From: Actinomyces urinae
Lineage (GTDB): Bacteria > Actinomycetota > Actinomycetes > Actinomycetales > Actinomycetaceae
Assembly (NCBI RefSeq): GCF_900119695.1
Contig: NZ_LT632545.1
Coordinates: forward strand, 1 to 64,000
Direction: 5' to 3'
Length of the DNA: 64,000 bases
The notes beneath the pieces were generated by a model. It saw only the letters and a program-made list of their open reading frames with translations, had not been told where the DNA came from and made no database searches. Below, piece by piece: positions 1 to 64,000 of this stretch. A program made the position numbers and the translations under genes. Each line of letters begins with the position of its first letter. Position 1 is the stretch's first letter.

Positions 1-64
1 AGCCCGTGAACGCCGATGGTACTGCACCTGGTAGGGTGTGGGAGAGTAGGAAACCACCGCTACC
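1..64 (+). rRNA. rrf: 5S ribosomal RNA, 3' end (partial)
   Basis: The first ~60 bases match the 3' half of actinobacterial 5S rRNA: the block CGCCGATGGTACTGCA, then GGGTGTGGGAGAGTAGG and an ACCACCGC-like 3' end. The 5' part lies outside the window, so the 16S-23S-5S operon is upstream. The exact 3' end is uncertain by a few bases because the pairing 5' strand is not visible. A strong hairpin follows directly. Confidence 0.87.
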
Positions 65-73
65 ACACTCAAT

Positions 74-114
74 TTGAGGGGGCTGCTAACCAAGCCGGTT
101 AGCAGCCCCCTCAA
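74..114. terminator. Terminator hairpin after the rRNA operon
   Basis: An 18-bp perfect stem (74-91 with 97-114) encloses a 5-nt loop about 10 nt after the 5S end. The T-tract on the + strand is poor, but stem strength and position indicate the rrn terminator. Positions 115-240, up to the end of the opposing cation-efflux gene, hold nothing else I recognise. Confidence 0.8.
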
Positions 115-240
115 AACAATTCACCCACCCTAACCCAAACCCGCTGTACTGCCACCAATACTGCGTGTCCACCACACCGTCACGGAATATGTAGCATCCG
201 GAGCATACTGCGCTGAGCCACACGTTAAGGGCCGCGGTTT

Positions 241-1155
241 CTATTTGTGGACTATGTCGTCGTGGCCGTGGCGGAATCCTGCTGGTTCTAACTGCAGCGT
301 TGTGTGCGTTAGAGAGACGCCATGGTGTTCGCGCAAGCATTGCTCGGCGTTCAGTAGCACATCAAGACCATGACCTTGTGCAAAGCACTTCTCGGAGAGA
401 ATGATGTGGGCGCTGAACGTGTTCTGACCCGTACCAATCGTCGACGCATGCATGTCGTGCACGTCCACAACATGCTCTAGACCAAGCAGGTGCTTGCGCA
501 CCTCATCGAGGTCAAGTTCTTTAGGCGTGAACTCCATCAGAATGCGACCAGCCGAGCGTAGGATCACCACGGCCCTTGGCACAATGAGCATGGCGATAAT
601 GAGGCTCGCAATTGAGTCCGCCTGGTGCCAGCCCGTGGTACTAATAACGATTGCGGACGCGATGACCGCTACAGACCCAAGTGCGTCGTTTAGCACTTCA
701 AGAAAAGCGGCCCGCATGTTGAGGTTGTGCTCGCGCGCTCCGGAGAGCACGATAAGGCTGGCAATATTTCCTAGCAAACCTATGATTCCCACCAGCAGTA
801 GGCCGGCTCCCTCGATTTGAGGAGGAATGATGAAGCGGCGGATTGCCTCTGCCACCGCGTACACGCCCACGCCGATGAGGATGATTGCCTGCATTGCAGC
901 TGCGAGCACCTCGGCGCGCGCCCACCCCCAAGTGCGTTGTTTACTTGCCTGTCTGGCCGCGAGTTTCGCGGCGATGAGAGCCATACCCAAACCAAGAAGA
1001 TCAGTTAGCACGTGTCCGAGGTCAACGAGGACGGCAAGGCTCGAAGTCACTGCAGCGCCGATCACCTCTACAATCATGACCGTCGCTGTGACCCCAAATG
1101 CGAACCAAAGTCTGTTAGTTGGCGCGCCTGCTCCGTGGTTATGCTCGTGGCTCAC
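241..1155 (-). CDS. Cation diffusion facilitator (CDF) family divalent metal efflux protein
   Basis: A 304-aa membrane protein of the CzcD/ZitB branch, expected to export Zn2+ or related divalent cations in exchange for protons. Seen: a His-containing N-terminus (residues 3-7), six hydrophobic segments within about 15-205, the metal-site motif HVLTD (48-52) in TM2, and a cytoplasmic ferredoxin-like C-terminal domain (about 210-290) ending in a His-rich tail. The matching TM5 motif reads EVLND (153-157): Glu replaces the His of the classical HxxxD. The start is GTG, chosen because AGGAG lies at about the right distance upstream (near 1170). It is a single gene; manA lies upstream on the same strand 84 bp away. 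The ion is not identifiable from sequence. Confidence 0.9.
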   Translation of the reverse strand: MSHEHNHGAGAPTNRLWFAFGVTATVMIVEVIGAAVTSSLAVLVDLGHVLTDLLGLGMALIAAKLAARQASKQRTWGWARAEVLAAAMQAIILIGVGVYAVAEAIRRFIIPPQIEGAGLLLVGIIGLLGNIASLIVLSGAREHNLNMRAAFLEVLNDALGSVAVIASAIVISTTGWHQADSIASLIIAMLIVPRAVVILRSAGRILMEFTPKELDLDEVRKHLLGLEHVVDVHDMHASTIGTGQNTFSAHIILSEKCFAQGHGLDVLLNAEQCLREHHGVSLTHTTLQLEPAGFRHGHDDIVHK

Positions 1156-1238
1156 TGTTTATCTCCTGTGCCGTTTCCTTATGGCATCTATCCTAGGCCT
1201 TGGCCCGCGAGACGTACAAAGCGGCCGCCGCAGCGCAA

Positions 1239-2423
1239 TTAGGGTATTAAGCTCCACTTTACGGGAGCCGCGGCGATAGAAACGACGGCCACTTTGACGG
1301 TGCCGCGCAGTTCGAAATCTCCATGCGCGGGAACCCACATTGCGCTACCTCGTGCAAGCGTCTCTTGATTGACAAAGCCGTTACCATCGATGGCGACTAC
1401 GACTGTGTCTGCGGCTGCTGCACCTCGTAGCCTCCCTCCACTTGCATCAGCGACGTCTAAGCGGAAGTCCTCTACATCGGGTTGATATGTGAGGACGTGA
1501 ATGCCGCATTCGGGATGTTTAACTGGTTCCACAAGGGTAGGAGCAGAAGAGCGCAGGTTTGCAGTGGATAGGAGGCCCTCGACGTCGATGTGCTTATTGG
1601 TGAGACCCGCGCGGATCGTGTTTGCCGACGATGACATAACCTCGAACCCAACTCCTGACAAGTATGAGTGGATGGTGCCGGCGGGAGTGAACAGTGCCTG
1701 GCCTGGCTCTAGGTCGAGGATGTTCATCAACGCCGCCACAAGCAGAGATGACTGGCCGGGGAAAAATGAGTGCACGAACTCAAGCATGCCTGCGCGTTTA
1801 GCAATCGCAGGGTCCGAGTGGCGCGCCATTTCGCCGCATCTGCGCGCGTATTCCTCCACGTGTTCGATGGGCGGTTTCAACCCGTCGCGTAGAGCTGAGG
1901 CGGCAGGGCGTTCCAGGCCTTGCTCACGAATCAGCTTGGCAATATGCAAAGAAAGCGGAGTGGATACCTCTTCATTGAATCGAATGAGTTCTTGCTCGGG
2001 TGCAAAACCAACCAGTGTCCGCCATGGGGTGAGGGCGAGGAGCATCTCCGGCTTGTGGTTGCGGTCCACAAACACCCGATCAGGCGAGCGCAGTGGGATG
2101 CCGAGCTTGTTCTCTCGGTCGAACCCCGCTTCGGCCTCTTCAATGGATGGATGCACCTGTATTGAAAGGGGCTTTGCGGGTGCGATCAGTTTTGCAAGGT
2201 AAGGGAAGCCGTCAACGTGGGCGCCTTTTCCACGGGGAGCTACGACGTCTTCGAGCAGCGTTCCATCTTCGAGCCGGGACGGGCCGCCGCGGTGCGTGCC
2301 GTACCAGATTTCAGCGAGCGGCTCGCCATCTGCAGGCGTGCCACAAAAGTCGTGGAGCGCATGCAGGTCACCCCAGTCGTAACGCATGGGGTAGCCGGAG
2401 ATTCTACGTGCCGTTGGATTCAA
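1239..2423 (-). CDS. manA: Mannose-6-phosphate isomerase, class I
   Basis: Interconverts mannose-6-phosphate and fructose-6-phosphate, feeding mannose into glycolysis or supplying GDP-mannose for glycans. The 394 aa match the type I PMI length. Visible signatures are YDWGD near residue 15, the zinc-site motif QVHP (89-92), NHKPE (122-126) and the later GTIHSYLSG segment with a metal-binding His. The start is TTG: the next in-frame ATG would remove the N-terminal strand before YDWG that the family keeps, and AGCGAG precedes the TTG. Upstream on the minus strand a TATACT hexamer (near 2449) may be its -10. The intergenic region is shared with divergent rmlB. Confidence 0.93.
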   Translation of the reverse strand: MNPTARRISGYPMRYDWGDLHALHDFCGTPADGEPLAEIWYGTHRGGPSRLEDGTLLEDVVAPRGKGAHVDGFPYLAKLIAPAKPLSIQVHPSIEEAEAGFDRENKLGIPLRSPDRVFVDRNHKPEMLLALTPWRTLVGFAPEQELIRFNEEVSTPLSLHIAKLIREQGLERPAASALRDGLKPPIEHVEEYARRCGEMARHSDPAIAKRAGMLEFVHSFFPGQSSLLVAALMNILDLEPGQALFTPAGTIHSYLSGVGFEVMSSSANTIRAGLTNKHIDVEGLLSTANLRSSAPTLVEPVKHPECGIHVLTYQPDVEDFRLDVADASGGRLRGAAAADTVVVAIDGNGFVNQETLARGSAMWVPAHGDFELRGTVKVAVVSIAAAPVKWSLIP

Positions 2424-2585
2424 TCGATCTCGCTTTCATTACCGGCATTAAGTATAACTAAAAGCCCGTATCATAGCGTTTTCTGCCAGGCGATTTGAGC
2501 GATAAACCGTCGCCCTCATCTGTACCTGTGCAGCTTCACGCTCACTGCGGGGACACCGCTTTTGGATGCATGAGAGAATCAGATT

Positions 2586-3587
2586 ATGCACTTGCTTGTC
2601 ACTGGAGGAGCGGGCTTTATCGGGTCCAACTTCACGTCGTTGGCTTTAGCTAAGGGAGCTAGCGTCACGGTGCTCGATGCCCTCACGTATGCCAGTGGCA
2701 GGAAGTTCGTTGAGGCAGACATGAAGCTGTATCCGGACAGGTGCAAGCTCGTTGTTGATAGCATCTTGAATCGGGAAACCGTTTACGACCTCGTGCGCGG
2801 GGCCGATGCCGTGGTCCACTTTGCAGCAGAATCGCACAATGATAATTCTCTACGAGATCCCCTGCTGTTTGTGCGTACGAACGTGGACGGCACGGCGATG
2901 CTTCTCGAGGCTGCCCGCGAGTTCGACGTGCGTTTTCACCACGTATCAACCGACGAGGTGTATGGAGATCTGCCGTTGAATACCCATCAGAAGTTCACAG
3001 AAGAGAGCCCGTATCGGCCATCCTCACCATATTCGGCTTCTAAGGCGGCGGCAGATCATTTGGTGCGAGCCTGGGTGCGTTCATTTGGTGTGCAAGCCAC
3101 GATTTCTAACAGCTCGAATAATTTCGGGCCGCGTCAGCACGTGGAGAAGCTGATTCCTCGAACCATCACGGAACGTCTGCTTGGTCGGCGTCCGCGCGTC
3201 TATGGAGCGGGTCAAAATGTGCGCGATTGGATCCACGTTGATGACCATAACGAGGCCGTGTGGCAGATCCTTCAGCATGGGCAGGTTGGCAGGACTTACC
3301 TAATTGGGGTGGAACAGCAGCGCTCGAATTTAGAGGTCGTGAGACGCATCAATACCCTCATGGGCGCGGACGACAACGACTTCGAATTCGTTGCGGATAG
3401 GCCAGGGCATGACCGCAGGTATGCGCTGAATGCGGAGCGGATTCGTACTGAGTTGGAGTGGTGTCCCACGCGTCTAAGTCTCGAGGACGAGCTTGCAAAC
3501 ACCATTCAGTGGTACGAGCGGAATCGCTCCTGGTGGGAGCCAATGAAGGCTTCTACGGAGCTGCGCCTATCGAAGCAGGGGTACTGA
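2586..3587 (+). CDS. rmlB: dTDP-glucose 4,6-dehydratase-type NAD-dependent epimerase/dehydratase
   Basis: A 333-aa extended short-chain dehydrogenase. Seen: the N-terminal NAD-binding motif GGAGFIG (7-13), catalytic STDE (Thr122, Asp123, Glu124) and YxxxK (Tyr149, Lys153). The Thr-Asp-Glu set is specific to the RmlB-type dehydratases that convert dTDP-glucose to the 4-keto-6-deoxy sugar for rhamnose synthesis. The other rml genes are absent from the window, so the gene is isolated. The start is ATG with a weak GAGAG upstream. Its 3' end overlaps a short imperfect duplication (GTACTGAA at 3581 and 3609, 28 nt apart) that includes the stop codon. Confidence 0.9.
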   Translation: MHLLVTGGAGFIGSNFTSLALAKGASVTVLDALTYASGRKFVEADMKLYPDRCKLVVDSILNRETVYDLVRGADAVVHFAAESHNDNSLRDPLLFVRTNVDGTAMLLEAAREFDVRFHHVSTDEVYGDLPLNTHQKFTEESPYRPSSPYSASKAAADHLVRAWVRSFGVQATISNSSNNFGPRQHVEKLIPRTITERLLGRRPRVYGAGQNVRDWIHVDDHNEAVWQILQHGQVGRTYLIGVEQQRSNLEVVRRINTLMGADDNDFEFVADRPGHDRRYALNAERIRTELEWCPTRLSLEDELANTIQWYERNRSWWEPMKASTELRLSKQGY

Positions 3588-3614
3588 AGCCCTACATCCG
3601 AACCAAGGGTACTG

Positions 3615-3646
3615 AAACCCGCCGTTCTGACGGTCGCTGCGGGTTT
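3615..3646 (+). terminator. Possible rmlB terminator hairpin
   Basis: AAACCCGC (3615-3622) pairs with GCGGGTTT (3639-3646), 28 nt after the rmlB stop. No T-run follows, so this is a weak call. Confidence 0.4.
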
Positions 3647-3848
3647 GGCCATAATCCAGCCTCGTCTCCAACGACCGTGAGGAGAACTGGCAAATGTAGG
3701 GGTAGTTTTCGCCGCTTTGGGTCGGAATACCGATTGGGGTGGTTGCGGTATTCGGTATTCAGAGGGGAAGTGCCGAATCTGAGGTTGGTTTCTGCCAGTT
3801 TGGGTCTGAATACCGTTTTGCAGCTCCCTTCCTTGTATAGGAGTGCCG
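3640..3848 (-). repeat. 83-nt-period degenerate tandem repeat, locus A
   Basis: This is the noncoding space between the convergent genes rmlB and the AspT-like transporter. Read on the minus strand it holds about 2.5 units of the repeat found at 59.45-60.0 kb. The core GACCCAAA (preceded by TATTC) ends at + positions 3716 and 3799, exactly 83 nt apart. The second core (CCTCACGG, seen at 3675-3682, and CCTCTGA at 3765) sits at the same internal offset, 43 nt before GACCCAAA, as in the distant array. No ORF of coding character is present. I see nothing else between 3588 and 3895. Confidence 0.8.
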
Positions 3849-3895
3849 ATGGTAGGCGTGCCGGTTTTAGGTGCGTAATAGGTACGTAGATGAAA

Positions 3896-3925
3896 GGGCG
3901 GGCAGTTCAAATGAACTGCCCGCCC
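3896..3925 (-). terminator. Terminator of the AspT-like transporter gene
   Basis: A 14-bp perfect stem (3896-3909 with 3912-3925), rich in G-C, just downstream of the stop codon of the minus-strand transporter gene. A short T-rich stretch follows on the minus strand. Confidence 0.75.
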
Positions 3926-3946
3926 AGTCGCTTATGCGAATGCGGT

Positions 3947-5542
3947 TTAGAGGCCGCCGAGTACCTGCGCCACGAGGATCTTACCGATCATCGCGACGGG
4001 GTAGATCAGAGCGTAGCCAAGTGCAACACGCGGGTCCGCGTTGGTACGCGAGTTCGCGAATGCGAGCACCGCCGGCTGGGTTTGTGAGCCGCCGAGGAAA
4101 CCGGCAAGCTGCGTGCCACCCATGTTGAAGATCCATCTCATGACCATGTACAGGCCAACAGCCATAATCGAGGTGACCACCATGCCGAGGATGAGGATAT
4201 TCAGCCAGGAGCCGGATGCAAACGCCTCACCGATCTGGCCACCTGCTACCGTGCCCGCTTGGGCGAGGAAGACGAGCAGACCGAACTCGGAGAGCACCAT
4301 CGCAGCGGTGTAAGGAATAGCGGTGACAACCTTGCCGATACGTCCGATCTTGCCGAAGATCAGACCAACAATGAGCGTGCCGGCCGCAGATCCGATTGAG
4401 AAGTACTCGCCCGATGGGGTGAGGATCGGTAGCTCGCCAAGAACAATGCCGAGCGCCATGCCAAGACCTAGTGCAACCGGGTTGATGTCAGAAAGACCAC
4501 GCGCGGAGTCTCCGAAGAACTTGGTAATCTCACGCATCTTCGAGGTGGGGGCTACAACGCGGACGCGGTCACCCTGCTGAAGCACGAGGCCCGGTTCGCC
4601 AACCATGTCGATGTCACCGCGGCGCACGCGGGAGATAGTTGCGGAGAACTTGTTACCCATGTCGAGGTCTGCAACGGTGCGTCCAGCCAGCTTCGGGTCT
4701 GACACCGTGATGCGACGGAAATCGAGGTAAGAGCGGTCTTCCATTAGGGAGTGTGAAGAGCCGTGACCAAGTTCGGTTGCAACGCGCGCAACTAGTTCGC
4801 GCGGTCCTACAACAGTTACGAGGTCGTCGTGGTTCAGCGAGTCGGACATTACCGGCTTCTTGATGGGGCCGGTTTCGCCGCGCCTGATTCGCGAGAAGGT
4901 TACCTTCTTGCCCATCATTTCGTAGATGTCGCCAACCAGAGGCTTGTCGGAGCGCTCCACGCGGATGGTGCGGTTTGCAAGTGGAGACGGCTTATCAGTG
5001 TCGTTCTTGCCGGCGCGTAGCGCCGCCATAGCTGCGATCATCATTCCGATTACGCCAAACAGGTAGGCAATGGAGTAACCAACGGTTGCAAGGCCGGGGT
5101 CGCCAGATGCCTGTCCGGCGGCTGCCAGTGCCGGCGTGTTAGTGAGTGCGCCAGCAAAAGTACCGGCAACGAGGGCGATGTCCATGTCGAACACATAAAT
5201 GCCGAGTCCGTAGGCAGCTCCTGCAGCAACTATGTAGAGGGCGACAGTGGCCAAGATAGGGCCGAGAGCTGTCTTAATGTTATGGAAGAAGCTCGGGCCA
5301 GAGTTAACACCGATTGCAAATGCAAAAACCGCGAGGCCAAGAACGCCAAACACGCCCGGAATTCGGATTTCTACTCCGAGGGTTTCTGCCCATGCGGATA
5401 CAAAAATCGCTAGGAATAGAACGGCGGCGGCTCCAAGAGACACGCCTTTAAGTTTGATATGTCCAACGAGCATGCCCAGGCCAATCAAGATGAAGAGCAT
5501 GAGGACCGGCTGCTCGGCAAAGAAGGTGAATATGCTTACCAA
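3947..5542 (-). CDS. AspT/YidE-type (aspartate:alanine exchanger family) transporter with TrkA-C domains
   Basis: A 531-aa inner-membrane protein: about five hydrophobic helices (1-165), a central cytoplasmic region (about 190-370) with two TrkA-C/RCK-C-like domains, then a second hydrophobic half (about 370-531). The motif GALTNTPALAAA in the first half and the matching GGSQTQPAVLA region in the second are typical of the AAE family (AspT, YidE, YbjL). AspT exchanges aspartate for alanine; the substrate here cannot be read from the sequence. The start is TTG with AGGAG about 12 nt upstream; no better in-frame start was found. A -10-like TATGGT lies within the 200-nt gap to thrE, so it probably has its own promoter. 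Confidence 0.85.
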   Translation of the reverse strand: MVSIFTFFAEQPVLMLFILIGLGMLVGHIKLKGVSLGAAAVLFLAIFVSAWAETLGVEIRIPGVFGVLGLAVFAFAIGVNSGPSFFHNIKTALGPILATVALYIVAAGAAYGLGIYVFDMDIALVAGTFAGALTNTPALAAAGQASGDPGLATVGYSIAYLFGVIGMMIAAMAALRAGKNDTDKPSPLANRTIRVERSDKPLVGDIYEMMGKKVTFSRIRRGETGPIKKPVMSDSLNHDDLVTVVGPRELVARVATELGHGSSHSLMEDRSYLDFRRITVSDPKLAGRTVADLDMGNKFSATISRVRRGDIDMVGEPGLVLQQGDRVRVVAPTSKMREITKFFGDSARGLSDINPVALGLGMALGIVLGELPILTPSGEYFSIGSAAGTLIVGLIFGKIGRIGKVVTAIPYTAAMVLSEFGLLVFLAQAGTVAGGQIGEAFASGSWLNILILGMVVTSIMAVGLYMVMRWIFNMGGTQLAGFLGGSQTQPAVLAFANSRTNADPRVALGYALIYPVAMIGKILVAQVLGGL

Positions 5543-5742
5543 TTCTTTCTTGTACTCCTGACTAAAACTTTCCGGGCGGTTTCAGTTTCTTTGACACTAT
5601 CTTCGCCGCCCCTGGTCTTTCATCGCAGGGTTTCGTTCTGGCGTTTTACGCCATGTAAACCATAGCATGAAGCTGGGCGCACGTTTTCTCGCTAAAACTA
5701 CGATTGCTGGAGAAAATTACACTTTGTTTGGACTCGCTTTAG

Positions 5743-7233
5743 TTAAGCAATGATCTTTGATTTTCTTGGTGAATCAAATGTCCACCCCGGGTCAGTAAGC
5801 ATGCGTGAGATAGCGAGTCCGACGCCGATAGCGAGGATCACGAATGACACTTCCGCAATCGAGGCGAAGGCAGTGAGCGTTTCTCCTTGGTTGACTGCCG
5901 TGATAGCGCGGTAGAACGGCACGCCCGGAATCATGATGACCACGGCTGGTACGGATAGTGTGACGCGAGAAGAGCGGACCTTTGTGGATAGTAGCGCGGC
6001 GAAGAGGCCAACCATCATGCTCATCAGGCCAACCATCGCCTGGTTTGGGTATCCGAGAGAAACCAGCAGGATCCGCAGGGGATTCAAAAGGGCGCTAACC
6101 AGGCCTGCGGTTGCGGCGATGGATAGGGGAGTGTTGAAGAGTACTCCAAAAGAAGTAGCGGCAATGAATGTGGCTAGAGCGTTTAATGCCAGGAGTAGGA
6201 GCGGTGCGATAACCATTGGCGCACTGGGTTTTACAGACCAGTTGGTTACGAAGGTTACTGCCCAGACGGATACACCTGCCGCCACCATTAAAATCGCAAC
6301 GTAGGTTCCCCTTGTAATGCCCGCATTTAAGTCTAGGCGTACAAGGTCAAGGATTGCTGTGACCAGCGGAAATCCGGGCACGAGGAAGAGGATTGCAGAT
6401 ACCGCTCCGGCCTGGTGGGTGTTATCGGCGAAGCCGAAAGAAACCATCGTTGAAACCGTGCCGATGTAAATGGAGGTCGCGATCGCGGAACAAGCCATCC
6501 AGGTGGCTACGTGGTTAAATCGTTTCCCCAGCATCATGGAGCGCACGTATTGGCCAAGGAAAGCGGCCACGAGTACCGCCAGGCATTCGATGAGGCCGCC
6601 CTTGTTCAAGAACGCGAATCCGGCGCAGCCAACTCCTGATGCTACTGCTAGTTGGAGGCGCGAATATAGGTGTGGTTGCGCCGCGATCGCATCGAGGGCT
6701 TGGTCGGCGTCCTCTGCGAGCATGTTGGGACGCAGTGATCGAGTGAACTGTCTAAGGGCGTCGATTCGTGCCGCGTTGACTCCTACTGCGCGCTGTTCTA
6801 CAACTTCTGTGCGGAACGTATCCGCTTTGAAAGCCGTAGTGTTGAGCTCCATTAGCGACGCGTGGGTTTCAAGTTTTTCAATCCCGATGGCATGTGCGAG
6901 GCGCTCCATAGATGCTTTGACGCGATAGGAGCCGGCCCCAGCAGCCATGAGCATGCTACCTAGTTTCACAACGACGCTCGTTTGGTAAGCCAAGCGTTCG
7001 CGCCTGATGCGGTTCTCCCGCACCTCTTCTTCTGTCAAAGACAGAATCTGAAGTTGCTCGGCTAGTTCTTCTGAATTTTCAGCGGTATTCTCCGTAAGCG
7101 CCCTGATGACGTCTTCGGTTGGTTGAGGTGCGGGCGAGGGCTGGTTGGCTGCCACAGCTGTAGCAACATCCTCGTCACCTGTATTGGCCTTGCGAAAGCG
7201 GCTCTTGAACGAATGGAATATTTGCCTAGACAC
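5743..7233 (-). CDS. thrE: ThrE-family threonine/serine exporter
   Basis: A 496-aa membrane protein. Seen: a hydrophilic N-terminal region (1-85), the conserved segment AAGAGSYRV followed by a cytosolic domain, about ten hydrophobic segments from residue 190 onward, and a C-terminal ThrE_2-like half. This matches the C. glutamicum ThrE architecture, which exports threonine and serine by proton motive force. It is divergent from the ilv operon; since threonine is the precursor of isoleucine, the pairing makes metabolic sense (inference). The start is GTG: a TAGAAT hexamer lies exactly 7 nt upstream and no Shine-Dalgarno is present, suggesting a leaderless mRNA. Confidence 0.87.
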   Translation of the reverse strand: MSRQIFHSFKSRFRKANTGDEDVATAVAANQPSPAPQPTEDVIRALTENTAENSEELAEQLQILSLTEEEVRENRIRRERLAYQTSVVVKLGSMLMAAGAGSYRVKASMERLAHAIGIEKLETHASLMELNTTAFKADTFRTEVVEQRAVGVNAARIDALRQFTRSLRPNMLAEDADQALDAIAAQPHLYSRLQLAVASGVGCAGFAFLNKGGLIECLAVLVAAFLGQYVRSMMLGKRFNHVATWMACSAIATSIYIGTVSTMVSFGFADNTHQAGAVSAILFLVPGFPLVTAILDLVRLDLNAGITRGTYVAILMVAAGVSVWAVTFVTNWSVKPSAPMVIAPLLLLALNALATFIAATSFGVLFNTPLSIAATAGLVSALLNPLRILLVSLGYPNQAMVGLMSMMVGLFAALLSTKVRSSRVTLSVPAVVIMIPGVPFYRAITAVNQGETLTAFASIAEVSFVILAIGVGLAISRMLTDPGWTFDSPRKSKIIA

Positions 7234-7240
7234 AATGTGT

Positions 7241-7269
7241 ATTCTACTTTTTGCGATCTGGGCGAAAAA
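7241..7269 (-). promoter_or_regulatory. thrE promoter (leaderless)
   Basis: On the minus strand TAGAAT (7241-7246) with TTTTTC 17 nt upstream (7264-7269). Seven bases separate the -10 from the GTG at 7233, so transcription would begin at or next to the start codon. Confidence 0.55.
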
Positions 7270-7491
7270 GTTTGAAGCACGTAAAGGTGCTCACACCACG
7301 TGCGGGGCTCGAATCGGCATAACGGCTGGTTCGACCGTGACCGAGAGAGTTCTGGCGCTTTGAAAGACGTCAGCATAATTTGATTCTTTAGCTCCTAGCG
7401 CCGCGCGGACGATGTAGATGACCGCTTGCGGCCCGCATCCATTATCTGAGATCGTTCATCGCCGGTTTCATGTTTTGCGCTCAAAGTTGCG

Positions 7492-7497
7492 TAGTGT
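7492..7497 (+). promoter_or_regulatory. Possible -10 of the ilv leader transcript
   Basis: TAGTGT lies 6 nt before the ATG of the leader peptide, which lacks a Shine-Dalgarno sequence. If used, the leader peptide is translated from a leaderless mRNA. The -35 is not clear. Positions 7270-7491 hold nothing else I recognise. Confidence 0.35.
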
Positions 7498-7503
7498 GTA
7501 CCC

Positions 7504-7575
7504 ATGGCTTGTTCAGTTCAGATTGTCTCTTCGCGCCGCGTGATTATTCGTCGGCGTGCGGGCTTTGCTGGATAA
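7504..7575 (+). CDS. ilv operon leader peptide (23 aa)
   Basis: A short ORF, too small for standard gene callers. The peptide starts MACSVQIVSS, continues RRVIIRRRAGFAG and ends at TAA (7573). It contains five branched-chain codons, including the consecutive run Val-Ile-Ile (7540-7548), and ends within the loop of a hairpin just before an intrinsic terminator. This is the arrangement of a transcription attenuator for branched-chain biosynthesis: stalling at Val/Ile codons when the charged tRNAs are scarce would favour read-through into ilvB. Attenuation of ilvB in actinobacteria is established; the assignment here is from codon content and structure. Confidence 0.78.
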   Translation: MACSVQIVSSRRVIIRRRAGFAG

Positions 7576-7592
7576 AAGATAAGCCGCACGCC
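7553..7592 (+). promoter_or_regulatory. Leader hairpin of the ilv attenuator
   Basis: GGCGTGCG-G-GCTT (7553-7565) pairs with AAGCCGCACGCC (7581-7592): 12 bp with one bulged G. The leader stop codon lies in the loop. An alternative pairing of 7556-7562 with 7597-7604 would destroy the terminator stem and could be the antiterminator (inference). Confidence 0.6.
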
Positions 7593-7594
7593 TT

Positions 7595-7626
7595 ACCCTC
7601 GCACCCCAAAAGGTCGAGGGTTTTTT
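7595..7626 (+). terminator. Attenuator terminator before ilvB
   Basis: ACCCTCG and ACC (7595-7605, one bulged C) pair with GGTCGAGGGT (7612-7621), followed by a run of T to 7626. It is a classic intrinsic terminator 29 nt upstream of the ilvB start codon and 20 nt after the leader-peptide stop. Confidence 0.85.
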
Positions 7627-7654
7627 ATTGCCGCCCTAGCCTTGGGAGACTGAA

Positions 7655-9474
7655 GTGAAGAAACAGGGAAGAGCTAAGTCGAGGAAACCGCTTCCTAGCT
7701 TCGACGCTCATCTTGGTCGCGAACAAGCGGCTAAGCCAGAGCGTATTAGTGGAGCGAGCGCGGTTGTGCGTAGTCTTGAATGCCTGGATGTGACCGATAT
7801 TTTTGGCATGCCAGGCGGCGCGATCATTCCCGTTTATGACGCGCTTCTTGATTCGAAGAAGCTGAACGTGATTTTGGTTCGCCATGAGCAGGGTGCCGGT
7901 CACGCGGCTCAGGGTTACGCGATTTCTACGGGCAAGGTCGGTTGTGCCGTGGTTACTTCCGGCCCTGCGGCAACGAATACGTTGACGGCGCTCGCGGATG
8001 CGAACCTCGATTCGGTGCCGATTGTTGTGATCACCGGCCAGGTGGGGGCTAGCTTCATCGGAACTGACGCGTTTCAGGAAGCCGACGTTGTGGGCGCATC
8101 TATGCCGCTTGCGAAGCACTCGTTCCTCGTCACGAAGGCCGAGGACATTCCCAGTAGGATTGCAGAAGCGTTTTACCTGGCATCGTCGGGGCGGCCGGGT
8201 CCTGTCCTCGTGGATATTACCAAATCCGCGCAAAATGAGATGTTTGACTTTTCGTGGCCGCCAAAGCTTGACCTGCCGGGATACCACCCGGCTTCACGTC
8301 CGCACAGCAAACAGGTTCGCGAGGCAGCGAAGGCGATCCATGAGGCCGAGGCTCCCGTGTTCTATGTTGGTGGCGGCATGATTCGTTCCGGAGCGAGCGA
8401 GGATCTAGCCAAACTGGTTGAGCTGACGGATGCGCCCGTGGTGACAACCCTGCCGGCTCGGGGCGCGTTCCCCGACTCAGACCCGCACAACCTGGGAATG
8501 CCGGGCATGCACGGAACTGTGGCCGCTGTGGGGGCACTGCAAAAGGCAGACCTGATCGTCTCTTTGGGAGCGCGTTTTGATGATCGAGTGACCGGCAAGC
8601 TGGATTCGTTTGGCCCGCGCGCGAGAGTTGTCCACGTAGATATTGACGCTGCCGAAATCTCCAAGAATCGCTACGCAGATATTCCGATTGTGGGTGATCT
8701 GGCATTGACCGTGAGCGCGCTTGTGGCCGCTGCAAAACCGTTGTACGAGGAGGAGGCAACCAACCTTTCCGGCTGGTGGCGCTACCTTAATCGTCTGCGC
8801 GAGACGTACCCGCTGGGCTACGAAGAACCGGGCGATGCTATGGCCCCGCAGTACGTGCTCGAGCGCCTATCCGAGGTGGTTGGGCGGGAAGCCATCTACA
8901 CGACGGGCGTGGGCCAGCACCAGATGTGGGCAGCGCAGTTCGTTAAATATGAGAGGCCGCGTAGCTTCATCTCTTCCTGCGGACTTGGCACCATGGGGTA
9001 CTGCGTGCCCGCGGCGATGGGTGCGAAGGTTGGTAACCCAGATCGGGTGGTGTGGGCGATCGACGGTGATGGGAGTTTCCAGATGACTAACCAGGAACTC
9101 GCCACCTGCACTATCAACAACATCCCCATCAAGGTGGCGATTATTAACAACTCGGTGCTCGGCATGGTGCGTCAGTGGCAGAACCTGTTTTACAACGAGC
9201 GATACTCACACACCTACTTGAACACCACGGAAGCGCAGATTCCGGATTTCTTAAAACTCGCAGACGCTTACGGCATGGCGGCGCGCCGGGTTACTAAGCC
9301 GGAGGAAGTTGATGAGGCTATCGAGTGGGCAATGTCAATCAACGACCGCCCCGTCCTCATCGATTTTAGGGTGTCGAAGGATGCGATGGTGTGGCCGATG
9401 GTGGCTGCGGGCGTCTCCAACGATGAGATAAATTACGCGCGCGGTATCGCGCCTGAGTGGGAAGAGGACGTCTA

Positions 9475-9475
<1 letters not shown>
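7655..9475 (+). CDS. ilvB: Acetolactate synthase, large (catalytic) subunit
   Basis: Condenses two pyruvates to acetolactate, or pyruvate plus 2-oxobutyrate to acetohydroxybutyrate; the first common step to valine, leucine and isoleucine. It is 606 aa, with an N-terminal ThDP domain carrying the catalytic Glu in [15 protein letters not shown], a central FAD-type domain and a C-terminal ThDP domain with [14 protein letters not shown], the Mg-ThDP motif. About 40 residues precede the family core. The start codon GTG is preceded by GGGAGACTGAA. Its stop shares one base with the ilvN start, so the subunits are translationally coupled. Expression should be set by the leader attenuator upstream. 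Confidence 0.97.
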
Positions 9476-11011
<1,536 letters not shown>

Positions 11012-11028
11012 ACCTGGCTGTAAGTAGA

Positions 11029-11065
11029 AGTATGGGAGCACTTGCAAGTGCTCCCATACTTTTTG
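11029..11065 (+). terminator. Terminator of ilvBNC
   Basis: A perfect palindrome at 11029-11060 (about 15-bp stem) followed by a T-run to 11065, 17 nt after the ilvC stop. It separates ilvC from the convergent DUF1015 gene. Confidence 0.9.
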
Positions 11066-11082
11066 TTTAGTAACCCTTTTGT

Positions 11083-12318
11083 CTAGGAGATTTGCCTGGT
11101 CTCCAGGTAATAACGTTTTTCATTGGCCTCGCCCAGCGAAAACGATTTGCGCGGCATAGCCCCCTGTTTTGCCACGTATTCAAAAAGGGAAGAGCGATCC
11201 AACGCCGGCAGGTCAATACCGAGTGCATTTTCCTCATTTACGAGGCGAGCAAGCTCGTCCTCGCCGTGAATGTACTCGCACGCGTGGGCTGGGTCTAACC
11301 CAAGATCGCTAATGAGCTGGTCAATTAGTTCTTGTACCGGTTCAACCACAAGGGCACCCGGTTGAACGAGCTTTAACGTGTCACGCCCGCTCGCGGTGAG
11401 AAGATCAATCGCGACAACCTCGCCATCATGGTTCTCGTTCCATTTGTCGGCGGCATCGAGCAGTTGCTGCGCCGAAATGCCGCGCAAAAGGCGGTGGATT
11501 GGCTCCATGACCAAGCCATCATCATGCACGTTGATAAGTTCAACCAGCGCGAATCTTGCCGGATGATTTGCAAGCTCAGATGCCGAAAGCGTGGGCTTCA
11601 GGTGCTCCCAGTGAGACTTCGCGGCCGCAAGCGAATGGTTACCATCGCCCACAATAAAGCGGAAACCGTGGCGCTGTTCAAGTCCATCAAGAACGCTCTT
11701 GATGGACGCCCACAGCTGGGAATCGCCGGGGATGTGCCAGCCCTTGACGCTGCCGCCTTCTTGCATCAGGTCGGTACTATACAGCGGGCTTAGCGTGGTG
11801 GGATCAATGAGTTTTTGGACCTCGAAGTCGGGGTCATCGTAGAGAACCTGCACGTGCGGAAGTTCCAGTGCGGCGCCGCGGCGCACGGCCTCGCGAGCGG
11901 GAATACGCTCTAAAACAGTGGCTTCGGACGCGCGTGCATCAACTTCTTGGCCCGTGTATGAATAGGTTTCGAGGTCGAGCGCAAGCACGAGGCTGCGGCG
12001 TTTTTTTACGTATGGTGTCGCTCGCTCCGTGTAGATAACGGCGTTTTCAACCACCTCAATATGGGAGTCGAGGTATTCGTGCATAGCAACGTGTGCTGCC
12101 TTCACGCGGGCTTGCAACTCCTCCTCATTCTCGATCGCCAAATAAACTTCCGGAACGATCATGCGCAACGTGGATGGCGCACTGCCTACTATTTGTTCAA
12201 CTTCTCTCCAATACGCGGGTGAGGCAGAAAACTGATCCGCGGCAATCACACACCATTTATATAGGTCTGCTTCTTTTGGTAGGCCAATGTTTGCGGGGAA
12301 AACTTGAGCAGTGGTCAA
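11083..12318 (-). CDS. DUF1015 family protein
   Basis: A 411-aa soluble protein of unknown function. Recognised by the N-terminal VFPANIG segment, the middle region LVLALDLETYSY and the conserved motif FIVGDGNHSLAAAK near residue 225, equivalent to the DGHHR-type motif of DUF1015 proteins. The family often sits near serine/phosphoglycerate metabolism genes, but its reaction is unknown. The start is TTG with AAGGAG five bases upstream. It lies between convergent ilvBNC and divergent ilvE, sharing the 156-nt upstream region with ilvE; any link to branched-chain metabolism rests on position only. Confidence 0.85.
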   Translation of the reverse strand: MTTAQVFPANIGLPKEADLYKWCVIAADQFSASPAYWREVEQIVGSAPSTLRMIVPEVYLAIENEEELQARVKAAHVAMHEYLDSHIEVVENAVIYTERATPYVKKRRSLVLALDLETYSYTGQEVDARASEATVLERIPAREAVRRGAALELPHVQVLYDDPDFEVQKLIDPTTLSPLYSTDLMQEGGSVKGWHIPGDSQLWASIKSVLDGLEQRHGFRFIVGDGNHSLAAAKSHWEHLKPTLSASELANHPARFALVELINVHDDGLVMEPIHRLLRGISAQQLLDAADKWNENHDGEVVAIDLLTASGRDTLKLVQPGALVVEPVQELIDQLISDLGLDPAHACEYIHGEDELARLVNEENALGIDLPALDRSSLFEYVAKQGAMPRKSFSLGEANEKRYYLETRQIS

Positions 12319-12474
12319 GGCGACTCCTTCAGCTGACTCCCTCCATCATCGCAGATTGGGCAGGGCCTTGTTAGGTCGTATCGAAAGGTAGAGCGTTCAC
12401 GCTATGACCACTGCGGGTGCGAGGGGAGCGCGATACCTAAAATAGACTTAAATCGAAGCGAGGAAGGAAGCATC

Positions 12475-13626
12475 ATGAGCGACGGGCTAAGCCACAACAT
12501 GACGGCGTTGGAAGCCGAGGGGGCGCGAACGCTATCGGCGGCCAAGGACGTGGCACAACGTTTTGAGGTACAGCCACATCCGGCGCCTGCGAGCGAGGAA
12601 GCCTGGGCGAAGGCGATGGATGAGCTGAGCTTTGGTGCGGCCTATTCGGACCACATGGCCCGTGCGATTTGGACAAAAGGGCAGGGGTGGCACAGCAAGC
12701 AGGTTGTCCCGTTTGGCCCGCTCACCCTATCGCCGGCAGCCGCGGTGCTGCATTATGGGCAAGAGATTTTTGAGGGAATGAAGGCATACCGTCACGATGA
12801 CGGGTCAATCTGGACTTTCCGCCCCGGCTATAACGCGGCCCGCTTCAATGCGTCAGCAAGGCGTATGTGCATGCCTCAAATGGAGGTGGAGGATTTTGTG
12901 GGTGCCATCGCCGCCCTCGTTACCGAGGATGCGAAGTGGGTGCCCACTCCGTTTGGTTCCTCTCTGTATCTGCGACCGGTCATGTTTGCCTCCGAGGCGT
13001 TCCTGGGCGTGCACGCCGCTGCGGAGTACACCTTCTTGACTATTGCCACCCCAGTTGGCCTCTACTTCAAGGATGGTTTAAGCCCCGTATCGATTTGGGT
13101 TTCGGACGGGTTCCACCGCGCTGGCCCCGGCGGAACGGGAGCAGCAAAGACGGGCGGGAACTACGCTGGCGCCCTCCTGCCCCAAGAAGAGGCGGCAGAT
13201 GCTGGATTCGACCAGGTTTGTTTCCTGGATGCGCGTGAGAACCAGTATTTGGAAGAACTGGGCGGCATGAACGTGTTTGTGGTGCGTAGTGATGGTTCGG
13301 TGCGTACACCGAGCCTTACGGGCACCATTTTGGAGGGCTCCACCCGGTCTGCAATTATTCGCCTGCTGCGCGACCGCGGAACTCCTGTTTTTGAAGAGAG
13401 GATCCGCCTATCCGATTTGGCCAAGGACATTAGGAGCGGTGAGGTAACTGAGATGTTCGCCTGTGGAACTGCTGCGGTGGTAACGCCAATCGGCAGACTT
13501 GCGTCAAAGGACTTCGACCTGGAGATTCCTGGATCGGCGCTCACCTTGTCGATCTACAACCAACTGGTTGGCATTCAAAATGGGCACGAGCCAGACCCGT
13601 ACCACTGGCTCTACCGCATCGTATAG
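12475..13626 (+). CDS. ilvE: Branched-chain amino acid aminotransferase
   Basis: PLP enzyme of fold type IV performing the last step to Val, Leu and Ile (and the first of their catabolism), glutamate being the amino donor. At 383 aa it is the longer class II BCAT type usual in actinobacteria. Visible: GQEIFEGMKAY (95-105), RPVMFASE (167-174), the PLP lysine in GAAKTGGNYA (Lys225) and ELGGMNVFVV. The ATG is preceded by GAGGAAGGAAG. A -10-like TAAAAT lies at 12438-12443. Confidence 0.96.
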   Translation: MSDGLSHNMTALEAEGARTLSAAKDVAQRFEVQPHPAPASEEAWAKAMDELSFGAAYSDHMARAIWTKGQGWHSKQVVPFGPLTLSPAAAVLHYGQEIFEGMKAYRHDDGSIWTFRPGYNAARFNASARRMCMPQMEVEDFVGAIAALVTEDAKWVPTPFGSSLYLRPVMFASEAFLGVHAAAEYTFLTIATPVGLYFKDGLSPVSIWVSDGFHRAGPGGTGAAKTGGNYAGALLPQEEAADAGFDQVCFLDARENQYLEELGGMNVFVVRSDGSVRTPSLTGTILEGSTRSAIIRLLRDRGTPVFEERIRLSDLAKDIRSGEVTEMFACGTAAVVTPIGRLASKDFDLEIPGSALTLSIYNQLVGIQNGHEPDPYHWLYRIV

Positions 13627-13641
13627 CTGGTGGTAGATAGA

Positions 13642-13677
13642 AGTGGTACCCATCGCCGTTGGGCGATGGGTACCACT
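13642..13677. terminator. Hairpin between ilvE and the CsbD-like gene
   Basis: A 16-bp perfect stem (13642-13657 with 13662-13677) with a 4-nt loop between two convergent genes. Poor T-runs on both sides; probably a shared terminator. Confidence 0.7.
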
Positions 13678-13694
13678 GCATTTGCAAGTCTTGT

Positions 13695-13907
13695 TTACTC
13701 GCCGAATTCCTTCTTCAGCTTGTCAACGCCGGCCTTCAGGTCCTCGCCAGCCTGCTCTGCCTTGCCCTTGACATCCTCAGCAAAATCCTTGATCTTGCCT
13801 GCAACCTGATCTGCCTTACCTTCGGCCTTCAGATCCTTGTCCTGGGAGACCTCGCCAGCAACTTCCTTCGCTTTACCGGCGATCTTGTCTTTCATGCCGT
13901 CTGCCAT
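13695..13907 (-). CDS. CsbD-like small stress protein
   Basis: A 70-aa, highly charged, Lys/Glu/Ala-rich protein starting MADGMKDKIAGKAKEVAGE, with repeated GKxKxxAGE-type segments as in the CsbD family. These proteins are general-stress-induced in several bacteria; their molecular role is unknown. ATG is preceded by TTAGGAG. A TACAAT hexamer upstream on the minus strand (near 13953) may be its -10. It lies downstream of ilvD on the same strand but 111 nt away, so it is probably independent. Confidence 0.85.
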   Translation of the reverse strand: MADGMKDKIAGKAKEVAGEVSQDKDLKAEGKADQVAGKIKDFAEDVKGKAEQAGEDLKAGVDKLKKEFGE

Positions 13908-14018
13908 GGTTAACTCCTAACTATTGAAAATCGGAACATATATTATTGTAGCGTCTCCACCTTAAAGTTTCCTGGGCAAATCGCATAAAACCGCTCCAAA
14001 CTGGGCGAACGTCTTAGC

Positions 14019-15899
14019 CTAAATCTGCTTTCTTTGCACCAAAGAGATGTCTCTTACCGCGCCTTGTGACGCCGAAGTAGCAGTCATCGCATACAGCTTC
14101 AAAGCATCTGAAACTTCGCGTTTACGCTCCTTCGGAGTCCACGGTTCACTGCGCTCTAACTGCTTGTTGCGGCGCTGGGCAAGTACCTCCTCGGGCACAT
14201 CCAGCGTGAGCTCGCGCCGATCCACGTCGATGATGACGCGATCCCCATCCTCAATCAGGCCAATCGCGCCGCCCGCCGCGGCCTCGGGAGAAATGTGCCC
14301 CACGGAAATGCCGGAAGTGCCACCCGAGAAACGCCCATCTGTAATCAGTGCAACCTTCTTCCCTAGGCCGCGACCCTTGATAAAGGAGGTCGGGTACAGC
14401 ATCTCTTGCATTCCCGGCCCGCCCGATGGGCCCTCGTAGCGGATCACAACCACGTGGCCTTCGTGCACGGTCTTGTTCAGGATCTTCTCAATAGCCTCTT
14501 CCTGGGACTCAAACACGATTGCTTCCCCCTCAAAATGGAAGAGGGACGGATCGATACCAGCCGCCTTGATCACCGCGCCTTCAGCTGCCAAATTGCCGTG
14601 CAACACGGTCAAGCCGCCACTGGCAACGTAAGCGTGTTCTACAGACCGGATACAACCAGCCTCGCGGTCGGTATCCAGCTCTCTCCACCTGTTGGCGGTC
14701 GAGAATGGCTCGGTTGTGCACACATTACCGGGCGCGGCTGAGAACAACTCAAGGGCCTCAGTCGACGGTGCGCCCCCACGGATGTCCCATTGCGTGAGCC
14801 ACGACTTCAAATCAGGGGAGTGAACTGCGTGCACCGAATGCTTCAATAGCCCAGCGCGGTCAAGCTCGCCCAGCAACGCCGGTACGCCGCCCGCGCGATG
14901 CACGTCCTCCATGTGGTAATCATTGTGGTTTGGGGCCACCTTCGACAGCGTTGGCACGGTATCTCCCAGCCGGCCAATGTCGTCCATGTCAAAATCAACG
15001 CCGCCTTCGCGAGCCGCTGCCAGCAAGTGAAGAACTGTATTGGATGATCCTCCCATTGCCATGTCCAGGCTCATTGCGTTTTCAAAAGCATCCTTGGTGG
15101 CCATATTTCGGGGCAGTACAGACTCGTCTTCGCCATCGTAATAACGCTTCGCGAGTTCAACAACGAGGCTTCCTGCGCGCTCAAACAGGCCGCGGCGAGC
15201 CTCATGCGTTGCAAGCGTTGAACCATTACCAGGCAGCGATAGGCCGAGGGCTTCGGTCAAACAATTCATCGAGTTGGCTGTGAACATGCCGGAGCACGAG
15301 CCGCACGTGGGGCACGCGAGTTTTTCGATCTGCAGCAGCTGCGCATCCGAAACCGCATCGTCAGCCGTTGCATTCATGACGGTTACGAGGTTGCCGTGCC
15401 CTTCTTTAGAATCGCCCAAGATCACATTCGGATCGATGTTCTTCCCGGCCTCCATGGGGCCACCCGAGACGAACACAGTGGGAATGTTAAGACGCAGTGC
15501 AGCCAGTAGCATGCCCGGCGTGATCTTGTCGCAGTTCGAAACACATACGAGGGCATCGGCGCAATGGGCGTTCACCATATATTCAACCGCGTCGGCAATC
15601 ACCTCGCGGGAGGGCAGGGAATAAAGCATGCCCGAGTGTCCCATCGCAATACCGTCATCGACCGCGATGGTGTTGAACTCTTTTGATACCCCGCCCGTTT
15701 CAGCCACGGACTTTGCAATAATCTTGCCTACATCGCGCAGATGCACATGACCGGGAACAAACTGTGTAAACGAGTTCGCGATTGCGATGATTGGCTTGCC
15801 AAAGTCAGAATCCTCCATGCCCGTGGCGCGCCAGAGTGCGCGGGCCCCAGCCATGTTTCGCCCTGCTGTTGAAGTATTTGAACGTAGCGCAAAAGCCAT
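14019..15899 (-). CDS. ilvD: Dihydroxy-acid dehydratase
   Basis: Dehydrates the 2,3-dihydroxy acids to 2-oxo acids, the third common step in Ile/Val synthesis; Fe-S dependent. Cysteine motifs are NCDKITPGM (Cys123) and [12 protein letters not shown] (from about 196), and the C-terminal [11 protein letters not shown] is present. I start at ATG 15899 (626 aa, the family's usual size) because GAAAGGG precedes it; the longer frame to 15998 would add 33 residues lacking family similarity. It is transcribed away from lplA and completes the ilv set of the window (ilvA and leuABCD are not here). Confidence 0.96.
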
Positions 15900-16007
15900 C
15901 GCTAACCCTTTCCGTGTTTCCTCAAGCATATTTTGGTTGCTACTTTCGCGGCGCGCCAACTCGCATACCGAACAGTGACCAAAACCCCGCCCGTGCAAAG
16001 CCCTCCG

Positions 16008-16037
16008 TTAGGAGAGTTGGCCGGGGCTACATAAGAT
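16008..16037 (+). promoter_or_regulatory. lplA promoter (leaderless)
   Basis: TAAGAT (16032-16037) ends 6 nt before the ATG, with TTAGGA 18 nt further upstream. There is no Shine-Dalgarno at the usual distance, so the mRNA probably begins at the start codon. Confidence 0.45.
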
Positions 16038-16043
16038 GGAAAT

Positions 16044-17093
16044 ATGCACGGTGAATATAAGGTTCCAGGCGGGAAACTGGTTGTTGTTGATTTAGACGTT
16101 GCAGATGGAGCGCTTGCAAACGTTCGTATCTCCGGTGACTTCTTCCTCGAACCCGATGAAGCATTATTTCGCATGACTGCGGCGCTCGAAGGCCTCGTAG
16201 AGCATTCCAGCGCGAACGAAATCACTGCCGCGCTGGATGCGGTAGTGCTACCTACAGATACTTTGTTTGGCCTCACCACGCGCGGCGTTGCAATAGCTGT
16301 GCGCCGCGCGCTTGGCAAGGCTTTGGACTGGTCCGATATCGACTTTGAAGTAATCCACGGCCCGACAATCGATCCAATGCTCAACGTTGTCATGGATGAA
16401 ACACTCGTGGAGGACGTGGCTGCAGGCCGGCGCAAACCATTCATGCGCATCTGGGAGTGGAACGCGCCCCAAGTGGTAATTGGATCCTTCCAGTCGTACT
16501 CAAACGAGATCGATGAGGACGGTATCAAGAAGCATGGCATCGTGGTTTCTCGCCGCGTCACCGGGGGCGGCGCCATGTTCATGGAGCCGGGTAACTGTGT
16601 TACCTACTCGTTGGTTATCCCCACCGGCCTCGTTGATGGACTTTCGTTTGAAGAGTCTTACCCGTTCCTTGACGAGTGGTGCATGGAATCCCTCGGAAAA
16701 GTTGGCGTGAAGGCCTTCTATATTCCGCTCAACGACATCTCTTCCGAAAAGGGCAAAATCGGCGGCGCGGCCCAGAAGCGGTTTGCCAACGGGTATATGG
16801 TTCACCACGTCACCATGGCCTACGACATTGACACGGTGAAAATGCTTGAGACCCTGCGGATTGGCAAGGAGAAGCTCAAAGATAAAGGTACCCGCTCCGC
16901 GATTAAACGCGTTGATCCTATGAAGTCGCAAACCGGCATGGCGCGCGAAGACATCATCGAGGTATTCCTGGATCACTTCCGCACCAAGTACAACGCGACG
17001 CCAAGTGAAATCACCGATGCTGACATCGCAACCGCTAAAGAAAGAGCGCGCACCAAGTTCGCCACACCGGAGTGGGTAAAGCGCCTCCCGTAG
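16044..17093 (+). CDS. lplA: Lipoate-protein ligase with N-terminal accessory domain
   Basis: Attaches lipoate to E2/H-protein lysines through lipoyl-AMP. Of 349 aa, residues 1-80 resemble the small accessory domain that is C-terminal in E. coli LplA, and about 100-330 form the catalytic biotin/lipoate-ligase fold with RRVTGGGAMF (170-179) and the lipoate/AMP-binding lysine in KIGGAAQKR (Lys238). The domain order is thus swapped relative to E. coli; in Thermoplasma these domains are separate proteins. First gene of an operon with yggS (9-nt gap) and yccF. Confidence 0.9.
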   Translation: MHGEYKVPGGKLVVVDLDVADGALANVRISGDFFLEPDEALFRMTAALEGLVEHSSANEITAALDAVVLPTDTLFGLTTRGVAIAVRRALGKALDWSDIDFEVIHGPTIDPMLNVVMDETLVEDVAAGRRKPFMRIWEWNAPQVVIGSFQSYSNEIDEDGIKKHGIVVSRRVTGGGAMFMEPGNCVTYSLVIPTGLVDGLSFEESYPFLDEWCMESLGKVGVKAFYIPLNDISSEKGKIGGAAQKRFANGYMVHHVTMAYDIDTVKMLETLRIGKEKLKDKGTRSAIKRVDPMKSQTGMAREDIIEVFLDHFRTKYNATPSEITDADIATAKERARTKFATPEWVKRLP

Positions 17094-17102
17094 GTGATAG
17101 CT

Positions 17103-17816
17103 ATGACTGTGACGCACATTTCTACACGCATCGAGCAGATCCTGAGCGAGATGGAGGACGCAGCCACCGCCTCGGGGCGTCCGGCAAGCGACATCGACCT
17201 GGAACTTGCCATCAAAACGCGTAGCACCGAGGAATGCGAAGCTGCGGCGCGCGCTCTCATCGAGCTTGGCCACCCCGTCCTGATGGGACAGAACCGCGTC
17301 CAAGAGGCCGAAGTAACCACGCCGTACCTGCGCGAGCTCGGCCTTGCCAATCTAACTACCACGATGATCGGCCCGCTCCAGACCAACAAGATCAACAAAG
17401 CCCTGCGGGTGGTTGATCAGATTGAAACCGTTGATTCACTGCGTCTAGCCGAGGCAATCAGCAAGCGGGTCAAAGACCGGTGTATAGACGTCATGATCCA
17501 GGTGAATACTTCGGGTGAAGAATCAAAATCTGGAACTGGGCCGGCAGAAGCCATTGATGTAGCACAGCAAATTGCCGAGCTGGAGAACCTGCGTGTCATC
17601 GGCTTTATGACTATCGGTGCGCATACCACCGACGAGGCGGTGATCCGCAAGTCGTTTTCTGACCTGCGCGAAATTCGTGACCGGGCTCTGAAACTGCCTG
17701 GACTTCGAGATGCGCGTGAGCTCTCAATGGGAATGACTTCCGACTTCGCGCTTGCTATAGCTGAAGGGGCCACGCGAGTTAGAATGGGATCTGCAATTTT
17801 TGGAGCAAGGAAGTAA
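17103..17816 (+). CDS. yggS: YggS/PLPBP-family pyridoxal-phosphate-binding protein
   Basis: A 237-aa alanine-racemase-like barrel that binds PLP and helps vitamin B6 and amino-acid homeostasis; not an enzyme in characterised members. The PLP lysine is in LAIKTRS (Lys38), followed by GQNRVQEAE, IGPLQTNKIN, VNTSGEESKSG and the C-terminal LSMGMTSDF/IAEGATRVRMGSAIFG blocks. ATG 17103 is preferred over GTG 17094, which abuts the lplA stop, because GTAGGTG lies upstream at a suitable spacing. The yccF start follows two bases after its stop. Confidence 0.92.
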   Translation: MTVTHISTRIEQILSEMEDAATASGRPASDIDLELAIKTRSTEECEAAARALIELGHPVLMGQNRVQEAEVTTPYLRELGLANLTTTMIGPLQTNKINKALRVVDQIETVDSLRLAEAISKRVKDRCIDVMIQVNTSGEESKSGTGPAEAIDVAQQIAELENLRVIGFMTIGAHTTDEAVIRKSFSDLREIRDRALKLPGLRDARELSMGMTSDFALAIAEGATRVRMGSAIFGARK

Positions 17817-17818
17817 AA

Positions 17819-18214
17819 ATGCGCACAATCCTAAACATCATTTGGCTTATTTTCGCAGGTATCGAACTGGCGCTAATGTACCTGTTCTTCGGCCTGCTCG
17901 CCTTCATTCCAATCATTACGATCCCCGCAGGCGTGGCGTCGTTTCGAATGGCTGCCTACGTGATCTGGCCGTTTGGGCGCAAAGTTGTTGACAAGCCGGG
18001 AGCGGGCGTCGGCTCTGCGCTCATGAACGTCGTATGGTTCCTGATTGCGGGCCTCTGGCTTGCTATCGGGCATATTGCCACGGCGTTTACCCTCGCCATC
18101 ACGATCATTGGCATTCCAATGGCAATCGCCAACCTGAAACTCATTCCGGTAACCTGCTTCCCGTTTGGAAAGCAGATCGTGGCAACTGATGGACAAAGCG
18201 GAGTGCTTGCCTAA
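17819..18214 (+). CDS. yccF: YccF-family (DUF307) inner-membrane protein
   Basis: A 131-aa membrane protein with two copies of the YccF domain, each with a paired hydrophobic helix and a conserved PFG segment (WPFGRKVV and FPFGKQIV). Function unknown. ATG with AAGGAA upstream, directly following yggS, so co-transcribed with lplA-yggS. It converges on the helicase gene; the 94-nt gap shows no convincing terminator. Confidence 0.88.
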   Translation: MRTILNIIWLIFAGIELALMYLFFGLLAFIPIITIPAGVASFRMAAYVIWPFGRKVVDKPGAGVGSALMNVVWFLIAGLWLAIGHIATAFTLAITIIGIPMAIANLKLIPVTCFPFGKQIVATDGQSGVLA

Positions 18215-18308
18215 ATCGCAGTTAGCGCCGCGGGGCAAACGCGTAGCCGACCACCTGGTCTTCCAGTTGAAGATATGCGGTAGCCGTCCGTTCTATACGT
18301 CAAGTTGC

Positions 18309-20954
18309 CTACCTCGGCCCTACCTCAAGTAGGCGGAAGGCGGGCCTGTCTTCGTCAGCCGAGAGTTGGGCGTCAATCAGAGCCACCAGCCTCCAGTCAC
18401 CGTCACCGTGCTCATCCTCGAACGTGTATGTAACCAAAATGTTGCCCGCTCCCAGCAAGCCCGCATTCGCCTCAATCAGACGATCACTTATGCCCGCGCT
18501 TGCTAAATCCGCGTCCTGCGGGCTGACCACCCACGAGTATCGCGCCTTTGACCTAGCCTCGGGGCCTGCTCCAAGCCAGTCATATTCCGCGTAATAGCGA
18601 TCTAAAGCGTTTTCCCAACGGGCTTCGCTCCATGTTTCAATGCCGTCAGAATCGGCATAGTCGATCAGGCTGTCAAGATCGTCGAGAGCAAAACGATCCA
18701 CCCGTTTGAACAGTTCATTTCGGATCTGCTGGTGGAAGAAATGTGGGTTAGCAGTGATTGAGACGCTACCGTCCTCGGCCGCACCGAATGCTCGTTCAGC
18801 CCCAGACTCATCCGACTCCATCACCCCGGCATCGGGGTTAGAAAGTGCTTCCCACTCGTCAATTAACGAGGAATCAACCGCGCGAATCAACTGGCCGAGC
18901 CATTCGATGATTTCGCGTAGCTCATCATTCATCAGCGAGTCTGGAATAATCTGGCGCAATGCCCGGTAAGCGTCCATCAAATAGCGCAAAATAACGCCCT
19001 CGGAGCGGGCAACATCAAATCGGGAGACCAACTCTGAGAAGGTCATCGCGTTCTCAATCATCATGCGCACAACCGACTTTGGTGAAAGCTCCAAATCACC
19101 CACCCACGGGTTCGATCGCGCAAACGTGTGGAATGCGGGCTCCAGCAGTTCGGCCAGAGGGCGCGGCCAAGTCACGTCCTCCAGCGCCTCCATGCGCTCC
19201 TCATATTCCATTCCGGCTGCCTTCATCGCGGCAACTGCTTCCCCTTTTGCTTCATTTTGCTGTGCAAACAGGAGGGGACGCGGATCCTCCAGCACTGCCT
19301 CGATGACCGAGATTGCATCCAACGCAAAACTGTCTGCCTGCGCATCGAGCAAATCCAAGGCGGCCAGAGCGAAGGGGGAGAGGGGCTGGTTCAGCGCAAA
19401 ATCGTCCGGCAAATCCCGCATTAGGCGTAGCCGATCAACACCTGCCGAGCGAGCATTTTCTGAAGAGAGCTTCTCGATAACCTCAGCTTGGCGCAGCGAG
19501 GTGTAGATCTGTCCGAGCCGTCGTAAATGCTGATTGGATTCGCCTAGATCATCGTGATTGCGCGTTGCGAGGCGTAGCAGGTGCTCGGTAGGAGCCTTCG
19601 GATTAGCCAGCACATTAAGCACCATTGAATGCGTGAACTCAAACTGTGAGCGCAACGCCTCGGGCTGGGCGGACTGCAAACGTTCGAATGTGGATTCGGA
19701 CCAGCCGACCCGTCCCTCGGGAAGCTTCTTGCGAACAATCTTCTTAAGCTTCTTTGGATCATCGCCCGCGCGAATCTCAGCCTGACGATTCTCAATCACA
19801 TGGTCGGGTGCCTCGACAACAACCCAGCCCACCTCGTCGAAGCCCGCGCGGCCCGCGCGCCCGGCAATCTGATGGAACTCACGTGCACTCAAGTGGCGCT
19901 CGCGGCGTCCATCAAACTTAACCAGTGAGGTAATCAGCACGGTGGTGATCGGTACGTTAATACCGACGCCCAGTGTGTCAGTGCCACAAATCGCTGCTAG
20001 AAGGCCCTGCTGGGTTAGACGCTCTACTAGTCTGCGATAACGGGGAAGCATTCCCGCGTGATGCACGCCTACGCCCCGGTGCAATAGGCCGCGTAGAATC
20101 TGGCCAAACCCCTTTCCGAAACGGAAATCAGCCGTGGCCTCTTTAATGCGTTCTTGGTGACGTTTAGAAATGAGATTTGGAGTGGCTAGATTAGCCGCGG
20201 TCTGCATGGCTGCTTTTTGCCCAAAATGAACGATGTAAATCGGATACTTGCCAGATTCGATGAGCTCCGCAACCGAATCTGCCAGCGGCAACTTTGTGTA
20301 GGCCATCTCGAGGGGAACGGGGCGTTTCGCATCATCAATCACCGAGACTGAGCGCCCGGTGCGTTCCGCTAGATCCTTCACAAAGAAAGAGACGTCGCCA
20401 AGCGTTGCGGACATCAGAACGAACTGCGGCTTCGTTAGCTCTAATAGGGGTACCTGCCACGCCCATCCGCGCTGTGGGTCACCGTAAAAATGGAACTCAT
20501 CCATAATCACCATGTCCGCATCGAGGTCGGCGCCTTCTCGCAGTGCCTGATTGGCCAGAATCTCGGCTGTACAACAAATGATTGGCGCATCTGCGTTGAC
20601 CGATGCGTCCCCGGTGACCATGCCTACATTTTGTGAACCAAACAGGGATACGAGGTCGAAGAACTTCTCTGACACCAGTGCTTTGAGTGGAGCCGTGTAA
20701 TACGATCTGCCGCCGCGAGCCAGCGAGATGATGTGTCCGGCAAGAGCGATCAGTGACTTTCCCGAGCCCGTCGGCGTGGCCGCAATTACATGGTTATTTC
20801 CGAGTAGCTCAATAAATGCCTCGTCTTGATGCGGGTAGAGCGGCCGCCCGCCCGACTCTGCCCACGAACAAAACGCCTCGTATAAGGCGTCGGGATCATT
20901 AAGCTTCCCGCTATCTTCGAGGTCGTCGAGGAGTTCATTCAACACTGGGCTCAT
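18309..20954 (-). CDS. DEAD/DEAH-box helicase with DUF3516 C-terminal region
   Basis: An 881-aa superfamily 2 helicase, probably acting on RNA. Motifs in order: TPTGSGKS (Walker A, 60-67), TAPLKAL, DEFH (about 148-152), SATL, and QIAGRAGRAG (motif VI, about 360). The second half (about 400-880) matches the actinobacterial DUF3516 extension by layout. It has a Ski2/Mtr4-like look, but no substrate can be inferred. ATG with only a weak upstream GAGA. It is a single gene, with 194 nt to the divergent symporter gene. Confidence 0.87.
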   Translation of the reverse strand: MSPVLNELLDDLEDSGKLNDPDALYEAFCSWAESGGRPLYPHQDEAFIELLGNNHVIAATPTGSGKSLIALAGHIISLARGGRSYYTAPLKALVSEKFFDLVSLFGSQNVGMVTGDASVNADAPIICCTAEILANQALREGADLDADMVIMDEFHFYGDPQRGWAWQVPLLELTKPQFVLMSATLGDVSFFVKDLAERTGRSVSVIDDAKRPVPLEMAYTKLPLADSVAELIESGKYPIYIVHFGQKAAMQTAANLATPNLISKRHQERIKEATADFRFGKGFGQILRGLLHRGVGVHHAGMLPRYRRLVERLTQQGLLAAICGTDTLGVGINVPITTVLITSLVKFDGRRERHLSAREFHQIAGRAGRAGFDEVGWVVVEAPDHVIENRQAEIRAGDDPKKLKKIVRKKLPEGRVGWSESTFERLQSAQPEALRSQFEFTHSMVLNVLANPKAPTEHLLRLATRNHDDLGESNQHLRRLGQIYTSLRQAEVIEKLSSENARSAGVDRLRLMRDLPDDFALNQPLSPFALAALDLLDAQADSFALDAISVIEAVLEDPRPLLFAQQNEAKGEAVAAMKAAGMEYEERMEALEDVTWPRPLAELLEPAFHTFARSNPWVGDLELSPKSVVRMMIENAMTFSELVSRFDVARSEGVILRYLMDAYRALRQIIPDSLMNDELREIIEWLGQLIRAVDSSLIDEWEALSNPDAGVMESDESGAERAFGAAEDGSVSITANPHFFHQQIRNELFKRVDRFALDDLDSLIDYADSDGIETWSEARWENALDRYYAEYDWLGAGPEARSKARYSWVVSPQDADLASAGISDRLIEANAGLLGAGNILVTYTFEDEHGDGDWRLVALIDAQLSADEDRPAFRLLEVGPR

Positions 20955-21148
20955 GCTGTGATTGTCTCAAAAACCTGGGACAAAAATTTTAGTGGACGCG
21001 GAGGGGATAAGTGAGTTGCTCAATACGGGGTGGAAAAGCGTTAAAACGTCCAGCTTCTGGTTTTAAGGGAGGGATATTTTGTTGTTTTCGCTCGTGGTTT
21101 AGTAATATCTGTACATATCCCAAATGTTTCTCTTCCGGGAGTCCTGTG

Positions 21149-22579
21149 ATGAAAACTGCCTCGATTGGCATTGCGCTTGAAAATGCGCTTCTTTGGTCTG
21201 TAAACATGCTCTACTCGTGGGTGCTCGTATTCCTACTCATAGGAGTGGGTATAGCAATCACTGTTTATCTTGGTTTTCCACAGATAAAGAACGCAAGAGA
21301 CATTTTTCATTCGGTCTCGGGCTCTCGAACTCAAGTTCTGCAGGGCGTGACATCGTTCCAAGCTTTCGCGGTAGGTATTGGCACGCGCGTTGGCATTGGT
21401 AACATCGCGGGCGTTGCCCTCGCTCTTGTAATGGGAGGTCCGGGCGCGATCTTCTGGATGTGGATAGTAGCCCTGGTTGGTATGGCAACTTCGTTCGCGG
21501 AATCCGTGCTCGCCCAGGTGTATAAGGAAAAGCACCCCGATGGCGTCTTCCGCGGCGGCCCCGAGTACTACATGCGTAAGGGCCTGGGCTGGAAACAAGC
21601 CGGCATCATTTTTGCAGTTATCTCCGTGGTGGCTTCTGGCCTCGCGGTGCCAATGGTGCAAATCAACACGGTGGCGGCAACGTTCAATGCAAATCATGAC
21701 ATTTCGCCGTACTCCACGATGCTCTTTACCTTCCTACTTCTGGCCCCTGTCATTTTGGGTGGCATTAAGTCAGTGGCACGTGCGTCCGAGTACCTGGCCC
21801 CGATTATGGCCGCGGTCTACATCCTCATCGCTATTGTCGTGATTGTTCTTAACCCGGCAGCTGCTCTCGCGGCCCTCGTTTTGATTGTTAAATCAGCGTT
21901 CGGCTTCGGTCCGATTGCCGGAGGCGTACTGGGCGGCATCTTCATCGCCCTTGTAAATGGTGCTAGACGGGGTCTTTTCTCCAACGAGGCCGGACTAGGT
22001 ACTACGCCTCACGCGGCTGGTTCTGCAACCGTGGCTCACCCCGCGCAGCAGGGCTTCTTGCAGGCATTTGGTGTATTCATCGACACGATCATCGTATGTA
22101 CGGTCACCGCACTTTTGATCCTCACATCGGGATTGTATGAGGCCGGCATGGATCCTGAACTGGCCGGTTCGCTAACCGCGCAGTCCGTGAGTGCACAACT
22201 GGGATCCTGGATGGCGCTTCCCATGTCGCTCATCATTTTCATTTTTGGTTACACCACGGCGTACGGTGCCTATTCTTACGGTCAATCCGCACTCGATCAC
22301 CTAACTCGCAATAAGTACATCTCTTTCGGGTTCAGGGTTGTAGCTGTCATTGTGGCTTCGCTCGGCGCCATCGTGAAGCTCCCGGTGGTGTGGGCGGTGT
22401 CGGACCTCCTGCTGGGGCTTGGCGCAATCATTAACCTGCTGGCCCTCATTGCTCTTATGAAGGTTGTGCGAACTATTTTGCGAGACTGGAACGAGCTGCG
22501 TGACAGCGATGACATGAGCTTCAAGATTGCGAAGTATCCCGAACTTGAAAAGCAAGCCGACAAGGATATCTGGGTATAG
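21149..22579 (+). CDS. Sodium:alanine/glycine symporter (AGCS family)
   Basis: A 476-aa membrane protein with about ten to eleven hydrophobic helices. Family features include the FQAFAVGIGTRVGIGNIAGVALAL block near the N-terminus, FRGGPEYYMRKGLG, and GLFSNEAGLGTTPHAAGSA. It imports small neutral amino acids with Na+. I use ATG 21149 (CGGGAG just upstream, family-length product) rather than the frame's earliest start at 21011, which adds 46 non-membrane residues without similarity. It precedes the FAH gene by 34 nt, but AGGAGG gives that gene independent initiation. Confidence 0.93.
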   Translation: MKTASIGIALENALLWSVNMLYSWVLVFLLIGVGIAITVYLGFPQIKNARDIFHSVSGSRTQVLQGVTSFQAFAVGIGTRVGIGNIAGVALALVMGGPGAIFWMWIVALVGMATSFAESVLAQVYKEKHPDGVFRGGPEYYMRKGLGWKQAGIIFAVISVVASGLAVPMVQINTVAATFNANHDISPYSTMLFTFLLLAPVILGGIKSVARASEYLAPIMAAVYILIAIVVIVLNPAAALAALVLIVKSAFGFGPIAGGVLGGIFIALVNGARRGLFSNEAGLGTTPHAAGSATVAHPAQQGFLQAFGVFIDTIIVCTVTALLILTSGLYEAGMDPELAGSLTAQSVSAQLGSWMALPMSLIIFIFGYTTAYGAYSYGQSALDHLTRNKYISFGFRVVAVIVASLGAIVKLPVVWAVSDLLLGLGAIINLLALIALMKVVRTILRDWNELRDSDDMSFKIAKYPELEKQADKDIWV

Positions 22580-22613
22580 CTACACTGGGGGCGTCAAGGT
22601 TTAGGAGGACCCA

Positions 22614-23387
22614 GTGCGAGTAGCAAGATTTAGTGCGGGCGCAAACCCCAGATACGGAGCCATTGCTGAGGGAGCGGACCTTATCGAAGGGCTAAAAGGA
22701 GACCCTCTGTTCCAAGGGGTGGAGCCGTCCGGAGAAGTCTTTAAGCTCGACGAGGTGCGCCTGCTTAGCCCGGTGATTCCCCGCTCCAAAATCGTGGCCG
22801 TTGCAAAAAACTACCGCGACCATGCGGCTGAAATGGGTGGGGAAGTGCCGGACCATCCAAATATCTTCTTCAAGCCGAACACCGCAGTGATTGGCCCGGA
22901 TGATCCGATTGTTCTGCCCGACTGGAGCCGTGAAGTCCACTACGAGGCCGAACTGGCCGTGGTTATTCGCACGCTGTGCAAAGACGTAAGTGCAGAAAAC
23001 GCCCTGGACTACGTGTTTGGTTACACGGTTGCAAACGACGTGTCCGCGCGTGATGCGCAGCGAATCGATGGACAGTGGGCGCGTGCGAAGGGATTCGACA
23101 CATCCGCCCCTCTGGGCCCGTGGATCACGGTCGATCCGAAATTAGATATTGATGACCTCAACATTGAAACGCGAGTAAATGGAAAGGTCATGCAGCAGGG
23201 CAATACTCGCGACATGGTTTTTGACGTGCCCTATTTGATTGAGTACATCTCGTCGGTTATGACACTCCTACCCGGTGACGTGATTATGACGGGCACGCCT
23301 GCCGGTGTCGGTCCTATTGAAGCAGGAGACCGTGTGGAATGTGAGATCGAGGGCATTGGTAGCCTCGCCAACTTTGTGACGAGGTAA
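22614..23387 (+). CDS. Fumarylacetoacetate hydrolase (FAH) family protein
   Basis: A 257-aa protein with an N-terminal cap (1-55) and an FAH catalytic domain (about 60-255): VAVAKNYRDHAAEMGG, the metal-binding acidic residues in HYEAELAVVI, GYTVANDVSARDAQ and MTGTPAGVGPIEAGD. Family members hydrolyse or decarboxylate 2-oxo-acid-like compounds; substrate unknown. In many actinobacteria a homologue lies close to gltX, as here. GTG start with a perfect AGGAGG. Its TAA lies 4 nt before the probable start of the hrpB gene. Confidence 0.9.
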   Translation: MRVARFSAGANPRYGAIAEGADLIEGLKGDPLFQGVEPSGEVFKLDEVRLLSPVIPRSKIVAVAKNYRDHAAEMGGEVPDHPNIFFKPNTAVIGPDDPIVLPDWSREVHYEAELAVVIRTLCKDVSAENALDYVFGYTVANDVSARDAQRIDGQWARAKGFDTSAPLGPWITVDPKLDIDDLNIETRVNGKVMQQGNTRDMVFDVPYLIEYISSVMTLLPGDVIMTGTPAGVGPIEAGDRVECEIEGIGSLANFVTR

Positions 23388-23391
23388 CAAA

Positions 23392-25866
23392 CTGAGCTTT
23401 ATCGAGGCCTTCAACAACGCGCGTCTACCCATTACTTCAGCGCAAAACGACATTGCGGCAGCGGTTTTGGGCAGGCGCCGCTTCGTCCTATCTGCTAGCC
23501 CCGGTTCGGGTAAGACCACGCTGGCACCGCTACTTATTCGTCATCTTCTCGATGAGCGAGGTTCGAGTGGGCGCATCCTGATCGCGCAGCCGCGCAGAGT
23601 GGCGGTGAGATCAGCGGCAAAATATGTGGCGTCTTTGTTGGAAGATGAGCCTGGAGGCGTGGTCGGTTGGACGATGCGCTCGGACCGGAAGATCAGCGCG
23701 GATACGCGGATCGAGTTCACAACTACGGGTAGTTTGCTTCGCCGCCTCCTCGCGGACCCTGATTTATCCGGCGTTGACGCCCTATTGCTGGACGAAGTGC
23801 ATGAGCGTCACATCGATTCAGACCTCGCCCTCGCCTTCGCTTTAGATATTGCGGATATGCGCGATGACCTCCTGCTTGGAGTAATGTCCGCAACGGCGGA
23901 TGTGGATAGGTGTCACACGCTACTGGCGAGTTCAGCGCAGACAGACCGGATTGAGGTTGCGGGTGATCCGTATCCGCTCAGCGAAGTGTGGAGGCCAGCA
24001 TCTGTACCGGCACTTGATTCGCAAGGGGCCAGCCCGGAGTTCCTAAGCCATCTTGCGGCTACTGCGGTTGAGGCTTTTGAAAACAATGGGCCCACCCTCG
24101 TTTTTGCCCCGTCGATTCGCAATGTGGAGGACGTGGCCGCAATGATCCGCACCGCCGGGATTCGCACGTTCACTTTGCATAGTGGTGTTACAACGCAGCA
24201 ACAGGACGAGGCGCTGGCACCGGGTGAACGGGTGATTGTGGCAACTGATATTGCGGAGACGTCGCTAACGGTTGCGGGCATCAACTGTGTGGTTGACTCC
24301 GGTCTGACGCGTAGCCCGCGGTTCGATGTGCGTCGCGAGGCCGCTGCGCTGGTAACGGTCAGAGCATCTCGTTCTTCTGCAACCCAACGCGGTGGCCGCG
24401 CCAATCGTACAGGTCCCGGCGTGGTGTACCGATGCTACTCGCAAACTGATTTTGCAAGAATGACGCAGTATGCCACTGCGCAGATCGAAAGTGGGGACTT
24501 AACCGAAGCCGCGCTACTTGCACATGCCTGGAGCGAGCCGGAGCAGATGCGCTTGCCTTCGCCATTTCCTGCGCCAGGGTTGGTGCGAGCGGAATCCACC
24601 CTAGAGAGTATTGGCGCTCTAACCGGTGGGCAGATAACAGGCGAGGGACGCATGTTGGCTATGGTGCCTGCAGACCCGCGCATGGGGCGCGCCCTCCTTC
24701 TAGCCAGTAGGTGGAGCGGGCAGGAACAAGCCGTGGCGAGGATCGTTGCGGCGCTAGCCACCGAAACGAGGCCTGAAAGCGCTGACATCACACAGGTACT
24801 GAATCAGGTGTCGCAAGCCGACGTTCGCAGGTTTCAGTCCATCGCCTCCAAGTTTTCGCCCTCGTATGGATCTGCTTCTCCAGACCTTCTACTAAATGAA
24901 GTAGATCTGCCAGGCGTTGTGATCGGCTTGGCCTATCCGGGGCGGATTGCGAAACAGCGGGGCAAACAAGATGGTCAGAAAAGACGCTTCCTCGCGGCAT
25001 CCGGCACAGGATTTAGCGTTGATGCTACGTCCCCGCTCAGTTTTGAACCCTGGATCGCGGTCGGCGGCGTGCTCACAACTGGCGGGGTTACAAAGGTGAC
25101 CGTGGGGGCTCCACTGCAACCGGAATGGGCGCGTTGGATCGCAAAGCCAATGTTGCGATCCGAGGTCGTGACTGAGCTTAAGGGAGGACGGATTACTGCA
25201 AGTTGCATTGAGCGGTTGGGGCAGATCGAGCTTGGACGCCGACGCGTGCAACCGACGATTGAGGAAGTGCGAAAGGTGCTCGCAACTGCCCTGGAGGAGA
25301 GAGGCCTGGACTTATTCAAGCTAGGTGCAACGGGCCTTGACCTCGTGAATAAAGCCAGGTACATCAGCGCGCGGGACGCGTCTTGGCCAGAACTTTCCAA
25401 CCAGCAACTCGCAAACTCGGCAGATGAGCTACTTGGAGAGTGGTGGGAAGACCTCCTTGATGGAAAACCGCTGGCGCAAATCGATGTCACTAATGGCCTG
25501 AAAACCCTGATCGGATGGGACAAGATAGCAAAGTTAGACGAGCTGGTGCCAAATTCGATCGAACTTCCCTCCGGCAATCGTGCGCGAATCGTTTTTGACC
25601 CGGAGCGAGGTCCAACCGTACGTGTAAAGCTGCAAGAAACGTTCGGGTTCAAGAAAGCGCCAACGGTGATGGGAGAACCGCTCACATTCGAACTTCTATC
25701 GCCCGCCGGACGACCGCTTGCCATCACCTCGAATTTGGAAACATTCTTCAACGAAACCTACTCGCAGGTGCGCGCGGAAATGCGCGGACGCTACCCAAAA
25801 CACCCGTGGCCCGAAGATCCGTGGACCGCCACCGCCACGCGCAAAACCAACGCGCGTTTGCGGTGA
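23392..25866 (+). CDS. hrpB: ATP-dependent RNA helicase HrpB-type
   Basis: DEAH-box helicase of about 824 aa. Motifs: ASPGSGKTT (Walker A), LLLDEVHERH (motif II), SATAD, ATDIAETSLT, QRGGRANRTGPG (motif VI), then HA2 and the HrpB C-terminal domain. The frame is open back to a TGA at 23377. The conserved HrpB N-terminus (LPITSAQNDI before Walker A) lies upstream of the first ATG/GTG/TTG-type start (TTG 23467), so translation must begin earlier. The only plausible codon is CTG 23392, with GAGG 8 nt upstream overlapping the FAH stop. Confidence 0.87.
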   Translation: MSFIEAFNNARLPITSAQNDIAAAVLGRRRFVLSASPGSGKTTLAPLLIRHLLDERGSSGRILIAQPRRVAVRSAAKYVASLLEDEPGGVVGWTMRSDRKISADTRIEFTTTGSLLRRLLADPDLSGVDALLLDEVHERHIDSDLALAFALDIADMRDDLLLGVMSATADVDRCHTLLASSAQTDRIEVAGDPYPLSEVWRPASVPALDSQGASPEFLSHLAATAVEAFENNGPTLVFAPSIRNVEDVAAMIRTAGIRTFTLHSGVTTQQQDEALAPGERVIVATDIAETSLTVAGINCVVDSGLTRSPRFDVRREAAALVTVRASRSSATQRGGRANRTGPGVVYRCYSQTDFARMTQYATAQIESGDLTEAALLAHAWSEPEQMRLPSPFPAPGLVRAESTLESIGALTGGQITGEGRMLAMVPADPRMGRALLLASRWSGQEQAVARIVAALATETRPESADITQVLNQVSQADVRRFQSIASKFSPSYGSASPDLLLNEVDLPGVVIGLAYPGRIAKQRGKQDGQKRRFLAASGTGFSVDATSPLSFEPWIAVGGVLTTGGVTKVTVGAPLQPEWARWIAKPMLRSEVVTELKGGRITASCIERLGQIELGRRRVQPTIEEVRKVLATALEERGLDLFKLGATGLDLVNKARYISARDASWPELSNQQLANSADELLGEWWEDLLDGKPLAQIDVTNGLKTLIGWDKIAKLDELVPNSIELPSGNRARIVFDPERGPTVRVKLQETFGFKKAPTVMGEPLTFELLSPAGRPLAITSNLETFFNETYSQVRAEMRGRYPKHPWPEDPWTATATRKTNARLR

Positions 25867-25875
25867 GCTGGGACC

Positions 25876-27006
25876 CTAAGCAGGCAGCGCTGTCATGCGT
25901 TCGATTGAACGGCGCACGACCCCAGCGGAAGACGCGAAACCGAACCGCACATACTGCTCAAAACCTTTACCGAGGGCATTGCCAGGCGTCGTACGAACCT
26001 TCGCTTCTTCAAGCAGGTACTCCTGCGGATTTTGTACGCCGAGCTTAGATGCGTCAATCAGCCCCATGTAGGTTCCCTGCGGCGTAGCCCAACTGAGCGA
26101 GGAACCCTCCAACAAGCCATCGATTAAGGCCACATTCTGCCGCAGGTAGGCATTGAGTTCGCTCAGCCATTGCTCGCCTTCTTCGTATGCGACTGTTGTC
26201 GCCAAAGCGCCGAGCGGTGTCGGATGATTCAGCCACGCAGCCGCGGCCTCGAACCTATTGATCATCTGCCCCGTTGTGATCATTTGCGCGCAGTGCAGCC
26301 CCGCCAAGTTGAAGCCCTTCGATGCTGCAACCGCGGTGACCGTCCGGTCAGCAAAAGCCTGATCCAGGCCGGCAAAGCAAATATGGGAAGAGGGGGTTGC
26401 AACCAGCGGAGCGTGAATCTCGTCATTGAATACGAGCAGGTCATGGCGGGTCACAATCTCGCCTAAACGCGTCAGCTCAGAGGCGGTAAGGACCCTGCCT
26501 GTCGGGTTCCACGGGTTGCAAAGAATAAGCAGATCAGCATTCTTGGCCGCGGCTTCAATACCGTCCAAATTGAGTTGCCAAATGCCGTCGACAATCGCGG
26601 AAGGAACCTGAACAACCTCGTGACCAAACTTGCCCGGTAGCGTCAAAAAAGGCATGTAAGCAGGGGTTGGGACTATCACCCGTGAGCCGGGCTTCAACAT
26701 GTGGCCAAGGATCGCATTCAAGCCATCGAGCACTGATGATGCCAACCGCACATTCTCGGCTTCAACCTCAAGACCGTAGCGGCGGCCAACTACGCTCGCG
26801 GTGGCGTCTTTAACCCGGTCGGACAGTTCCTGCGGCATGTAGCCTAGAAAACCCCTCTTAATGGCGCCCACGATGGCTTCTTCAACTACGGGAGCGGTGC
26901 CGAAGTCCATCTCTGCAACCCAATGGCCAGACACGCCCGGCATCTCCCACTTCAAAAGACCGCTGGCGTGGGCGGTGTCCTCGTCAAAAGCATCCAAATC
27001 AGTCAT
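25876..27006 (-). CDS. malY: MalY/PatB-type cystathionine beta-lyase (PLP, fold type I)
   Basis: A 376-aa class I/II aminotransferase-fold protein. Typical MalY/PatB features: WVAEMDFGTAP near the N-terminus, NPWNPTGRV (substrate/PLP contact), NDEIHAPL, and the PLP lysine in AASKGFNLAGL. Such proteins split C-S bonds of cystathionine or cysteine conjugates; some moonlight as regulators. ATG with GGAAGGG upstream. Convergent with hrpB (9 nt apart) and divergent from gltX. Confidence 0.88.
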   Translation of the reverse strand: MTDLDAFDEDTAHASGLLKWEMPGVSGHWVAEMDFGTAPVVEEAIVGAIKRGFLGYMPQELSDRVKDATASVVGRRYGLEVEAENVRLASSVLDGLNAILGHMLKPGSRVIVPTPAYMPFLTLPGKFGHEVVQVPSAIVDGIWQLNLDGIEAAAKNADLLILCNPWNPTGRVLTASELTRLGEIVTRHDLLVFNDEIHAPLVATPSSHICFAGLDQAFADRTVTAVAASKGFNLAGLHCAQMITTGQMINRFEAAAAWLNHPTPLGALATTVAYEEGEQWLSELNAYLRQNVALIDGLLEGSSLSWATPQGTYMGLIDASKLGVQNPQEYLLEEAKVRTTPGNALGKGFEQYVRFGFASSAGVVRRSIERMTALPA

Positions 27007-27114
27007 TGCAATCCCTTCCGCCTACAACCATAACGACAACGGTGGTTGTGTACGCAAGTGGTACGGGGCAAGGATGGGCTGTGAAGTCAAAGACTTGGTG
27101 CGTGGCAACCACGT

Positions 27115-27144
27115 TGAAAAGCCGGCGCGTAAACGATGTAGAAT
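27115..27144 (+). promoter_or_regulatory. gltX promoter
   Basis: TGAAAA (27115-27120), an 18-nt spacer and TAGAAT (27139-27144). The ATG follows 9 nt after the -10, leaving at most a 2-3 nt leader and no room for a Shine-Dalgarno. Confidence 0.55.
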
Positions 27145-27153
27145 CGAGACATC

Positions 27154-28656
27154 ATGGATACTCTAAATGGCGGCAAAGTCCGCGTTCGTTTTTGCCCATC
27201 ACCAACTGGAACCCCTCACGTAGGAATGGTCCGCACCTGCCTGTTTAACTGGGCGTGGGCCAGGCATGTTGGGGGGACGTTTGTGTTCCGCATTGAGGAT
27301 ACCGATGCCCAGCGAGACTCTGAGGAGTCATTCGATCAGATTATCGATTCTCTAACTTGGCTTGGCCTGGACTGGGACGAGGGTGTGCTTAAAGGCGGGC
27401 CGCATGAGCCGTACCGGCAGTCGCAGCGCATGGACATTTACAAAGACGTCGCGGCGAAACTGCTAGAAGCCGGTTACGCCTACGAGTCTTTCTCAACGCC
27501 AGAGGAGATCGAAGCGCGCCACAAGGCAGCAGGTCGTGATCCGAAGCTCGGTTATGACGGTTTTGACCGCAATCTCACGGAAGAGCAGAAAGCTGAGTTT
27601 CGCGCGCAGGGACGCAAGCCGGTGCTCCGCCTAAGGATGCCGGATGAGGACATTACCTTCACGGACCTCGTTCGCGGTGAAATCACGTTTAAGGCTGGCT
27701 CTGTTCCGGACTATGTGATCGTTCGAGGAAACGGTCACCCCCTCTATACCCTCGTGAACCCCGTAGATGATGCGCTCATGGACATTACGCACGTGTTGCG
27801 CGGTGAAGACCTGCTATCTTCCACCCCGCGCCAGATCGTTTTGTATCGCGCTCTCATCGAGCTCGGAATCGCAAAGCAGATGCCGGAGTTTGGCCACCTG
27901 CCTTACGTTATGGGTGAAGGCAACAAGAAGTTGTCCAAGCGTGATCCGGAGTCGAACCTGTTGCTCCACCGCGAAAACGGCATGATTCCAGAGGGACTGC
28001 TGAACTACTTAGCCCTACTCGGCTGGGCGATTAGCCCTGATGAGGACATCTTCTCGGCTGAAGAAATGGTGAAGGCGTTCGACATTCACGATGTGAACCC
28101 CAACCCGGCGCGCTTCGATCTGAAGAAGGCCATTGCGATTAACGCCGATCACATTCGTATGCTGGAAGAGGGTGACTTCAAGCGTCGCATCGTGCCGTTC
28201 CTTTACCGCGACGGCTATGTGTCAGCTGAAGAGTTTGATGCGCTTACGGCTCGTGAACAGGAAATCATCACCAAGGGGGCGCCGCTAATTCAAACGCGCA
28301 TTCGCCTACTTGGTGAGGTTGGCGGCATGCTCGGCCCGTTCTTTGTGGAAACCGAAGTGCTTGAGTTCGAAGATAAAGCTGTGGGCAAGCTCAAGGATAA
28401 TGCTGGCGAGGTTCTGCGTGCCGGTATAGAGGTCATAGAAGGCCTGCCCGAGTTCACCGTAGAATCTTTGGAAGAGGCATTGCGTGCCCGCCTCATTGAT
28501 GAAATGCAGGTCAAGCCTAGGCTGGCATTCGGGCCGTTGCGTACCGCTATTTCTGGCCGACAGGTCTCGCCGCCGCTGTTTGAATCCATGGAGATCATGG
28601 GCAAGGAAGAGGTCTTGGCAAGGTTACGCCAACTGGAGGCCAAGCTCGCCCAGTAG
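27154..28656 (+). CDS. gltX: Glutamyl-tRNA synthetase
   Basis: Charges tRNA-Glu (and, in actinobacteria that use the amidotransferase route, tRNA-Gln before amidation). It is 500 aa, class I: the HIGH-type motif [13 protein letters not shown] near the N-terminus, the catalytic-core [10 protein letters not shown] and NKKLSKRD (KMSKS equivalent), followed by the helical anticodon-binding domain. Two tRNA-Glu genes and one tRNA-Gln gene lie immediately downstream. The mRNA looks almost leaderless. Confidence 0.96.
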
Positions 28657-28789
28657 AATCCGTGAACGTGAACTAAATAACGATGATCGGATTTTGTAAG
28701 TGATGCTCCGTCGGGTAGAGTTTCTTGTTGGCGCTTCCTAGTGAAGGGTTTCCGTCAGCGGGAAACCGCACGAAGAAGCTACCTTACCT

Positions 28790-28861
28790 TGGGGTATGGT
28801 GTAATTGGCAGCACGAGTGATTCTGGTTCATTTAGTCTAGGTTCGAGTCCTGGTACCCCAG
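28790..28861 (+). tRNA. tRNA-Gln (anticodon CTG)
   Basis: Acceptor stem TGGGGTA/TACCCCA with discriminator G; anticodon stem AGTGA/TCATT encloses the loop TTCTGGT, giving anticodon CTG. T-arm GGTTCGAGTCC is standard. No encoded CCA. Confidence 0.95.
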
Positions 28862-28909
28862 CGAAGCACCTGACCGTAGGTCAGAGGTTTCAAAGCGAGT
28901 AATCGCAAG

Positions 28910-28982
28910 GCCCCCATCGTCTAGCGGCCTAGGACACCGCCCTCTCACGGCGGCGACACCGGTTCAAATCCGGTTGGGGGTG
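28910..28982 (+). tRNA. tRNA-Glu (anticodon CTC), copy 1
   Basis: Acceptor GCCCCCA/TGGGGGT with one G-U pair, anticodon stem CCGCC/GGCGG and loop CTCTCAC giving anticodon CTC. T-arm with GGTTCAAATCC. No encoded CCA. Confidence 0.95.
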
Positions 28983-29019
28983 CAGGTTCTAGTAACCAAA
29001 TCGGCGCTAAAGCGCTTAG

Positions 29020-29092
29020 GCCCCCATCGTCTAGCGGCCTAGGACACCGCCCTCTCACGGCGGCGACACCGGTTCAAATCCGGTTGGGGGTG
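29020..29092 (+). tRNA. tRNA-Glu (anticodon CTC), copy 2
   Basis: Identical to copy 1 over all 73 bases, 110 nt downstream. The flanks differ, so the duplication covers little more than the tRNA itself. The three tRNAs probably share one transcript ending at the terminator just after this copy. Confidence 0.95.
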
Positions 29093-29096
29093 CCAC

Positions 29097-29124
29097 AGCA
29101 CCTGAGAAATCGGGTGCTTTTTTT
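29097..29124 (+). terminator. Terminator of the tRNA cluster
   Basis: AGCACC-TGA and TCG-GGTGCT form a stem capped by a GAAA tetraloop, followed by seven T (to 29124). It lies 5 nt after tRNA-Glu copy 2. Confidence 0.9.
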
Positions 29125-29177
29125 GCTACCAGGTGCCTGTTTCACATAGTGTTCAGTGCACTTGGAGGTGTAAAGAT

Positions 29178-30278
29178 CTAGTTGCGCCAGTCCTCGTATA
29201 GCTCCAGGTAGGTCTGCAGGCCGCGGCTCCAAGTGTGGGTAATGCGGTTCTGAAGCGCGTATTCGCGAAGTTTCTTGAGTCGCTGGGGATGTGTAGCGAA
29301 CATAGCGAGAGCCGCGGCCATCTCTTTGTCACTCGAGGTCTCTAAGCCGTCGCGGCCATGGGTGATGAACTCTTCAATCCCTGAGCCCTGGCGGTAAATG
29401 ACGGGCAAACCGCATGCGCGAGCCTCCAGAGCTGCGATTCCGAACGCCTCTTTCACAACCGGGGACACAAAAACCTCTGCGCGCGTATACGCATCAGCCA
29501 GTTGCGTGGACATTACTTTTCCATGCAGATGCAGGCGACCACCCGAGAATCCGGGGCGAGCCAAAGCAGGCCGTAGACCGCCGTCGCCGTACACGTGCAC
29601 GTCCACGCGCGCCCGCCTTGCGATCTCGGCAAGTTGTAGAACCCGTTTTCTTGGAGCAAGCCGCGTGGCCGTTACTGCTCGGAGGGGAGCAGAAGTAGCC
29701 TCCTCGTTGAAATGGGTCAAAGCTACTTGACGCGCATGCTCCCAGGGCTCATCAAAAATCAAGTTTGGTAACACCGCTACTTGGGCGTTTCCACGAGCTG
29801 CCGCGGCAACTGCCCGTGCAGCTGGCGACGATACCGCGGTGAGTCGTATTCCGGCGCTCGCCCAAGCGGGCAGGGGATTGACCGCGCCGTACCACCAAGT
29901 GCTACCGCCAAGGTGGGAGTGCCAGGTTAAAATCGCCCTCGTACCGGTCTTAATACAGGCCTGCACTGCCATGCGCGCGAACGGCGAGATCAACCCCATG
30001 TGAATGTGAACGACATCAAACGAGGGCAAAGCTTGCTGCAGCGCCTCACTTGCAAATGGATTCACCGGAAGATCTAGAGGGATATGTGCGGTCAGACGCC
30101 GCACCGTAACTTCGCCATCAAGTTCCGTAAAATCACCGCGCTGCGAGGTTGCGGGCGTTGCCGTAATCACCGTGACGCTGTGGCCGGCAGCGGCGAGGGC
30201 TTGGCCCAGATTGCGCACCTGGGTTTCAATCCCCCCAACGCGCGGGCTGTACGGGTCAGAAACGAGGGCAATCCGCAT
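29178..30278 (-). CDS. GT4-family glycosyltransferase
   Basis: A 366-aa GT-B fold glycosyltransferase. N-terminal half: MRIALVSDPYSPRVGGIETQ and VVHIHMGLISPFA; C-terminal half: EVFVSPVVKEAFGIAALEARACGLPVI, which holds the E(x7)E motif of GT4 enzymes for nucleotide-sugar binding. Actinobacterial relatives include mannosyltransferases of envelope glycolipids, but donor and acceptor cannot be assigned. I start at ATG 30278 since the family's first beta strand begins there; the frame extends to 30353 inside the upstream ndgR gene. It starts 16 nt after the ndgR stop, so it is probably co-transcribed with it. Confidence 0.86.
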   Translation of the reverse strand: MRIALVSDPYSPRVGGIETQVRNLGQALAAAGHSVTVITATPATSQRGDFTELDGEVTVRRLTAHIPLDLPVNPFASEALQQALPSFDVVHIHMGLISPFARMAVQACIKTGTRAILTWHSHLGGSTWWYGAVNPLPAWASAGIRLTAVSSPAARAVAAAARGNAQVAVLPNLIFDEPWEHARQVALTHFNEEATSAPLRAVTATRLAPRKRVLQLAEIARRARVDVHVYGDGGLRPALARPGFSGGRLHLHGKVMSTQLADAYTRAEVFVSPVVKEAFGIAALEARACGLPVIYRQGSGIEEFITHGRDGLETSSDKEMAAALAMFATHPQRLKKLREYALQNRITHTWSRGLQTYLELYEDWRN

Positions 30279-30294
30279 TTTGTCAGGTGCGAAA

Positions 30295-31032
30295 CTATAG
30301 GCCGAGTTCTTCGGCGCGGCGCAGGAAGTCTGAGAGACGGTTGGCCGCTGCAACTACCGATGGGCCATGCTGGCGGCCAGGCTGGCGTCCCATACGCTCC
30401 ACGGGGCCAGAAATAGAGATAGCGGCAAGCACTTTGCCTCCCGGTCCGCGAACAGGAGCGGACACAGACGCCACGCCTATCTCGCGTTCAGACACGGACT
30501 GTGCCCAGCCACGACGGCGAACAGCAGAGAGCATGGTCGCGTTAAACGAAGCGCCGTAGAGGCCGCGGTGAAGTCGGTCCGGTTCCTCCCAAGCCAGGAG
30601 CACCTGGGCTGCGGATCCTGCTTTCATGGAAAGCGTGGCGCCAACCGGGATGGAATCGCGCAAACCGATCTGGCGCTCAGCTGCCGCAACACAAATGCGT
30701 TGGTCTCCCTGACGGCGGTAAAGCTGAGTTGATTCCTTCGTGTGATCGCGCAACGCGATGAGAACCGGCGTGGCCGATGCGAGAAGACGATCTTCGCCAG
30801 CAGCCGATGCGAGTTCTGAAAGGCGAGGGCCCAAAACAAAACGGCCCTGCATGTCGCGAGCAACGAAACGGTGAAACTCAAGAGCGACTGCAAGGCGGTG
30901 CGCGGTTGGCCTGGCCAATTTAGTGGTTGAGACTAACTGGGCAAGCGTTGCCGGCCCGGCCTCTAATGCGGACAAAACAAGCGAGGCTTTATCTAGAACG
31001 CCTACGCCACTGGTGGGAGCTTTTTCATCCAT
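30295..31032 (-). CDS. ndgR: IclR-family regulator, NdgR/LtbR type
   Basis: A 245-aa regulator with an N-terminal winged helix (residues 8-65) and a C-terminal IclR effector domain. The opening SGVGVLDKASLVLSALEAGP, then LARPTAHRLAVALE and ARDMQGRFVLGPRL are characteristic of the actinobacterial NdgR/LtbR/AreB group, which controls leuCD and other amino-acid genes. These genes are normally divergent to leuCD; here leuCD is missing and murA lies beyond the intergenic region. The start is ATG 31032; a TTG 21 nt upstream would sit inside the palindrome described separately. Confidence 0.9.
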   Translation of the reverse strand: MDEKAPTSGVGVLDKASLVLSALEAGPATLAQLVSTTKLARPTAHRLAVALEFHRFVARDMQGRFVLGPRLSELASAAGEDRLLASATPVLIALRDHTKESTQLYRRQGDQRICVAAAERQIGLRDSIPVGATLSMKAGSAAQVLLAWEEPDRLHRGLYGASFNATMLSAVRRRGWAQSVSEREIGVASVSAPVRGPGGKVLAAISISGPVERMGRQPGRQHGPSVVAAANRLSDFLRRAEELGL

Positions 31033-31041
31033 ACACCGATC

Positions 31042-31068
31042 TTGCCATCTCAATCATTGAGATGGCAA
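31042..31068 (-). promoter_or_regulatory. Perfect 27-bp palindrome upstream of ndgR: candidate operator
   Basis: Arms TTGCCATCTCAA (31042-31053) and TTGAGATGGCAA (31057-31068) separated by TCA. It ends 10 nt before the ndgR start codon. Size, symmetry and position suit an autoregulatory operator for a dimeric or tetrameric IclR protein. Inside a transcript it could also fold, but no T-run follows. Confidence 0.65.
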
Positions 31069-31256
31069 ACTTCTGGATATGATCGCGCGCACAAAAGTGC
31101 AGACAAGAGGCTTTGTGTTGGGTGAACGTGCGAACAGTTGTGCTGAGACATGTGGAGGCAGTGGTGTGGGTAATGGAGCACCTGCGGGCCGTGCGTTATA
31201 GATTAGTGCAAGGGATAATAATAAATTCAGCTAGTTAGATAAGCAGAAAGGTTTCC

Positions 31257-32573
31257 ATGGACTCGGTTTTGCGTGTGCAGGGCGGCAAACCTTTAACGGG
31301 CGACATCACCGTTCGCGGTGCAAAAAACTTCGTTCCAAAGGCGATGGTGGCAAGCCTACTTGGTACAACACCCTCGAAGCTCTCAAACGTTCCTCTAATT
31401 AGAGATGTGGACCTGGTTTCTGAGCTTCTTGGTCTGCACGGTGTGCACATTAATTTTGACCAGGGTGCTGGTGTCCTTGAGCTCGACCCTTCAAACGTCG
31501 AGGTAGCCCACGTATCTGAGGTTCAGGCCCTTGCCGGATCATCGCGCATTCCGATTCTGTTTTGCGGCCCCCTCTTGCACCGTCTAGGAGAAGCCTTCAT
31601 TCCTGACCTGGGAGGTTGTCGCATTGGTGACCGCCCAATCGACATGCACCTGGATGCGTTGCGGGCATTTGGCGCGCAGGTAGATAAAGAAGATAACGGC
31701 ATTCGCATCACCGCTCCAGACGGTTTGCGCGGCGCCAAAATCAAGCTTCCTTTCCCATCGGTAGGCGCCACCGAGCAAACCCTGCTAACCGCGGTAATGG
31801 CTGACGGCATAACAGTGCTGAAGAACGCGGCCATCGAGCCGGAAATCATGGACCTAATCAACGTCCTTCAAAAGATGGGTGCCAGCTTGTCCGTGGACAC
31901 CGATCGCACGATCCGAATCGAGGGGGTATCGGAGCTGCGCGGATTTACGCACACCGCGATCTCAGACCGCATCGAGGCAGCCTCGTGGGCTTCTGCCGCA
32001 CTGGTAACGCACGGCGACATTTACGTGCGCGGAGCGCATCAGCCAGACATGACGACGTTCCTGAACGTATTTCGTAAGGTTGGTGGCCAGTTCGAAATCG
32101 ACGATGCCGGCATCCGTTTCTTCCACCCCGGTGGGCAGTTGCAATCGATCGTGCTCGAGACGAACGTTCACCCCGGCTTTATGACTGACTGGCAGCAGCC
32201 TTTGGTTGTTGCCTTGACGCAGGCGAAGGGGCTTTCAATTGTCCATGAGACGGTTTACGAAAATCGTCTTGGATTCACGAAGGCGCTAAACCAGATGGGC
32301 GCGGAAATACAGATTTACCGTGAATGCTTGGGCGGCACTCCGTGTCGCTTTGGGCAGCGCAACTTCTACCATTCCGCTGTTATCTCTGGACCTACACCGC
32401 TGCATGGTGCTGAGATTACCGTTCCAGACCTGCGTGGAGGTTTCTCCTACCTCATCTCGGCTCTGGCAGCGGAGGGGGAGTCCATCGTGCATGGCATCGA
32501 CGTGATTGCCCGCGGGTACGAGCACTTCCTCAGCAAGCTTGGCCGCTTGGGCGCCGATGCGGAAAGAATGTAG
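31257..32573 (+). CDS. murA: UDP-N-acetylglucosamine 1-carboxyvinyltransferase
   Basis: First committed step of peptidoglycan synthesis: transfers enolpyruvate from PEP to UDP-GlcNAc. It is 438 aa with the two-domain EPSP-synthase fold. Catalytic Cys121 is present in GGCRIGDRPID (so fosfomycin-sensitive type); GAKNFVPKAMV near residue 21 and SDRIEAASW follow. ATG with AGAAAGG upstream; TAATAA-rich sequence at 31216-31230 may hold the promoter. plsC follows after 9 nt. Confidence 0.95.
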   Translation: MDSVLRVQGGKPLTGDITVRGAKNFVPKAMVASLLGTTPSKLSNVPLIRDVDLVSELLGLHGVHINFDQGAGVLELDPSNVEVAHVSEVQALAGSSRIPILFCGPLLHRLGEAFIPDLGGCRIGDRPIDMHLDALRAFGAQVDKEDNGIRITAPDGLRGAKIKLPFPSVGATEQTLLTAVMADGITVLKNAAIEPEIMDLINVLQKMGASLSVDTDRTIRIEGVSELRGFTHTAISDRIEAASWASAALVTHGDIYVRGAHQPDMTTFLNVFRKVGGQFEIDDAGIRFFHPGGQLQSIVLETNVHPGFMTDWQQPLVVALTQAKGLSIVHETVYENRLGFTKALNQMGAEIQIYRECLGGTPCRFGQRNFYHSAVISGPTPLHGAEITVPDLRGGFSYLISALAAEGESIVHGIDVIARGYEHFLSKLGRLGADAERM

Positions 32574-32582
32574 GAGCAGGCC

Positions 32583-33305
32583 ATGAGTAAGCCGGCAACT
32601 GGTATATATAAGGTCGCGGTTGAAGTCCTGCGCCCTCTTGCGAAACTGACCACTAAGCCGCATTGGCGGGGCCGAAACAACCTTCCCAAAGACGGCCCTT
32701 TCATCCTCATGATGAATCACGTGACCGAGTATGACGTGGTAGTGGTGGCGCACTTCATCGTTGACGCTGGGCATGCCGTGCGCGTGCTCGCTAAAGACAG
32801 CCTGTTCCGGGTTCCTGGACTGCGTCGCGTGCTCACCGGAGCAAAAATGGTGCCGGTAAGTCGGGGAACTTCCAGTGCTGGCGACGCCCTCAAGAATGCG
32901 AAAATTGCGCTGGCTGAAGGCGAATCTGTAGCCATCTTCCCCGAAGGCACACTCACTACAGATCCCGATCACTGGCCCATGAAGTTCAAGACGGGAGCCG
33001 CTAGGCTTGCCCTCGCAACCGGGGTTCCTGTGATTCCGTTGGCGCACTGGGGAGGCCACGAGATCATGCATCGCTGGAGGAATTCTTTCCCTTTGCGTAG
33101 GCGTGACACTTGGGTGATTGCTGGGCCCGCCCTCGACTTCTCTGACTTAAACCAGGATGAAAACGATCATGAGGCGGTCAAAGAAGCGACGCGTCGTATG
33201 GAGGTTGTCATCACCTCAATGATCGAAGAAATCCGCGGGGAAAAAGCGCCCGAAACCAGGTGGGATCCAAAGCTCAAAGCATACCCTCCCGTCTCGGATA
33301 GCTAG
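32583..33305 (+). CDS. plsC: 1-acyl-sn-glycerol-3-phosphate acyltransferase (PlsC family)
   Basis: A 240-aa peripheral membrane acyltransferase of phospholipid synthesis. The NHxxxxD motif appears as NHVTEYD (about 44-50) and the phosphate-binding motif as FPEGTLT (about 119-125). ATG with AGGAG upstream, 9 nt after murA, so in the same operon. In related actinobacteria gpsA and ddl follow; here a minus-strand lipoprotein gene intervenes before ddl and gpsA is absent. Confidence 0.92.
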   Translation: MSKPATGIYKVAVEVLRPLAKLTTKPHWRGRNNLPKDGPFILMMNHVTEYDVVVVAHFIVDAGHAVRVLAKDSLFRVPGLRRVLTGAKMVPVSRGTSSAGDALKNAKIALAEGESVAIFPEGTLTTDPDHWPMKFKTGAARLALATGVPVIPLAHWGGHEIMHRWRNSFPLRRRDTWVIAGPALDFSDLNQDENDHEAVKEATRRMEVVITSMIEEIRGEKAPETRWDPKLKAYPPVSDS

Positions 33306-33364
33306 AAGCTTTGCCCGCCGGTTGTAGAAAAGCCGCCCGAGAGCCAGGGAAGATTTTGCTTGCC

Positions 33365-33985
33365 CTATTTGCGTAGGTCGATTACGAGCCGCTTGGGATC
33401 TTCAAGAGTGAACACTCGATATTCGCGCTGTTTATCGCTCGAGATCGCAAGATGTGTCTCAGACTCAAATGAGCCGTCAAACCAGGCGAGAACATTGTCA
33501 TCCAGTCGTTTATCAGCGGGCCCGTTGTAGTAGTAGTCGGCAGCTCCGGGAATCGCCGGCCAGGTGGCGCCGTGGATCATGACGTCAAGCACGTTGCCCT
33601 GCGGAATTGGTAGCGGCTCGCCACGCCCGAGCTCAACCGATTTGTCGGTCCAACCAATGGTCCAGCCGGGATCGCCCTGACCTACGAACTCGACCACCAC
33701 GCGGTAGTAATCCTCATGTGCACCTACGCGAAAATCGTGGGCCAGCAAAGAAGTGTTTGAAATGCCTTCAACCTGCTGAGAAGACCCAGACACCCATTCG
33801 ACCTCGTCCATAGCAATATCAGTTTCCGCCGTTGTGTTTACATATGTCGGGGGCGGGTAGCTTTCTGCCTCAGTAGTTGCCGGCGTAGAGGCATCAGGGG
33901 CGCCCTCGCCCTGGCTGCATCCGCTAAATGCCAATGCCGCTAGCACCGTGGCCAGCGCTACGCTGGCTCGAACTTTGTTATTCAT
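33365..33985 (-). CDS. Lipoprotein with AMIN-like domain
   Basis: A 206-aa protein with a lipoprotein signal peptide: positive MNNKVR, a hydrophobic stretch and lipobox FSGC (Cys23). A Ser/Thr/Pro/Glu-rich linker (24-60) leads to a single beta-rich domain (about 65-206) containing YYRVVVEFVG and ending FTLEDPKRLVIDL, which resembles the AMIN-like domain of actinobacterial lipoproteins. Probably anchored outside the membrane; role unknown. The ATG is 12 nt inside a longer TTG frame and gives a cleaner signal peptide. Confidence 0.78.
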   Translation of the reverse strand: MNNKVRASVALATVLAALAFSGCSQGEGAPDASTPATTEAESYPPPTYVNTTAETDIAMDEVEWVSGSSQQVEGISNTSLLAHDFRVGAHEDYYRVVVEFVGQGDPGWTIGWTDKSVELGRGEPLPIPQGNVLDVMIHGATWPAIPGAADYYYNGPADKRLDDNVLAWFDGSFESETHLAISSDKQREYRVFTLEDPKRLVIDLRK

Positions 33986-34137
33986 GGTGAGTTCCAATCG
34001 TTACGTTCGTCTTACTGTAACCCGCCCAAGCGAGGGCTTCATCTACAAGCGGGCTATTACCGGCCTCGAAGATCGAAATCGCGGCGAACGCCCGGAAGTG
34101 TCTAACGCGCGACATATTTTTGAAGGTACGCGCGAGT

Positions 34138-34167
34138 TGATTGAACCTGATGGTTTTGAAGTAAAGT
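34138..34167 (+). promoter_or_regulatory. ddl promoter (leaderless)
   Basis: TTGATT, an 18-nt spacer, and TAAAGT (34162-34167) exactly 7 nt before the ATG. Confidence 0.5.
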
Positions 34168-34174
34168 CAAGGTC

Positions 34175-35302
34175 ATGAGCGATTCTCCAAAGAAGACCCG
34201 TGTCGCCCTGATTTTCGGAGGGCGTAGCGGCGAACACCAAATTTCTTGCGCAACGGCAGCCAGTGTAATGGCGGCTATAGACCCAGCTAGGTACGAGGTC
34301 TTGGCAATCGGTATTACGCCCGATGGTGAATGGGTGCGCGTGCCGGCTAAGCCAGAACTCTACGAGATGATTGATGGTCGAGGAGTAGTGATCGAAGCTG
34401 GGGAGTCCTCCGTAGCGCTATGGACGGGAAATCCGTGGGTAGTGGAGAAACCGCGCGCAGTTGCCGGTGAACGAATTGAAGCCACTGACCTGGGTAGCGT
34501 TGATGTAGCGTTCCCTCTGCTCCATGGCCCCTACGGTGAAGACGGCACTATTCAAGGGCTAATGGAGATGTCTAACGTGCGCTACGTGGGCTGCGGTGTT
34601 GCGGCCTCGGCGGTGTCTAATGACAAGCATTTGACCAAAGCGCTCCTGCTTGGTGCCGGCATTTACGTGGGGCGGTGGACGCTGATCACCGACCACGAAT
34701 GGAGGAGGGATCGCTCCCGTGCTCTGGCGCAGGCTGCAAGCGTCGGTCAGGATCTGTACGTGAAGCCCGCACGCGCCGGTTCCTCGCTGGGGATCACTCA
34801 CGTTGAGGACCTGGACATGCTCGAAGACGCTATCGAAGAAGCTCGCAAGGTTGATCCACGTGTGATTGTCGAGGCTGCGACGGTGGGCCGCGAGATAGAG
34901 TGTGGCGTCCTCGACTTTGGCAGCGAGGGTGCGCGCGCCTCCAGGTGCGGTGAGATCGTGGTTGCCTCGCGGGATGGCTTCTACGACTACAAGACCAAGT
35001 ATCAGGCGCACGATGACGTGACGCTTTCCACGCCAACTGACCTGCCCAAAGCCGTGGAACAGCAGATCCGAGAAACCGCTGTGCGCGCGTTCGAGGTGCT
35101 AGGTTGCGAGGGGCTTGCCCGCGTGGACTTCTTCTACAACGAAGAATCCGGAAAAATCACAATTAACGAGGTGAATACTATGCCGGGATTCACCCCGTGG
35201 TCCATGTATCCAGCGATGTGGCAGGCAACGGGCATAGAGTATCCCGCCCTCGTATCCCATTTGATTGAGCAGGCCCTGGCACGTCCGATAGGGTTACGCT
35301 GA
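34175..35302 (+). CDS. ddl: D-alanine--D-alanine ligase
   Basis: ATP-grasp ligase forming D-Ala-D-Ala for peptidoglycan. The 375 aa include GGRSGEHQIS near the N-terminus, HGPYGEDGTIQG, VKPARAGSSLGI (ATP-binding), and EINEVNTMPGFTP-type C-terminal metal-binding residues (seen as INEVNTMPGFTPWSMYP). ATG with a -10-like hexamer 7 nt upstream and no Shine-Dalgarno. A second, unrelated ATP-grasp gene follows. Confidence 0.95.
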   Translation: MSDSPKKTRVALIFGGRSGEHQISCATAASVMAAIDPARYEVLAIGITPDGEWVRVPAKPELYEMIDGRGVVIEAGESSVALWTGNPWVVEKPRAVAGERIEATDLGSVDVAFPLLHGPYGEDGTIQGLMEMSNVRYVGCGVAASAVSNDKHLTKALLLGAGIYVGRWTLITDHEWRRDRSRALAQAASVGQDLYVKPARAGSSLGITHVEDLDMLEDAIEEARKVDPRVIVEAATVGREIECGVLDFGSEGARASRCGEIVVASRDGFYDYKTKYQAHDDVTLSTPTDLPKAVEQQIRETAVRAFEVLGCEGLARVDFFYNEESGKITINEVNTMPGFTPWSMYPAMWQATGIEYPALVSHLIEQALARPIGLR

Positions 35303-35390
35303 AACTGCGGGAAGGCGCCCTCGCTCATTTTGAAAGGGCAGGAACGCTTCGCCCAATATCTGTTCCGCTTGCAGACAGTGTTCTCATCCG

Positions 35391-35421
35391 TGCAAACAAT
35401 TCGATCGAATATGGTTAAAGT
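35391..35421 (+). promoter_or_regulatory. Possible leaderless promoter of the ATP-grasp gene
   Basis: TAAAGT (35416-35421) lies exactly 7 nt before ATG 35429; a weak TGCAAA is 19 nt upstream. The same hexamer and spacing occur at ddl. Confidence 0.4.
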
Positions 35422-35428
35422 ATCAACT

Positions 35429-36343
35429 ATGAAGCCACGCGTGACGTTAGTAACCTCTTCTGAATTGCCCAATCTTTATCCTGGCGAGGAAGGCTTGCCA
35501 GATGAATTGGCTCAGCGAGGATGTGATCCCCGGGTTAAGCGCTGGGATGACCCAGATGTTGATTGGACAGATGCCGGCCTCGTAATTGTTCGCTCCGTGT
35601 GCGATTACGCGACGAGGCGCGATGAGTTCTTGTCGTGGACTAAGACGGTGCCTCGCCTGCTGAATCACCCGGACATTTTGGAGTGGAACTCGGACAAGCA
35701 CTACTTGAAGATTTTGAACGCGCAGTTTGGACTTCCTATCATTCCTACCACGTGGCTCGACGTTGATAAGAAGCTTTCAAAGCATCGGGTGCACTCGCGT
35801 TTTCCGGCCCTCCAGGATTTTGTTATCAAGCCTGCGGTTTCTTCTGGTGCGCGCGATATTGGTCGCTACTGTGCGGTAGAACCCGCTTCGAGAAGAGCTG
35901 CGGTTGGTCACGTAATGAGCCTTTTGGGCGAGGGGCGTTCCGTGATGTTGCAGCGTTATCAGGAGGAGATCGATAAGCACGGTGAGATCACCTTGGTGTT
36001 CTTCAACGGGCTGCTTTCGCACGCGGTTCAAAAGCAACCGATGTTGCATGATGCTTCGATCACGATGGAATCCAAGCAGGAAACGCTGGTTAAAGCCCGT
36101 GAGGCAACGCCGGAGGAGTGGCGTTGGGGTGAAACTATTCGCGCTGCCCTCCATGCCTACGTTAAGCAGCGGATGGGCCGTGACGAGCAGTTCCTGTTCA
36201 ACAGGGTGGATATCGTGCCCGATGGGGAGGGCTCGTTCATGGTTATGGAAGTTGGCCTGGTGGACGCGCAGCTCTACCTGGATTCCTCGCCAGAGGCCCT
36301 CGGGAACTTCGCTGACGCAATTTCGGTGCGAGCGCACTGGTAA
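35429..36343 (+). CDS. ATP-grasp protein of unknown substrate
   Basis: A 304-aa protein with a RimK/glutathione-synthetase-like ATP-grasp fold. N-terminal domain: VTLVTSSELPNL and DDPDVDWTDAGLVIVRSVCDY, as in a widespread but uncharacterised actinobacterial group; ATP-binding part: NSDKHYL, DFVIKPAVSSGARDIGRY; C-terminal metal site: FNRVDIV and a MVMEVGLVDAQLYL segment in which the usual N of E-x-N is replaced. It should ligate a carboxylate to an amine, but substrates are unknown. Start ATG 35429 is favoured by the 7-nt spacing to TAAAGT and by homology; the frame opens at 35330. Confidence 0.75.
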   Translation: MKPRVTLVTSSELPNLYPGEEGLPDELAQRGCDPRVKRWDDPDVDWTDAGLVIVRSVCDYATRRDEFLSWTKTVPRLLNHPDILEWNSDKHYLKILNAQFGLPIIPTTWLDVDKKLSKHRVHSRFPALQDFVIKPAVSSGARDIGRYCAVEPASRRAAVGHVMSLLGEGRSVMLQRYQEEIDKHGEITLVFFNGLLSHAVQKQPMLHDASITMESKQETLVKAREATPEEWRWGETIRAALHAYVKQRMGRDEQFLFNRVDIVPDGEGSFMVMEVGLVDAQLYLDSSPEALGNFADAISVRAHW

Positions 36344-36448
36344 AAGACAACGCTCTGGCCTACTGCGGTGTGGTAGAGGCAACGCGTTCCACGTTTTGTT
36401 TAGTGCTCCGTTACTGCTACAGTTATCTATCGTTGCGTGAGCAATGAT

Positions 36449-36522
36449 GGTGGCTGTAGTTCAGCTGGTAGAGCACCTGGTTGTGGTCCAGGACGTCGCG
36501 GGTTCGAGTCCCGTCAGCCACC
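36449..36522 (+). tRNA. tRNA-His (anticodon GTG)
   Basis: Acceptor GTGGCTG/CAGCCAC with the extra 5' G at 36449 facing discriminator C at 36522, as required for tRNA-His. Anticodon stem CCTGG/CCAGG encloses TTGTGGT (anticodon 36483-36485). No encoded CCA. Confidence 0.95.
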
Positions 36523-36529
36523 CGGATAA

Positions 36530-36558
36530 AGATCCGACCAAACGGTCGGATCTTTTTT
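36530..36558 (+). terminator. Terminator of tRNA-His
   Basis: AGATCCGACC/GGTCGGATCT with an AAAC loop, followed by six T. It lies 7 nt after the tRNA. Confidence 0.9.
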
Positions 36559-36615
36559 ATTGGCTGTGTGGCGAATTACATTGGTTCGCTTTCTCATCGC
36601 CGCCGCGTGCGGGCT

Positions 36616-36621
36616 ATACTT
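36616..36621 (+). promoter_or_regulatory. -10 element of the ileS T-box transcript
   Basis: TATACT precedes the T-box by about 10 nt, giving a start near 36628. No good -35 at 17 nt was found. Confidence 0.45.
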
Positions 36622-36627
36622 TCTGGC

Positions 36628-36821
36628 AAATGGCGATGATTCGGCCGGGCAACCGGGTATCACCGATGAGCCTCCGGAAGAACGGCTCAGCCTAGTAGAC
36701 CCGGACGGGTAAGCCCGTGATAGCAGTTCGAGCGGCCAAAGCATTTTGGCAAGCGAGGTGGTACCGCGCACCAACCCACCGGGTTGGAGACGTCCTCGAA
36801 TGATGAATGAGGACGGAACAA
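36628..36821 (+). promoter_or_regulatory. T-box riboswitch (translational, ultrashort stem I type) of ileS
   Basis: The diagnostic T-box AGGTGGTACCGCG occurs at 36756-36768; its TGGT would pair with the ACCA end of uncharged tRNA. Upstream, GGCGATGATTC ... CCGGGTATCACCGATGAGCC (36632-36676) matches the ultrashort stem I known from actinobacterial ileS leaders, with specifier codon ATC at 36660-36662 (isoleucine). Downstream there is no terminator; instead GTCCTC (36792-36797) can pair with GAGGAC (36806-36812), which contains the ileS ribosome-binding site. Uncharged tRNA-Ile binding should free it. Confidence 0.92.
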
Positions 36822-39800
36822 ATGAGCAACCACTACCCCCGCCACCGTGATGGCGACGTCGTAGCATCCCCTTCTTTCCCCAGCCTTGAAGAAGAGATTT
36901 TGGCTTACTGGAAAGAAAATGACACGTTCAAGAAGTCCATTGAGATCCGTCCTTCAGGTGAGGCCGGTTCTAACGAATTCGTGTTTTATGACGGTCCGCC
37001 GTTCGCTAACGGTTTGCCGCACTACGGCCACCTTCTAACCGGCTACGTCAAGGACATCGTCGGCAGGTACCAGACGATGCAGGGCAAGCGTGTGGAGCGC
37101 CGCTTTGGCTGGGACACGCATGGTCTACCTGCTGAGCTTGAAGCACAGCGCGTGCTCGGCATTGAAACGAAGGATGAGATCGAAGGCCCGAACGGTATTG
37201 GCATTCAAGAATTCAACGACGCGTGCCGCACTTCTGTTTTGCGCTACACGAACGAGTGGGAAGAATACGTAACTCGTCAGGCTCGCTGGGTTGATTTCGA
37301 AAACGACTACAAGACTCTTGATATCGACTTCATGGAGTCGGTCATTTGGGCATTCAAGACCCTGTATGAAAAGGGTCTTGCATACGAGGGGCACCGCGTC
37401 TTGCCGTACTGCTGGAACGATGAGACGCCGCTTTCAAACCACGAGCTCTCGATGGATGACGACGTCTATCAGATGCGTCAAGACAACACTGTAACGGTTG
37501 GCCTGCGTCTAGAAACCGGTGAACTTGCACTTATTTGGACTACGACGCCGTGGACTCTTCCTTCGAACCTCGCGGTGGCCGTTGGGCCAGACGTTGACTA
37601 CGTGACCGTGCAGCCCGAAGAAGGACCGCTTGCCGGCGAACGCGTGATCCTCGCAAAGGATCTTGTCTCTTCTTACGAGCGCGAGCTGGGTGAAGAGCCG
37701 CCAGTTGTTGCCCAGCTGAAGGGCTCGGACCTTGTGGGCCGCGCGTACGCTCCGATCTTCGACTACTTCAGCAACGATGAGGATATTCCTGGCCCCAAAG
37801 CGTTCCACATTATTGCCGCTGACTTTGTTACCACGAGCGATGGCACCGGCCTGGTGCACCTGGCGCCCGGCTTCGGTGAAGATGACGCGAACGTGTGTAA
37901 GGAAGTCGGAATCAAGACGGTTGTGCCGATTGACGACGGCGCGAAGTTTGTGGCCCCCGTTAAAGACTATGAGGGCATGCATATTTTCGATGCGAACCGC
38001 CCAATCATCCAGGACCTGAAGGACGGCAGCGGTCCGTTAGCGCGCCGCCCTTCAGGTGAGCGCGCGGTGTTGGTTCGCCAACAGTCTTATGAGCACTCTT
38101 ACCCGCACTGCTGGCGTTGCCGTCAGCCGCTGATTTACAAGGCCGTATCGTCTTGGTTCGTTGAAGTTACAAAGATCCGTGATCGCATGTTGGCTAGAAA
38201 CGAGGAGATCAACTGGGTTCCCGAGCACGTCAAGGAAGGCCAGTTTGGTAAGTGGCTTGAGGGCGCGCGCGATTGGTCGATCTCACGTAACCGGTTCTGG
38301 GGCGCACCGATTCCCGTGTGGAAGTCGGATAACCCGGAGTATCCGCGCGTGGACGTGTACGGTTCACGCGCCGAGCTCGAACGCGATTTTGGGGTGAAGG
38401 TCGATAACCTCCACCGCCCCTACATTGATGAGCTGGTGCGTCCAAATCCGGATGACCCAACAGGCAAGTCGATGATGCGCCGTATTTCCGACGTGTTTGA
38501 CTGCTGGTTCGAGTCTGGTTCAATGTCATTTGCCCAGGTGCACTATCCGTTTGAGAACCAGGAATGGTTCGAAAACCACTACCCGGGCGATTTCATCGTC
38601 GAGTACATCGGGCAAACGCGCGGCTGGTTCTACACGATGCACGTGATGGCAACAGCGTTGTTCGACAGGCAGTCGTTCCAAAACGTTGTTGCCCATGGCA
38701 TTGTGCTGGGTGATGACGGCCGCAAGATGTCGAAATCGCTACGCAACTACCCGAACGTTAACCACGTGTTTGACACGTACGGATCGGACGCGATGCGGTG
38801 GTTCCTCATGTCCTCTTCCGTGGTTCGCGGTGGCAACCTGATCGTTCGAGAGGAATCGATTCGCGACACGGTTCGCCAGATGATCCTGCCCCTGTGGAAC
38901 ACTTACTACTTCTTTGCTCTCTACACCGGTGCAGCAAACGGGGGAGAGGGCTACTTCGCAAAGCCCATTCCGCTGGATTCGGCCGTCGTGGCTGACCTGC
39001 CGGTGATGGATCGCTACTTACTTGCGCGCACCCGAGACCTCGCGCTCGCGGTAGAGGCTGCACAGAATGCGTATGACATTCCGGGCGCGACCGCGCATGT
39101 ACGTGAGTATTTGGATCTGTTGTCAAACTGGTACGTTCGCACTTCCCGCCAGCGTTTTTGGGAAGAGGACGAGGCCGCATTCGACACGATGTACACCGCG
39201 CTTGAAGTCATGATGCGCGTAATTGCGCCGCTCTTGCCGCTAATCAGCGAGGAAATCTGGCGCGGCCTCACGGGCGGTGAGTCCGTACACCTGGAGGATT
39301 ATCCGAAGCTCGGCGACGCGTGGGCGGATGCCGAGTTGGTTGCCACGATGGACGAGGTCCGTTCGGTTGTCTCGGCTGCACACAGCTTGCGTAAGGGCGA
39401 GAAACTACGTGTGCGTCAGCCACTGCGTGACCTGACCGTCATCTCGGAGCGGGCGGCTGAGCTTTCTAGCTACGCGGACCTGATCGCGGCCGAGATCAAC
39501 GTGAAGAACGTGACCTTGAAGACGCCATCTGAATCCGGTTTGCGTGTTGCGCAGGAGCTTAAGTTGAATCCGCGCGAGTTCTCGGCCGAGGTTCGTCGCC
39601 ACACTTCGAAGCTTTTCGCCGCGCAAAAGCAGGGCCAGTGGCAGGTAGACGGCAACGAGGTTGTCTTCCCTGGAGTCGTGGTTGATGGCGACCCGGTTCG
39701 TCTGGGCGGCGAAGCCGTGTTGGTAAGCACGAAGGTTGAGGCTGAAGAAGGCCAGGTCGCAACGGTCCTATCTTCAGGATCCTTCGTGGTTTTGGATACT

Positions 39801-40043
39801 CAGATCGACGATGAGCTCGAGGGCGAAGGCTTTGTCCGCGACCTCATCCGCCAAGTTCAGGATGAGCGCAAAGCCGCGGGTCTGCACGTTGCAGATCGCA
39901 TCAAGCTAACCCTGAGCGTGCCGGCTGAGCGCGTTAGCGTAGTGGAAAAGCACGCTGACATGTTGAAAGCTGAGACCTTGACGCTGAACCTCGCGGTTGA
40001 AGCCGGTGACGAGATCGAGATTCACGTGGTGAAAATGCAGTGA
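36822..40043 (+). CDS. ileS: Isoleucyl-tRNA synthetase
   Basis: A 1073-aa class I synthetase. HIGH motif as HYGH (about 67-70) within PPFANGLPHYGHLLTG, editing (CP1) domain with TTTPWTLPSNLAV, KMSKS in DDGRKMSKSLRNYP, then the anticodon-binding and a long C-terminal region, the length of the larger actinobacterial/eukaryotic-like IleRS class. I use ATG 36822, since GAGGACGG is at the proper distance and is the sequence sequestered by the T-box structure; an ATG at 36807 overlaps that site. Its TGA overlaps the folC start. Confidence 0.96.
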   Translation: MSNHYPRHRDGDVVASPSFPSLEEEILAYWKENDTFKKSIEIRPSGEAGSNEFVFYDGPPFANGLPHYGHLLTGYVKDIVGRYQTMQGKRVERRFGWDTHGLPAELEAQRVLGIETKDEIEGPNGIGIQEFNDACRTSVLRYTNEWEEYVTRQARWVDFENDYKTLDIDFMESVIWAFKTLYEKGLAYEGHRVLPYCWNDETPLSNHELSMDDDVYQMRQDNTVTVGLRLETGELALIWTTTPWTLPSNLAVAVGPDVDYVTVQPEEGPLAGERVILAKDLVSSYERELGEEPPVVAQLKGSDLVGRAYAPIFDYFSNDEDIPGPKAFHIIAADFVTTSDGTGLVHLAPGFGEDDANVCKEVGIKTVVPIDDGAKFVAPVKDYEGMHIFDANRPIIQDLKDGSGPLARRPSGERAVLVRQQSYEHSYPHCWRCRQPLIYKAVSSWFVEVTKIRDRMLARNEEINWVPEHVKEGQFGKWLEGARDWSISRNRFWGAPIPVWKSDNPEYPRVDVYGSRAELERDFGVKVDNLHRPYIDELVRPNPDDPTGKSMMRRISDVFDCWFESGSMSFAQVHYPFENQEWFENHYPGDFIVEYIGQTRGWFYTMHVMATALFDRQSFQNVVAHGIVLGDDGRKMSKSLRNYPNVNHVFDTYGSDAMRWFLMSSSVVRGGNLIVREESIRDTVRQMILPLWNTYYFFALYTGAANGGEGYFAKPIPLDSAVVADLPVMDRYLLARTRDLALAVEAAQNAYDIPGATAHVREYLDLLSNWYVRTSRQRFWEEDEAAFDTMYTALEVMMRVIAPLLPLISEEIWRGLTGGESVHLEDYPKLGDAWADAELVATMDEVRSVVSAAHSLRKGEKLRVRQPLRDLTVISERAAELSSYADLIAAEINVKNVTLKTPSESGLRVAQELKLNPREFSAEVRRHTSKLFAAQKQGQWQVDGNEVVFPGVVVDGDPVRLGGEAVLVSTKVEAEEGQVATVLSSGSFVVLDTQIDDELEGEGFVRDLIRQVQDERKAAGLHVADRIKLTLSVPAERVSVVEKHADMLKAETLTLNLAVEAGDEIEIHVVKMQ

Positions 40044-41599
40044 AAGATTTCGACATCTTCCATGAGTCTGCCGACACTGAGGGTGACGGCGAGCGCACTC
40101 CTGAACAGGTTGTAGACGAGATCATGAACCGCGATGTCTCCGCCTCCCTTGAGGAGGTCATGGAGGCTGCGCACATGGCGGCACCTAACCTCGGTGAAGG
40201 CGGCGAGGATGCAGGGGAGAGCGACCTCGATGAGGAAGCTACCGACCTGTACCCTACGGCTGATGAGATCGAGATGGTTTATCACGCGATTGAACGCGAG
40301 ATTCTCTCGCGCATGCCCGAGCACAAAGTTCAGCCAAGCATTGAGCGCGTGCAGCTGGCGATGAATATCCTCGCAGATCCGCAGAACCTCTATCGAAGTG
40401 TGCACCTCACTGGCACAAACGGAAAGACGTCCACGGCGCGCATGATCAGTGCGTTGCTACGCGCGTCGGGCCGAAAGGTGGGGCGGTTCACCAGCCCGCA
40501 CCTAACCACGATGCGGGAGCGGATCAGCGTAAATGACGAGCCGATTTCACAGGCTCAGTTCGTTGCGGCGTATGAGGATGTCGCTCCTTACCTCGCAATG
40601 GTGGATGAGCACTCGAAGCGGAGCGGTGGCCCCGCGATGTCGTTTTTTGAAGTGCTGACCGTGATGATGCTGGCTGCGTTTGCGGATGTGCCGGTTGATG
40701 CCGCAGTGATCGAGGTTGGTATGGGTGGCAAGTGGGATGCAACGAACGTGATCAACGCGGATGTTGCCGTCATCACGCCTATCGCCCACGACCACGAAAA
40801 GTGGCTCGGATCTACGCTTGCCGAGATCGCAACCGAAAAGGCAGGCATTATCAAACCTGGGTCGTTCGTCATTTCGGCGAAGCAGGAGCCGGAGGTCCTT
40901 GAGATTTTGCGCGATCGCGCGAACGAGGTTGGAGCGGTGCTGCGCGTTGTAGGTGAGGATTTACACCTGGTTTCTTCCAAGCTCGGAGTGGGCGGGCAGG
41001 TGGTATCCATCCAGACGCCCGCTGCCCTCTACAACGATATTTTCATCCCGCTTTTTGGTAAGCATCAGGGTGAGAATGCAGTGCTGGCTCTTGCGGCGTT
41101 CGAAGCATTCAACGGGGGCCGCGAGGTGGAGCCAGGCATCGTCGAGGAGGGATTCGCGATGGCTACGTCCCCCGGGCGCCTCGAGGTTGTGCGAACTTCC
41201 CCTTCGATTGTGGTGGATGCGGCGCACAATCCGCACGGCGCGCGTGCATTGGCGCAGGCCCTCACTGAGTCGTTTGACTACACGAACATTGCGGCGGTCT
41301 ACTCTGCGATGGCAGATAAGAACGTCGAGGCCACCCTGGCTGAACTTGAGCCCGTGGTGGGGGATATTGTGATTACCTCGATGGACACGCCGCGTGCAAT
41401 GGACACGGAAGAAATCGCGCAGATCGCGAGGGACGTGTTCGGCGAGGACCGCGTGTTTGTGGAGCCGTCGCTACTTGATGCGGTTGATCTTGCGGTAGAA
41501 CGCGCTGAGTTGAATCCCGATCCGGCGGGTTCTAACGGTGTGGTTATTACGGGTTCTGTGGTGCTCGCAGGAGCGGCTCGAGACCTGATCAAGCACTAA
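40040..41599 (+). CDS. folC: Folylpolyglutamate synthase / dihydrofolate synthase
   Basis: Mur-ligase-fold enzyme adding glutamate to dihydropteroate and folates. Core signatures: HLTGTNGKTSTARMISALLR (P-loop), FTSPHLTTMRERI, and GMGGKWDATN. From GTG 40040, overlapping the ileS stop, it is 519 aa with an acidic N-terminal extension of about 70 residues before the family start (LYPTADEIE). An alternative ATG at 40175 with GGAGG 8 nt upstream would give 474 aa, closer to the family norm. Codon use in the extension looks coding, so I keep the coupled GTG. Confidence 0.92.
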   Translation: MKDFDIFHESADTEGDGERTPEQVVDEIMNRDVSASLEEVMEAAHMAAPNLGEGGEDAGESDLDEEATDLYPTADEIEMVYHAIEREILSRMPEHKVQPSIERVQLAMNILADPQNLYRSVHLTGTNGKTSTARMISALLRASGRKVGRFTSPHLTTMRERISVNDEPISQAQFVAAYEDVAPYLAMVDEHSKRSGGPAMSFFEVLTVMMLAAFADVPVDAAVIEVGMGGKWDATNVINADVAVITPIAHDHEKWLGSTLAEIATEKAGIIKPGSFVISAKQEPEVLEILRDRANEVGAVLRVVGEDLHLVSSKLGVGGQVVSIQTPAALYNDIFIPLFGKHQGENAVLALAAFEAFNGGREVEPGIVEEGFAMATSPGRLEVVRTSPSIVVDAAHNPHGARALAQALTESFDYTNIAAVYSAMADKNVEATLAELEPVVGDIVITSMDTPRAMDTEEIAQIARDVFGEDRVFVEPSLLDAVDLAVERAELNPDPAGSNGVVITGSVVLAGAARDLIKH

Positions 41600-41608
41600 A
41601 CGTCAAAC

Positions 41609-41651
41609 AAAAGCGACCTGCACTTCAATTCTGTGGTGCAGGTCGCTTTTT
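41609..41651 (+). terminator. Terminator of ileS-folC
   Basis: A 15-bp stem (41609-41623 with 41636-41650) with a 12-nt loop and a T-run, 10 nt after the folC stop. It separates the operon from dhaKLM. Confidence 0.9.
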
Positions 41652-41702
41652 GCATGTAAGAATTGTAGAGACCTGAAGCTATCCGACGTGCGTGGAGGAA
41701 GT

Positions 41703-42704
41703 ATGAAAAAGCTTGTAAACGACGTGCATGAAGTGGTTCGCGAGTCTCTGGAAGGCTTCCAGCTGGCGCACCCCGATCTGGTTGATGTGCACTTCGAACC
41801 AGACTACATTTTGCGTGCACAACCAAAGGAGGAGGGCAAGGTCGCTCTCGTTTCTGGTGGAGGATCCGGACACGAACCGTTGCACAGTGGTTTTGTTGGC
41901 TACGGAATGTTGGACGCGGCGGTGCCCGGCGCTGTGTTCACCTCGCCAACTCCAGACCCTATCGAGGCGGCTACTCGCGCGGTGGATCGCAGGGCTGGCG
42001 TGCTCTACATCGTGAAGAACTACACGGGCGATGTCTTGAATTTTGAAACCGCTGCTGAACTTTGCGAAATGGACGATATTGAGGTTCGCACCGTGATTAT
42101 CAACGATGACGTTGCGGTGGAAGACTCTTTGTACACGGCAGGTAGGCGCGGCGTGGCGGGCACCATGCTGGTTGAGAAGATCGCGGGAGCCGCGGCAGAA
42201 CGTGGCGACGACCTGGACGAGGTAACGCGAATCGCCAACGAAGTGAATGACAACATGCGCTCCATGGGCCTGGCTCTTGGGCCCTGCACGGTTCCGCACG
42301 CGGGTAAGCCATCCTTTGACCTTGGCGATACCGAGGTAGAAATGGGGATTGGTATTCACGGCGAGCCCGGATACCGCCGTACCGAGATGAAGACCGCGGA
42401 CGAGCTCACGACAGAGCTGTACGAGAAGGTGCGTGCGGACCTGCCGTTTGCGCAAGGAGATCGCGTAATCGCCTTAGTAAATGGGATGGGCGCCACGCCA
42501 CTGTCTGAGCTATACATTGTGAACCGCAAGGTCCACGAGCTTCTCCAGAATGATGGCATTGTTGCTGAGCGTACGCTGGTTGGAGACTACGTGACCAGCC
42601 TGGACATGCCCGGCGCTTCACTTACGCTACTGCGCGTAAATGATGAAATGCTAGAGCTGTTTGACGCACCCGCACTAACAGCGGGATACCGAGAAGGGAT
42701 GTAA
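41703..42704 (+). CDS. dhaK: Dihydroxyacetone kinase, subunit DhaK
   Basis: A 333-aa subunit that binds dihydroxyacetone covalently through a histidine, probably the His of GIGIHGEPGYRR. Other motifs: SGGGSGHEPLHSGFVG (substrate phosphate/hydroxyl loop) and VKNYTGDVLNF. It receives phosphate from DhaL-ADP/ATP. ATG with GGAGGA; a GTG 15 nt earlier is less well placed. First gene of dhaKLM. Confidence 0.95.
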   Translation: MKKLVNDVHEVVRESLEGFQLAHPDLVDVHFEPDYILRAQPKEEGKVALVSGGGSGHEPLHSGFVGYGMLDAAVPGAVFTSPTPDPIEAATRAVDRRAGVLYIVKNYTGDVLNFETAAELCEMDDIEVRTVIINDDVAVEDSLYTAGRRGVAGTMLVEKIAGAAAERGDDLDEVTRIANEVNDNMRSMGLALGPCTVPHAGKPSFDLGDTEVEMGIGIHGEPGYRRTEMKTADELTTELYEKVRADLPFAQGDRVIALVNGMGATPLSELYIVNRKVHELLQNDGIVAERTLVGDYVTSLDMPGASLTLLRVNDEMLELFDAPALTAGYREGM

Positions 42705-42708
42705 GCAA

Positions 42709-43341
42709 GTGAGCTTAGATGTGAACTGGGCTTTGGCCTGGATCCATAAGAGCGCCGAAGAGATTGCGGGGGCGCGTCTTGAACTGATTGACCTGGATCG
42801 CCAAATCGGCGACGGCGACCACGGTGAAAACATGGATCGAGGTTTCAGCGCGGTTGAGAAAGCGCTCGCCGCTACAGCTACAGAAGACATTCAGTCGGTG
42901 TTGAAACTAGTTGCCAAAACCTTGATGTCTACCGTTGGAGGCGCTGCTGGGCCCCTGTATGGAACCGCGTTCCTACGTGCGGCCAAGGCGGCAACTGGCG
43001 AGCAGGATCTGGACGCGATTGCTGTTGCAAACCTGCTTGAGGCGGCTTTGCTTGGTGTCCAGACGCGAGGTAAGGCACAAGAGGGCGAAAAGACCATGGT
43101 CGATGCGTGGGCGCCGGCGGCTAAGGCCGCACGTGAAGTTGCTACCGCGGGTGGTGACGGCGCCGAAGCCCTCCGAGCCGCCGCGCTAGCTGCACGAGAA
43201 GGTGCTGAAGCCACGAAGCCGCTAAAGGCAACGAAGGGGCGTGCCTCGTACCTGGGGGAGCGCTCCATTGGGCACCTTGATCCGGGTGCGGTATCGTCTG
43301 CAATCATCCTTGAACAGGCCGTGGCGGCGATCGATGTCTAA
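42709..43341 (+). CDS. dhaL: Dihydroxyacetone kinase, ADP-binding subunit DhaL
   Basis: A 210-aa subunit holding the nucleotide as a phosphate carrier. The Asp cluster DLDRQIGDGDHGENMDRGF coordinates Mg2+; GGAAGPLYGTAF and GKAQEGEKTMVDAW follow. GTG start 5 nt after dhaK, AAGGGA upstream. Its end overlaps the dhaM start by 8 nt. Confidence 0.95.
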   Translation: MSLDVNWALAWIHKSAEEIAGARLELIDLDRQIGDGDHGENMDRGFSAVEKALAATATEDIQSVLKLVAKTLMSTVGGAAGPLYGTAFLRAAKAATGEQDLDAIAVANLLEAALLGVQTRGKAQEGEKTMVDAWAPAAKAAREVATAGGDGAEALRAAALAAREGAEATKPLKATKGRASYLGERSIGHLDPGAVSSAIILEQAVAAIDV

Positions 43342-44002
43342 GGTCAGCCTTGTAATCGTTTCGCACTCGGACAAACTCGCGCAGGGCGTGGCCGAAGTCG
43401 CGGCGCAAATGGCTCCGGACATCGCAATCCGTGCGGCAGGGGGGCTTCAAGATGGGAACATCGGCACCTCCTTCGACAAGGTAGATGCTGCGGTTCAGGA
43501 ACTCGTAGCGGATGGTCCCGTGGTTTTACTAACCGATCTCGGCTCGGCAACGCTCACGGTTGATTCAGTGCTCGACTTTCTTGATGACGAGCCGGTATAT
43601 TTTGCCGACGGTCCACTGGTTGAGGGGGCGGTAGCGGGGGCGGTCGCAGCCCAGCAAGGCGCCGATGCCGAGGGCGTTATTGAGGCTGTCCGTGACGCTG
43701 CTAAAACGTGGGGTGCGTTCGCTGAGTCGGAGACAGAACCCTCGGGGGAGGACGTTTGTGAGGCCGAGGTCGCAATAGCAGACCCGGATGGCCTACACGC
43801 CCGCCCGGCTGCCCTAGTGGCGCGTTTTGTCAGCGACTACGATGCACAGGTCACCATCGATGGGGCAGACGCGGCCTCAGTCATGTCGCTCATGGCGCTC
43901 GGCGTTAGACAGGGGAAGACCGTAACCGTGCGCGCCAGCGGCGCTGACGCCCAGAGGGCTGTAAGCGACCTCGTGCAAAAACTTAAATCAATGCCGGAGT
44001 GA
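43334..44002 (+). CDS. dhaM: PTS phosphocarrier DhaM (EIIA-HPr fusion)
   Basis: A 222-aa phosphotransfer protein. Residues 1-125 are a mannose-type EIIA domain with the active His in IVSHSDKLAQG (His9) and TDLGSATL; residues about 135-222 form an HPr domain with active His in GLHARPAALVARF. E. coli DhaM has a third, EI-like domain that is absent here. Phosphate from PEP passes EI-HPr-EIIA to DhaL-ADP. ATG 43334 is inside the dhaL end; earlier starts in the frame lie deep in dhaL. Confidence 0.92.
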   Translation: MSKVSLVIVSHSDKLAQGVAEVAAQMAPDIAIRAAGGLQDGNIGTSFDKVDAAVQELVADGPVVLLTDLGSATLTVDSVLDFLDDEPVYFADGPLVEGAVAGAVAAQQGADAEGVIEAVRDAAKTWGAFAESETEPSGEDVCEAEVAIADPDGLHARPAALVARFVSDYDAQVTIDGADAASVMSLMALGVRQGKTVTVRASGADAQRAVSDLVQKLKSMPE

Positions 44003-44048
44003 AACACCGACAAGCCGGCTGAGAAATATGGTAACAACCCGGTTTCTC

Positions 44049-44076
44049 TTTACGTCAAGATAAATTGTCGTAGAAT
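44049..44076 (+). promoter_or_regulatory. ndk promoter
   Basis: TTTACG (44049-44054), 16-nt spacer, TAGAAT (44071-44076). A 5' leader of about 30 nt with AAAGGAAGG before the ATG follows. Confidence 0.55.
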
Positions 44077-44112
44077 CGAATTCGACACGGAAGTCAATGG
44101 AAAGGAAGGCAA

Positions 44113-44571
44113 ATGCCTAGTCCGGAACAGCTCGATGCGAATAAAGAGCACACCCTCGTCCTTGTGAAGCCGGATGGTTTCAGCCGCGGCCTCACCGGCG
44201 AAGTGATTCGCCGCATCGAAGCTAAGGGATACCAGCTAAAGGGTTTGAAGATCAAGCACGCTTCCGAAGAGCTTCTGCAAGATCACTACTTCGAGCACAA
44301 GGAGAAGCACTTCTTCAAGGATCTACTGGAGTACATGCAGTCTGACCTCGTTGTTGCGATGGTCGTTGAAGGTGACCGCGTGATTGAAGGCATGCGTAAC
44401 CTCATGGGTAACACCAACCCGACTCTCGCGGCGCCCGGAACCATCCGTGGCGATCTTGGTCGAGATTGGGGTACTGGTAACGTGGAAAACATTGTTCACG
44501 GTTCTGACTCGCCGGCCTCAGCAGACCGCGAAATCGCACTGTGGTTCCCCGAACTTGTTTGGAAAGAATAA
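44113..44571 (+). CDS. ndk: Nucleoside diphosphate kinase
   Basis: Transfers the gamma phosphate between nucleoside di- and triphosphates via a phospho-His. The 152 aa contain TLVLVKPDGFSRGL near the N-terminus, the active His in NIVHGSDS, and GTIRGDL. It has about 12 extra N-terminal residues relative to E. coli Ndk. Good AAGGAAGG Shine-Dalgarno. It is followed within 34 nt by smc. Confidence 0.96.
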   Translation: MPSPEQLDANKEHTLVLVKPDGFSRGLTGEVIRRIEAKGYQLKGLKIKHASEELLQDHYFEHKEKHFFKDLLEYMQSDLVVAMVVEGDRVIEGMRNLMGNTNPTLAAPGTIRGDLGRDWGTGNVENIVHGSDSPASADREIALWFPELVWKE

Positions 44572-44592
44572 CGTTTTCGCTCATTTTTCGCC

Positions 44593-44598
44593 TAAACT
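44593..44598 (+). promoter_or_regulatory. Possible -10 of a leaderless smc transcript
   Basis: TAAACT lies exactly 7 nt before the GTG of smc. No convincing -35. A GAGG also lies in the 7-nt gap, too close to be an ideal ribosome-binding site. Confidence 0.3.
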
Positions 44599-44605
44599 TT
44601 GAGGC

Positions 44606-47600
44606 GTGCATCTAAAAACTCTTACCATCCGTGGATTCAAGTCGTTTGCTTCGACAACGACCATGAATCTTGAGCCCGGCATTACCTGTGTAGTCGGGCC
44701 TAATGGTTCTGGTAAGTCAAATGTTGTAGACGCCCTCGTCTGGGTTATGGGCGAACAGGGAGCTAAAAATCTTCGCGGCGGTCAGATGGCAGATGTCATC
44801 TTCGCCGGAACTTCTGAGCGCGCCCCACTGGGGCGCGCTCAGGTGTCTCTAACCATTGACAACACCGATGGCGCCCTCCCGATCGACTACTCCGAAGTCA
44901 CCATTTCGCGCACGCTGTTTCGAGGTGGCGGATCTGAGTATTCGATCAACGGCACTCAAGTACGCTTACTAGACATTCAAGAGCTCCTGTCCGACACCGG
45001 CATGGGGCGGCAGATGCACGTGATTGTGGGTCAGGGCCAGCTGGATGCGATTTTAGGAGCCGGGCCCGAGGAACGGCGCGGGTTCATTGAAGAGGCCGCG
45101 GGCGTGCTCAAGCATCGCAAGCGCAAAGAGCGGGCGCTGCGCAAGCTGGAGTCGATGGAGGGCAACCTCGTTCGTGTTCGCGATCTTACTAATGAGATCC
45201 ACCGTCAGTTGCGTCCCCTAGCCAAACAGGCTGAAACTGCCCGTAAGGCCGGTGTGATCCAGGCCGAGGTGCGCGACGCGCAGGCCCGACTATTGGCCGA
45301 TGACCTCGCGAGTTTGAAAGAACGCCTCGACGCGGGGCGAGCCAGCGAAGAGGCAACGAACGCCCGCAAGAAGGTGCTTAACGAGCAGTTGGATGCCGCT
45401 AAAGCACGTCTAAATGAGGCGGAGCAATTGGCTCGCCTCGGCACCCCTCGTACCCAGGAACTCACGCGGTTGTGGCAAGAGCTATCCACGACGCACGCCT
45501 CGCTAATGACACTGTCATCGGTCTCTAACGAACGCATGCGAGGCGTTGCACAGCCGCTACCCGCACCAAACTTCGACCTCGTGGATCTTGATCAAAAATC
45601 AGCAAAGGCAAATGAAGAGGATGCGGACCTGCTCGAACAGGTGCAGGCGTCTGGACAGAAGCTTGCCGATGTAATCAAAGCCCGAGAAGAGGCCGAAGCC
45701 GCTGCGCGCACCGCGCTCGACGAGGTGCGTCATTTGGAAGCCGAGCAGTCGAACCGGCGCGAGCATATTGCCAGGCTGATTGGTGACGTGAATGCGGCAA
45801 AACAGGCGCTGACCTCACGCGCTGCTGAAGTTGAACGGATGAAAAATGCGGTTGCGGAGGCCGCGGAGCGAACGAAGCTAGCACGCGCCGAAATGGAAGG
45901 CCTTGAAGAGGTTCAGGCTGACGATCAGATGGCGAATGCGCATGAGGACGCGGTGCGATCTCGAGACGAGGCCCGCGACCTGGTTGATCGTCTGCTCTCG
46001 CAGGAGCGAGAAGCCCAGTCCGAGCGCGCCACCTGGACGGCTCGGCGCGACACATTGGCGCAGTCCCTGCAGCCGGCGGACGAGACGGCGGAACTATTGG
46101 GCGCTGAGCATCCGGAGGTCCTCGGATCTTTGGCTAGTTTTATCTCTACCAGTGCGGGGTGGGAAAATGCGATCACCGCGCTACTGGATCCATTTACCGA
46201 TGCCGCGGTGATCACCGACCTGGGTATTTCTTTGCAGTTTTTGGACTCGGGTGGACGCCGCAGAATGGTCACTGCTTTGGAACAGAGCGTGGAACCGGTA
46301 GCTATCGATGGATGGACCAGAGCTGTTGACGTGGTTCAGGGCAAGCACGTGCAAGGTCTCATCAACACGCTGCTAGCCGGAGCGGTGGTGTGCGAGGACG
46401 AGAGGGAGGCCATTCGCGCCCTTGAAAATCCGCTGGTGACAAAGGTTGCCACTCGAACGGGCGATGTTTTCACTCCGGTTTCGGTACTTACTTCGGGTTC
46501 TGACCACGCGTCGGTTTTGGCCCGCCACGCTGACTACGAGGATGCGAGCCGACGCGCCGATGCAGCAAGTGAGCACCTGGAGGCTGTCTCGCAAAAACTG
46601 AAGGAGGCGCGCGAGCGTTACGACGCTTCTCTCAAGGTTGCAAACGAGCAGTTGCAGGCTCTGCGCAAGGCTGACTCAGAGCGGGCGAAGGCGATGGAGG
46701 TGCGGGCGCGTGCCAGTTCTCGTTTGCGGGCTGCCCAGGGGGAGCAAGAACGCCTTGCCACCACTTTGAAAAAGATCGAAGAGGGCGTGGAACGAGCCCG
46801 CGAGCGCCTCGTTGAAGCCGAAGCTAAGCAGGCGGGGGCGCAGGCGCTCCCACAGGTTGCGGATCCCGCACGGGCTCGTGAAGAAGCAGAACAGCTAGAA
46901 GAAGCAGCGCGCGAAGCGCGTGCCAAAGAAACTGCGACCCGCCTCGACATTCGAACACTCGAAGAAACAGCGCGCCGCGTGCGCGACCGTGCCCGTTCCA
47001 TGCGCCAGCAAGTCGCGAAGGCCCGCTCCGACCTAGCCGAATATGAACGACGCGAAGCTGCGCGCAAACGCGAATATCAGCGCCTGAGTGACATTTGTGA
47101 TCGGATCGCGGCTCCGATCCGGGTTGCGGAAGCCGCTCTAGAAGAGGCCAGTCAGCAGCTTCGCGCAGCGGAGAGCGAACGCACCGAAGCATCCGAGGCG
47201 GCAGCAAGCGCTCGCCATGAGGTAGACGAGATTCGTGCCAGTCTGCTCGAAATCACGGACGCTGCGCACCGCGATGAGATTGCGCTACAAGAAGTTGCCT
47301 TGCGGTATGAGCACACCGTCACGCGAGCACGCGACGAGCTCGCGCTTGAGGCCGATCAACTTATCGACGAGTTCGGCCCGCATAACCTCGTAGTTGCGGA
47401 AGAACCCTACCCGTACGTTCGCGCAGAGCAAGAAAAACGTCTGCGCAGCGCTAAACGAGAGCTGGACCGGCTGGGCAAAATCAACCCACTAGCGCTCGAA
47501 GAACACGAGGCTCTCTCTAAGCGCCACCAGTTCTTGGTTGACCAGCTACGTGATCTTACGGAATCCAAGAACGACCTGCTGGGCATCGTTGACGAAGTAG

Positions 47601-48094
47601 ACCAGCGAGTTGAAGAGGTATTCACCCAGGCTTTTCTCGACACCCAAGAGGCATTTACTCACGTGTTCGCAACCCTCTTTCCCGGAGGGTCTGGCAAACT
47701 CGTCCTCACGGACCCGCAGAACATGCTGGAGACCGGTGTTGAGATTGAAGCGCGTCCCGCGGGCAAGAAAATCACGCGCCTATCCCTGTTATCTGGCGGA
47801 GAACGGTCGCTTGCCGCGCTCGCCCTCCTCGTCGCCATTTTCAAGGCTCGTCCGTCCCCGTTTTACGTGTTAGATGAGGTTGAGGCCGCCCTTGACGACG
47901 TGAACCTGTCGCGCCTAATCACGATTTTCAAGGAACTGCAACAGGACTCGCAACTGATTATCATCACGCACCAAAAGCGGACCATGAAGATCGCAGACGC
48001 GCTCTACGGCGTGACTATGCGTGCGGGCGTGACGCAAGTGGTTTCATCAAAACTAGCAGAAACGAAGCAGGCGCAAGCAGAGTCAAACGGGTAG
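44606..48094 (+). CDS. smc: Chromosome segregation ATPase SMC
   Basis: A 1162-aa SMC: N-terminal Walker A GPNGSGKSN (31-39), long Ala/Glu/Arg-rich coiled coils (about 165-490 and 680-1000), a hinge (about 500-670), ABC signature LSGGERSLAALALL and Walker B FYVLDEVEAALDD near the C-terminus. It forms a ring with ScpAB (not in the window) to organise and segregate the chromosome. GTG start. It heads the smc-ftsY-ffh block that is typical of actinobacteria, where rnc and mutM often precede it; here ndk does. Confidence 0.96.
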   Translation: MHLKTLTIRGFKSFASTTTMNLEPGITCVVGPNGSGKSNVVDALVWVMGEQGAKNLRGGQMADVIFAGTSERAPLGRAQVSLTIDNTDGALPIDYSEVTISRTLFRGGGSEYSINGTQVRLLDIQELLSDTGMGRQMHVIVGQGQLDAILGAGPEERRGFIEEAAGVLKHRKRKERALRKLESMEGNLVRVRDLTNEIHRQLRPLAKQAETARKAGVIQAEVRDAQARLLADDLASLKERLDAGRASEEATNARKKVLNEQLDAAKARLNEAEQLARLGTPRTQELTRLWQELSTTHASLMTLSSVSNERMRGVAQPLPAPNFDLVDLDQKSAKANEEDADLLEQVQASGQKLADVIKAREEAEAAARTALDEVRHLEAEQSNRREHIARLIGDVNAAKQALTSRAAEVERMKNAVAEAAERTKLARAEMEGLEEVQADDQMANAHEDAVRSRDEARDLVDRLLSQEREAQSERATWTARRDTLAQSLQPADETAELLGAEHPEVLGSLASFISTSAGWENAITALLDPFTDAAVITDLGISLQFLDSGGRRRMVTALEQSVEPVAIDGWTRAVDVVQGKHVQGLINTLLAGAVVCEDEREAIRALENPLVTKVATRTGDVFTPVSVLTSGSDHASVLARHADYEDASRRADAASEHLEAVSQKLKEARERYDASLKVANEQLQALRKADSERAKAMEVRARASSRLRAAQGEQERLATTLKKIEEGVERARERLVEAEAKQAGAQALPQVADPARAREEAEQLEEAAREARAKETATRLDIRTLEETARRVRDRARSMRQQVAKARSDLAEYERREAARKREYQRLSDICDRIAAPIRVAEAALEEASQQLRAAESERTEASEAAASARHEVDEIRASLLEITDAAHRDEIALQEVALRYEHTVTRARDELALEADQLIDEFGPHNLVVAEEPYPYVRAEQEKRLRSAKRELDRLGKINPLALEEHEALSKRHQFLVDQLRDLTESKNDLLGIVDEVDQRVEEVFTQAFLDTQEAFTHVFATLFPGGSGKLVLTDPQNMLETGVEIEARPAGKKITRLSLLSGGERSLAALALLVAIFKARPSPFYVLDEVEAALDDVNLSRLITIFKELQQDSQLIIITHQKRTMKIADALYGVTMRAGVTQVVSSKLAETKQAQAESNG

Positions 48095-48191
48095 GTAGGC
48101 CGTTGTCGCACGCCGGTAGTGTGTTGGTCACAACTGCGTAATCAGCCGTGTTTTCTATTGCGTATCTGCGCGGATCTGGCACCCTAGAAGA

Positions 48192-48491
48192 GTGCTACAA
48201 CCAGCCTTCTTCATTTTCGTCACGCTGACCGTGATTCTTGCGCTCGCGGTGGGCGTCCTTGTGGTACTTCTGGTTACCCGTAGGTCAGTTTCAGACTGGC
48301 AGGTCCACCTCGAAAAGACGACGAATGAGTGGAAACAGGCAGATATTGAAGGACAAAAGCCGGATCCTGTGACGCCGCGTAAGTCCTCGCTTGAAGCGGT
48401 GATTAAGAAAGAGGGGCGCGAGGGATCCGCCTACCTGCGGGCCGAGGAACTGCCAAGCCTTGAACAGAGGCCCACTTCCTCTGACGACTAG
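48192..48491 (+). CDS. Small single-pass membrane protein, function unknown
   Basis: A 99-aa protein: one N-terminal hydrophobic helix (about 5-29) followed by a hydrophilic tail rich in Lys, Glu and Ser. GTG start with AGAAG three bases upstream. I do not recognise a family. It sits alone between smc and ftsY in the same direction. Confidence 0.6.
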   Translation: MLQPAFFIFVTLTVILALAVGVLVVLLVTRRSVSDWQVHLEKTTNEWKQADIEGQKPDPVTPRKSSLEAVIKKEGREGSAYLRAEELPSLEQRPTSSDD

Positions 48492-48534
48492 ATCACTTTT
48501 ACGTGGCCACTACGGTATTTTGTGGCGCTTATTA

Positions 48535-48563
48535 TTGGTCAACGGCGCTCCGGTGCGTAATCA
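48535..48563 (+). promoter_or_regulatory. ftsY promoter (leaderless)
   Basis: TTGGTC (48535-48540), 17-nt spacer, TAATCA (48558-48563), then 7 nt to the ATG. The best-spaced of the leaderless-type promoters here. Confidence 0.55.
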
Positions 48564-48570
48564 TTAATGC

Positions 48571-49815
48571 ATGGACGCATTTTTAGATTTTCTCGGATCC
48601 AACCTGTATCTCGTGTGGATCCTCGTTGGACTGCTGGTTGTTGGTGGCGCAGTAACGGTCTCCCGTTCGCGTAATAAAGAACTGCCACCAGCGCCGCGCA
48701 AGCCGCAGATCGAGGCAAAGCCCGAAGCCGAAACTGAGCAGGTTGAAGCTAAGCAGGCTGAAAGTGAGGTCTCCGCAAGGCCAGGAACTCCGGCCGAGTC
48801 AGAGCCTGTTGAAAGTGAACCCGATGTTGCCGCCTCCACTTTGGAACAAGAGCCTGCTCCAGCCGAAGAACTCGATCAGCCTGAGTCAGCCCCCAGCCGC
48901 ATGCATCGCCTGCGTTCGCGCCTTGCCGGTTCGGGCCGCATCGGTTCTGCCCTCCTCGGCATTCTTTCGCGCGGCGATTTATCCGAGGAAGACTGGGAGG
49001 AACTTGAAGACACTCTCCTCATGGCTGATCTCGGCCTCGACACCACGGATCAGATCATGGCGGGCCTGCGCCAAAAGGTGAAGGTCGAGGACACGTCGGA
49101 TCCCGAGCGCGTGCGCAAGCTACTGCGCGAGGAGCTTCTTGCCGCGGTGGATCCGGACATGGACCGCTCTTTGAATCTCGCGCCCGTTCAGACCGAGACT
49201 GGTACGCACCCGGCCGTGGTGCTCGTGGTTGGTGTTAATGGCACAGGAAAAACCACAACCGTGGGTAAGCTGGCCCGCCTCCTCGTTGCGGAGGACAAGT
49301 CAGTCCTCCTCGGTGCGGCCGACACCTTCCGTGCAGCGGCTGCCGAACAGCTCACCACTTGGGGCGAGCGCGTGGGCGTGGGGACCGTTCGCTCTGAACT
49401 TGAAGGCGCCGATCCCTCCTCGGTTGCATTTGAGGCGATCAAAACCGGACGTGAGGACGCGGTGGACGTGGTTTTGGTGGATACCGCGGGGCGCTTGCAA
49501 AATAAGTCCACGTTGATGGACGAGCTTGGCAAGGTGAAGCGCGTCATGGAGAAGCAGGGACCAATTGCTGAAACGCTTCTGGTTCTAGACGCTACAACTG
49601 GGCAGAATGGTTTGCGCCAGGCGGAAATTTTCGCCCAAGTTGTTGACGTGAGCGGCGTGGTTCTTACCAAACTGGACGGATCAGCCAAGGGCGGCATTGT
49701 CGTGTCGGTGCAGAAGACGCTTGGAGTGCCAGTGAAGCTTGTGGGCTTGGGCGAGGGGGCGGACGATCTGGCTCCGTTCAGCCCCGAAGACTTCGTGGAC
49801 GCAATCGTTGGCTAA
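48571..49815 (+). CDS. ftsY: Signal recognition particle receptor FtsY
   Basis: A 414-aa GTPase receptor for SRP-ribosome complexes. It has an N-terminal membrane helix (about 10-30), an acidic Glu/Pro/Ala-rich A domain (35-110), then the NG domain: GVNGTGKTTTVGKLA (P-loop), DTAGRLQNKSTLMDEL and TKLDGSAKGG. The mRNA appears leaderless. Acts together with ffh, 55 nt downstream. Confidence 0.96.
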   Translation: MDAFLDFLGSNLYLVWILVGLLVVGGAVTVSRSRNKELPPAPRKPQIEAKPEAETEQVEAKQAESEVSARPGTPAESEPVESEPDVAASTLEQEPAPAEELDQPESAPSRMHRLRSRLAGSGRIGSALLGILSRGDLSEEDWEELEDTLLMADLGLDTTDQIMAGLRQKVKVEDTSDPERVRKLLREELLAAVDPDMDRSLNLAPVQTETGTHPAVVLVVGVNGTGKTTTVGKLARLLVAEDKSVLLGAADTFRAAAAEQLTTWGERVGVGTVRSELEGADPSSVAFEAIKTGREDAVDVVLVDTAGRLQNKSTLMDELGKVKRVMEKQGPIAETLLVLDATTGQNGLRQAEIFAQVVDVSGVVLTKLDGSAKGGIVVSVQKTLGVPVKLVGLGEGADDLAPFSPEDFVDAIVG

Positions 49816-49870
49816 GCTCCTAATCGGTTAAGGTAGGATGCAGTAACTTTTCGAAAACAGGATCAAAAAC

Positions 49871-51445
49871 GTGTTTCAAAACCTCTCTGATCGTCTAACA
49901 GATTCCTTCCGCAAACTCCGCGGCAAAGGTGTGATCACCGATGCGGATATTGATGCAACCGCATCTGAGATCCGCCGTGCCCTTCTTGACGCGGACGTCG
50001 CGCTACCCGTAGTTCGCGAGTTCACTAAGAAGGTTCGCGAGGAAGCTCGCGGCATCACCGTGACGAAGGGGCTGAATCCGGGCCAGCAGGTTGTGCGCGT
50101 TGTACACGACCAGCTTGTGGAGGTATTGGGTGGCGAAACGCGTGAGCTTCACTTCGCGCAACGCGGCCCCACGGTGTTCATGCTCGCTGGTTTGCAGGGC
50201 GCTGGTAAAACTACGCTGGCTGGCAAGCTAGGCCACTGGATGAAGGAGGAAGGCAAACGCGTCCTCCTCGTAGCCTCGGACTTGCAGCGTCCAAACGCTG
50301 TCACCCAGCTTGAGGTTATTGGTAAGCGTGCCGGTGTTGAAGTGTGGGCCCCAGAGCCGGGTAATGGTGTGGGCAATCCTGTGCACGTTGCGCGTTCGGG
50401 TCTGAACTATGCGATTGAGAACGGATTCGACCTCGTAATCGTCGATACGGCGGGCCGCCTGGGCGTTGACGAAGAGATGATGCAGCAGGCGCGCGATATT
50501 CGGGATGCCGTGAATCCCCACGAGATCCTGTTTGTCCTAGATGCCATGGTCGGTCAAGATGCGGTACAAACCTCGGTTGCGTTCCGTGACGGTGTTGGAT
50601 TTACGGGTGTCGTTCTGTCCAAGCTTGATGGCGATGCGCGTGGTGGCGCGGCGCTGTCGGTACGCGGAGTTACCGGCCAGCCGATCCTGTTCGCCTCCAC
50701 CGGCGAGGGGTTGGAGGACTTCGAGCGTTTCCATCCTGACCGCATGGCCGGGCGAATCCTCGATATGGGTGACATTCTCACCCTTATCGAGCAGGCTGAG
50801 AAGAAGATCGACCAGCGTGAGGCCGAGGACGTTGCTGCCAAGGCAATGTCGGGTGAGTTGACGCTGGATGATTTCTTGAACCAGTTGCAGCAGGTGCGCA
50901 AACTCGGTTCGATGAAGAAGCTCCTTGGAATGATGCCGGGAGCGGGCCAGATGCGTCAGCAACTGGAGAACTTCGACGAGCGGGAAGTGTCGCGCATCGA
51001 AGCGATAGTGAGGTCGATGACGCCTGCTGAGCGTAACAACGTCAAGGTGCTCGATGGTTCTCGCAGGCGCCGTATTGCGGCTGGTTCGGGTACTACAGTT
51101 GCGGAAGTCAACTCGTTGGTTAAGCGCTTTGAGGCCGCACGCGAAATGATGAAACGCATGGGGTCGGGCGGCGGAATGCCCGGTATGGGTGGCTTCCCAG
51201 GTATGGGGAACCTGCCGGGTGCGGGCAAGCGAGCCGGCGCACGTCAGCCAAAGAAGGCTAAGAAGCGCTCGAAGTCTGGCGTATCGGGCAATCCCGCGAA
51301 GCGTCGCCAGCAGGAACTGAAGGCGATGCTTCCAAAGGAACAGCGTCAGGGGTCTGCGTTTGGCGTGCAGCAGGAGGCACCTCGCCCCACAATGGATGAT
51401 CTGCCGGATGACGTTAAGCGCATGCTGGGCGGATTTGGCGGCTAA
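49871..51445 (+). CDS. ffh: Signal recognition particle protein Ffh
   Basis: A 524-aa SRP GTPase. N domain (1-90), G domain with GLQGAGKTTLAGKLG, DTAGRLGVDEEMM and LSKLDGDARGG, and the Met-rich M domain (about 330-500) with a Gly-Met repeat segment (GGGMPGMGGFPGMG) and a basic stretch that binds 4.5S RNA and signal peptides. GTG start preceded by AGGA. Its stop overlaps the amidohydrolase start by one base. Confidence 0.96.
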   Translation: MFQNLSDRLTDSFRKLRGKGVITDADIDATASEIRRALLDADVALPVVREFTKKVREEARGITVTKGLNPGQQVVRVVHDQLVEVLGGETRELHFAQRGPTVFMLAGLQGAGKTTLAGKLGHWMKEEGKRVLLVASDLQRPNAVTQLEVIGKRAGVEVWAPEPGNGVGNPVHVARSGLNYAIENGFDLVIVDTAGRLGVDEEMMQQARDIRDAVNPHEILFVLDAMVGQDAVQTSVAFRDGVGFTGVVLSKLDGDARGGAALSVRGVTGQPILFASTGEGLEDFERFHPDRMAGRILDMGDILTLIEQAEKKIDQREAEDVAAKAMSGELTLDDFLNQLQQVRKLGSMKKLLGMMPGAGQMRQQLENFDEREVSRIEAIVRSMTPAERNNVKVLDGSRRRRIAAGSGTTVAEVNSLVKRFEAAREMMKRMGSGGGMPGMGGFPGMGNLPGAGKRAGARQPKKAKKRSKSGVSGNPAKRRQQELKAMLPKEQRQGSAFGVQQEAPRPTMDDLPDDVKRMLGGFGG

Positions 51446-52629
51446 TGAGGTTTTCCGGCCACGTGCTTTGGCAAAGCTCCCCGAAGCTCGGGGAGTTTTC
51501 CCTTACATCCGGAGATTCCTCGGGTATCGCACGTGAAGCGAGTTCAACCGTTGGCCCTCACGAATGGGTCAGCGGCACGTTTGAGGTACGGAGCGGGAAG
51601 ATTTACCGCCTAGGTGATCAGGCCAGCCGAGCGGGCATGGCTAATGATTTTGACGACGTATGGGTAACTCCCGGCCTCGTGGATGTTCACTGTCATATTG
51701 GGATAGGCCCGCAGGGGCAGACCACGGGCGAGCAAATGCTTGCCCAGGCTCAAGCCAACCGTGATGCGGGCGTGCTCCTGGTGCGCGATTGCGGAGTGAT
51801 TGGTGACAACTCGTGGATCAATGAGCGGCTCGACACTCTCACCATCTTGCGGGCCGGCAGGCATATTGCTAAGCACAAGCGTTACATTCGCGGTTATGCG
51901 ATTGAGACCTCGGATGCGCAACTGCCATCCGTCATGGAGGGCCAGGCGCGGACGGGTACTGGCTGGGTGAAAGTAGTTGCCGACTGGATTGACCGATCAA
52001 ATGGGGCGGACTCAGATCTAGATCCGTTATGGGATACGCAAGCGCTAAAGGAAGGCGTGATTGCCGCACACGAGGCCGGAGCGCGGGTTACGGCCCATTC
52101 GTTTAGTGAAAAGGCAATTGATGGCCTCCTCGAAGCCGGGGTGGACTGTATTGAACATGGCACTGGAATGAGGCCGGATCATGCGCGGGAGGCCTCCCGG
52201 ATGGGAATCGCGGTTACGCCCACGCTGATGCAGGTGGCGCTATTCCCGCAGTTCGCGCGAGCAGGGAGCAAGAAATACCCGGTATACGCGCAAACCATGA
52301 CGGATTTGTGGGAGCGCCATGAGGCTACTCTCGGGAGTCTCATCGACGCTGGAGTGCAGTTACTTCCGGGCACAGATGCGGGTGGATACCAGGAGCACGG
52401 CCAGGTGGCAAAAGAGGTTGCGATGTGGCGCTCGATGGGCCTTGCCCCGTCACAAATTGTCGATTTAGCAACCTGGAAGGCTCGCGAGTATCTCGGCGCG
52501 GCTGGTCTGCATGAGGGCGCCGATGCCGACCTCGTTATGTTTGATGCTGACCCGCGTCAAAACATTGAGGTCTTGCAACTACCAACACATGTGTTTTATC
52601 GAGGCCTAGAGCGCGTCGAGGGCCTCTAA
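51445..52629 (+). CDS. Amidohydrolase-family protein
   Basis: A 394-aa metal-dependent hydrolase-like protein. VTPGLVDVHCHIG carries the first HxH metal motif; TAHSFSEKAI and IEHGTGM supply further histidines, and LLPGTDAGG the C-terminal Asp. The closing GADADLVMFDADP is typical of imidazolonepropionase/prolidase-type amidohydrolases. Substrate unknown. A homologue commonly lies between ffh and rpsP in actinobacteria. One-base overlap with ffh suggests coupling; its stop overlaps the convergent phosphatase gene by 4 nt. Confidence 0.88.
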   Translation: MRFSGHVLWQSSPKLGEFSLTSGDSSGIAREASSTVGPHEWVSGTFEVRSGKIYRLGDQASRAGMANDFDDVWVTPGLVDVHCHIGIGPQGQTTGEQMLAQAQANRDAGVLLVRDCGVIGDNSWINERLDTLTILRAGRHIAKHKRYIRGYAIETSDAQLPSVMEGQARTGTGWVKVVADWIDRSNGADSDLDPLWDTQALKEGVIAAHEAGARVTAHSFSEKAIDGLLEAGVDCIEHGTGMRPDHAREASRMGIAVTPTLMQVALFPQFARAGSKKYPVYAQTMTDLWERHEATLGSLIDAGVQLLPGTDAGGYQEHGQVAKEVAMWRSMGLAPSQIVDLATWKAREYLGAAGLHEGADADLVMFDADPRQNIEVLQLPTHVFYRGLERVEGL

Positions 52630-53627
52630 TACTGGCTTTGCACTTGATCCAGTAGGCTTGCGAGCATCTCCGATTTGAGTCCTGCGGACGTAGCGGCAAT
52701 GGCTGGTTGGGTGCCCGTTCCTTCGTTTCCGAGGTCACGTTGGTCCACGTGTCCGCCACTGACTCGCACCAGATGGACACCTGCGGCAATGTCCCACGGT
52801 TTGATTCGCGTGGCGAAGACGGCTCCTGCGCGACCAGCGGCAACTTGAGCGAGGTCAAGGGCGCACGCTCCCGGGCGGCGCATGGCGCGGAAGGTGGATA
52901 GTAGGTCAGTGAGTCCTTTAGCGGCTAGGTCCGGGAACTGTTTCACCTCAGATACGGTGGGGAAGTAGGTGAGGAGCAGCGCTTCGCTCTCAGCTGTAAT
53001 AGTCTTGCTGCCTTGAATGTTGCCTGACTTTAGTGCGTAGAAGTCATCTCCGCGTTCAATCCAACCTTCGGTTTCATCGGCCCAGAACACTTCATTGTTG
53101 TAGGGGACGGTAATGGCTCCGGCCACGATCTCGCCATCGAGGGAGGCTGCGACGGATGTGCCAAAGTAGGGGAATCCAGCGGCGAAGTTCGCGGTGCCAT
53201 CAATGGGATCAACTATCCATTTCACGCGCGAGGCTAGGGAGCGGGCGTCCACGTGAAAATCGGGTTCTGCGATTGGGATCTCATCGGGGAAGTCGGTGGG
53301 GGCGCCTCCGGGCAGGATTTCTTCGCCGTGCTCTTCACCAAGTTTTAGCGAGCCGGGAATGAAACTACCCAGGAGGGCGCTGATCGCAGTCTCGGCAGCT
53401 TTGTCATAGGGTGTGACCGGATCGTGAAAGTTAGCTTTGGTTTCGGTGGTGGCAGCGTCGAGTTTTACCCTTGAAGCTAGTAGGTAGGGCCCCACCGCGG
53501 TCGCTGCAGCTCGACACATGAGTGCGAGTTCGTGGGTTAGATCCGCCCGCTGCAGGCTTCGAGTAGTTTCGGGGTCTAGGCCGACGACTCTTGGCGGATT
53601 GTCCAGCCGGTATTGCTCAGTGCTCAT
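52626..53627 (-). CDS. Inositol monophosphatase-family phosphatase
   Basis: A 333-aa Mg-dependent phosphatase of the IMPase/FBPase superfamily: metal-site motifs GEEHGEE, WIVDPIDGTANFAAGFP and the C-terminal KPWDIAAGVHLV. The first 30 residues are extra. Related actinobacterial enzymes act on inositol-, histidinol- or fructose-phosphates; I cannot choose between them. ATG with AAAGGA upstream. It is the only minus-strand gene between dhaK and the window end. Confidence 0.88.
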   Translation of the reverse strand: MSTEQYRLDNPPRVVGLDPETTRSLQRADLTHELALMCRAAATAVGPYLLASRVKLDAATTETKANFHDPVTPYDKAAETAISALLGSFIPGSLKLGEEHGEEILPGGAPTDFPDEIPIAEPDFHVDARSLASRVKWIVDPIDGTANFAAGFPYFGTSVAASLDGEIVAGAITVPYNNEVFWADETEGWIERGDDFYALKSGNIQGSKTITAESEALLLTYFPTVSEVKQFPDLAAKGLTDLLSTFRAMRRPGACALDLAQVAAGRAGAVFATRIKPWDIAAGVHLVRVSGGHVDQRDLGNEGTGTQPAIAATSAGLKSEMLASLLDQVQSQY

Positions 53628-53781
53628 GATGTCCTTTCGCTCGTTCCCATGCTCTCACTATTTTGCGAAGAGTTCCCTCCGTGACGCATTGCGACGTAGC
53701 TTGCGAGGGAGTGCCGTGACCAATCGCACGATAAATCCTGCTTACTTAGCCCGAATACAGTTCCCTTTTTGGCTCATTTTC

Positions 53782-53796
53782 TGGCACAATGGAGCG
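53782..53796 (+). promoter_or_regulatory. rpsP promoter, -10 region shared with rplS
   Basis: TGGCACAATGGAGCG, containing extended -10 TGGCACAAT. The identical 15 bases occur at 56780-56794 ahead of rplS. A leader of roughly 125 nt follows to the rpsP start. The -35 is uncertain (TTCCCT, 18 nt upstream). Confidence 0.65.
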
Positions 53797-53921
53797 TTGT
53801 ACTCGAAGTCTGCGGACCCCTCTCTACCGTAGTTCTTCGCGTCCAGGATTCTAACCACTGTTTGTGTAACCCCCGATGGCGGTTTGAGTCCACCCCAATA
53901 AATCAAGGAGTGACCACTAAA

Positions 53922-54428
53922 GTGGCAGTTCGTATTCGACTAAAGCGCATGGGCAAGGTCCACGCACCGTTCTACCGTGTAGTTGTCGTTGACCAGCGCA
54001 AGAAGCGCGATGGTCGCGTGATTGAAGAGATCGGTACCTACGATCCGACGCGTACCCCGTCGCACATTTCGATTAAGGGCGAGCGTGCTCAGTACTGGCT
54101 CGGTGTCGGTGCTCAGCCGTCCAACCAGGTTCGCAACCTGCTCCGTTTGACCGGTGACCTCGCTGCGCATAAGGGTGTTAAGAACCCGGTTTCGCGCGTG
54201 AAGTACGCTTCTGCGGATGAAGAGGCCGCCGCGAAGGCTATTAAGGCTGCGGAGGAAGAAGCGATCAAGCGTAAGGCAGCTATTGCTGAAGCCAAGCAGA
54301 AGGCAGAGGCTGAGGCCGCTGCTGCTAAGAAGGCTGAGGAAGAAACAGCCGCTGAGGCAGCTGCAGCAGAAGCTGCGGAAGAGGCCCCGGCTGAAGCTGA
54401 AGCCGACGCTGAGGCAGAGGAAGCCTAA
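53922..54428 (+). CDS. rpsP: 30S ribosomal protein S16
   Basis: A 168-aa S16: the conserved domain ([22 protein letters not shown] onward, residues 1-85) plus a C-terminal extension of about 75 residues almost wholly Ala, Glu and Lys. Actinobacterial S16 proteins often carry such extensions; the function is unknown. I use GTG 53922 with AAGGAG upstream because the domain begins there; the open frame runs back to 53769. First gene of rpsP-khpA-rimM-trmD; stop overlaps khpA by one base. Confidence 0.96.
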
Positions 54429-54667
54429 TGCTAGCTGATGCCCTAGAACATCTTGTCAGTGGGATTGTTGATAATCCCGATGATGTCGAGGTGAGCTCGA
54501 GGTCTATGCGACGCGGACAACTTTTAGAGGTTCGCGTTAATCCGGATGATCTGGGTCGCGTCATTGGTAGAAATGGGCGGACAGCTCGCGCGCTTCGTGC
54601 GGTCATGTCGGCTCTGTCTACTAGGGGCCCGGTCCGGGTTGATGTCATAGATGCTGATCGGGATTAG
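54428..54667 (+). CDS. khpA: KH-domain RNA-binding protein KhpA
   Basis: A 79-aa protein made of a single KH domain with the GRVIGRNGRTARALR loop that binds RNA. KhpA pairs with KhpB in Gram-positive bacteria and affects RNA metabolism and cell division genes. ATG overlaps the rpsP stop codon. Position between rpsP and rimM is conserved in actinobacteria and firmicutes. Confidence 0.94.
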   Translation: MLADALEHLVSGIVDNPDDVEVSSRSMRRGQLLEVRVNPDDLGRVIGRNGRTARALRAVMSALSTRGPVRVDVIDADRD

Positions 54668-54678
54668 TTATTTCGATT

Positions 54679-54713
54679 TTGGGGCGGTGTGGCGCTTGTC
54701 CACACCGCCCCAA
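54679..54713 (+). terminator. Strong hairpin inside the rpsP operon
   Basis: A 14-bp stem (54679-54692 with 54700-54713) with a 7-nt loop, 12 nt after khpA and 32 nt before rimM. No T-run follows, so it may be an RNA-processing or attenuating structure rather than a complete terminator. Confidence 0.55.
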
Positions 54714-54744
54714 GTCATATTTTGAGCTGAAGCGGTGGGTGTTC

Positions 54745-55245
54745 ATGGAACTTTTGGTTGCGGTTGTAGGGCCGGCGCACGCTCTTAAGGGAGAGGTTGC
54801 GCTGGACGTGCGTACGGATTCTCCGCAGGAGCGCTTATTTGAAGGCGCACGGTTTGACGTGGCCTCGCACGGGGTTCTAACGGTGGAGTCGATTCGCGTT
54901 CACAAGGGGCGGATGCTGGTCAAATTTGAAGAGGTGCGCGACAGGACCGACGCGGAAGCGCTTCGTGGAGCTCTATTGTTGATTGACGCTGACGAGGCGC
55001 TGGACGAGGACGACGCTTGGTATCCGCACGAACTGACGGGTTTGAAGGTGCGCACGGTTGAGGGAGAGCCTCGTGGTGTTGTCTCTCGCTTTGTACCCGG
55101 CGCCGCGCAGGACCTGCTGGTGGTGGATTACGACGGCCACGAGGTTTTGGTGCCATTTGTGAAGCAGATCGTGCCTGAGGTACTGCTTGACGAGGGTACT
55201 ATCGTGGTTGATCCGCCGGGCGGCCTCTTTGATGATGAGGAGTGA
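54745..55245 (+). CDS. rimM: Ribosome maturation factor RimM
   Basis: A 166-aa 16S rRNA-processing factor needed for 30S head assembly (binds S19). N-terminal RimM domain (LLVAVVGPAHALKGEVAL), C-terminal PRC-barrel domain (about 90-166) ending VVDPPGGLFD. The start is ATG 54745; the longer frame from 54679 would run through the hairpin. Stop TGA lies 5 nt before the trmD start I prefer. Confidence 0.94.
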   Translation: MELLVAVVGPAHALKGEVALDVRTDSPQERLFEGARFDVASHGVLTVESIRVHKGRMLVKFEEVRDRTDAEALRGALLLIDADEALDEDDAWYPHELTGLKVRTVEGEPRGVVSRFVPGAAQDLLVVDYDGHEVLVPFVKQIVPEVLLDEGTIVVDPPGGLFDDEE

Positions 55246-55250
55246 GCACC

Positions 55251-56639
55251 GTGCGGTTTGATTTGGTTTCTATTTTCCCGCAGTTCTTTGATGCGCTAGA
55301 TCTGTCACTGATGGGCAAAGCGAAGGATTCGGGTGCGGTACAGATTGTTGCTCACGATTTGCGAGATTGGACGCAGGATCGCCATCGCACGGTTGACGAT
55401 TCGCCGTATGGCGGAGGCGCGGGCATGGTGATGCGCGCCGATATTTGGGGGAAGGCGCTTGATGAAATCCTCCGGATCCGCGCAGAAGGTGCCGGTGGCG
55501 ATTCGCTTCTAGATAGTTCTGCTGGCGCGACTGGCAGTAAGGATAACCCGCGCGTAGCTCACCGCGTTTTGGCAGTTCCGACTCCCTCGGGAAAACCTTT
55601 GACACAGCGTGATGTGGAGAGCCTGTGCGCCGCCGATCAGATTGTGGTTGCCTGTGGTCGTTATGAAGGTATTGATCAGCGCGTCGTCGATTATTACGCC
55701 GGCACGCCAGGCGTGGAGGTGTTTGAGTACTCCATTGGCGATTACGTGTTGAATGGTGGCGAGGTGGCCGCGATCGTGCTCGTGGAGGCGGTAGCGCGCC
55801 TACTCGATGGGTTCATGGGTAATCCAGCGTCTTTGGACGAGGAGTCGTTCGAAGGTAATGTCCTCGAATATCCCTCTTATACCCGGCCACAAGAGTGGCG
55901 TGGACTCGAGGTTCCGGACGTGCTGATGGGTGGTAACCATGCGCAAATCGAGTCGTGGAGGAGGGGGAAATCCCTCGCTAAGACAGCGCGGGTGCGGCCC
56001 GACCTAATCGATCAAACGAATCCGCAAACCCTTTCGCTGGAAGACCGGGAGGTTCTGACGCGGTTTGGGTGGATCGCGCCGCGTGACGGTTCAGTTTGGC
56101 AGAGGGTGACGATTCGCCCCGCCACGGCTGCGGAGGCTGATGAGATCGCGCAGGTTGCGGCCGCCACGTTCCCGGATGCGTGCCCGGCATACGTTACTGA
56201 GCAGGCTCAGGCTGAGCACATCGCGAATAATCTATCGAGTGAGGTCGTTGCCTCGTGGCTCGCGGACCCAAATTGTCGTGTTCTGGTGGCTGTGATCGAC
56301 GGGCGGATAGAAGCGTACACCCTGGTCATCATGTACGAGGAAGACCACTATCCAAGTGATATTCCCGCCCACCAGATAGAGGCTGCACCCACTTATATTT
56401 CGAAGCTTTACGTGACGCAGAAGTGGAGGGGCTCGGGGCTTGCAGGCGGGATTTTTGAGGCCGCGATTGAGGATGCGAAGCCGCTTGTAAAGGGCACTGA
56501 GTTCGTGTTGGGCACGGCTAAAGAGAACAAGCGGGCGCGGAGCTTCTACCGCAGGCACGGATTCGTGACCTCGGGTAAGCGCGTGTTCATGGTCGGGGAT
56601 ATCCGTAACGTTGACGTGGTCATGACCCGACCTGTGTAA
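55251..56639 (+). CDS. trmD: tRNA (guanine-37-N1)-methyltransferase TrmD fused to a GNAT acetyltransferase domain
   Basis: A 462-aa fusion. Residues 1-280: complete TrmD, an SPOUT methyltransferase making m1G37 in tRNAs, with RFDLVSIFPQFF, DDSPYGGGAGMV, the knot segment CGRYEGIDQRV and SIGDYVLNGGE. Residues about 285-462: a GNAT domain beginning VTIRPATAAEADEI, with the acetyl-CoA motif A QKWRGSGLAGGIFEAA and motif B ending SFYRRHGFVTSG. The frame is continuous with no stop between. GTG 55251 is chosen, with GAGGAG at a good distance; GTG 55242 overlaps that site. Last gene of the rpsP operon. Confidence 0.93.
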   Translation: MRFDLVSIFPQFFDALDLSLMGKAKDSGAVQIVAHDLRDWTQDRHRTVDDSPYGGGAGMVMRADIWGKALDEILRIRAEGAGGDSLLDSSAGATGSKDNPRVAHRVLAVPTPSGKPLTQRDVESLCAADQIVVACGRYEGIDQRVVDYYAGTPGVEVFEYSIGDYVLNGGEVAAIVLVEAVARLLDGFMGNPASLDEESFEGNVLEYPSYTRPQEWRGLEVPDVLMGGNHAQIESWRRGKSLAKTARVRPDLIDQTNPQTLSLEDREVLTRFGWIAPRDGSVWQRVTIRPATAAEADEIAQVAAATFPDACPAYVTEQAQAEHIANNLSSEVVASWLADPNCRVLVAVIDGRIEAYTLVIMYEEDHYPSDIPAHQIEAAPTYISKLYVTQKWRGSGLAGGIFEAAIEDAKPLVKGTEFVLGTAKENKRARSFYRRHGFVTSGKRVFMVGDIRNVDVVMTRPV

Positions 56640-56779
56640 AGTCTCGTGGCGGTGTCAGCACCCTGTTAGGAGCGTCTTTCTCCGACGCCTTGGTACTCCG
56701 CGCGATTATCTGGAGCCGTGAGGTTGGTAACTACCGGAGGTTTCCAGGGGGATACAGTGTCGACTGCGTGATCGTTATA

Positions 56780-56794
56780 TGGCACAATGGAGCG
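56780..56794 (+). promoter_or_regulatory. rplS promoter, -10 region shared with rpsP
   Basis: TGGCACAATGGAGCG, identical to 53782-53796. TCGACT lies 17 nt before CACAAT. Transcription probably starts near 56795, giving a leader of about 125 nt. Confidence 0.65.
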
Positions 56795-56918
56795 GTTGGA
56801 AAATGGCGGTGAAACCTGCCGCAGGGGGACACCGAAGCCAGATTCCGCAAATGTAGTCGGCGGCTAAGCCGCTATATGATCAGGTCTGACCTGCGGCAGT
56901 TTTGATCGGGAGATTAAC
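56795..56918 (+). promoter_or_regulatory. Structured leader of rplS
   Basis: CTGCCGCAGG (56816-56825) is exactly complementary to CCTGCGGCAG (56890-56899), closing a 64-nt loop that contains a second hairpin, GCGGC-TAA-GCCGC (56860-56872). The closing stem is followed by TTTT and then GATCGGGAG, the ribosome-binding site. The layout suits autogenous control by L19 or attenuation (inference). Confidence 0.6.
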
Positions 56919-57266
56919 ATGCAGAAGCTAGATTTCGTTGACGAGCCTTCGCTACGTAGCGATATTCCGGAATTCAAGGCCGGCGACACCGTCAAGGTGA
57001 ACGTAAAGGTTACGGAAGGTAACCGTACTCGTATCCAGGTTTTCCAGGGTATTGTCATTGCTCGTCAGGGCGAGGGAATTCGTGAGACCTTCACCGTTCG
57101 TAAGATTTCGTTCGGTGTTGGCGTTGAGCGTACGTTCCCGTTGCACGCTCCGACCATTGAGTCCATTGAGGTTGTGACTGTTGGTCGCGTTCGTCGCGCT
57201 AAGCTGTACTACCTGCGTGACCGTCACGGCAAGGCCGCTAAGGTCCGTGAGAAGCGCGCTAACTAA
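56919..57266 (+). CDS. rplS: 50S ribosomal protein L19
   Basis: A 115-aa L19 with [30 protein letters not shown] and the C-terminal [18 protein letters not shown]. It lies at the 30S-50S interface. ATG with GGGAG upstream. Transcribed from its own promoter, separate from rpsP-trmD. Confidence 0.97.
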
Positions 57267-57280
57267 TTCTAGTGCTTGTG

Positions 57281-57313
57281 CATGCCCCGGCATCTGCCGG
57301 GGCATGACTTTTA
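57281..57313 (+). terminator. Terminator of rplS
   Basis: CATGCCCCGGC (57281-57291) and GCCGGGGCATG (57296-57306) form an 11-bp stem with an ATCT loop, followed by ACTTTTA. Confidence 0.85.
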
Positions 57314-57407
57314 TAGGGCCTTCGCGTACGTGAGCGTTTGGTGTAGGCACATTGGGCTGGATGTTTTAAGCTAATGCATTGGGAATGGTCTGAGATTTAG
57401 GAGAGTT

Positions 57408-58178
57408 ATGCAGGACTTTGATGCGATCGTCCGGCGCGAGGAGCGCTCTCCTGAATCGGAGGCTGCATATCTGCCTCGTCATGCGCATCCGGATTCAGAG
57501 AATCAGGGTAAGTCTGCCAAGAAGCCTACTGTGCGGGGACGTGTGGGCGAGGTACTGTTAATCCTTGTTCTTGCGGTGATCTTGTCCTCGTTATTGCGAG
57601 TTTTTTTGGTACAGGCTTTTTGGATCCCGTCCAGTTCAATGGAGGATACGCTACAGATTGGCGATAACGTCCTCGTGTCTAGGCTTACGCCGGGTGCGTT
57701 CGAGCTTGAGCGTGGTGACGTGGTGGTTTTCCGAGATGCCAACGAGTGGCTCCCGCCCGTCGCAGATCCAGGAGGAGTATCCGGGGCGATTGAGAAAGCA
57801 CTGGTATATACGGGTTTGCGGCCGGCCTCGGGCGATCAGCATCTGGTGAAGCGCGTGATCGGCTTGGGCGGAGACACGGTTGAGTGCTGTGATGACGGCG
57901 GCCGTCTGCTGGTAAATGGCCAGGCTATCTCGGAGCCGTATTTGAAGGCGGGTTCGGATAATTCCGTCCAGCCATTTAGCGTGACGGTTCCGCAGGGACA
58001 CCTCTGGGTGATGGGTGATAATCGCAATAATTCTGCGGATTCGCGCGCGCACATGACTATCCCAGATCTTGCTTTTGTTGATGTGAATGATGTGGTGGGC
58101 AAGGTGTTTTGGGTTAGCTGGCCTTTGGGTCATTGGTCGAATCCGACGGATAATGCGCCTTTCGAGAACGTGCGGTGA
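57408..58178 (+). CDS. lepB: Signal peptidase I
   Basis: A 256-aa membrane serine protease removing Sec/Tat signal peptides. A 45-residue hydrophilic N-terminus precedes one transmembrane helix (about 47-70), then catalytic Ser77 in PSSSMEDTL, Lys149 in HLVKRVIGLGGDTV, and GDNRNNSADSR. ATG with TAGGAG. Next in a unit with rnhB (6-nt gap) and the DUF2469 gene. Confidence 0.95.
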   Translation: MQDFDAIVRREERSPESEAAYLPRHAHPDSENQGKSAKKPTVRGRVGEVLLILVLAVILSSLLRVFLVQAFWIPSSSMEDTLQIGDNVLVSRLTPGAFELERGDVVVFRDANEWLPPVADPGGVSGAIEKALVYTGLRPASGDQHLVKRVIGLGGDTVECCDDGGRLLVNGQAISEPYLKAGSDNSVQPFSVTVPQGHLWVMGDNRNNSADSRAHMTIPDLAFVDVNDVVGKVFWVSWPLGHWSNPTDNAPFENVR

Positions 58179-58184
58179 GCAGAC

Positions 58185-58841
58185 TTGAAGCTTGCAAGCA
58201 CGCATGTTGAGCGTGATTTGTCCCGGTTTGGCACCGTTGTTGGCATGGACGAGGTTGGTCGCGGAGCTCTAGCAGGTCCGGTTGCGGTGGGAGTTGCGGT
58301 TTCTCCTGGAGTTGAGCCGGATGCTGCTTTGGCAGATTCGAAGTTTTTGTCGCCGACCGCTCGGGAGCGCCTGGTTTTGGAGGCGGCAAGGTGGGCGTGG
58401 CCCACTGCTGTGGGGATGGCATCGGCTGCTGAGGTCGACGAGTTGGGCATTACTGGGGCATTGAGGAGGGCCGGGCTCCGCGCCTTGATGACGTTGGCCT
58501 CTGCCGGTGTGCGACCGGACGTGGTGCTGTTGGATGGGTCACATGATTGGCTGACTCCAACGGAGGATTTGTTTGGCGCCTGTGAGGGCCGGGACGCGTT
58601 TGTTGCTGTGGGCGAGCCTAGGGTGCAGACCTTGGTAAAGGCCGATGCGTCGTGTTCGGTGGTGGCGGCGGCCTCGATTGTGGCGAAGGTTGTGCGTGAC
58701 CATTTGATGGTGTCTTTACCGGATCCTGGGTATGGTTGGTCGGCGAATAAGGGTTATGCGTCGGCGGCGCATCGGGAGGCATTGGCTAAGATTGGCGTGA
58801 GCGCTTACCACCGGCAGTCGTGGCGGCTTTTGAAGGATTAG
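58185..58841 (+). CDS. rnhB: Ribonuclease HII
   Basis: A 218-aa endonuclease cutting RNA in RNA-DNA hybrids and at misincorporated ribonucleotides. Catalytic Asp22-Glu23 are in MDEVGRGALAGPV, a third Asp in VVLLDGSHDW, and the fourth in the AKVVRDHLM segment. The start is TTG; no ATG/GTG is in frame between the lepB stop and the conserved region. Confidence 0.94.
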   Translation: MKLASTHVERDLSRFGTVVGMDEVGRGALAGPVAVGVAVSPGVEPDAALADSKFLSPTARERLVLEAARWAWPTAVGMASAAEVDELGITGALRRAGLRALMTLASAGVRPDVVLLDGSHDWLTPTEDLFGACEGRDAFVAVGEPRVQTLVKADASCSVVAAASIVAKVVRDHLMVSLPDPGYGWSANKGYASAAHREALAKIGVSAYHRQSWRLLKD

Positions 58842-58865
58842 TGCGGGCAAGAAGGGGCTTGGGGG

Positions 58866-59165
58866 ATGAATCCTGAGATTGAGAATTACGAGAACAACTT
58901 GGAGCTGGATCTGTTCCGCGAGTATCGCGACGTGATCAGCTTGTTTAAGTATGTGGTTGAGTCGGAGCGCCGTTTTTACTTGTGTAATCAGGTGGATTTG
59001 CAGGTGCATCCGGTGGGCAATGACGTGTTTTTTGAGCTGCGGCTTGAGGACGCGTGGGTTTGGGACATTTACCGTTCGTCGCGCTTTGTGAAGTCTGTGC
59101 GTGTGCTGACGTTTAAGGATGTGAATATTGAAGAGCTCTCGAAGTCAGAGCTAGAGCTCCCATAG
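58866..59165 (+). CDS. DUF2469 family protein
   Basis: A 99-aa actinobacteria-specific protein (Mycobacterium Rv2901c type), acidic, with LFREYRDVISLFKYVVESERRFY and the C-terminal VRVLTFKDVNIEEL. Function unknown. Conserved position between rnhB and yraN. ATG with GGGG immediately upstream. Last gene before a terminator. Confidence 0.92.
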   Translation: MNPEIENYENNLELDLFREYRDVISLFKYVVESERRFYLCNQVDLQVHPVGNDVFFELRLEDAWVWDIYRSSRFVKSVRVLTFKDVNIEELSKSELELP

Positions 59166-59212
59166 TCCGCAAGGACGGTGTGAATTCCTGAGAGCTATGT
59201 GAATTCTTGAGG

Positions 59213-59247
59213 ACGGCGTGCTTCCCCTTTCTGGGCACGCCGTTTTT
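59213..59247 (+). terminator. Terminator after DUF2469
   Basis: ACGGCGTGC (59213-59221) pairs with GCACGCCGT (59235-59243) followed by five T. It closes the lepB-rnhB-DUF2469 unit. Confidence 0.85.
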
Positions 59248-59294
59248 GTGCCTCTTTTGGGCGTGACCTTTTGACCTGCCTAGGTGAGGAGCTT

Positions 59295-59343
59295 TGGTCT
59301 GACTCGATGTAGCGCTATGACCTGACTACGTGTAGCGCTACGT
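59295..59343. repeat. 23-nt direct duplication with a palindromic core
   Basis: TGTAGCGCTA occurs at 59308 and 59331, each preceded by a CTGACT block; the second copy contains the palindrome GTAGCGCTAC. It lies just before the 27-nt repeats. Confidence 0.6.
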
Positions 59344-59362
59344 CCGGCCCTTGAATGTGTCA

Positions 59363-59505
59363 GACCCAAATTGCCCTCCCTACATTCCCGACCCAAACTG
59401 CCCTTCCTGCATTTCTGGCCCAGTTACCGAATCCGACTTTCCGACACAAACTCCCATATCCGTATTCCCGACCTAAACGGCTGTATCCGCATCTCAGATC
59501 TAAAG
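59363..59505 (+). repeat. Degenerate tandem repeat, 27-nt period (about six units)
   Basis: The core ACCCAAA or a variant occurs at 59364, 59391, 59418 (GCCCAGT), 59444 (ACACAAA), 59471 (ACCTAAA) and 59498 (ATCTAAA), spaced 27, 27, 26, 27 and 27 nt. The end merges into the 83-nt repeats. A 110-codon ORF crosses this region but shows no protein-like character. Confidence 0.75.
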
Positions 59506-60010
59506 GGTCGAATTAGGCAGCTCTTTTGGCAGTTTTCCTCACGGTTGTGTTCTGGCCTGGCAACGAAACCGCGATTCAGACCCAAAGTGCCGAATGAGTA
59601 CGCTGTTCTGGCCATTTCCCCTCACGGTTGCGATAACTGTTGCGGGCTAGTTATCGATTCCGACCCAAAATGCCCGAATAAGGGGCGCTTTGTGCCGTTT
59701 TAGGTCTCATTCGTATTCGAGGCCTGATGCGTACTCGGTTTTGTGAGGGGAAGCGTCGGTTTGGGCAGCTGTTATTGCCGCTTCCCCTCACGGTTGTGTT
59801 CTTGCCTGGTGATGAAACAGCGATTCAGACCCAAAGTGTCCATTTAGGTAGCAGTTATAGTCAGTTCCCCTCACAGTAGTGGTGTTTGCGTTGTGCCGCG
59901 TCGGCATTGCGACAGGAAGTGGCCAAAAGAGGCCCGTATTCTGCCACTTCCCCTCACGGTCGTGGTTTGGGCCGGCCCGTCATCCCCCGCAGCAACCGAG
60001 GAACCTGCCC
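59454..60010 (+). repeat. Degenerate tandem repeat, 83-nt period, locus B (about seven units)
   Basis: The core CCTCACGG (or a variant) starts at 59537, 59620, 59703 (degenerate), 59786, 59869 and 59952: every step is exactly 83 nt. A second core, GATTCAGACCCAAAGTG or variant, begins 37 nt after each CCTCACGG start (GACCCAAA at 59579, 59662, 59828; degenerate at 59911). The unit before (from 59454) is more decayed but keeps both offsets. Units 59537 and 59786 are the most alike. The whole 952-nt gap between DUF2469 and yraN contains, besides this array, only the terminator and short duplication noted, and the yraN upstream region (60011-60117), in which I see no clear promoter. Confidence 0.85.
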
Positions 60011-60117
60011 ACCCGGCTTTTCCCCAGCGCTACTGTTCCCCTGGCTGTCCACACCTGCACCCGGTTAGTGGCGAGCTTATTTGCTCGAGGCAACAGGATG
60101 GTGCGCGGGAGGTGTTG

Positions 60118-60471
60118 ATGGGTAGGACACATAGGTTGGGCCAGGTTGGTGAGGATTTGGTGGCGGAATACCTCACCGGCTTGGGCTGGCAGATTTTGGA
60201 CAGGAATTACAGGAGACGGGGCGCGGAGCTCGACATTGTGGCGCGTGATCCGAAGCGGGGAATCGTGTTTGTGGAGGTAAAGACTCGCTCGGTTCGAGGA
60301 GCGGCAACTGCATGGGAGTCGATTACGGAACAGAAGATGCGGTTTTTGCGCCGCGGGGCAGCTGTTTGGTTGTCGGAACATGCGCAGAGCGGCTCCGTGT
60401 GCATGGATGCGGTGGTTGTGAAGGTGAGGGGAAGTTTGGCTGATATTGAGCACCGGAAAGGAGTGTTATGA
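60118..60471 (+). CDS. yraN: YraN/UPF0102 family endonuclease-like protein
   Basis: A 117-aa protein with a Holliday-junction-resolvase/restriction-like core: GEDLVAEYLTGLGWQILDRNYR, then GAELDIVARD and VFVEVKTRS (the D-ExK metal site). Function unproven. I start at ATG 60118 with GGGAGG upstream; the open frame back to 59893 runs through the repeat array and is not credible as coding. Stop overlaps the comM start. Confidence 0.92.
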   Translation: MGRTHRLGQVGEDLVAEYLTGLGWQILDRNYRRRGAELDIVARDPKRGIVFVEVKTRSVRGAATAWESITEQKMRFLRRGAAVWLSEHAQSGSVCMDAVVVKVRGSLADIEHRKGVL

Positions 60472-62027
60472 GGCCTATTTTGGTGCGCACGCACGCGGTT
60501 GCGTGGTCAGGTATTACGGCGCACATTATTGCGGTTGAGACGCACGTGGGTTCGGGCCTTGTGTCGTTCAACTTGGTGGGTATGCCGGATGCGTCGGTGC
60601 GGGAATCGCGCGATCGTGTGCGGGCGGCCCTCCAGTCGTGCGGTGTTGATTGGTTTGAACATCGGGTGACGGTGAATCTGTCGCCGGCAGGGATTCCGAA
60701 GGCTGGATCTGCATTTGATTTAGCGATAGCGGTGGGTCTGTTGGCTGCGCGAGGAGTGGTTTCGCCTAGGGCCGTTGATGGCGCGGTGTTTATGGCGGAG
60801 CTCGGTTTGGATGGTTCGCTACGTCCGATACGGGGAGTGCTACCGGCGGTGGTTGGGGCGCGCCGTGAGGGGATGGCGCAGATTGTGGTGGCGGAGGATT
60901 CGCTCGCGGAAGCGCGGCTACTGCCCGGAGTGGAGGTCCTTGGTTTCGCTCATTTGCGTGATCTTGTTGCTCATTTCGGAGGCCGTTTGCCTGAGGGATT
61001 GCCGGCTCTTTCTGCGCGCGAAGCCCCAACTGTGCAGCCGGAGGTTACGCATGCGCATGATGAGGTTGATTTAGCTGATGTGCGCGGCCAGGCGTTCGCG
61101 GCGGAGGGGCTGGTGTTGGCTGCGGCCGGCGGTCACCACTTGCTGTTGGTGGGAGAGCCGGGCGCGGGCAAGACAATGCTTGCTAAACGTCTGCCCACTA
61201 TTTTGCCGCCCCTCGATGATGAGGATGCGATTGAGGCGACTGCGATCCATTCGATTTGCGGCACGTTCGATCCGTCGCGTGGGTTGATGAGGACTCCGCC
61301 AATCGAAACTCCGCATCACAGTGCGACGATGGCGGCGATTATTGGTGGAGGAACTGGGGTTCCGCGGCCGGGAGCGATTTCGCGGGCGCACGCGGGTGTT
61401 TTGGTGCTGGATGAGGCAGCGGAGTTTTCGCCCCAGGTGTTGGATGCGATGCGCCAGCCCTTGGAGTCGGGTGTTGTGAACTTGCATAGGGCGCGCCATC
61501 ACGTGGAATATCCCGCCCGATTCCAGTTGGTTCTAGCTTCTAATCCGTGTCCTTGTGGGCATGCGATTAGCCGGCGTAAGTCGTGCATGTGCTCGTCGTT
61601 GCAGCGTCGCCGCTACATGAGCCGGTTGTCGGGTCCGTTGCTGGATCGGATGGATATTCAGATCCCGATGATGACTCCGTCTCCAGCTGAGTTGTCGGAT
61701 CCACCGGCGTATACGTCTGCGGATGCGCGCAAGCTCGTGGTGCAAGCACGTGAGCGGGCACGCGAGCGGTGGCGCGGCACGCCTTGGACTATGAATGCGC
61801 ATGTTCCGTCGCGACTGCTTCATGACCCTAAGTACGGGATTGAACCGTCGGTGTATAGGGGTGTGGAGCGCGCGATTGAGGACGGCACTTTGAGCTTGCG
61901 CGGTGCGGATCGAGTGTTGCGTCTGGCTCTGACGATCGCGGATGTGCGCGGCGCGCGCCGAGTGGGGCTGTCGGAGCTCGTTAGTTCGTTGAAGTTTAGA
62001 AATGGGGTTGATGATGCGAATTCCTGA
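60468..62027 (+). CDS. comM: YifB/ComM family Mg-chelatase-like AAA+ ATPase
   Basis: A 519-aa protein: N-terminal ChlI-like domain (about 1-170, with FNLVGMPDASVRESRDRVRAAL), AAA+ core with GEPGAGKTMLAKRLPTILP (Walker A) and GVLVLDEAAEFSP (Walker B), and C-terminal domain with a CPCGH...CMCSS cysteine pair. ComM is a hexameric branch-migration helicase aiding integration of incoming DNA during transformation. ATG overlaps yraN by 4 nt; its end overlaps dprA. Confidence 0.94.
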   Translation: MRPILVRTHAVAWSGITAHIIAVETHVGSGLVSFNLVGMPDASVRESRDRVRAALQSCGVDWFEHRVTVNLSPAGIPKAGSAFDLAIAVGLLAARGVVSPRAVDGAVFMAELGLDGSLRPIRGVLPAVVGARREGMAQIVVAEDSLAEARLLPGVEVLGFAHLRDLVAHFGGRLPEGLPALSAREAPTVQPEVTHAHDEVDLADVRGQAFAAEGLVLAAAGGHHLLLVGEPGAGKTMLAKRLPTILPPLDDEDAIEATAIHSICGTFDPSRGLMRTPPIETPHHSATMAAIIGGGTGVPRPGAISRAHAGVLVLDEAAEFSPQVLDAMRQPLESGVVNLHRARHHVEYPARFQLVLASNPCPCGHAISRRKSCMCSSLQRRRYMSRLSGPLLDRMDIQIPMMTPSPAELSDPPAYTSADARKLVVQARERARERWRGTPWTMNAHVPSRLLHDPKYGIEPSVYRGVERAIEDGTLSLRGADRVLRLALTIADVRGARRVGLSELVSSLKFRNGVDDANS

Positions 62028-63150
62028 TTTGGCTAGTGAGAAAGAGGTTGCGTGTGCTTGGAGTGCCATCGTGGAGCCGGGCGACGTGGCTGCGGGGGCA
62101 TTGCGCGAGCAGATGGGTAGCGCCGCGGCGCTGGAGTGGCTACTAACCCAACCTGACGTAGAGAAGCTCTCGCCGCAGATCTTATTCGACGAGGAGGGCC
62201 GCGAACGCCCGTGGGTGAAGGCACTGAAGAGGTGGCTGCCCCGCGTGGAGGATCTGGATGTGCAGCGCGATTTGGATGCGTTGGCTCGGGTGGACGGGAC
62301 GGTGCTCTGGCCGGAGCATCCTGCTTGGCCCGCGGGGCTGAATGATCTGGGGTTGGAGGCTCCGGCTGCGCTTTGGATGCGTGGGGAGCTGAAGGCGATG
62401 CCGCGGGTAGCGATTGTGGGGGCGCGGGCGTCGAGTTCGCACGGTAACTCGGTTGCGCGTGATGTCGCGTTTGACCTTGCTCGCAAGGGTGTGTGCGTGG
62501 TGTCGGGTGGAGCGTTTGGTATTGATGCGGCTGCTCACGTGGGCGCGTTGAAGGTGGGGCAGACGGTGGCGGTGATGGCCGGAGGAGTGTCGTACCTTTA
62601 CCCGGCTTCCCATGAGGGCCTGTTTGAGCAGATCGAGATGTCGGGTGCGATTGTGGCTGAGTGCCCGCCGGATTGGCGGCCTGCGCGGTGGCGTTTTTTG
62701 AGTCGGAACAGGTTGATTGCGGCGTTATCGCAGGCGAGCGTGGTGGTGGAAGCGTCGGCGCGGTCAGGGGCTTTGGTAACGATTCGGCGTGCTCGGGAGA
62801 TGGGCAGGCCCGTGGGGGCTTTCCCTGGTTCGGTGTCGTCGCAGATGTCGGCGGGTTGCAATGAGGCGATCCGTGAGGGCGTGACTTTGGTAACTGGGGT
62901 TGAGGACATATTGGAGTTGATGTCAGGCATATGTGATTTCTTATTTGATATGCCCGAGGGGAAGAAGCCGCGCCTAGATGTTGATGTGCAGCGCATTTTC
63001 GACGCGCTTCCAGCGAAGGGATCTGCAACGGTTCGTTGGGTAGCTCGAGCCGCTGGCTTGGGCGTGGACGAGGTGGAGCAGGGGATGACTACACTACTGT
63101 TGAAGAAGCTGGTTACGTGTGAGGGTGACATGTTCGCGCGTTGCAGGTAG
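62011..63150 (+). CDS. dprA: DNA-processing protein DprA
   Basis: Loads RecA on incoming single-stranded DNA. About 379 aa: N-terminal SAM-like part, Rossmann-fold core with AIVGARASSSHGNSVARDVA, VVSGGAFGIDAAAH, SRNRLIAALSQASVVVEA and GALVTIRRA, and a C-terminal winged helix (about 315-379). Several starts are possible (62002, 62011, 62014); I prefer ATG 62011 because GGGG precedes it, inside the comM end. Confidence 0.94.
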   Translation: MMRIPDLASEKEVACAWSAIVEPGDVAAGALREQMGSAAALEWLLTQPDVEKLSPQILFDEEGRERPWVKALKRWLPRVEDLDVQRDLDALARVDGTVLWPEHPAWPAGLNDLGLEAPAALWMRGELKAMPRVAIVGARASSSHGNSVARDVAFDLARKGVCVVSGGAFGIDAAAHVGALKVGQTVAVMAGGVSYLYPASHEGLFEQIEMSGAIVAECPPDWRPARWRFLSRNRLIAALSQASVVVEASARSGALVTIRRAREMGRPVGAFPGSVSSQMSAGCNEAIREGVTLVTGVEDILELMSGICDFLFDMPEGKKPRLDVDVQRIFDALPAKGSATVRWVARAAGLGVDEVEQGMTTLLLKKLVTCEGDMFARCR

Positions 63151-63228
63151 CGCACACAGGTGGCGCGCCAGGCAGGACTAAAGTTGTGCCACCAGTGGTT
63201 GTAGTTGGTGCATAGATTTGGGAGGAAC

Positions 63229-64000
63229 ATGGAGTTGCACGAGTCAACGCTCGATGTTCTGTCCAGGTTTGAGCGCTATATGGCGCATAGTCGAGGCATG
63301 GCAGACCATTCGGTGCGCGCGTACATGAGCGATGTGTCCTCTGCTCTTGATTTTTGCCTGGGTGAGAGGCCGTTTGATTCGGCTGAACTGACGCCGCGGG
63401 CGTTTCGCGCGTGGGTTGCAACTAAGGTTCGCGAGGGTGGTTCGAGGGCGTCTGTAGCGCGGTACGTGGCAAGTGTTCGCTTGTTTGGGCGGTGGATGAA
63501 GCGTGAGGGAATCGCTCAGGTTGATCCAACTTTGAAGTTGAGGGCGGCGCGAGTGGATGAAACGCTCCCGCAGACGCTAACGGTCGATCAGGCTCGGTCT
63601 TTGTTTAACTATTTGCGCCAGCAAGCAGAAGATGGTGATCCGTGCGCTATCCGCGACTGGGCCATGGTTGAGGTCATGTATTCGTGCGGTATTCGCGTTG
63701 CGGAACTGACCGGCCTAAACCTGTCTCACTTGAACGCTGCGGAACGCACTTTGAGAGTGCTGGGCAAGGGCAACAAGGAGCGCGTGGTGCCGTACGGCAA
63801 GCCAGCTCATGATGCGCTGCGTGTTTGGATTGCGACGGGCCGCCCCGCCCTCGTTATCGATAGCGGCGAGCAAGCGTTGTTTTTAGGCGCTCGCGGTGGG
63901 CGCGTTAGTCAACGTATTGTCCGAGGACGCCTGGAGTCCGCGTGCGCCAGTGCCGGTGTTCCGGTGATTTCCCCACATGGTCTGCGTCATAGCGCGGCAA
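63229..64000 (+). CDS. xerC: Tyrosine recombinase XerC (partial, runs off the window)
   Basis: ATG 63229 with GGAGGA; 257 complete codons are visible without a stop. N-terminal SAM-like DNA-binding domain: ESTLDVLSRFERYMAHSRG, then YVASVRLFGRWMKREG; catalytic domain: MYSCGIRVAELTGLNLS (first catalytic Arg), VLGKGNKERVVPYG (Lys), HGLRHSAA (His-x-x-Arg) at the very end. The second His and the nucleophilic Tyr lie outside. XerC with XerD resolves chromosome dimers at dif. Gene order dprA-xerC is usual in actinobacteria. Confidence 0.93.
   Translation, partial: MELHESTLDVLSRFERYMAHSRGMADHSVRAYMSDVSSALDFCLGERPFDSAELTPRAFRAWVATKVREGGSRASVARYVASVRLFGRWMKREGIAQVDPTLKLRAARVDETLPQTLTVDQARSLFNYLRQQAEDGDPCAIRDWAMVEVMYSCGIRVAELTGLNLSHLNAAERTLRVLGKGNKERVVPYGKPAHDALRVWIATGRPALVIDSGEQALFLGARGGRVSQRIVRGRLESACASAGVPVISPHGLRHSAA

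Follow-up and report, generated by a model that had tools for sequence, protein, structure and literature searches.

The 64,000-nt window analysed here (the whole stretch of DNA, as distinct from the array within it) contains, between a DUF2469-type gene (58866..59165, + strand) and yraN (60118..60471, + strand, start at 60118), a noncoding array in which the first-pass annotation described seven copies of a repeat with an exact 83-nt period. The question raised by this locus is whether such regularity reflects spaced binding sites for a protein, an RNA with repeated modules, or the remains of a mobile or satellite element.

Inverted pairs of sites as the repeating unit

The period itself is confirmed by the autocorrelation of positions 59500–60020, which reaches 0.46, 0.50 and 0.53 at lags 83, 166 and 249 (mean 0.25, sd 0.04), every other lag up to 299 staying at or below 0.35. 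The copies, ~60–80% alike, have diverged too far for Tandem Repeats Finder to detect the array. As to the number of copies, six rather than seven 83-nt units lie in register (59487 to 59962), the sequence upstream of 59487 being a different, degenerate sub-array of the GACCCAAA core with 26/27-nt spacing, which adjoins the main array (59361..59500, + strand) and is also found in G. europaea. Neither is the unit a simple direct repeat; it is an inverted pair of sites. The element comprises 61 nt, in the order CGGTATTCAGACCCAAACTGGC, a ~20-nt linker and GGCAGTTCCCCTCACGGATG, and is followed by a variable spacer of ~22 nt. The two cores noticed in the window array are the two arms of one element, these arms being imperfect inverted copies of one non-palindromic site of ~19 bp (consensus nGATTCAGACCCAAAGTGnC; second arm type GnCACTTCCCCTCACGG). 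Several second arms read CCCGTCTGAATACCG, and the outer half of these is exactly complementary to that of the first arm. The centres of an inverted pair are ~38 bp apart, and the pairs repeat every ~83 bp.

Five of the six core positions given earlier, 59537, 59620, 59786, 59869 and 59952, indeed carry CCTCACGG-type cores, but that at 59703 is of the other arm type (AGGTCTCATTC), for which the term "clear variant" was generous; the GACCCAAA core is found at 59579, 59662 and 59828. Unit 1 (59487..59547, +, 32 bits) is degenerate and consists of B site, linker and A site, an order repeated in unit 2 (59570..59630, +, E=4e-12; B site CGCGATTCAGACCCAAAGTGCC, A site CATTTCCCCTCACGGTTG), unit 5 (59819..59879, +, E=6e-11) and, with a variant B site, unit 6 (59902..59962, +, E=7e-12), where the array ends. 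In unit 3 (59653..59713, +), the B site is paired with a second arm that is also of the B type (AGGTCTCATTC, opposite strand), whereas the two arms of unit 4 (59736..59796, no strand assigned) both belong to the CCCCTCAC (A) type and form a 13-bp perfect inverted repeat. A short repeat, GCTTTGGTCTGACTGCGTGTAGC, occurs in about four tandem copies upstream of the G. europaea array (L122), and about two diverged copies of it (TAGCGCTA) lie just before the array in the window, at 59293–59345.

The period is no accident of one locus: the element recurs at 82–84 nt in ~14 other arrays. The search of this and related genomes with a profile of the unit, which had been proposed at the outset, finds ~50 elements in ~15 intergenic arrays of the 1.95-Mb source genome (G000, assigned to the genus Gleimia by ComM), mostly at 82–84 nt spacing, and the array family in four of 11 Gleimia species (G000, G001, which is G. 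europaea UMB0652, G002 and G010); with a control pattern read backwards, or in shuffled sequence, practically no units are found. With a sequence-only covariance model, 52 matches are obtained in the source genome at E<0.01, all of them at C1 3.7k and 59.5k (both in the window), C2:4–59k and C3:1.623–1.627M. The second array in the window consists of unit 1 (3755..3815, −, E=4e-14) and, 83 nt from it, unit 2 (3672..3732, −, E=9e-14). The neighbours of the arrays, named by eye or by Pfam, are housekeeping genes (gatCAB, nagB, galU, mscL, yraN and others), and the gaps between them are divergent, tandem and convergent, with arrays in either orientation; the arrays are therefore not promoter or terminator elements. 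The site was also met within genes, as one copy inside a kgd-like gene (G000:C3:1623268–1623292) and as repeated IQTQSD codons in a coding low-complexity region of G010 (C4:70857–71885, L085).

The idea that the array is transcribed into an RNA with repeated modules draws on the single-sequence fold of the array, which on each strand is somewhat more stable than that of shuffled sequence (z −2.1 and −2.6), a stability that any inverted repeats would give. Against it stand the lack of a consensus structure among 39 elements, of an Rfam match (E<=1) and of a promoter-like site, together with the fact that arrays occur in both orientations and in gaps of all three kinds, convergent, divergent and tandem, and we regard it as extremely improbable. 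Nor do the arrays have the repeats and spacers of a CRISPR array: the repeats are degenerate rather than near-identical, and the spacers of orthologous arrays can be aligned between two species.

Constraint and helical spacing of the sites

When orthologous arrays of the source genome and G. europaea are compared, the site cores have changed at 39 of 848 positions (4.6%), whereas linkers (150/778, 19.3%) and spacers (165/819, 20.1%) have changed about four times as fast at the same loci (Fisher p=1e-27), the spacer rate equalling the third-codon-position divergence of a nearby gene (21.7%). This constraint on the cores is not ascertainment from choosing the elements in the source genome, since over the 848 core positions both species show the same level of mismatch to the consensus (115 and 113). 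For the cores, this comparison rejects neutral decay and shows the motif to be under constraint. That the arrays are what is left of an ancient, decaying tandem or satellite-like element, as had been offered among other origins, could account for the diverged copies and for the short empty gaps in relatives, but not for cores that evolve so slowly beside their own spacers; for the cores this explanation is already refuted, barring strong biased gene conversion among the 19-bp cores, and as a whole we hold it to be highly improbable. As to the earlier impression of point change without length change, the number of indels per substitution is no lower in the arrays (56/606) than in their flanks (66/776), which gives no sign of a length constraint beyond the spacing classes themselves.

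For these spacing classes, sites were identified with a weight matrix that gives zero sites in shuffled sequence. After de-duplication, the spacings of direct pairs cluster at ~31, 42, 52, 83 and 125 bp and those of inverted pairs at 38, 48, 80, 121, 132 and 153 bp. The best period among 7–15 bp is 10.4–10.5 bp at each of three levels of de-duplication (n=104, 52 and 24; p<=5e-5 vs a ±5-nt jitter null). With each distinct spacing counted once, the phasing stays for inverted pairs (R=0.73, p=0.015) and is gone for same-strand pairs (R=0.01, n=22), so that shared descent of spacings may explain part of the signal. The 10.4–10.5 bp clustering suggests protein binding on one face of the DNA, and cooperative binding there is the simplest reading. 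Together with the selection on the motif, it supports, at the level of sequence, the first-pass suggestion of binding sites set regularly at close to eight helical turns.

We see about an even chance that the arrays are helically phased binding sites, cooperatively bound by one protein, likely the 368-aa product of the candidate gene discussed below. According to this proposal, ~19-bp non-palindromic sites, set as inverted pairs every ~83 bp, would bring successive sites onto the same helix face, where one sequence-specific protein would bind them cooperatively; the arrays would have spread locally within their chromosome region and would be maintained because the binding matters, either for a local nucleoprotein structure or for a nuclease or recombination function.

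Chromosomal position and distribution among Gleimia

In the source genome, the arrays are limited to three segments at contig ends, all on the right arm of the chromosome. With dnaA at C3:1.2125 Mb and a dif-like site at C3:256072, with which the GC skew roughly agrees, they therefore lie mid-way along that arm, and an ori or ter macrodomain is excluded by position. The three array-bearing contig ends overlap rRNA operons; the arrays may make up a single cluster or two adjacent ones. A low-GC cluster at G000:C2:82472–93933, with ABC transporter and permease genes by eye, has no match in the compared regions of G004 and G010 and is probably an acquired island.

Many motif copies in one chromosomal region recall matS/MatP and maoS/MaoP; matS is a 13-bp target present in 23 repeats over the 800-kb Ter domain (PMC3330122). 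By analogy, the arrays might organise a mid-arm domain through an unrelated architectural protein instead of the nuclease-like candidate. Consistent with this are the helical phasing, the selection and the restriction of the sites to the same chromosome region in those carriers whose position could be checked. However, the domain is neither ori nor ter, the 19-bp sites are densely arrayed rather than isolated, and, unlike matS, they are present in only some species of one genus, G004 having the same genes and zero sites; we consider such an organiser unlikely.

The restricted distribution is borne out by the core pattern with at most one mismatch, which has 23, 46 and 200 matches in G001, G002 and G010 and zero in the seven other Gleimia, as has a reversed-pattern control. 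No member of the array family is found in 28 further genomes from the same family and order, a model search of 395 genomes of the class with stricter filters returns the source genome only, and a distant blastn of the window array against plasmids gives no match. In viral contigs, the core motif has nine single matches, which were read as chance. Nothing relevant was found in the literature on Gleimia repeats.

The gap between the DUF2469 gene and yraN measures 952 bp in the source genome and 981 bp in G001, 108–128 bp in the array-free G003, G004, G007 and G008, and 116 and 185 bp in the carriers G002 and G010, which are without this particular array; gaps at the galU, nagB and gatC loci are likewise tight in array-free congeners. 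In a four-protein tree, G004 groups with G000/G001, and it has kept the surrounding genes with no detectable element. Seven of eight comparable array gaps of the source genome are occupied in the distant carrier G010, compared with 9 of 31 control gaps (p=0.0045; counts taken irrespective of gap length), which makes common ancestry of the arrays with loss in G004 the simpler reading of these sequences. In G010, near-identical arrays flank a 3.8-kb gene segment (C17:50905–51196 and 54676–54967) and a 4.6-kb one (C17:10–683 and 4616–5331), as if they were points of recombination or duplication.

The same distribution bears on the possibility that the arrays are REPIN/BIME-like non-autonomous repeats which a resident enzyme, perhaps the Vsr-like nuclease discussed below, has multiplied by way of local breaks in the DNA and their repair, any host function being incidental. 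The arrays are interspersed intergenic repeats with inverted B/A arms alternating at a regular 82–84 nt, as inverted sites alternate in BIMEs (PMC2817692), and the carriers have a single-copy, vertically kept gene amid the repeats that parallels the enzyme gene of RAYT/REPIN systems (PMC8049555), which the arrays further resemble in being patchy among relatives and possibly tied to one resident enzyme gene. The clean empty gaps in congeners, the complete absence from G004, sister of G000/G001, and the more numerous and more uniform copies of G010 also fit. On the other hand, RAYT (Y1_Tnp, PF01797) is found in none of the 11 Gleimia genomes, with positive controls; the site GATTCAGACCCAAAGTGnC is non-palindromic and without the GT(A/G)G head of REP; and, unlike BIME/REP, the arrays are helically phased and confined to one chromosome region, with core conservation at fixed orthologous loci that would not be expected of idle copies. 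We regard amplification of this kind as conceivable though rather doubtful.

A candidate partner gene and known repeat systems

Returning to cooperatively bound sites as the preferred reading, one gene stands out as carrier-specific in the ~100 kb compared with G004. It is an orphan gene for a 368-aa protein at G000:C2:36059–37165, in the centre of the densest array cluster; of the 12 arrays on C2, 10 are no more than 12 kb away from it, and an array is found ~215 nt upstream of it in both G000 and G010. The gene occupies the syntenic locus in all three carriers checked (G000, G001 and G010) and is missing from it in all five non-carriers checked (G003, G004, G005, G007 and G009; the G003 contig ends 7.7 kb beyond the neighbour). 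The protein is 91% identical to that of G000 in G001 and ~60% in G010, and its dN/dS of ~0.12 indicates purifying selection.

No relative of the protein was found in Pfam, NCBIfam, PADLOC, PDB sequences, plasmids or viruses. In the structure model, the C-terminus (pLDDT mostly 70–90) resembles a PD-(D/E)xK nuclease in layout, the N-terminal half being of very low model confidence (pLDDT<50). By Foldseek, Vsr, DUF559 and homing endonucleases are among the top viral matches (prob 0.9–1.0, E 0.007–0.15), with no significant match in the PDB. The predicted C-terminal fold may be akin to that of Vsr-like (EDxHD) homing endonucleases and DUF559 proteins, from which the candidate differs in its long unassigned N-terminus and in its location outside an intron or intein. 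We hypothesize that the protein binds the arrays, and it is, by inference from the position and distribution of its gene, their most likely partner. Going further, the orphan Vsr/DUF559-like nuclease gene and its own phased site arrays may, as a tentative and less probable proposal, constitute an undescribed two-part system, in which the arrays would have spread mainly around the gene and been kept by selection, and gene and arrays would have been lost together; it could act as a nuclease-based analogue of RAYT/REPIN or as a species-specific organiser of a chromosome domain.

Approximately 20-bp non-palindromic sites repeated at helical spacing are also known from the ends of transposons (IS21, Mu and Tn7) and from iterons. 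The arrays resemble these in their sites and spacing, but differ in forming ~15 dispersed arrays with no transposon or replicon between them. The best match to IS21 IstB (PF01695) in the source genome is the dnaA locus, the others being short and weak. With IstB and RAYT both absent, there is no support for an origin from IS21 ends or REPs through a resident enzyme of these types. The mobile-element origin first suggested, REPIN-like included, is still conceivable, but no Y1/RAYT or IS21 enzyme is present.

The arrays are best read as analogous to, yet distinct from, REPIN/RAYT and matS/MatP, namely as interspersed arrays of putative protein sites, possibly in a new kind of enzyme–repeat partnership. 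Bacterial noncoding repeats are usually difficult to distinguish from junk; in this case, motif constraint, helical phase, regional confinement and a candidate gene can all be read from the sequence, so that the function of such arrays can be tested directly. Were the nuclease-like gene the partner, this would be a repeat–enzyme partnership outside the HUH transposases.

Two minor observations may be added. In the window, a conserved gene at 53769–54428, probably rpsP by its position before trmD, has a C-terminal extension with a 39-nt tandem repeat (54308–54394). Near the candidate locus, a lipoprotein-like gene is single-copy in the source genome (C2:33314–34814) and present as tandem copies in G010 (C17:36308–38791) and G004 (C4:81724–86349), those of G004 coming with a secreted-protein partner gene.
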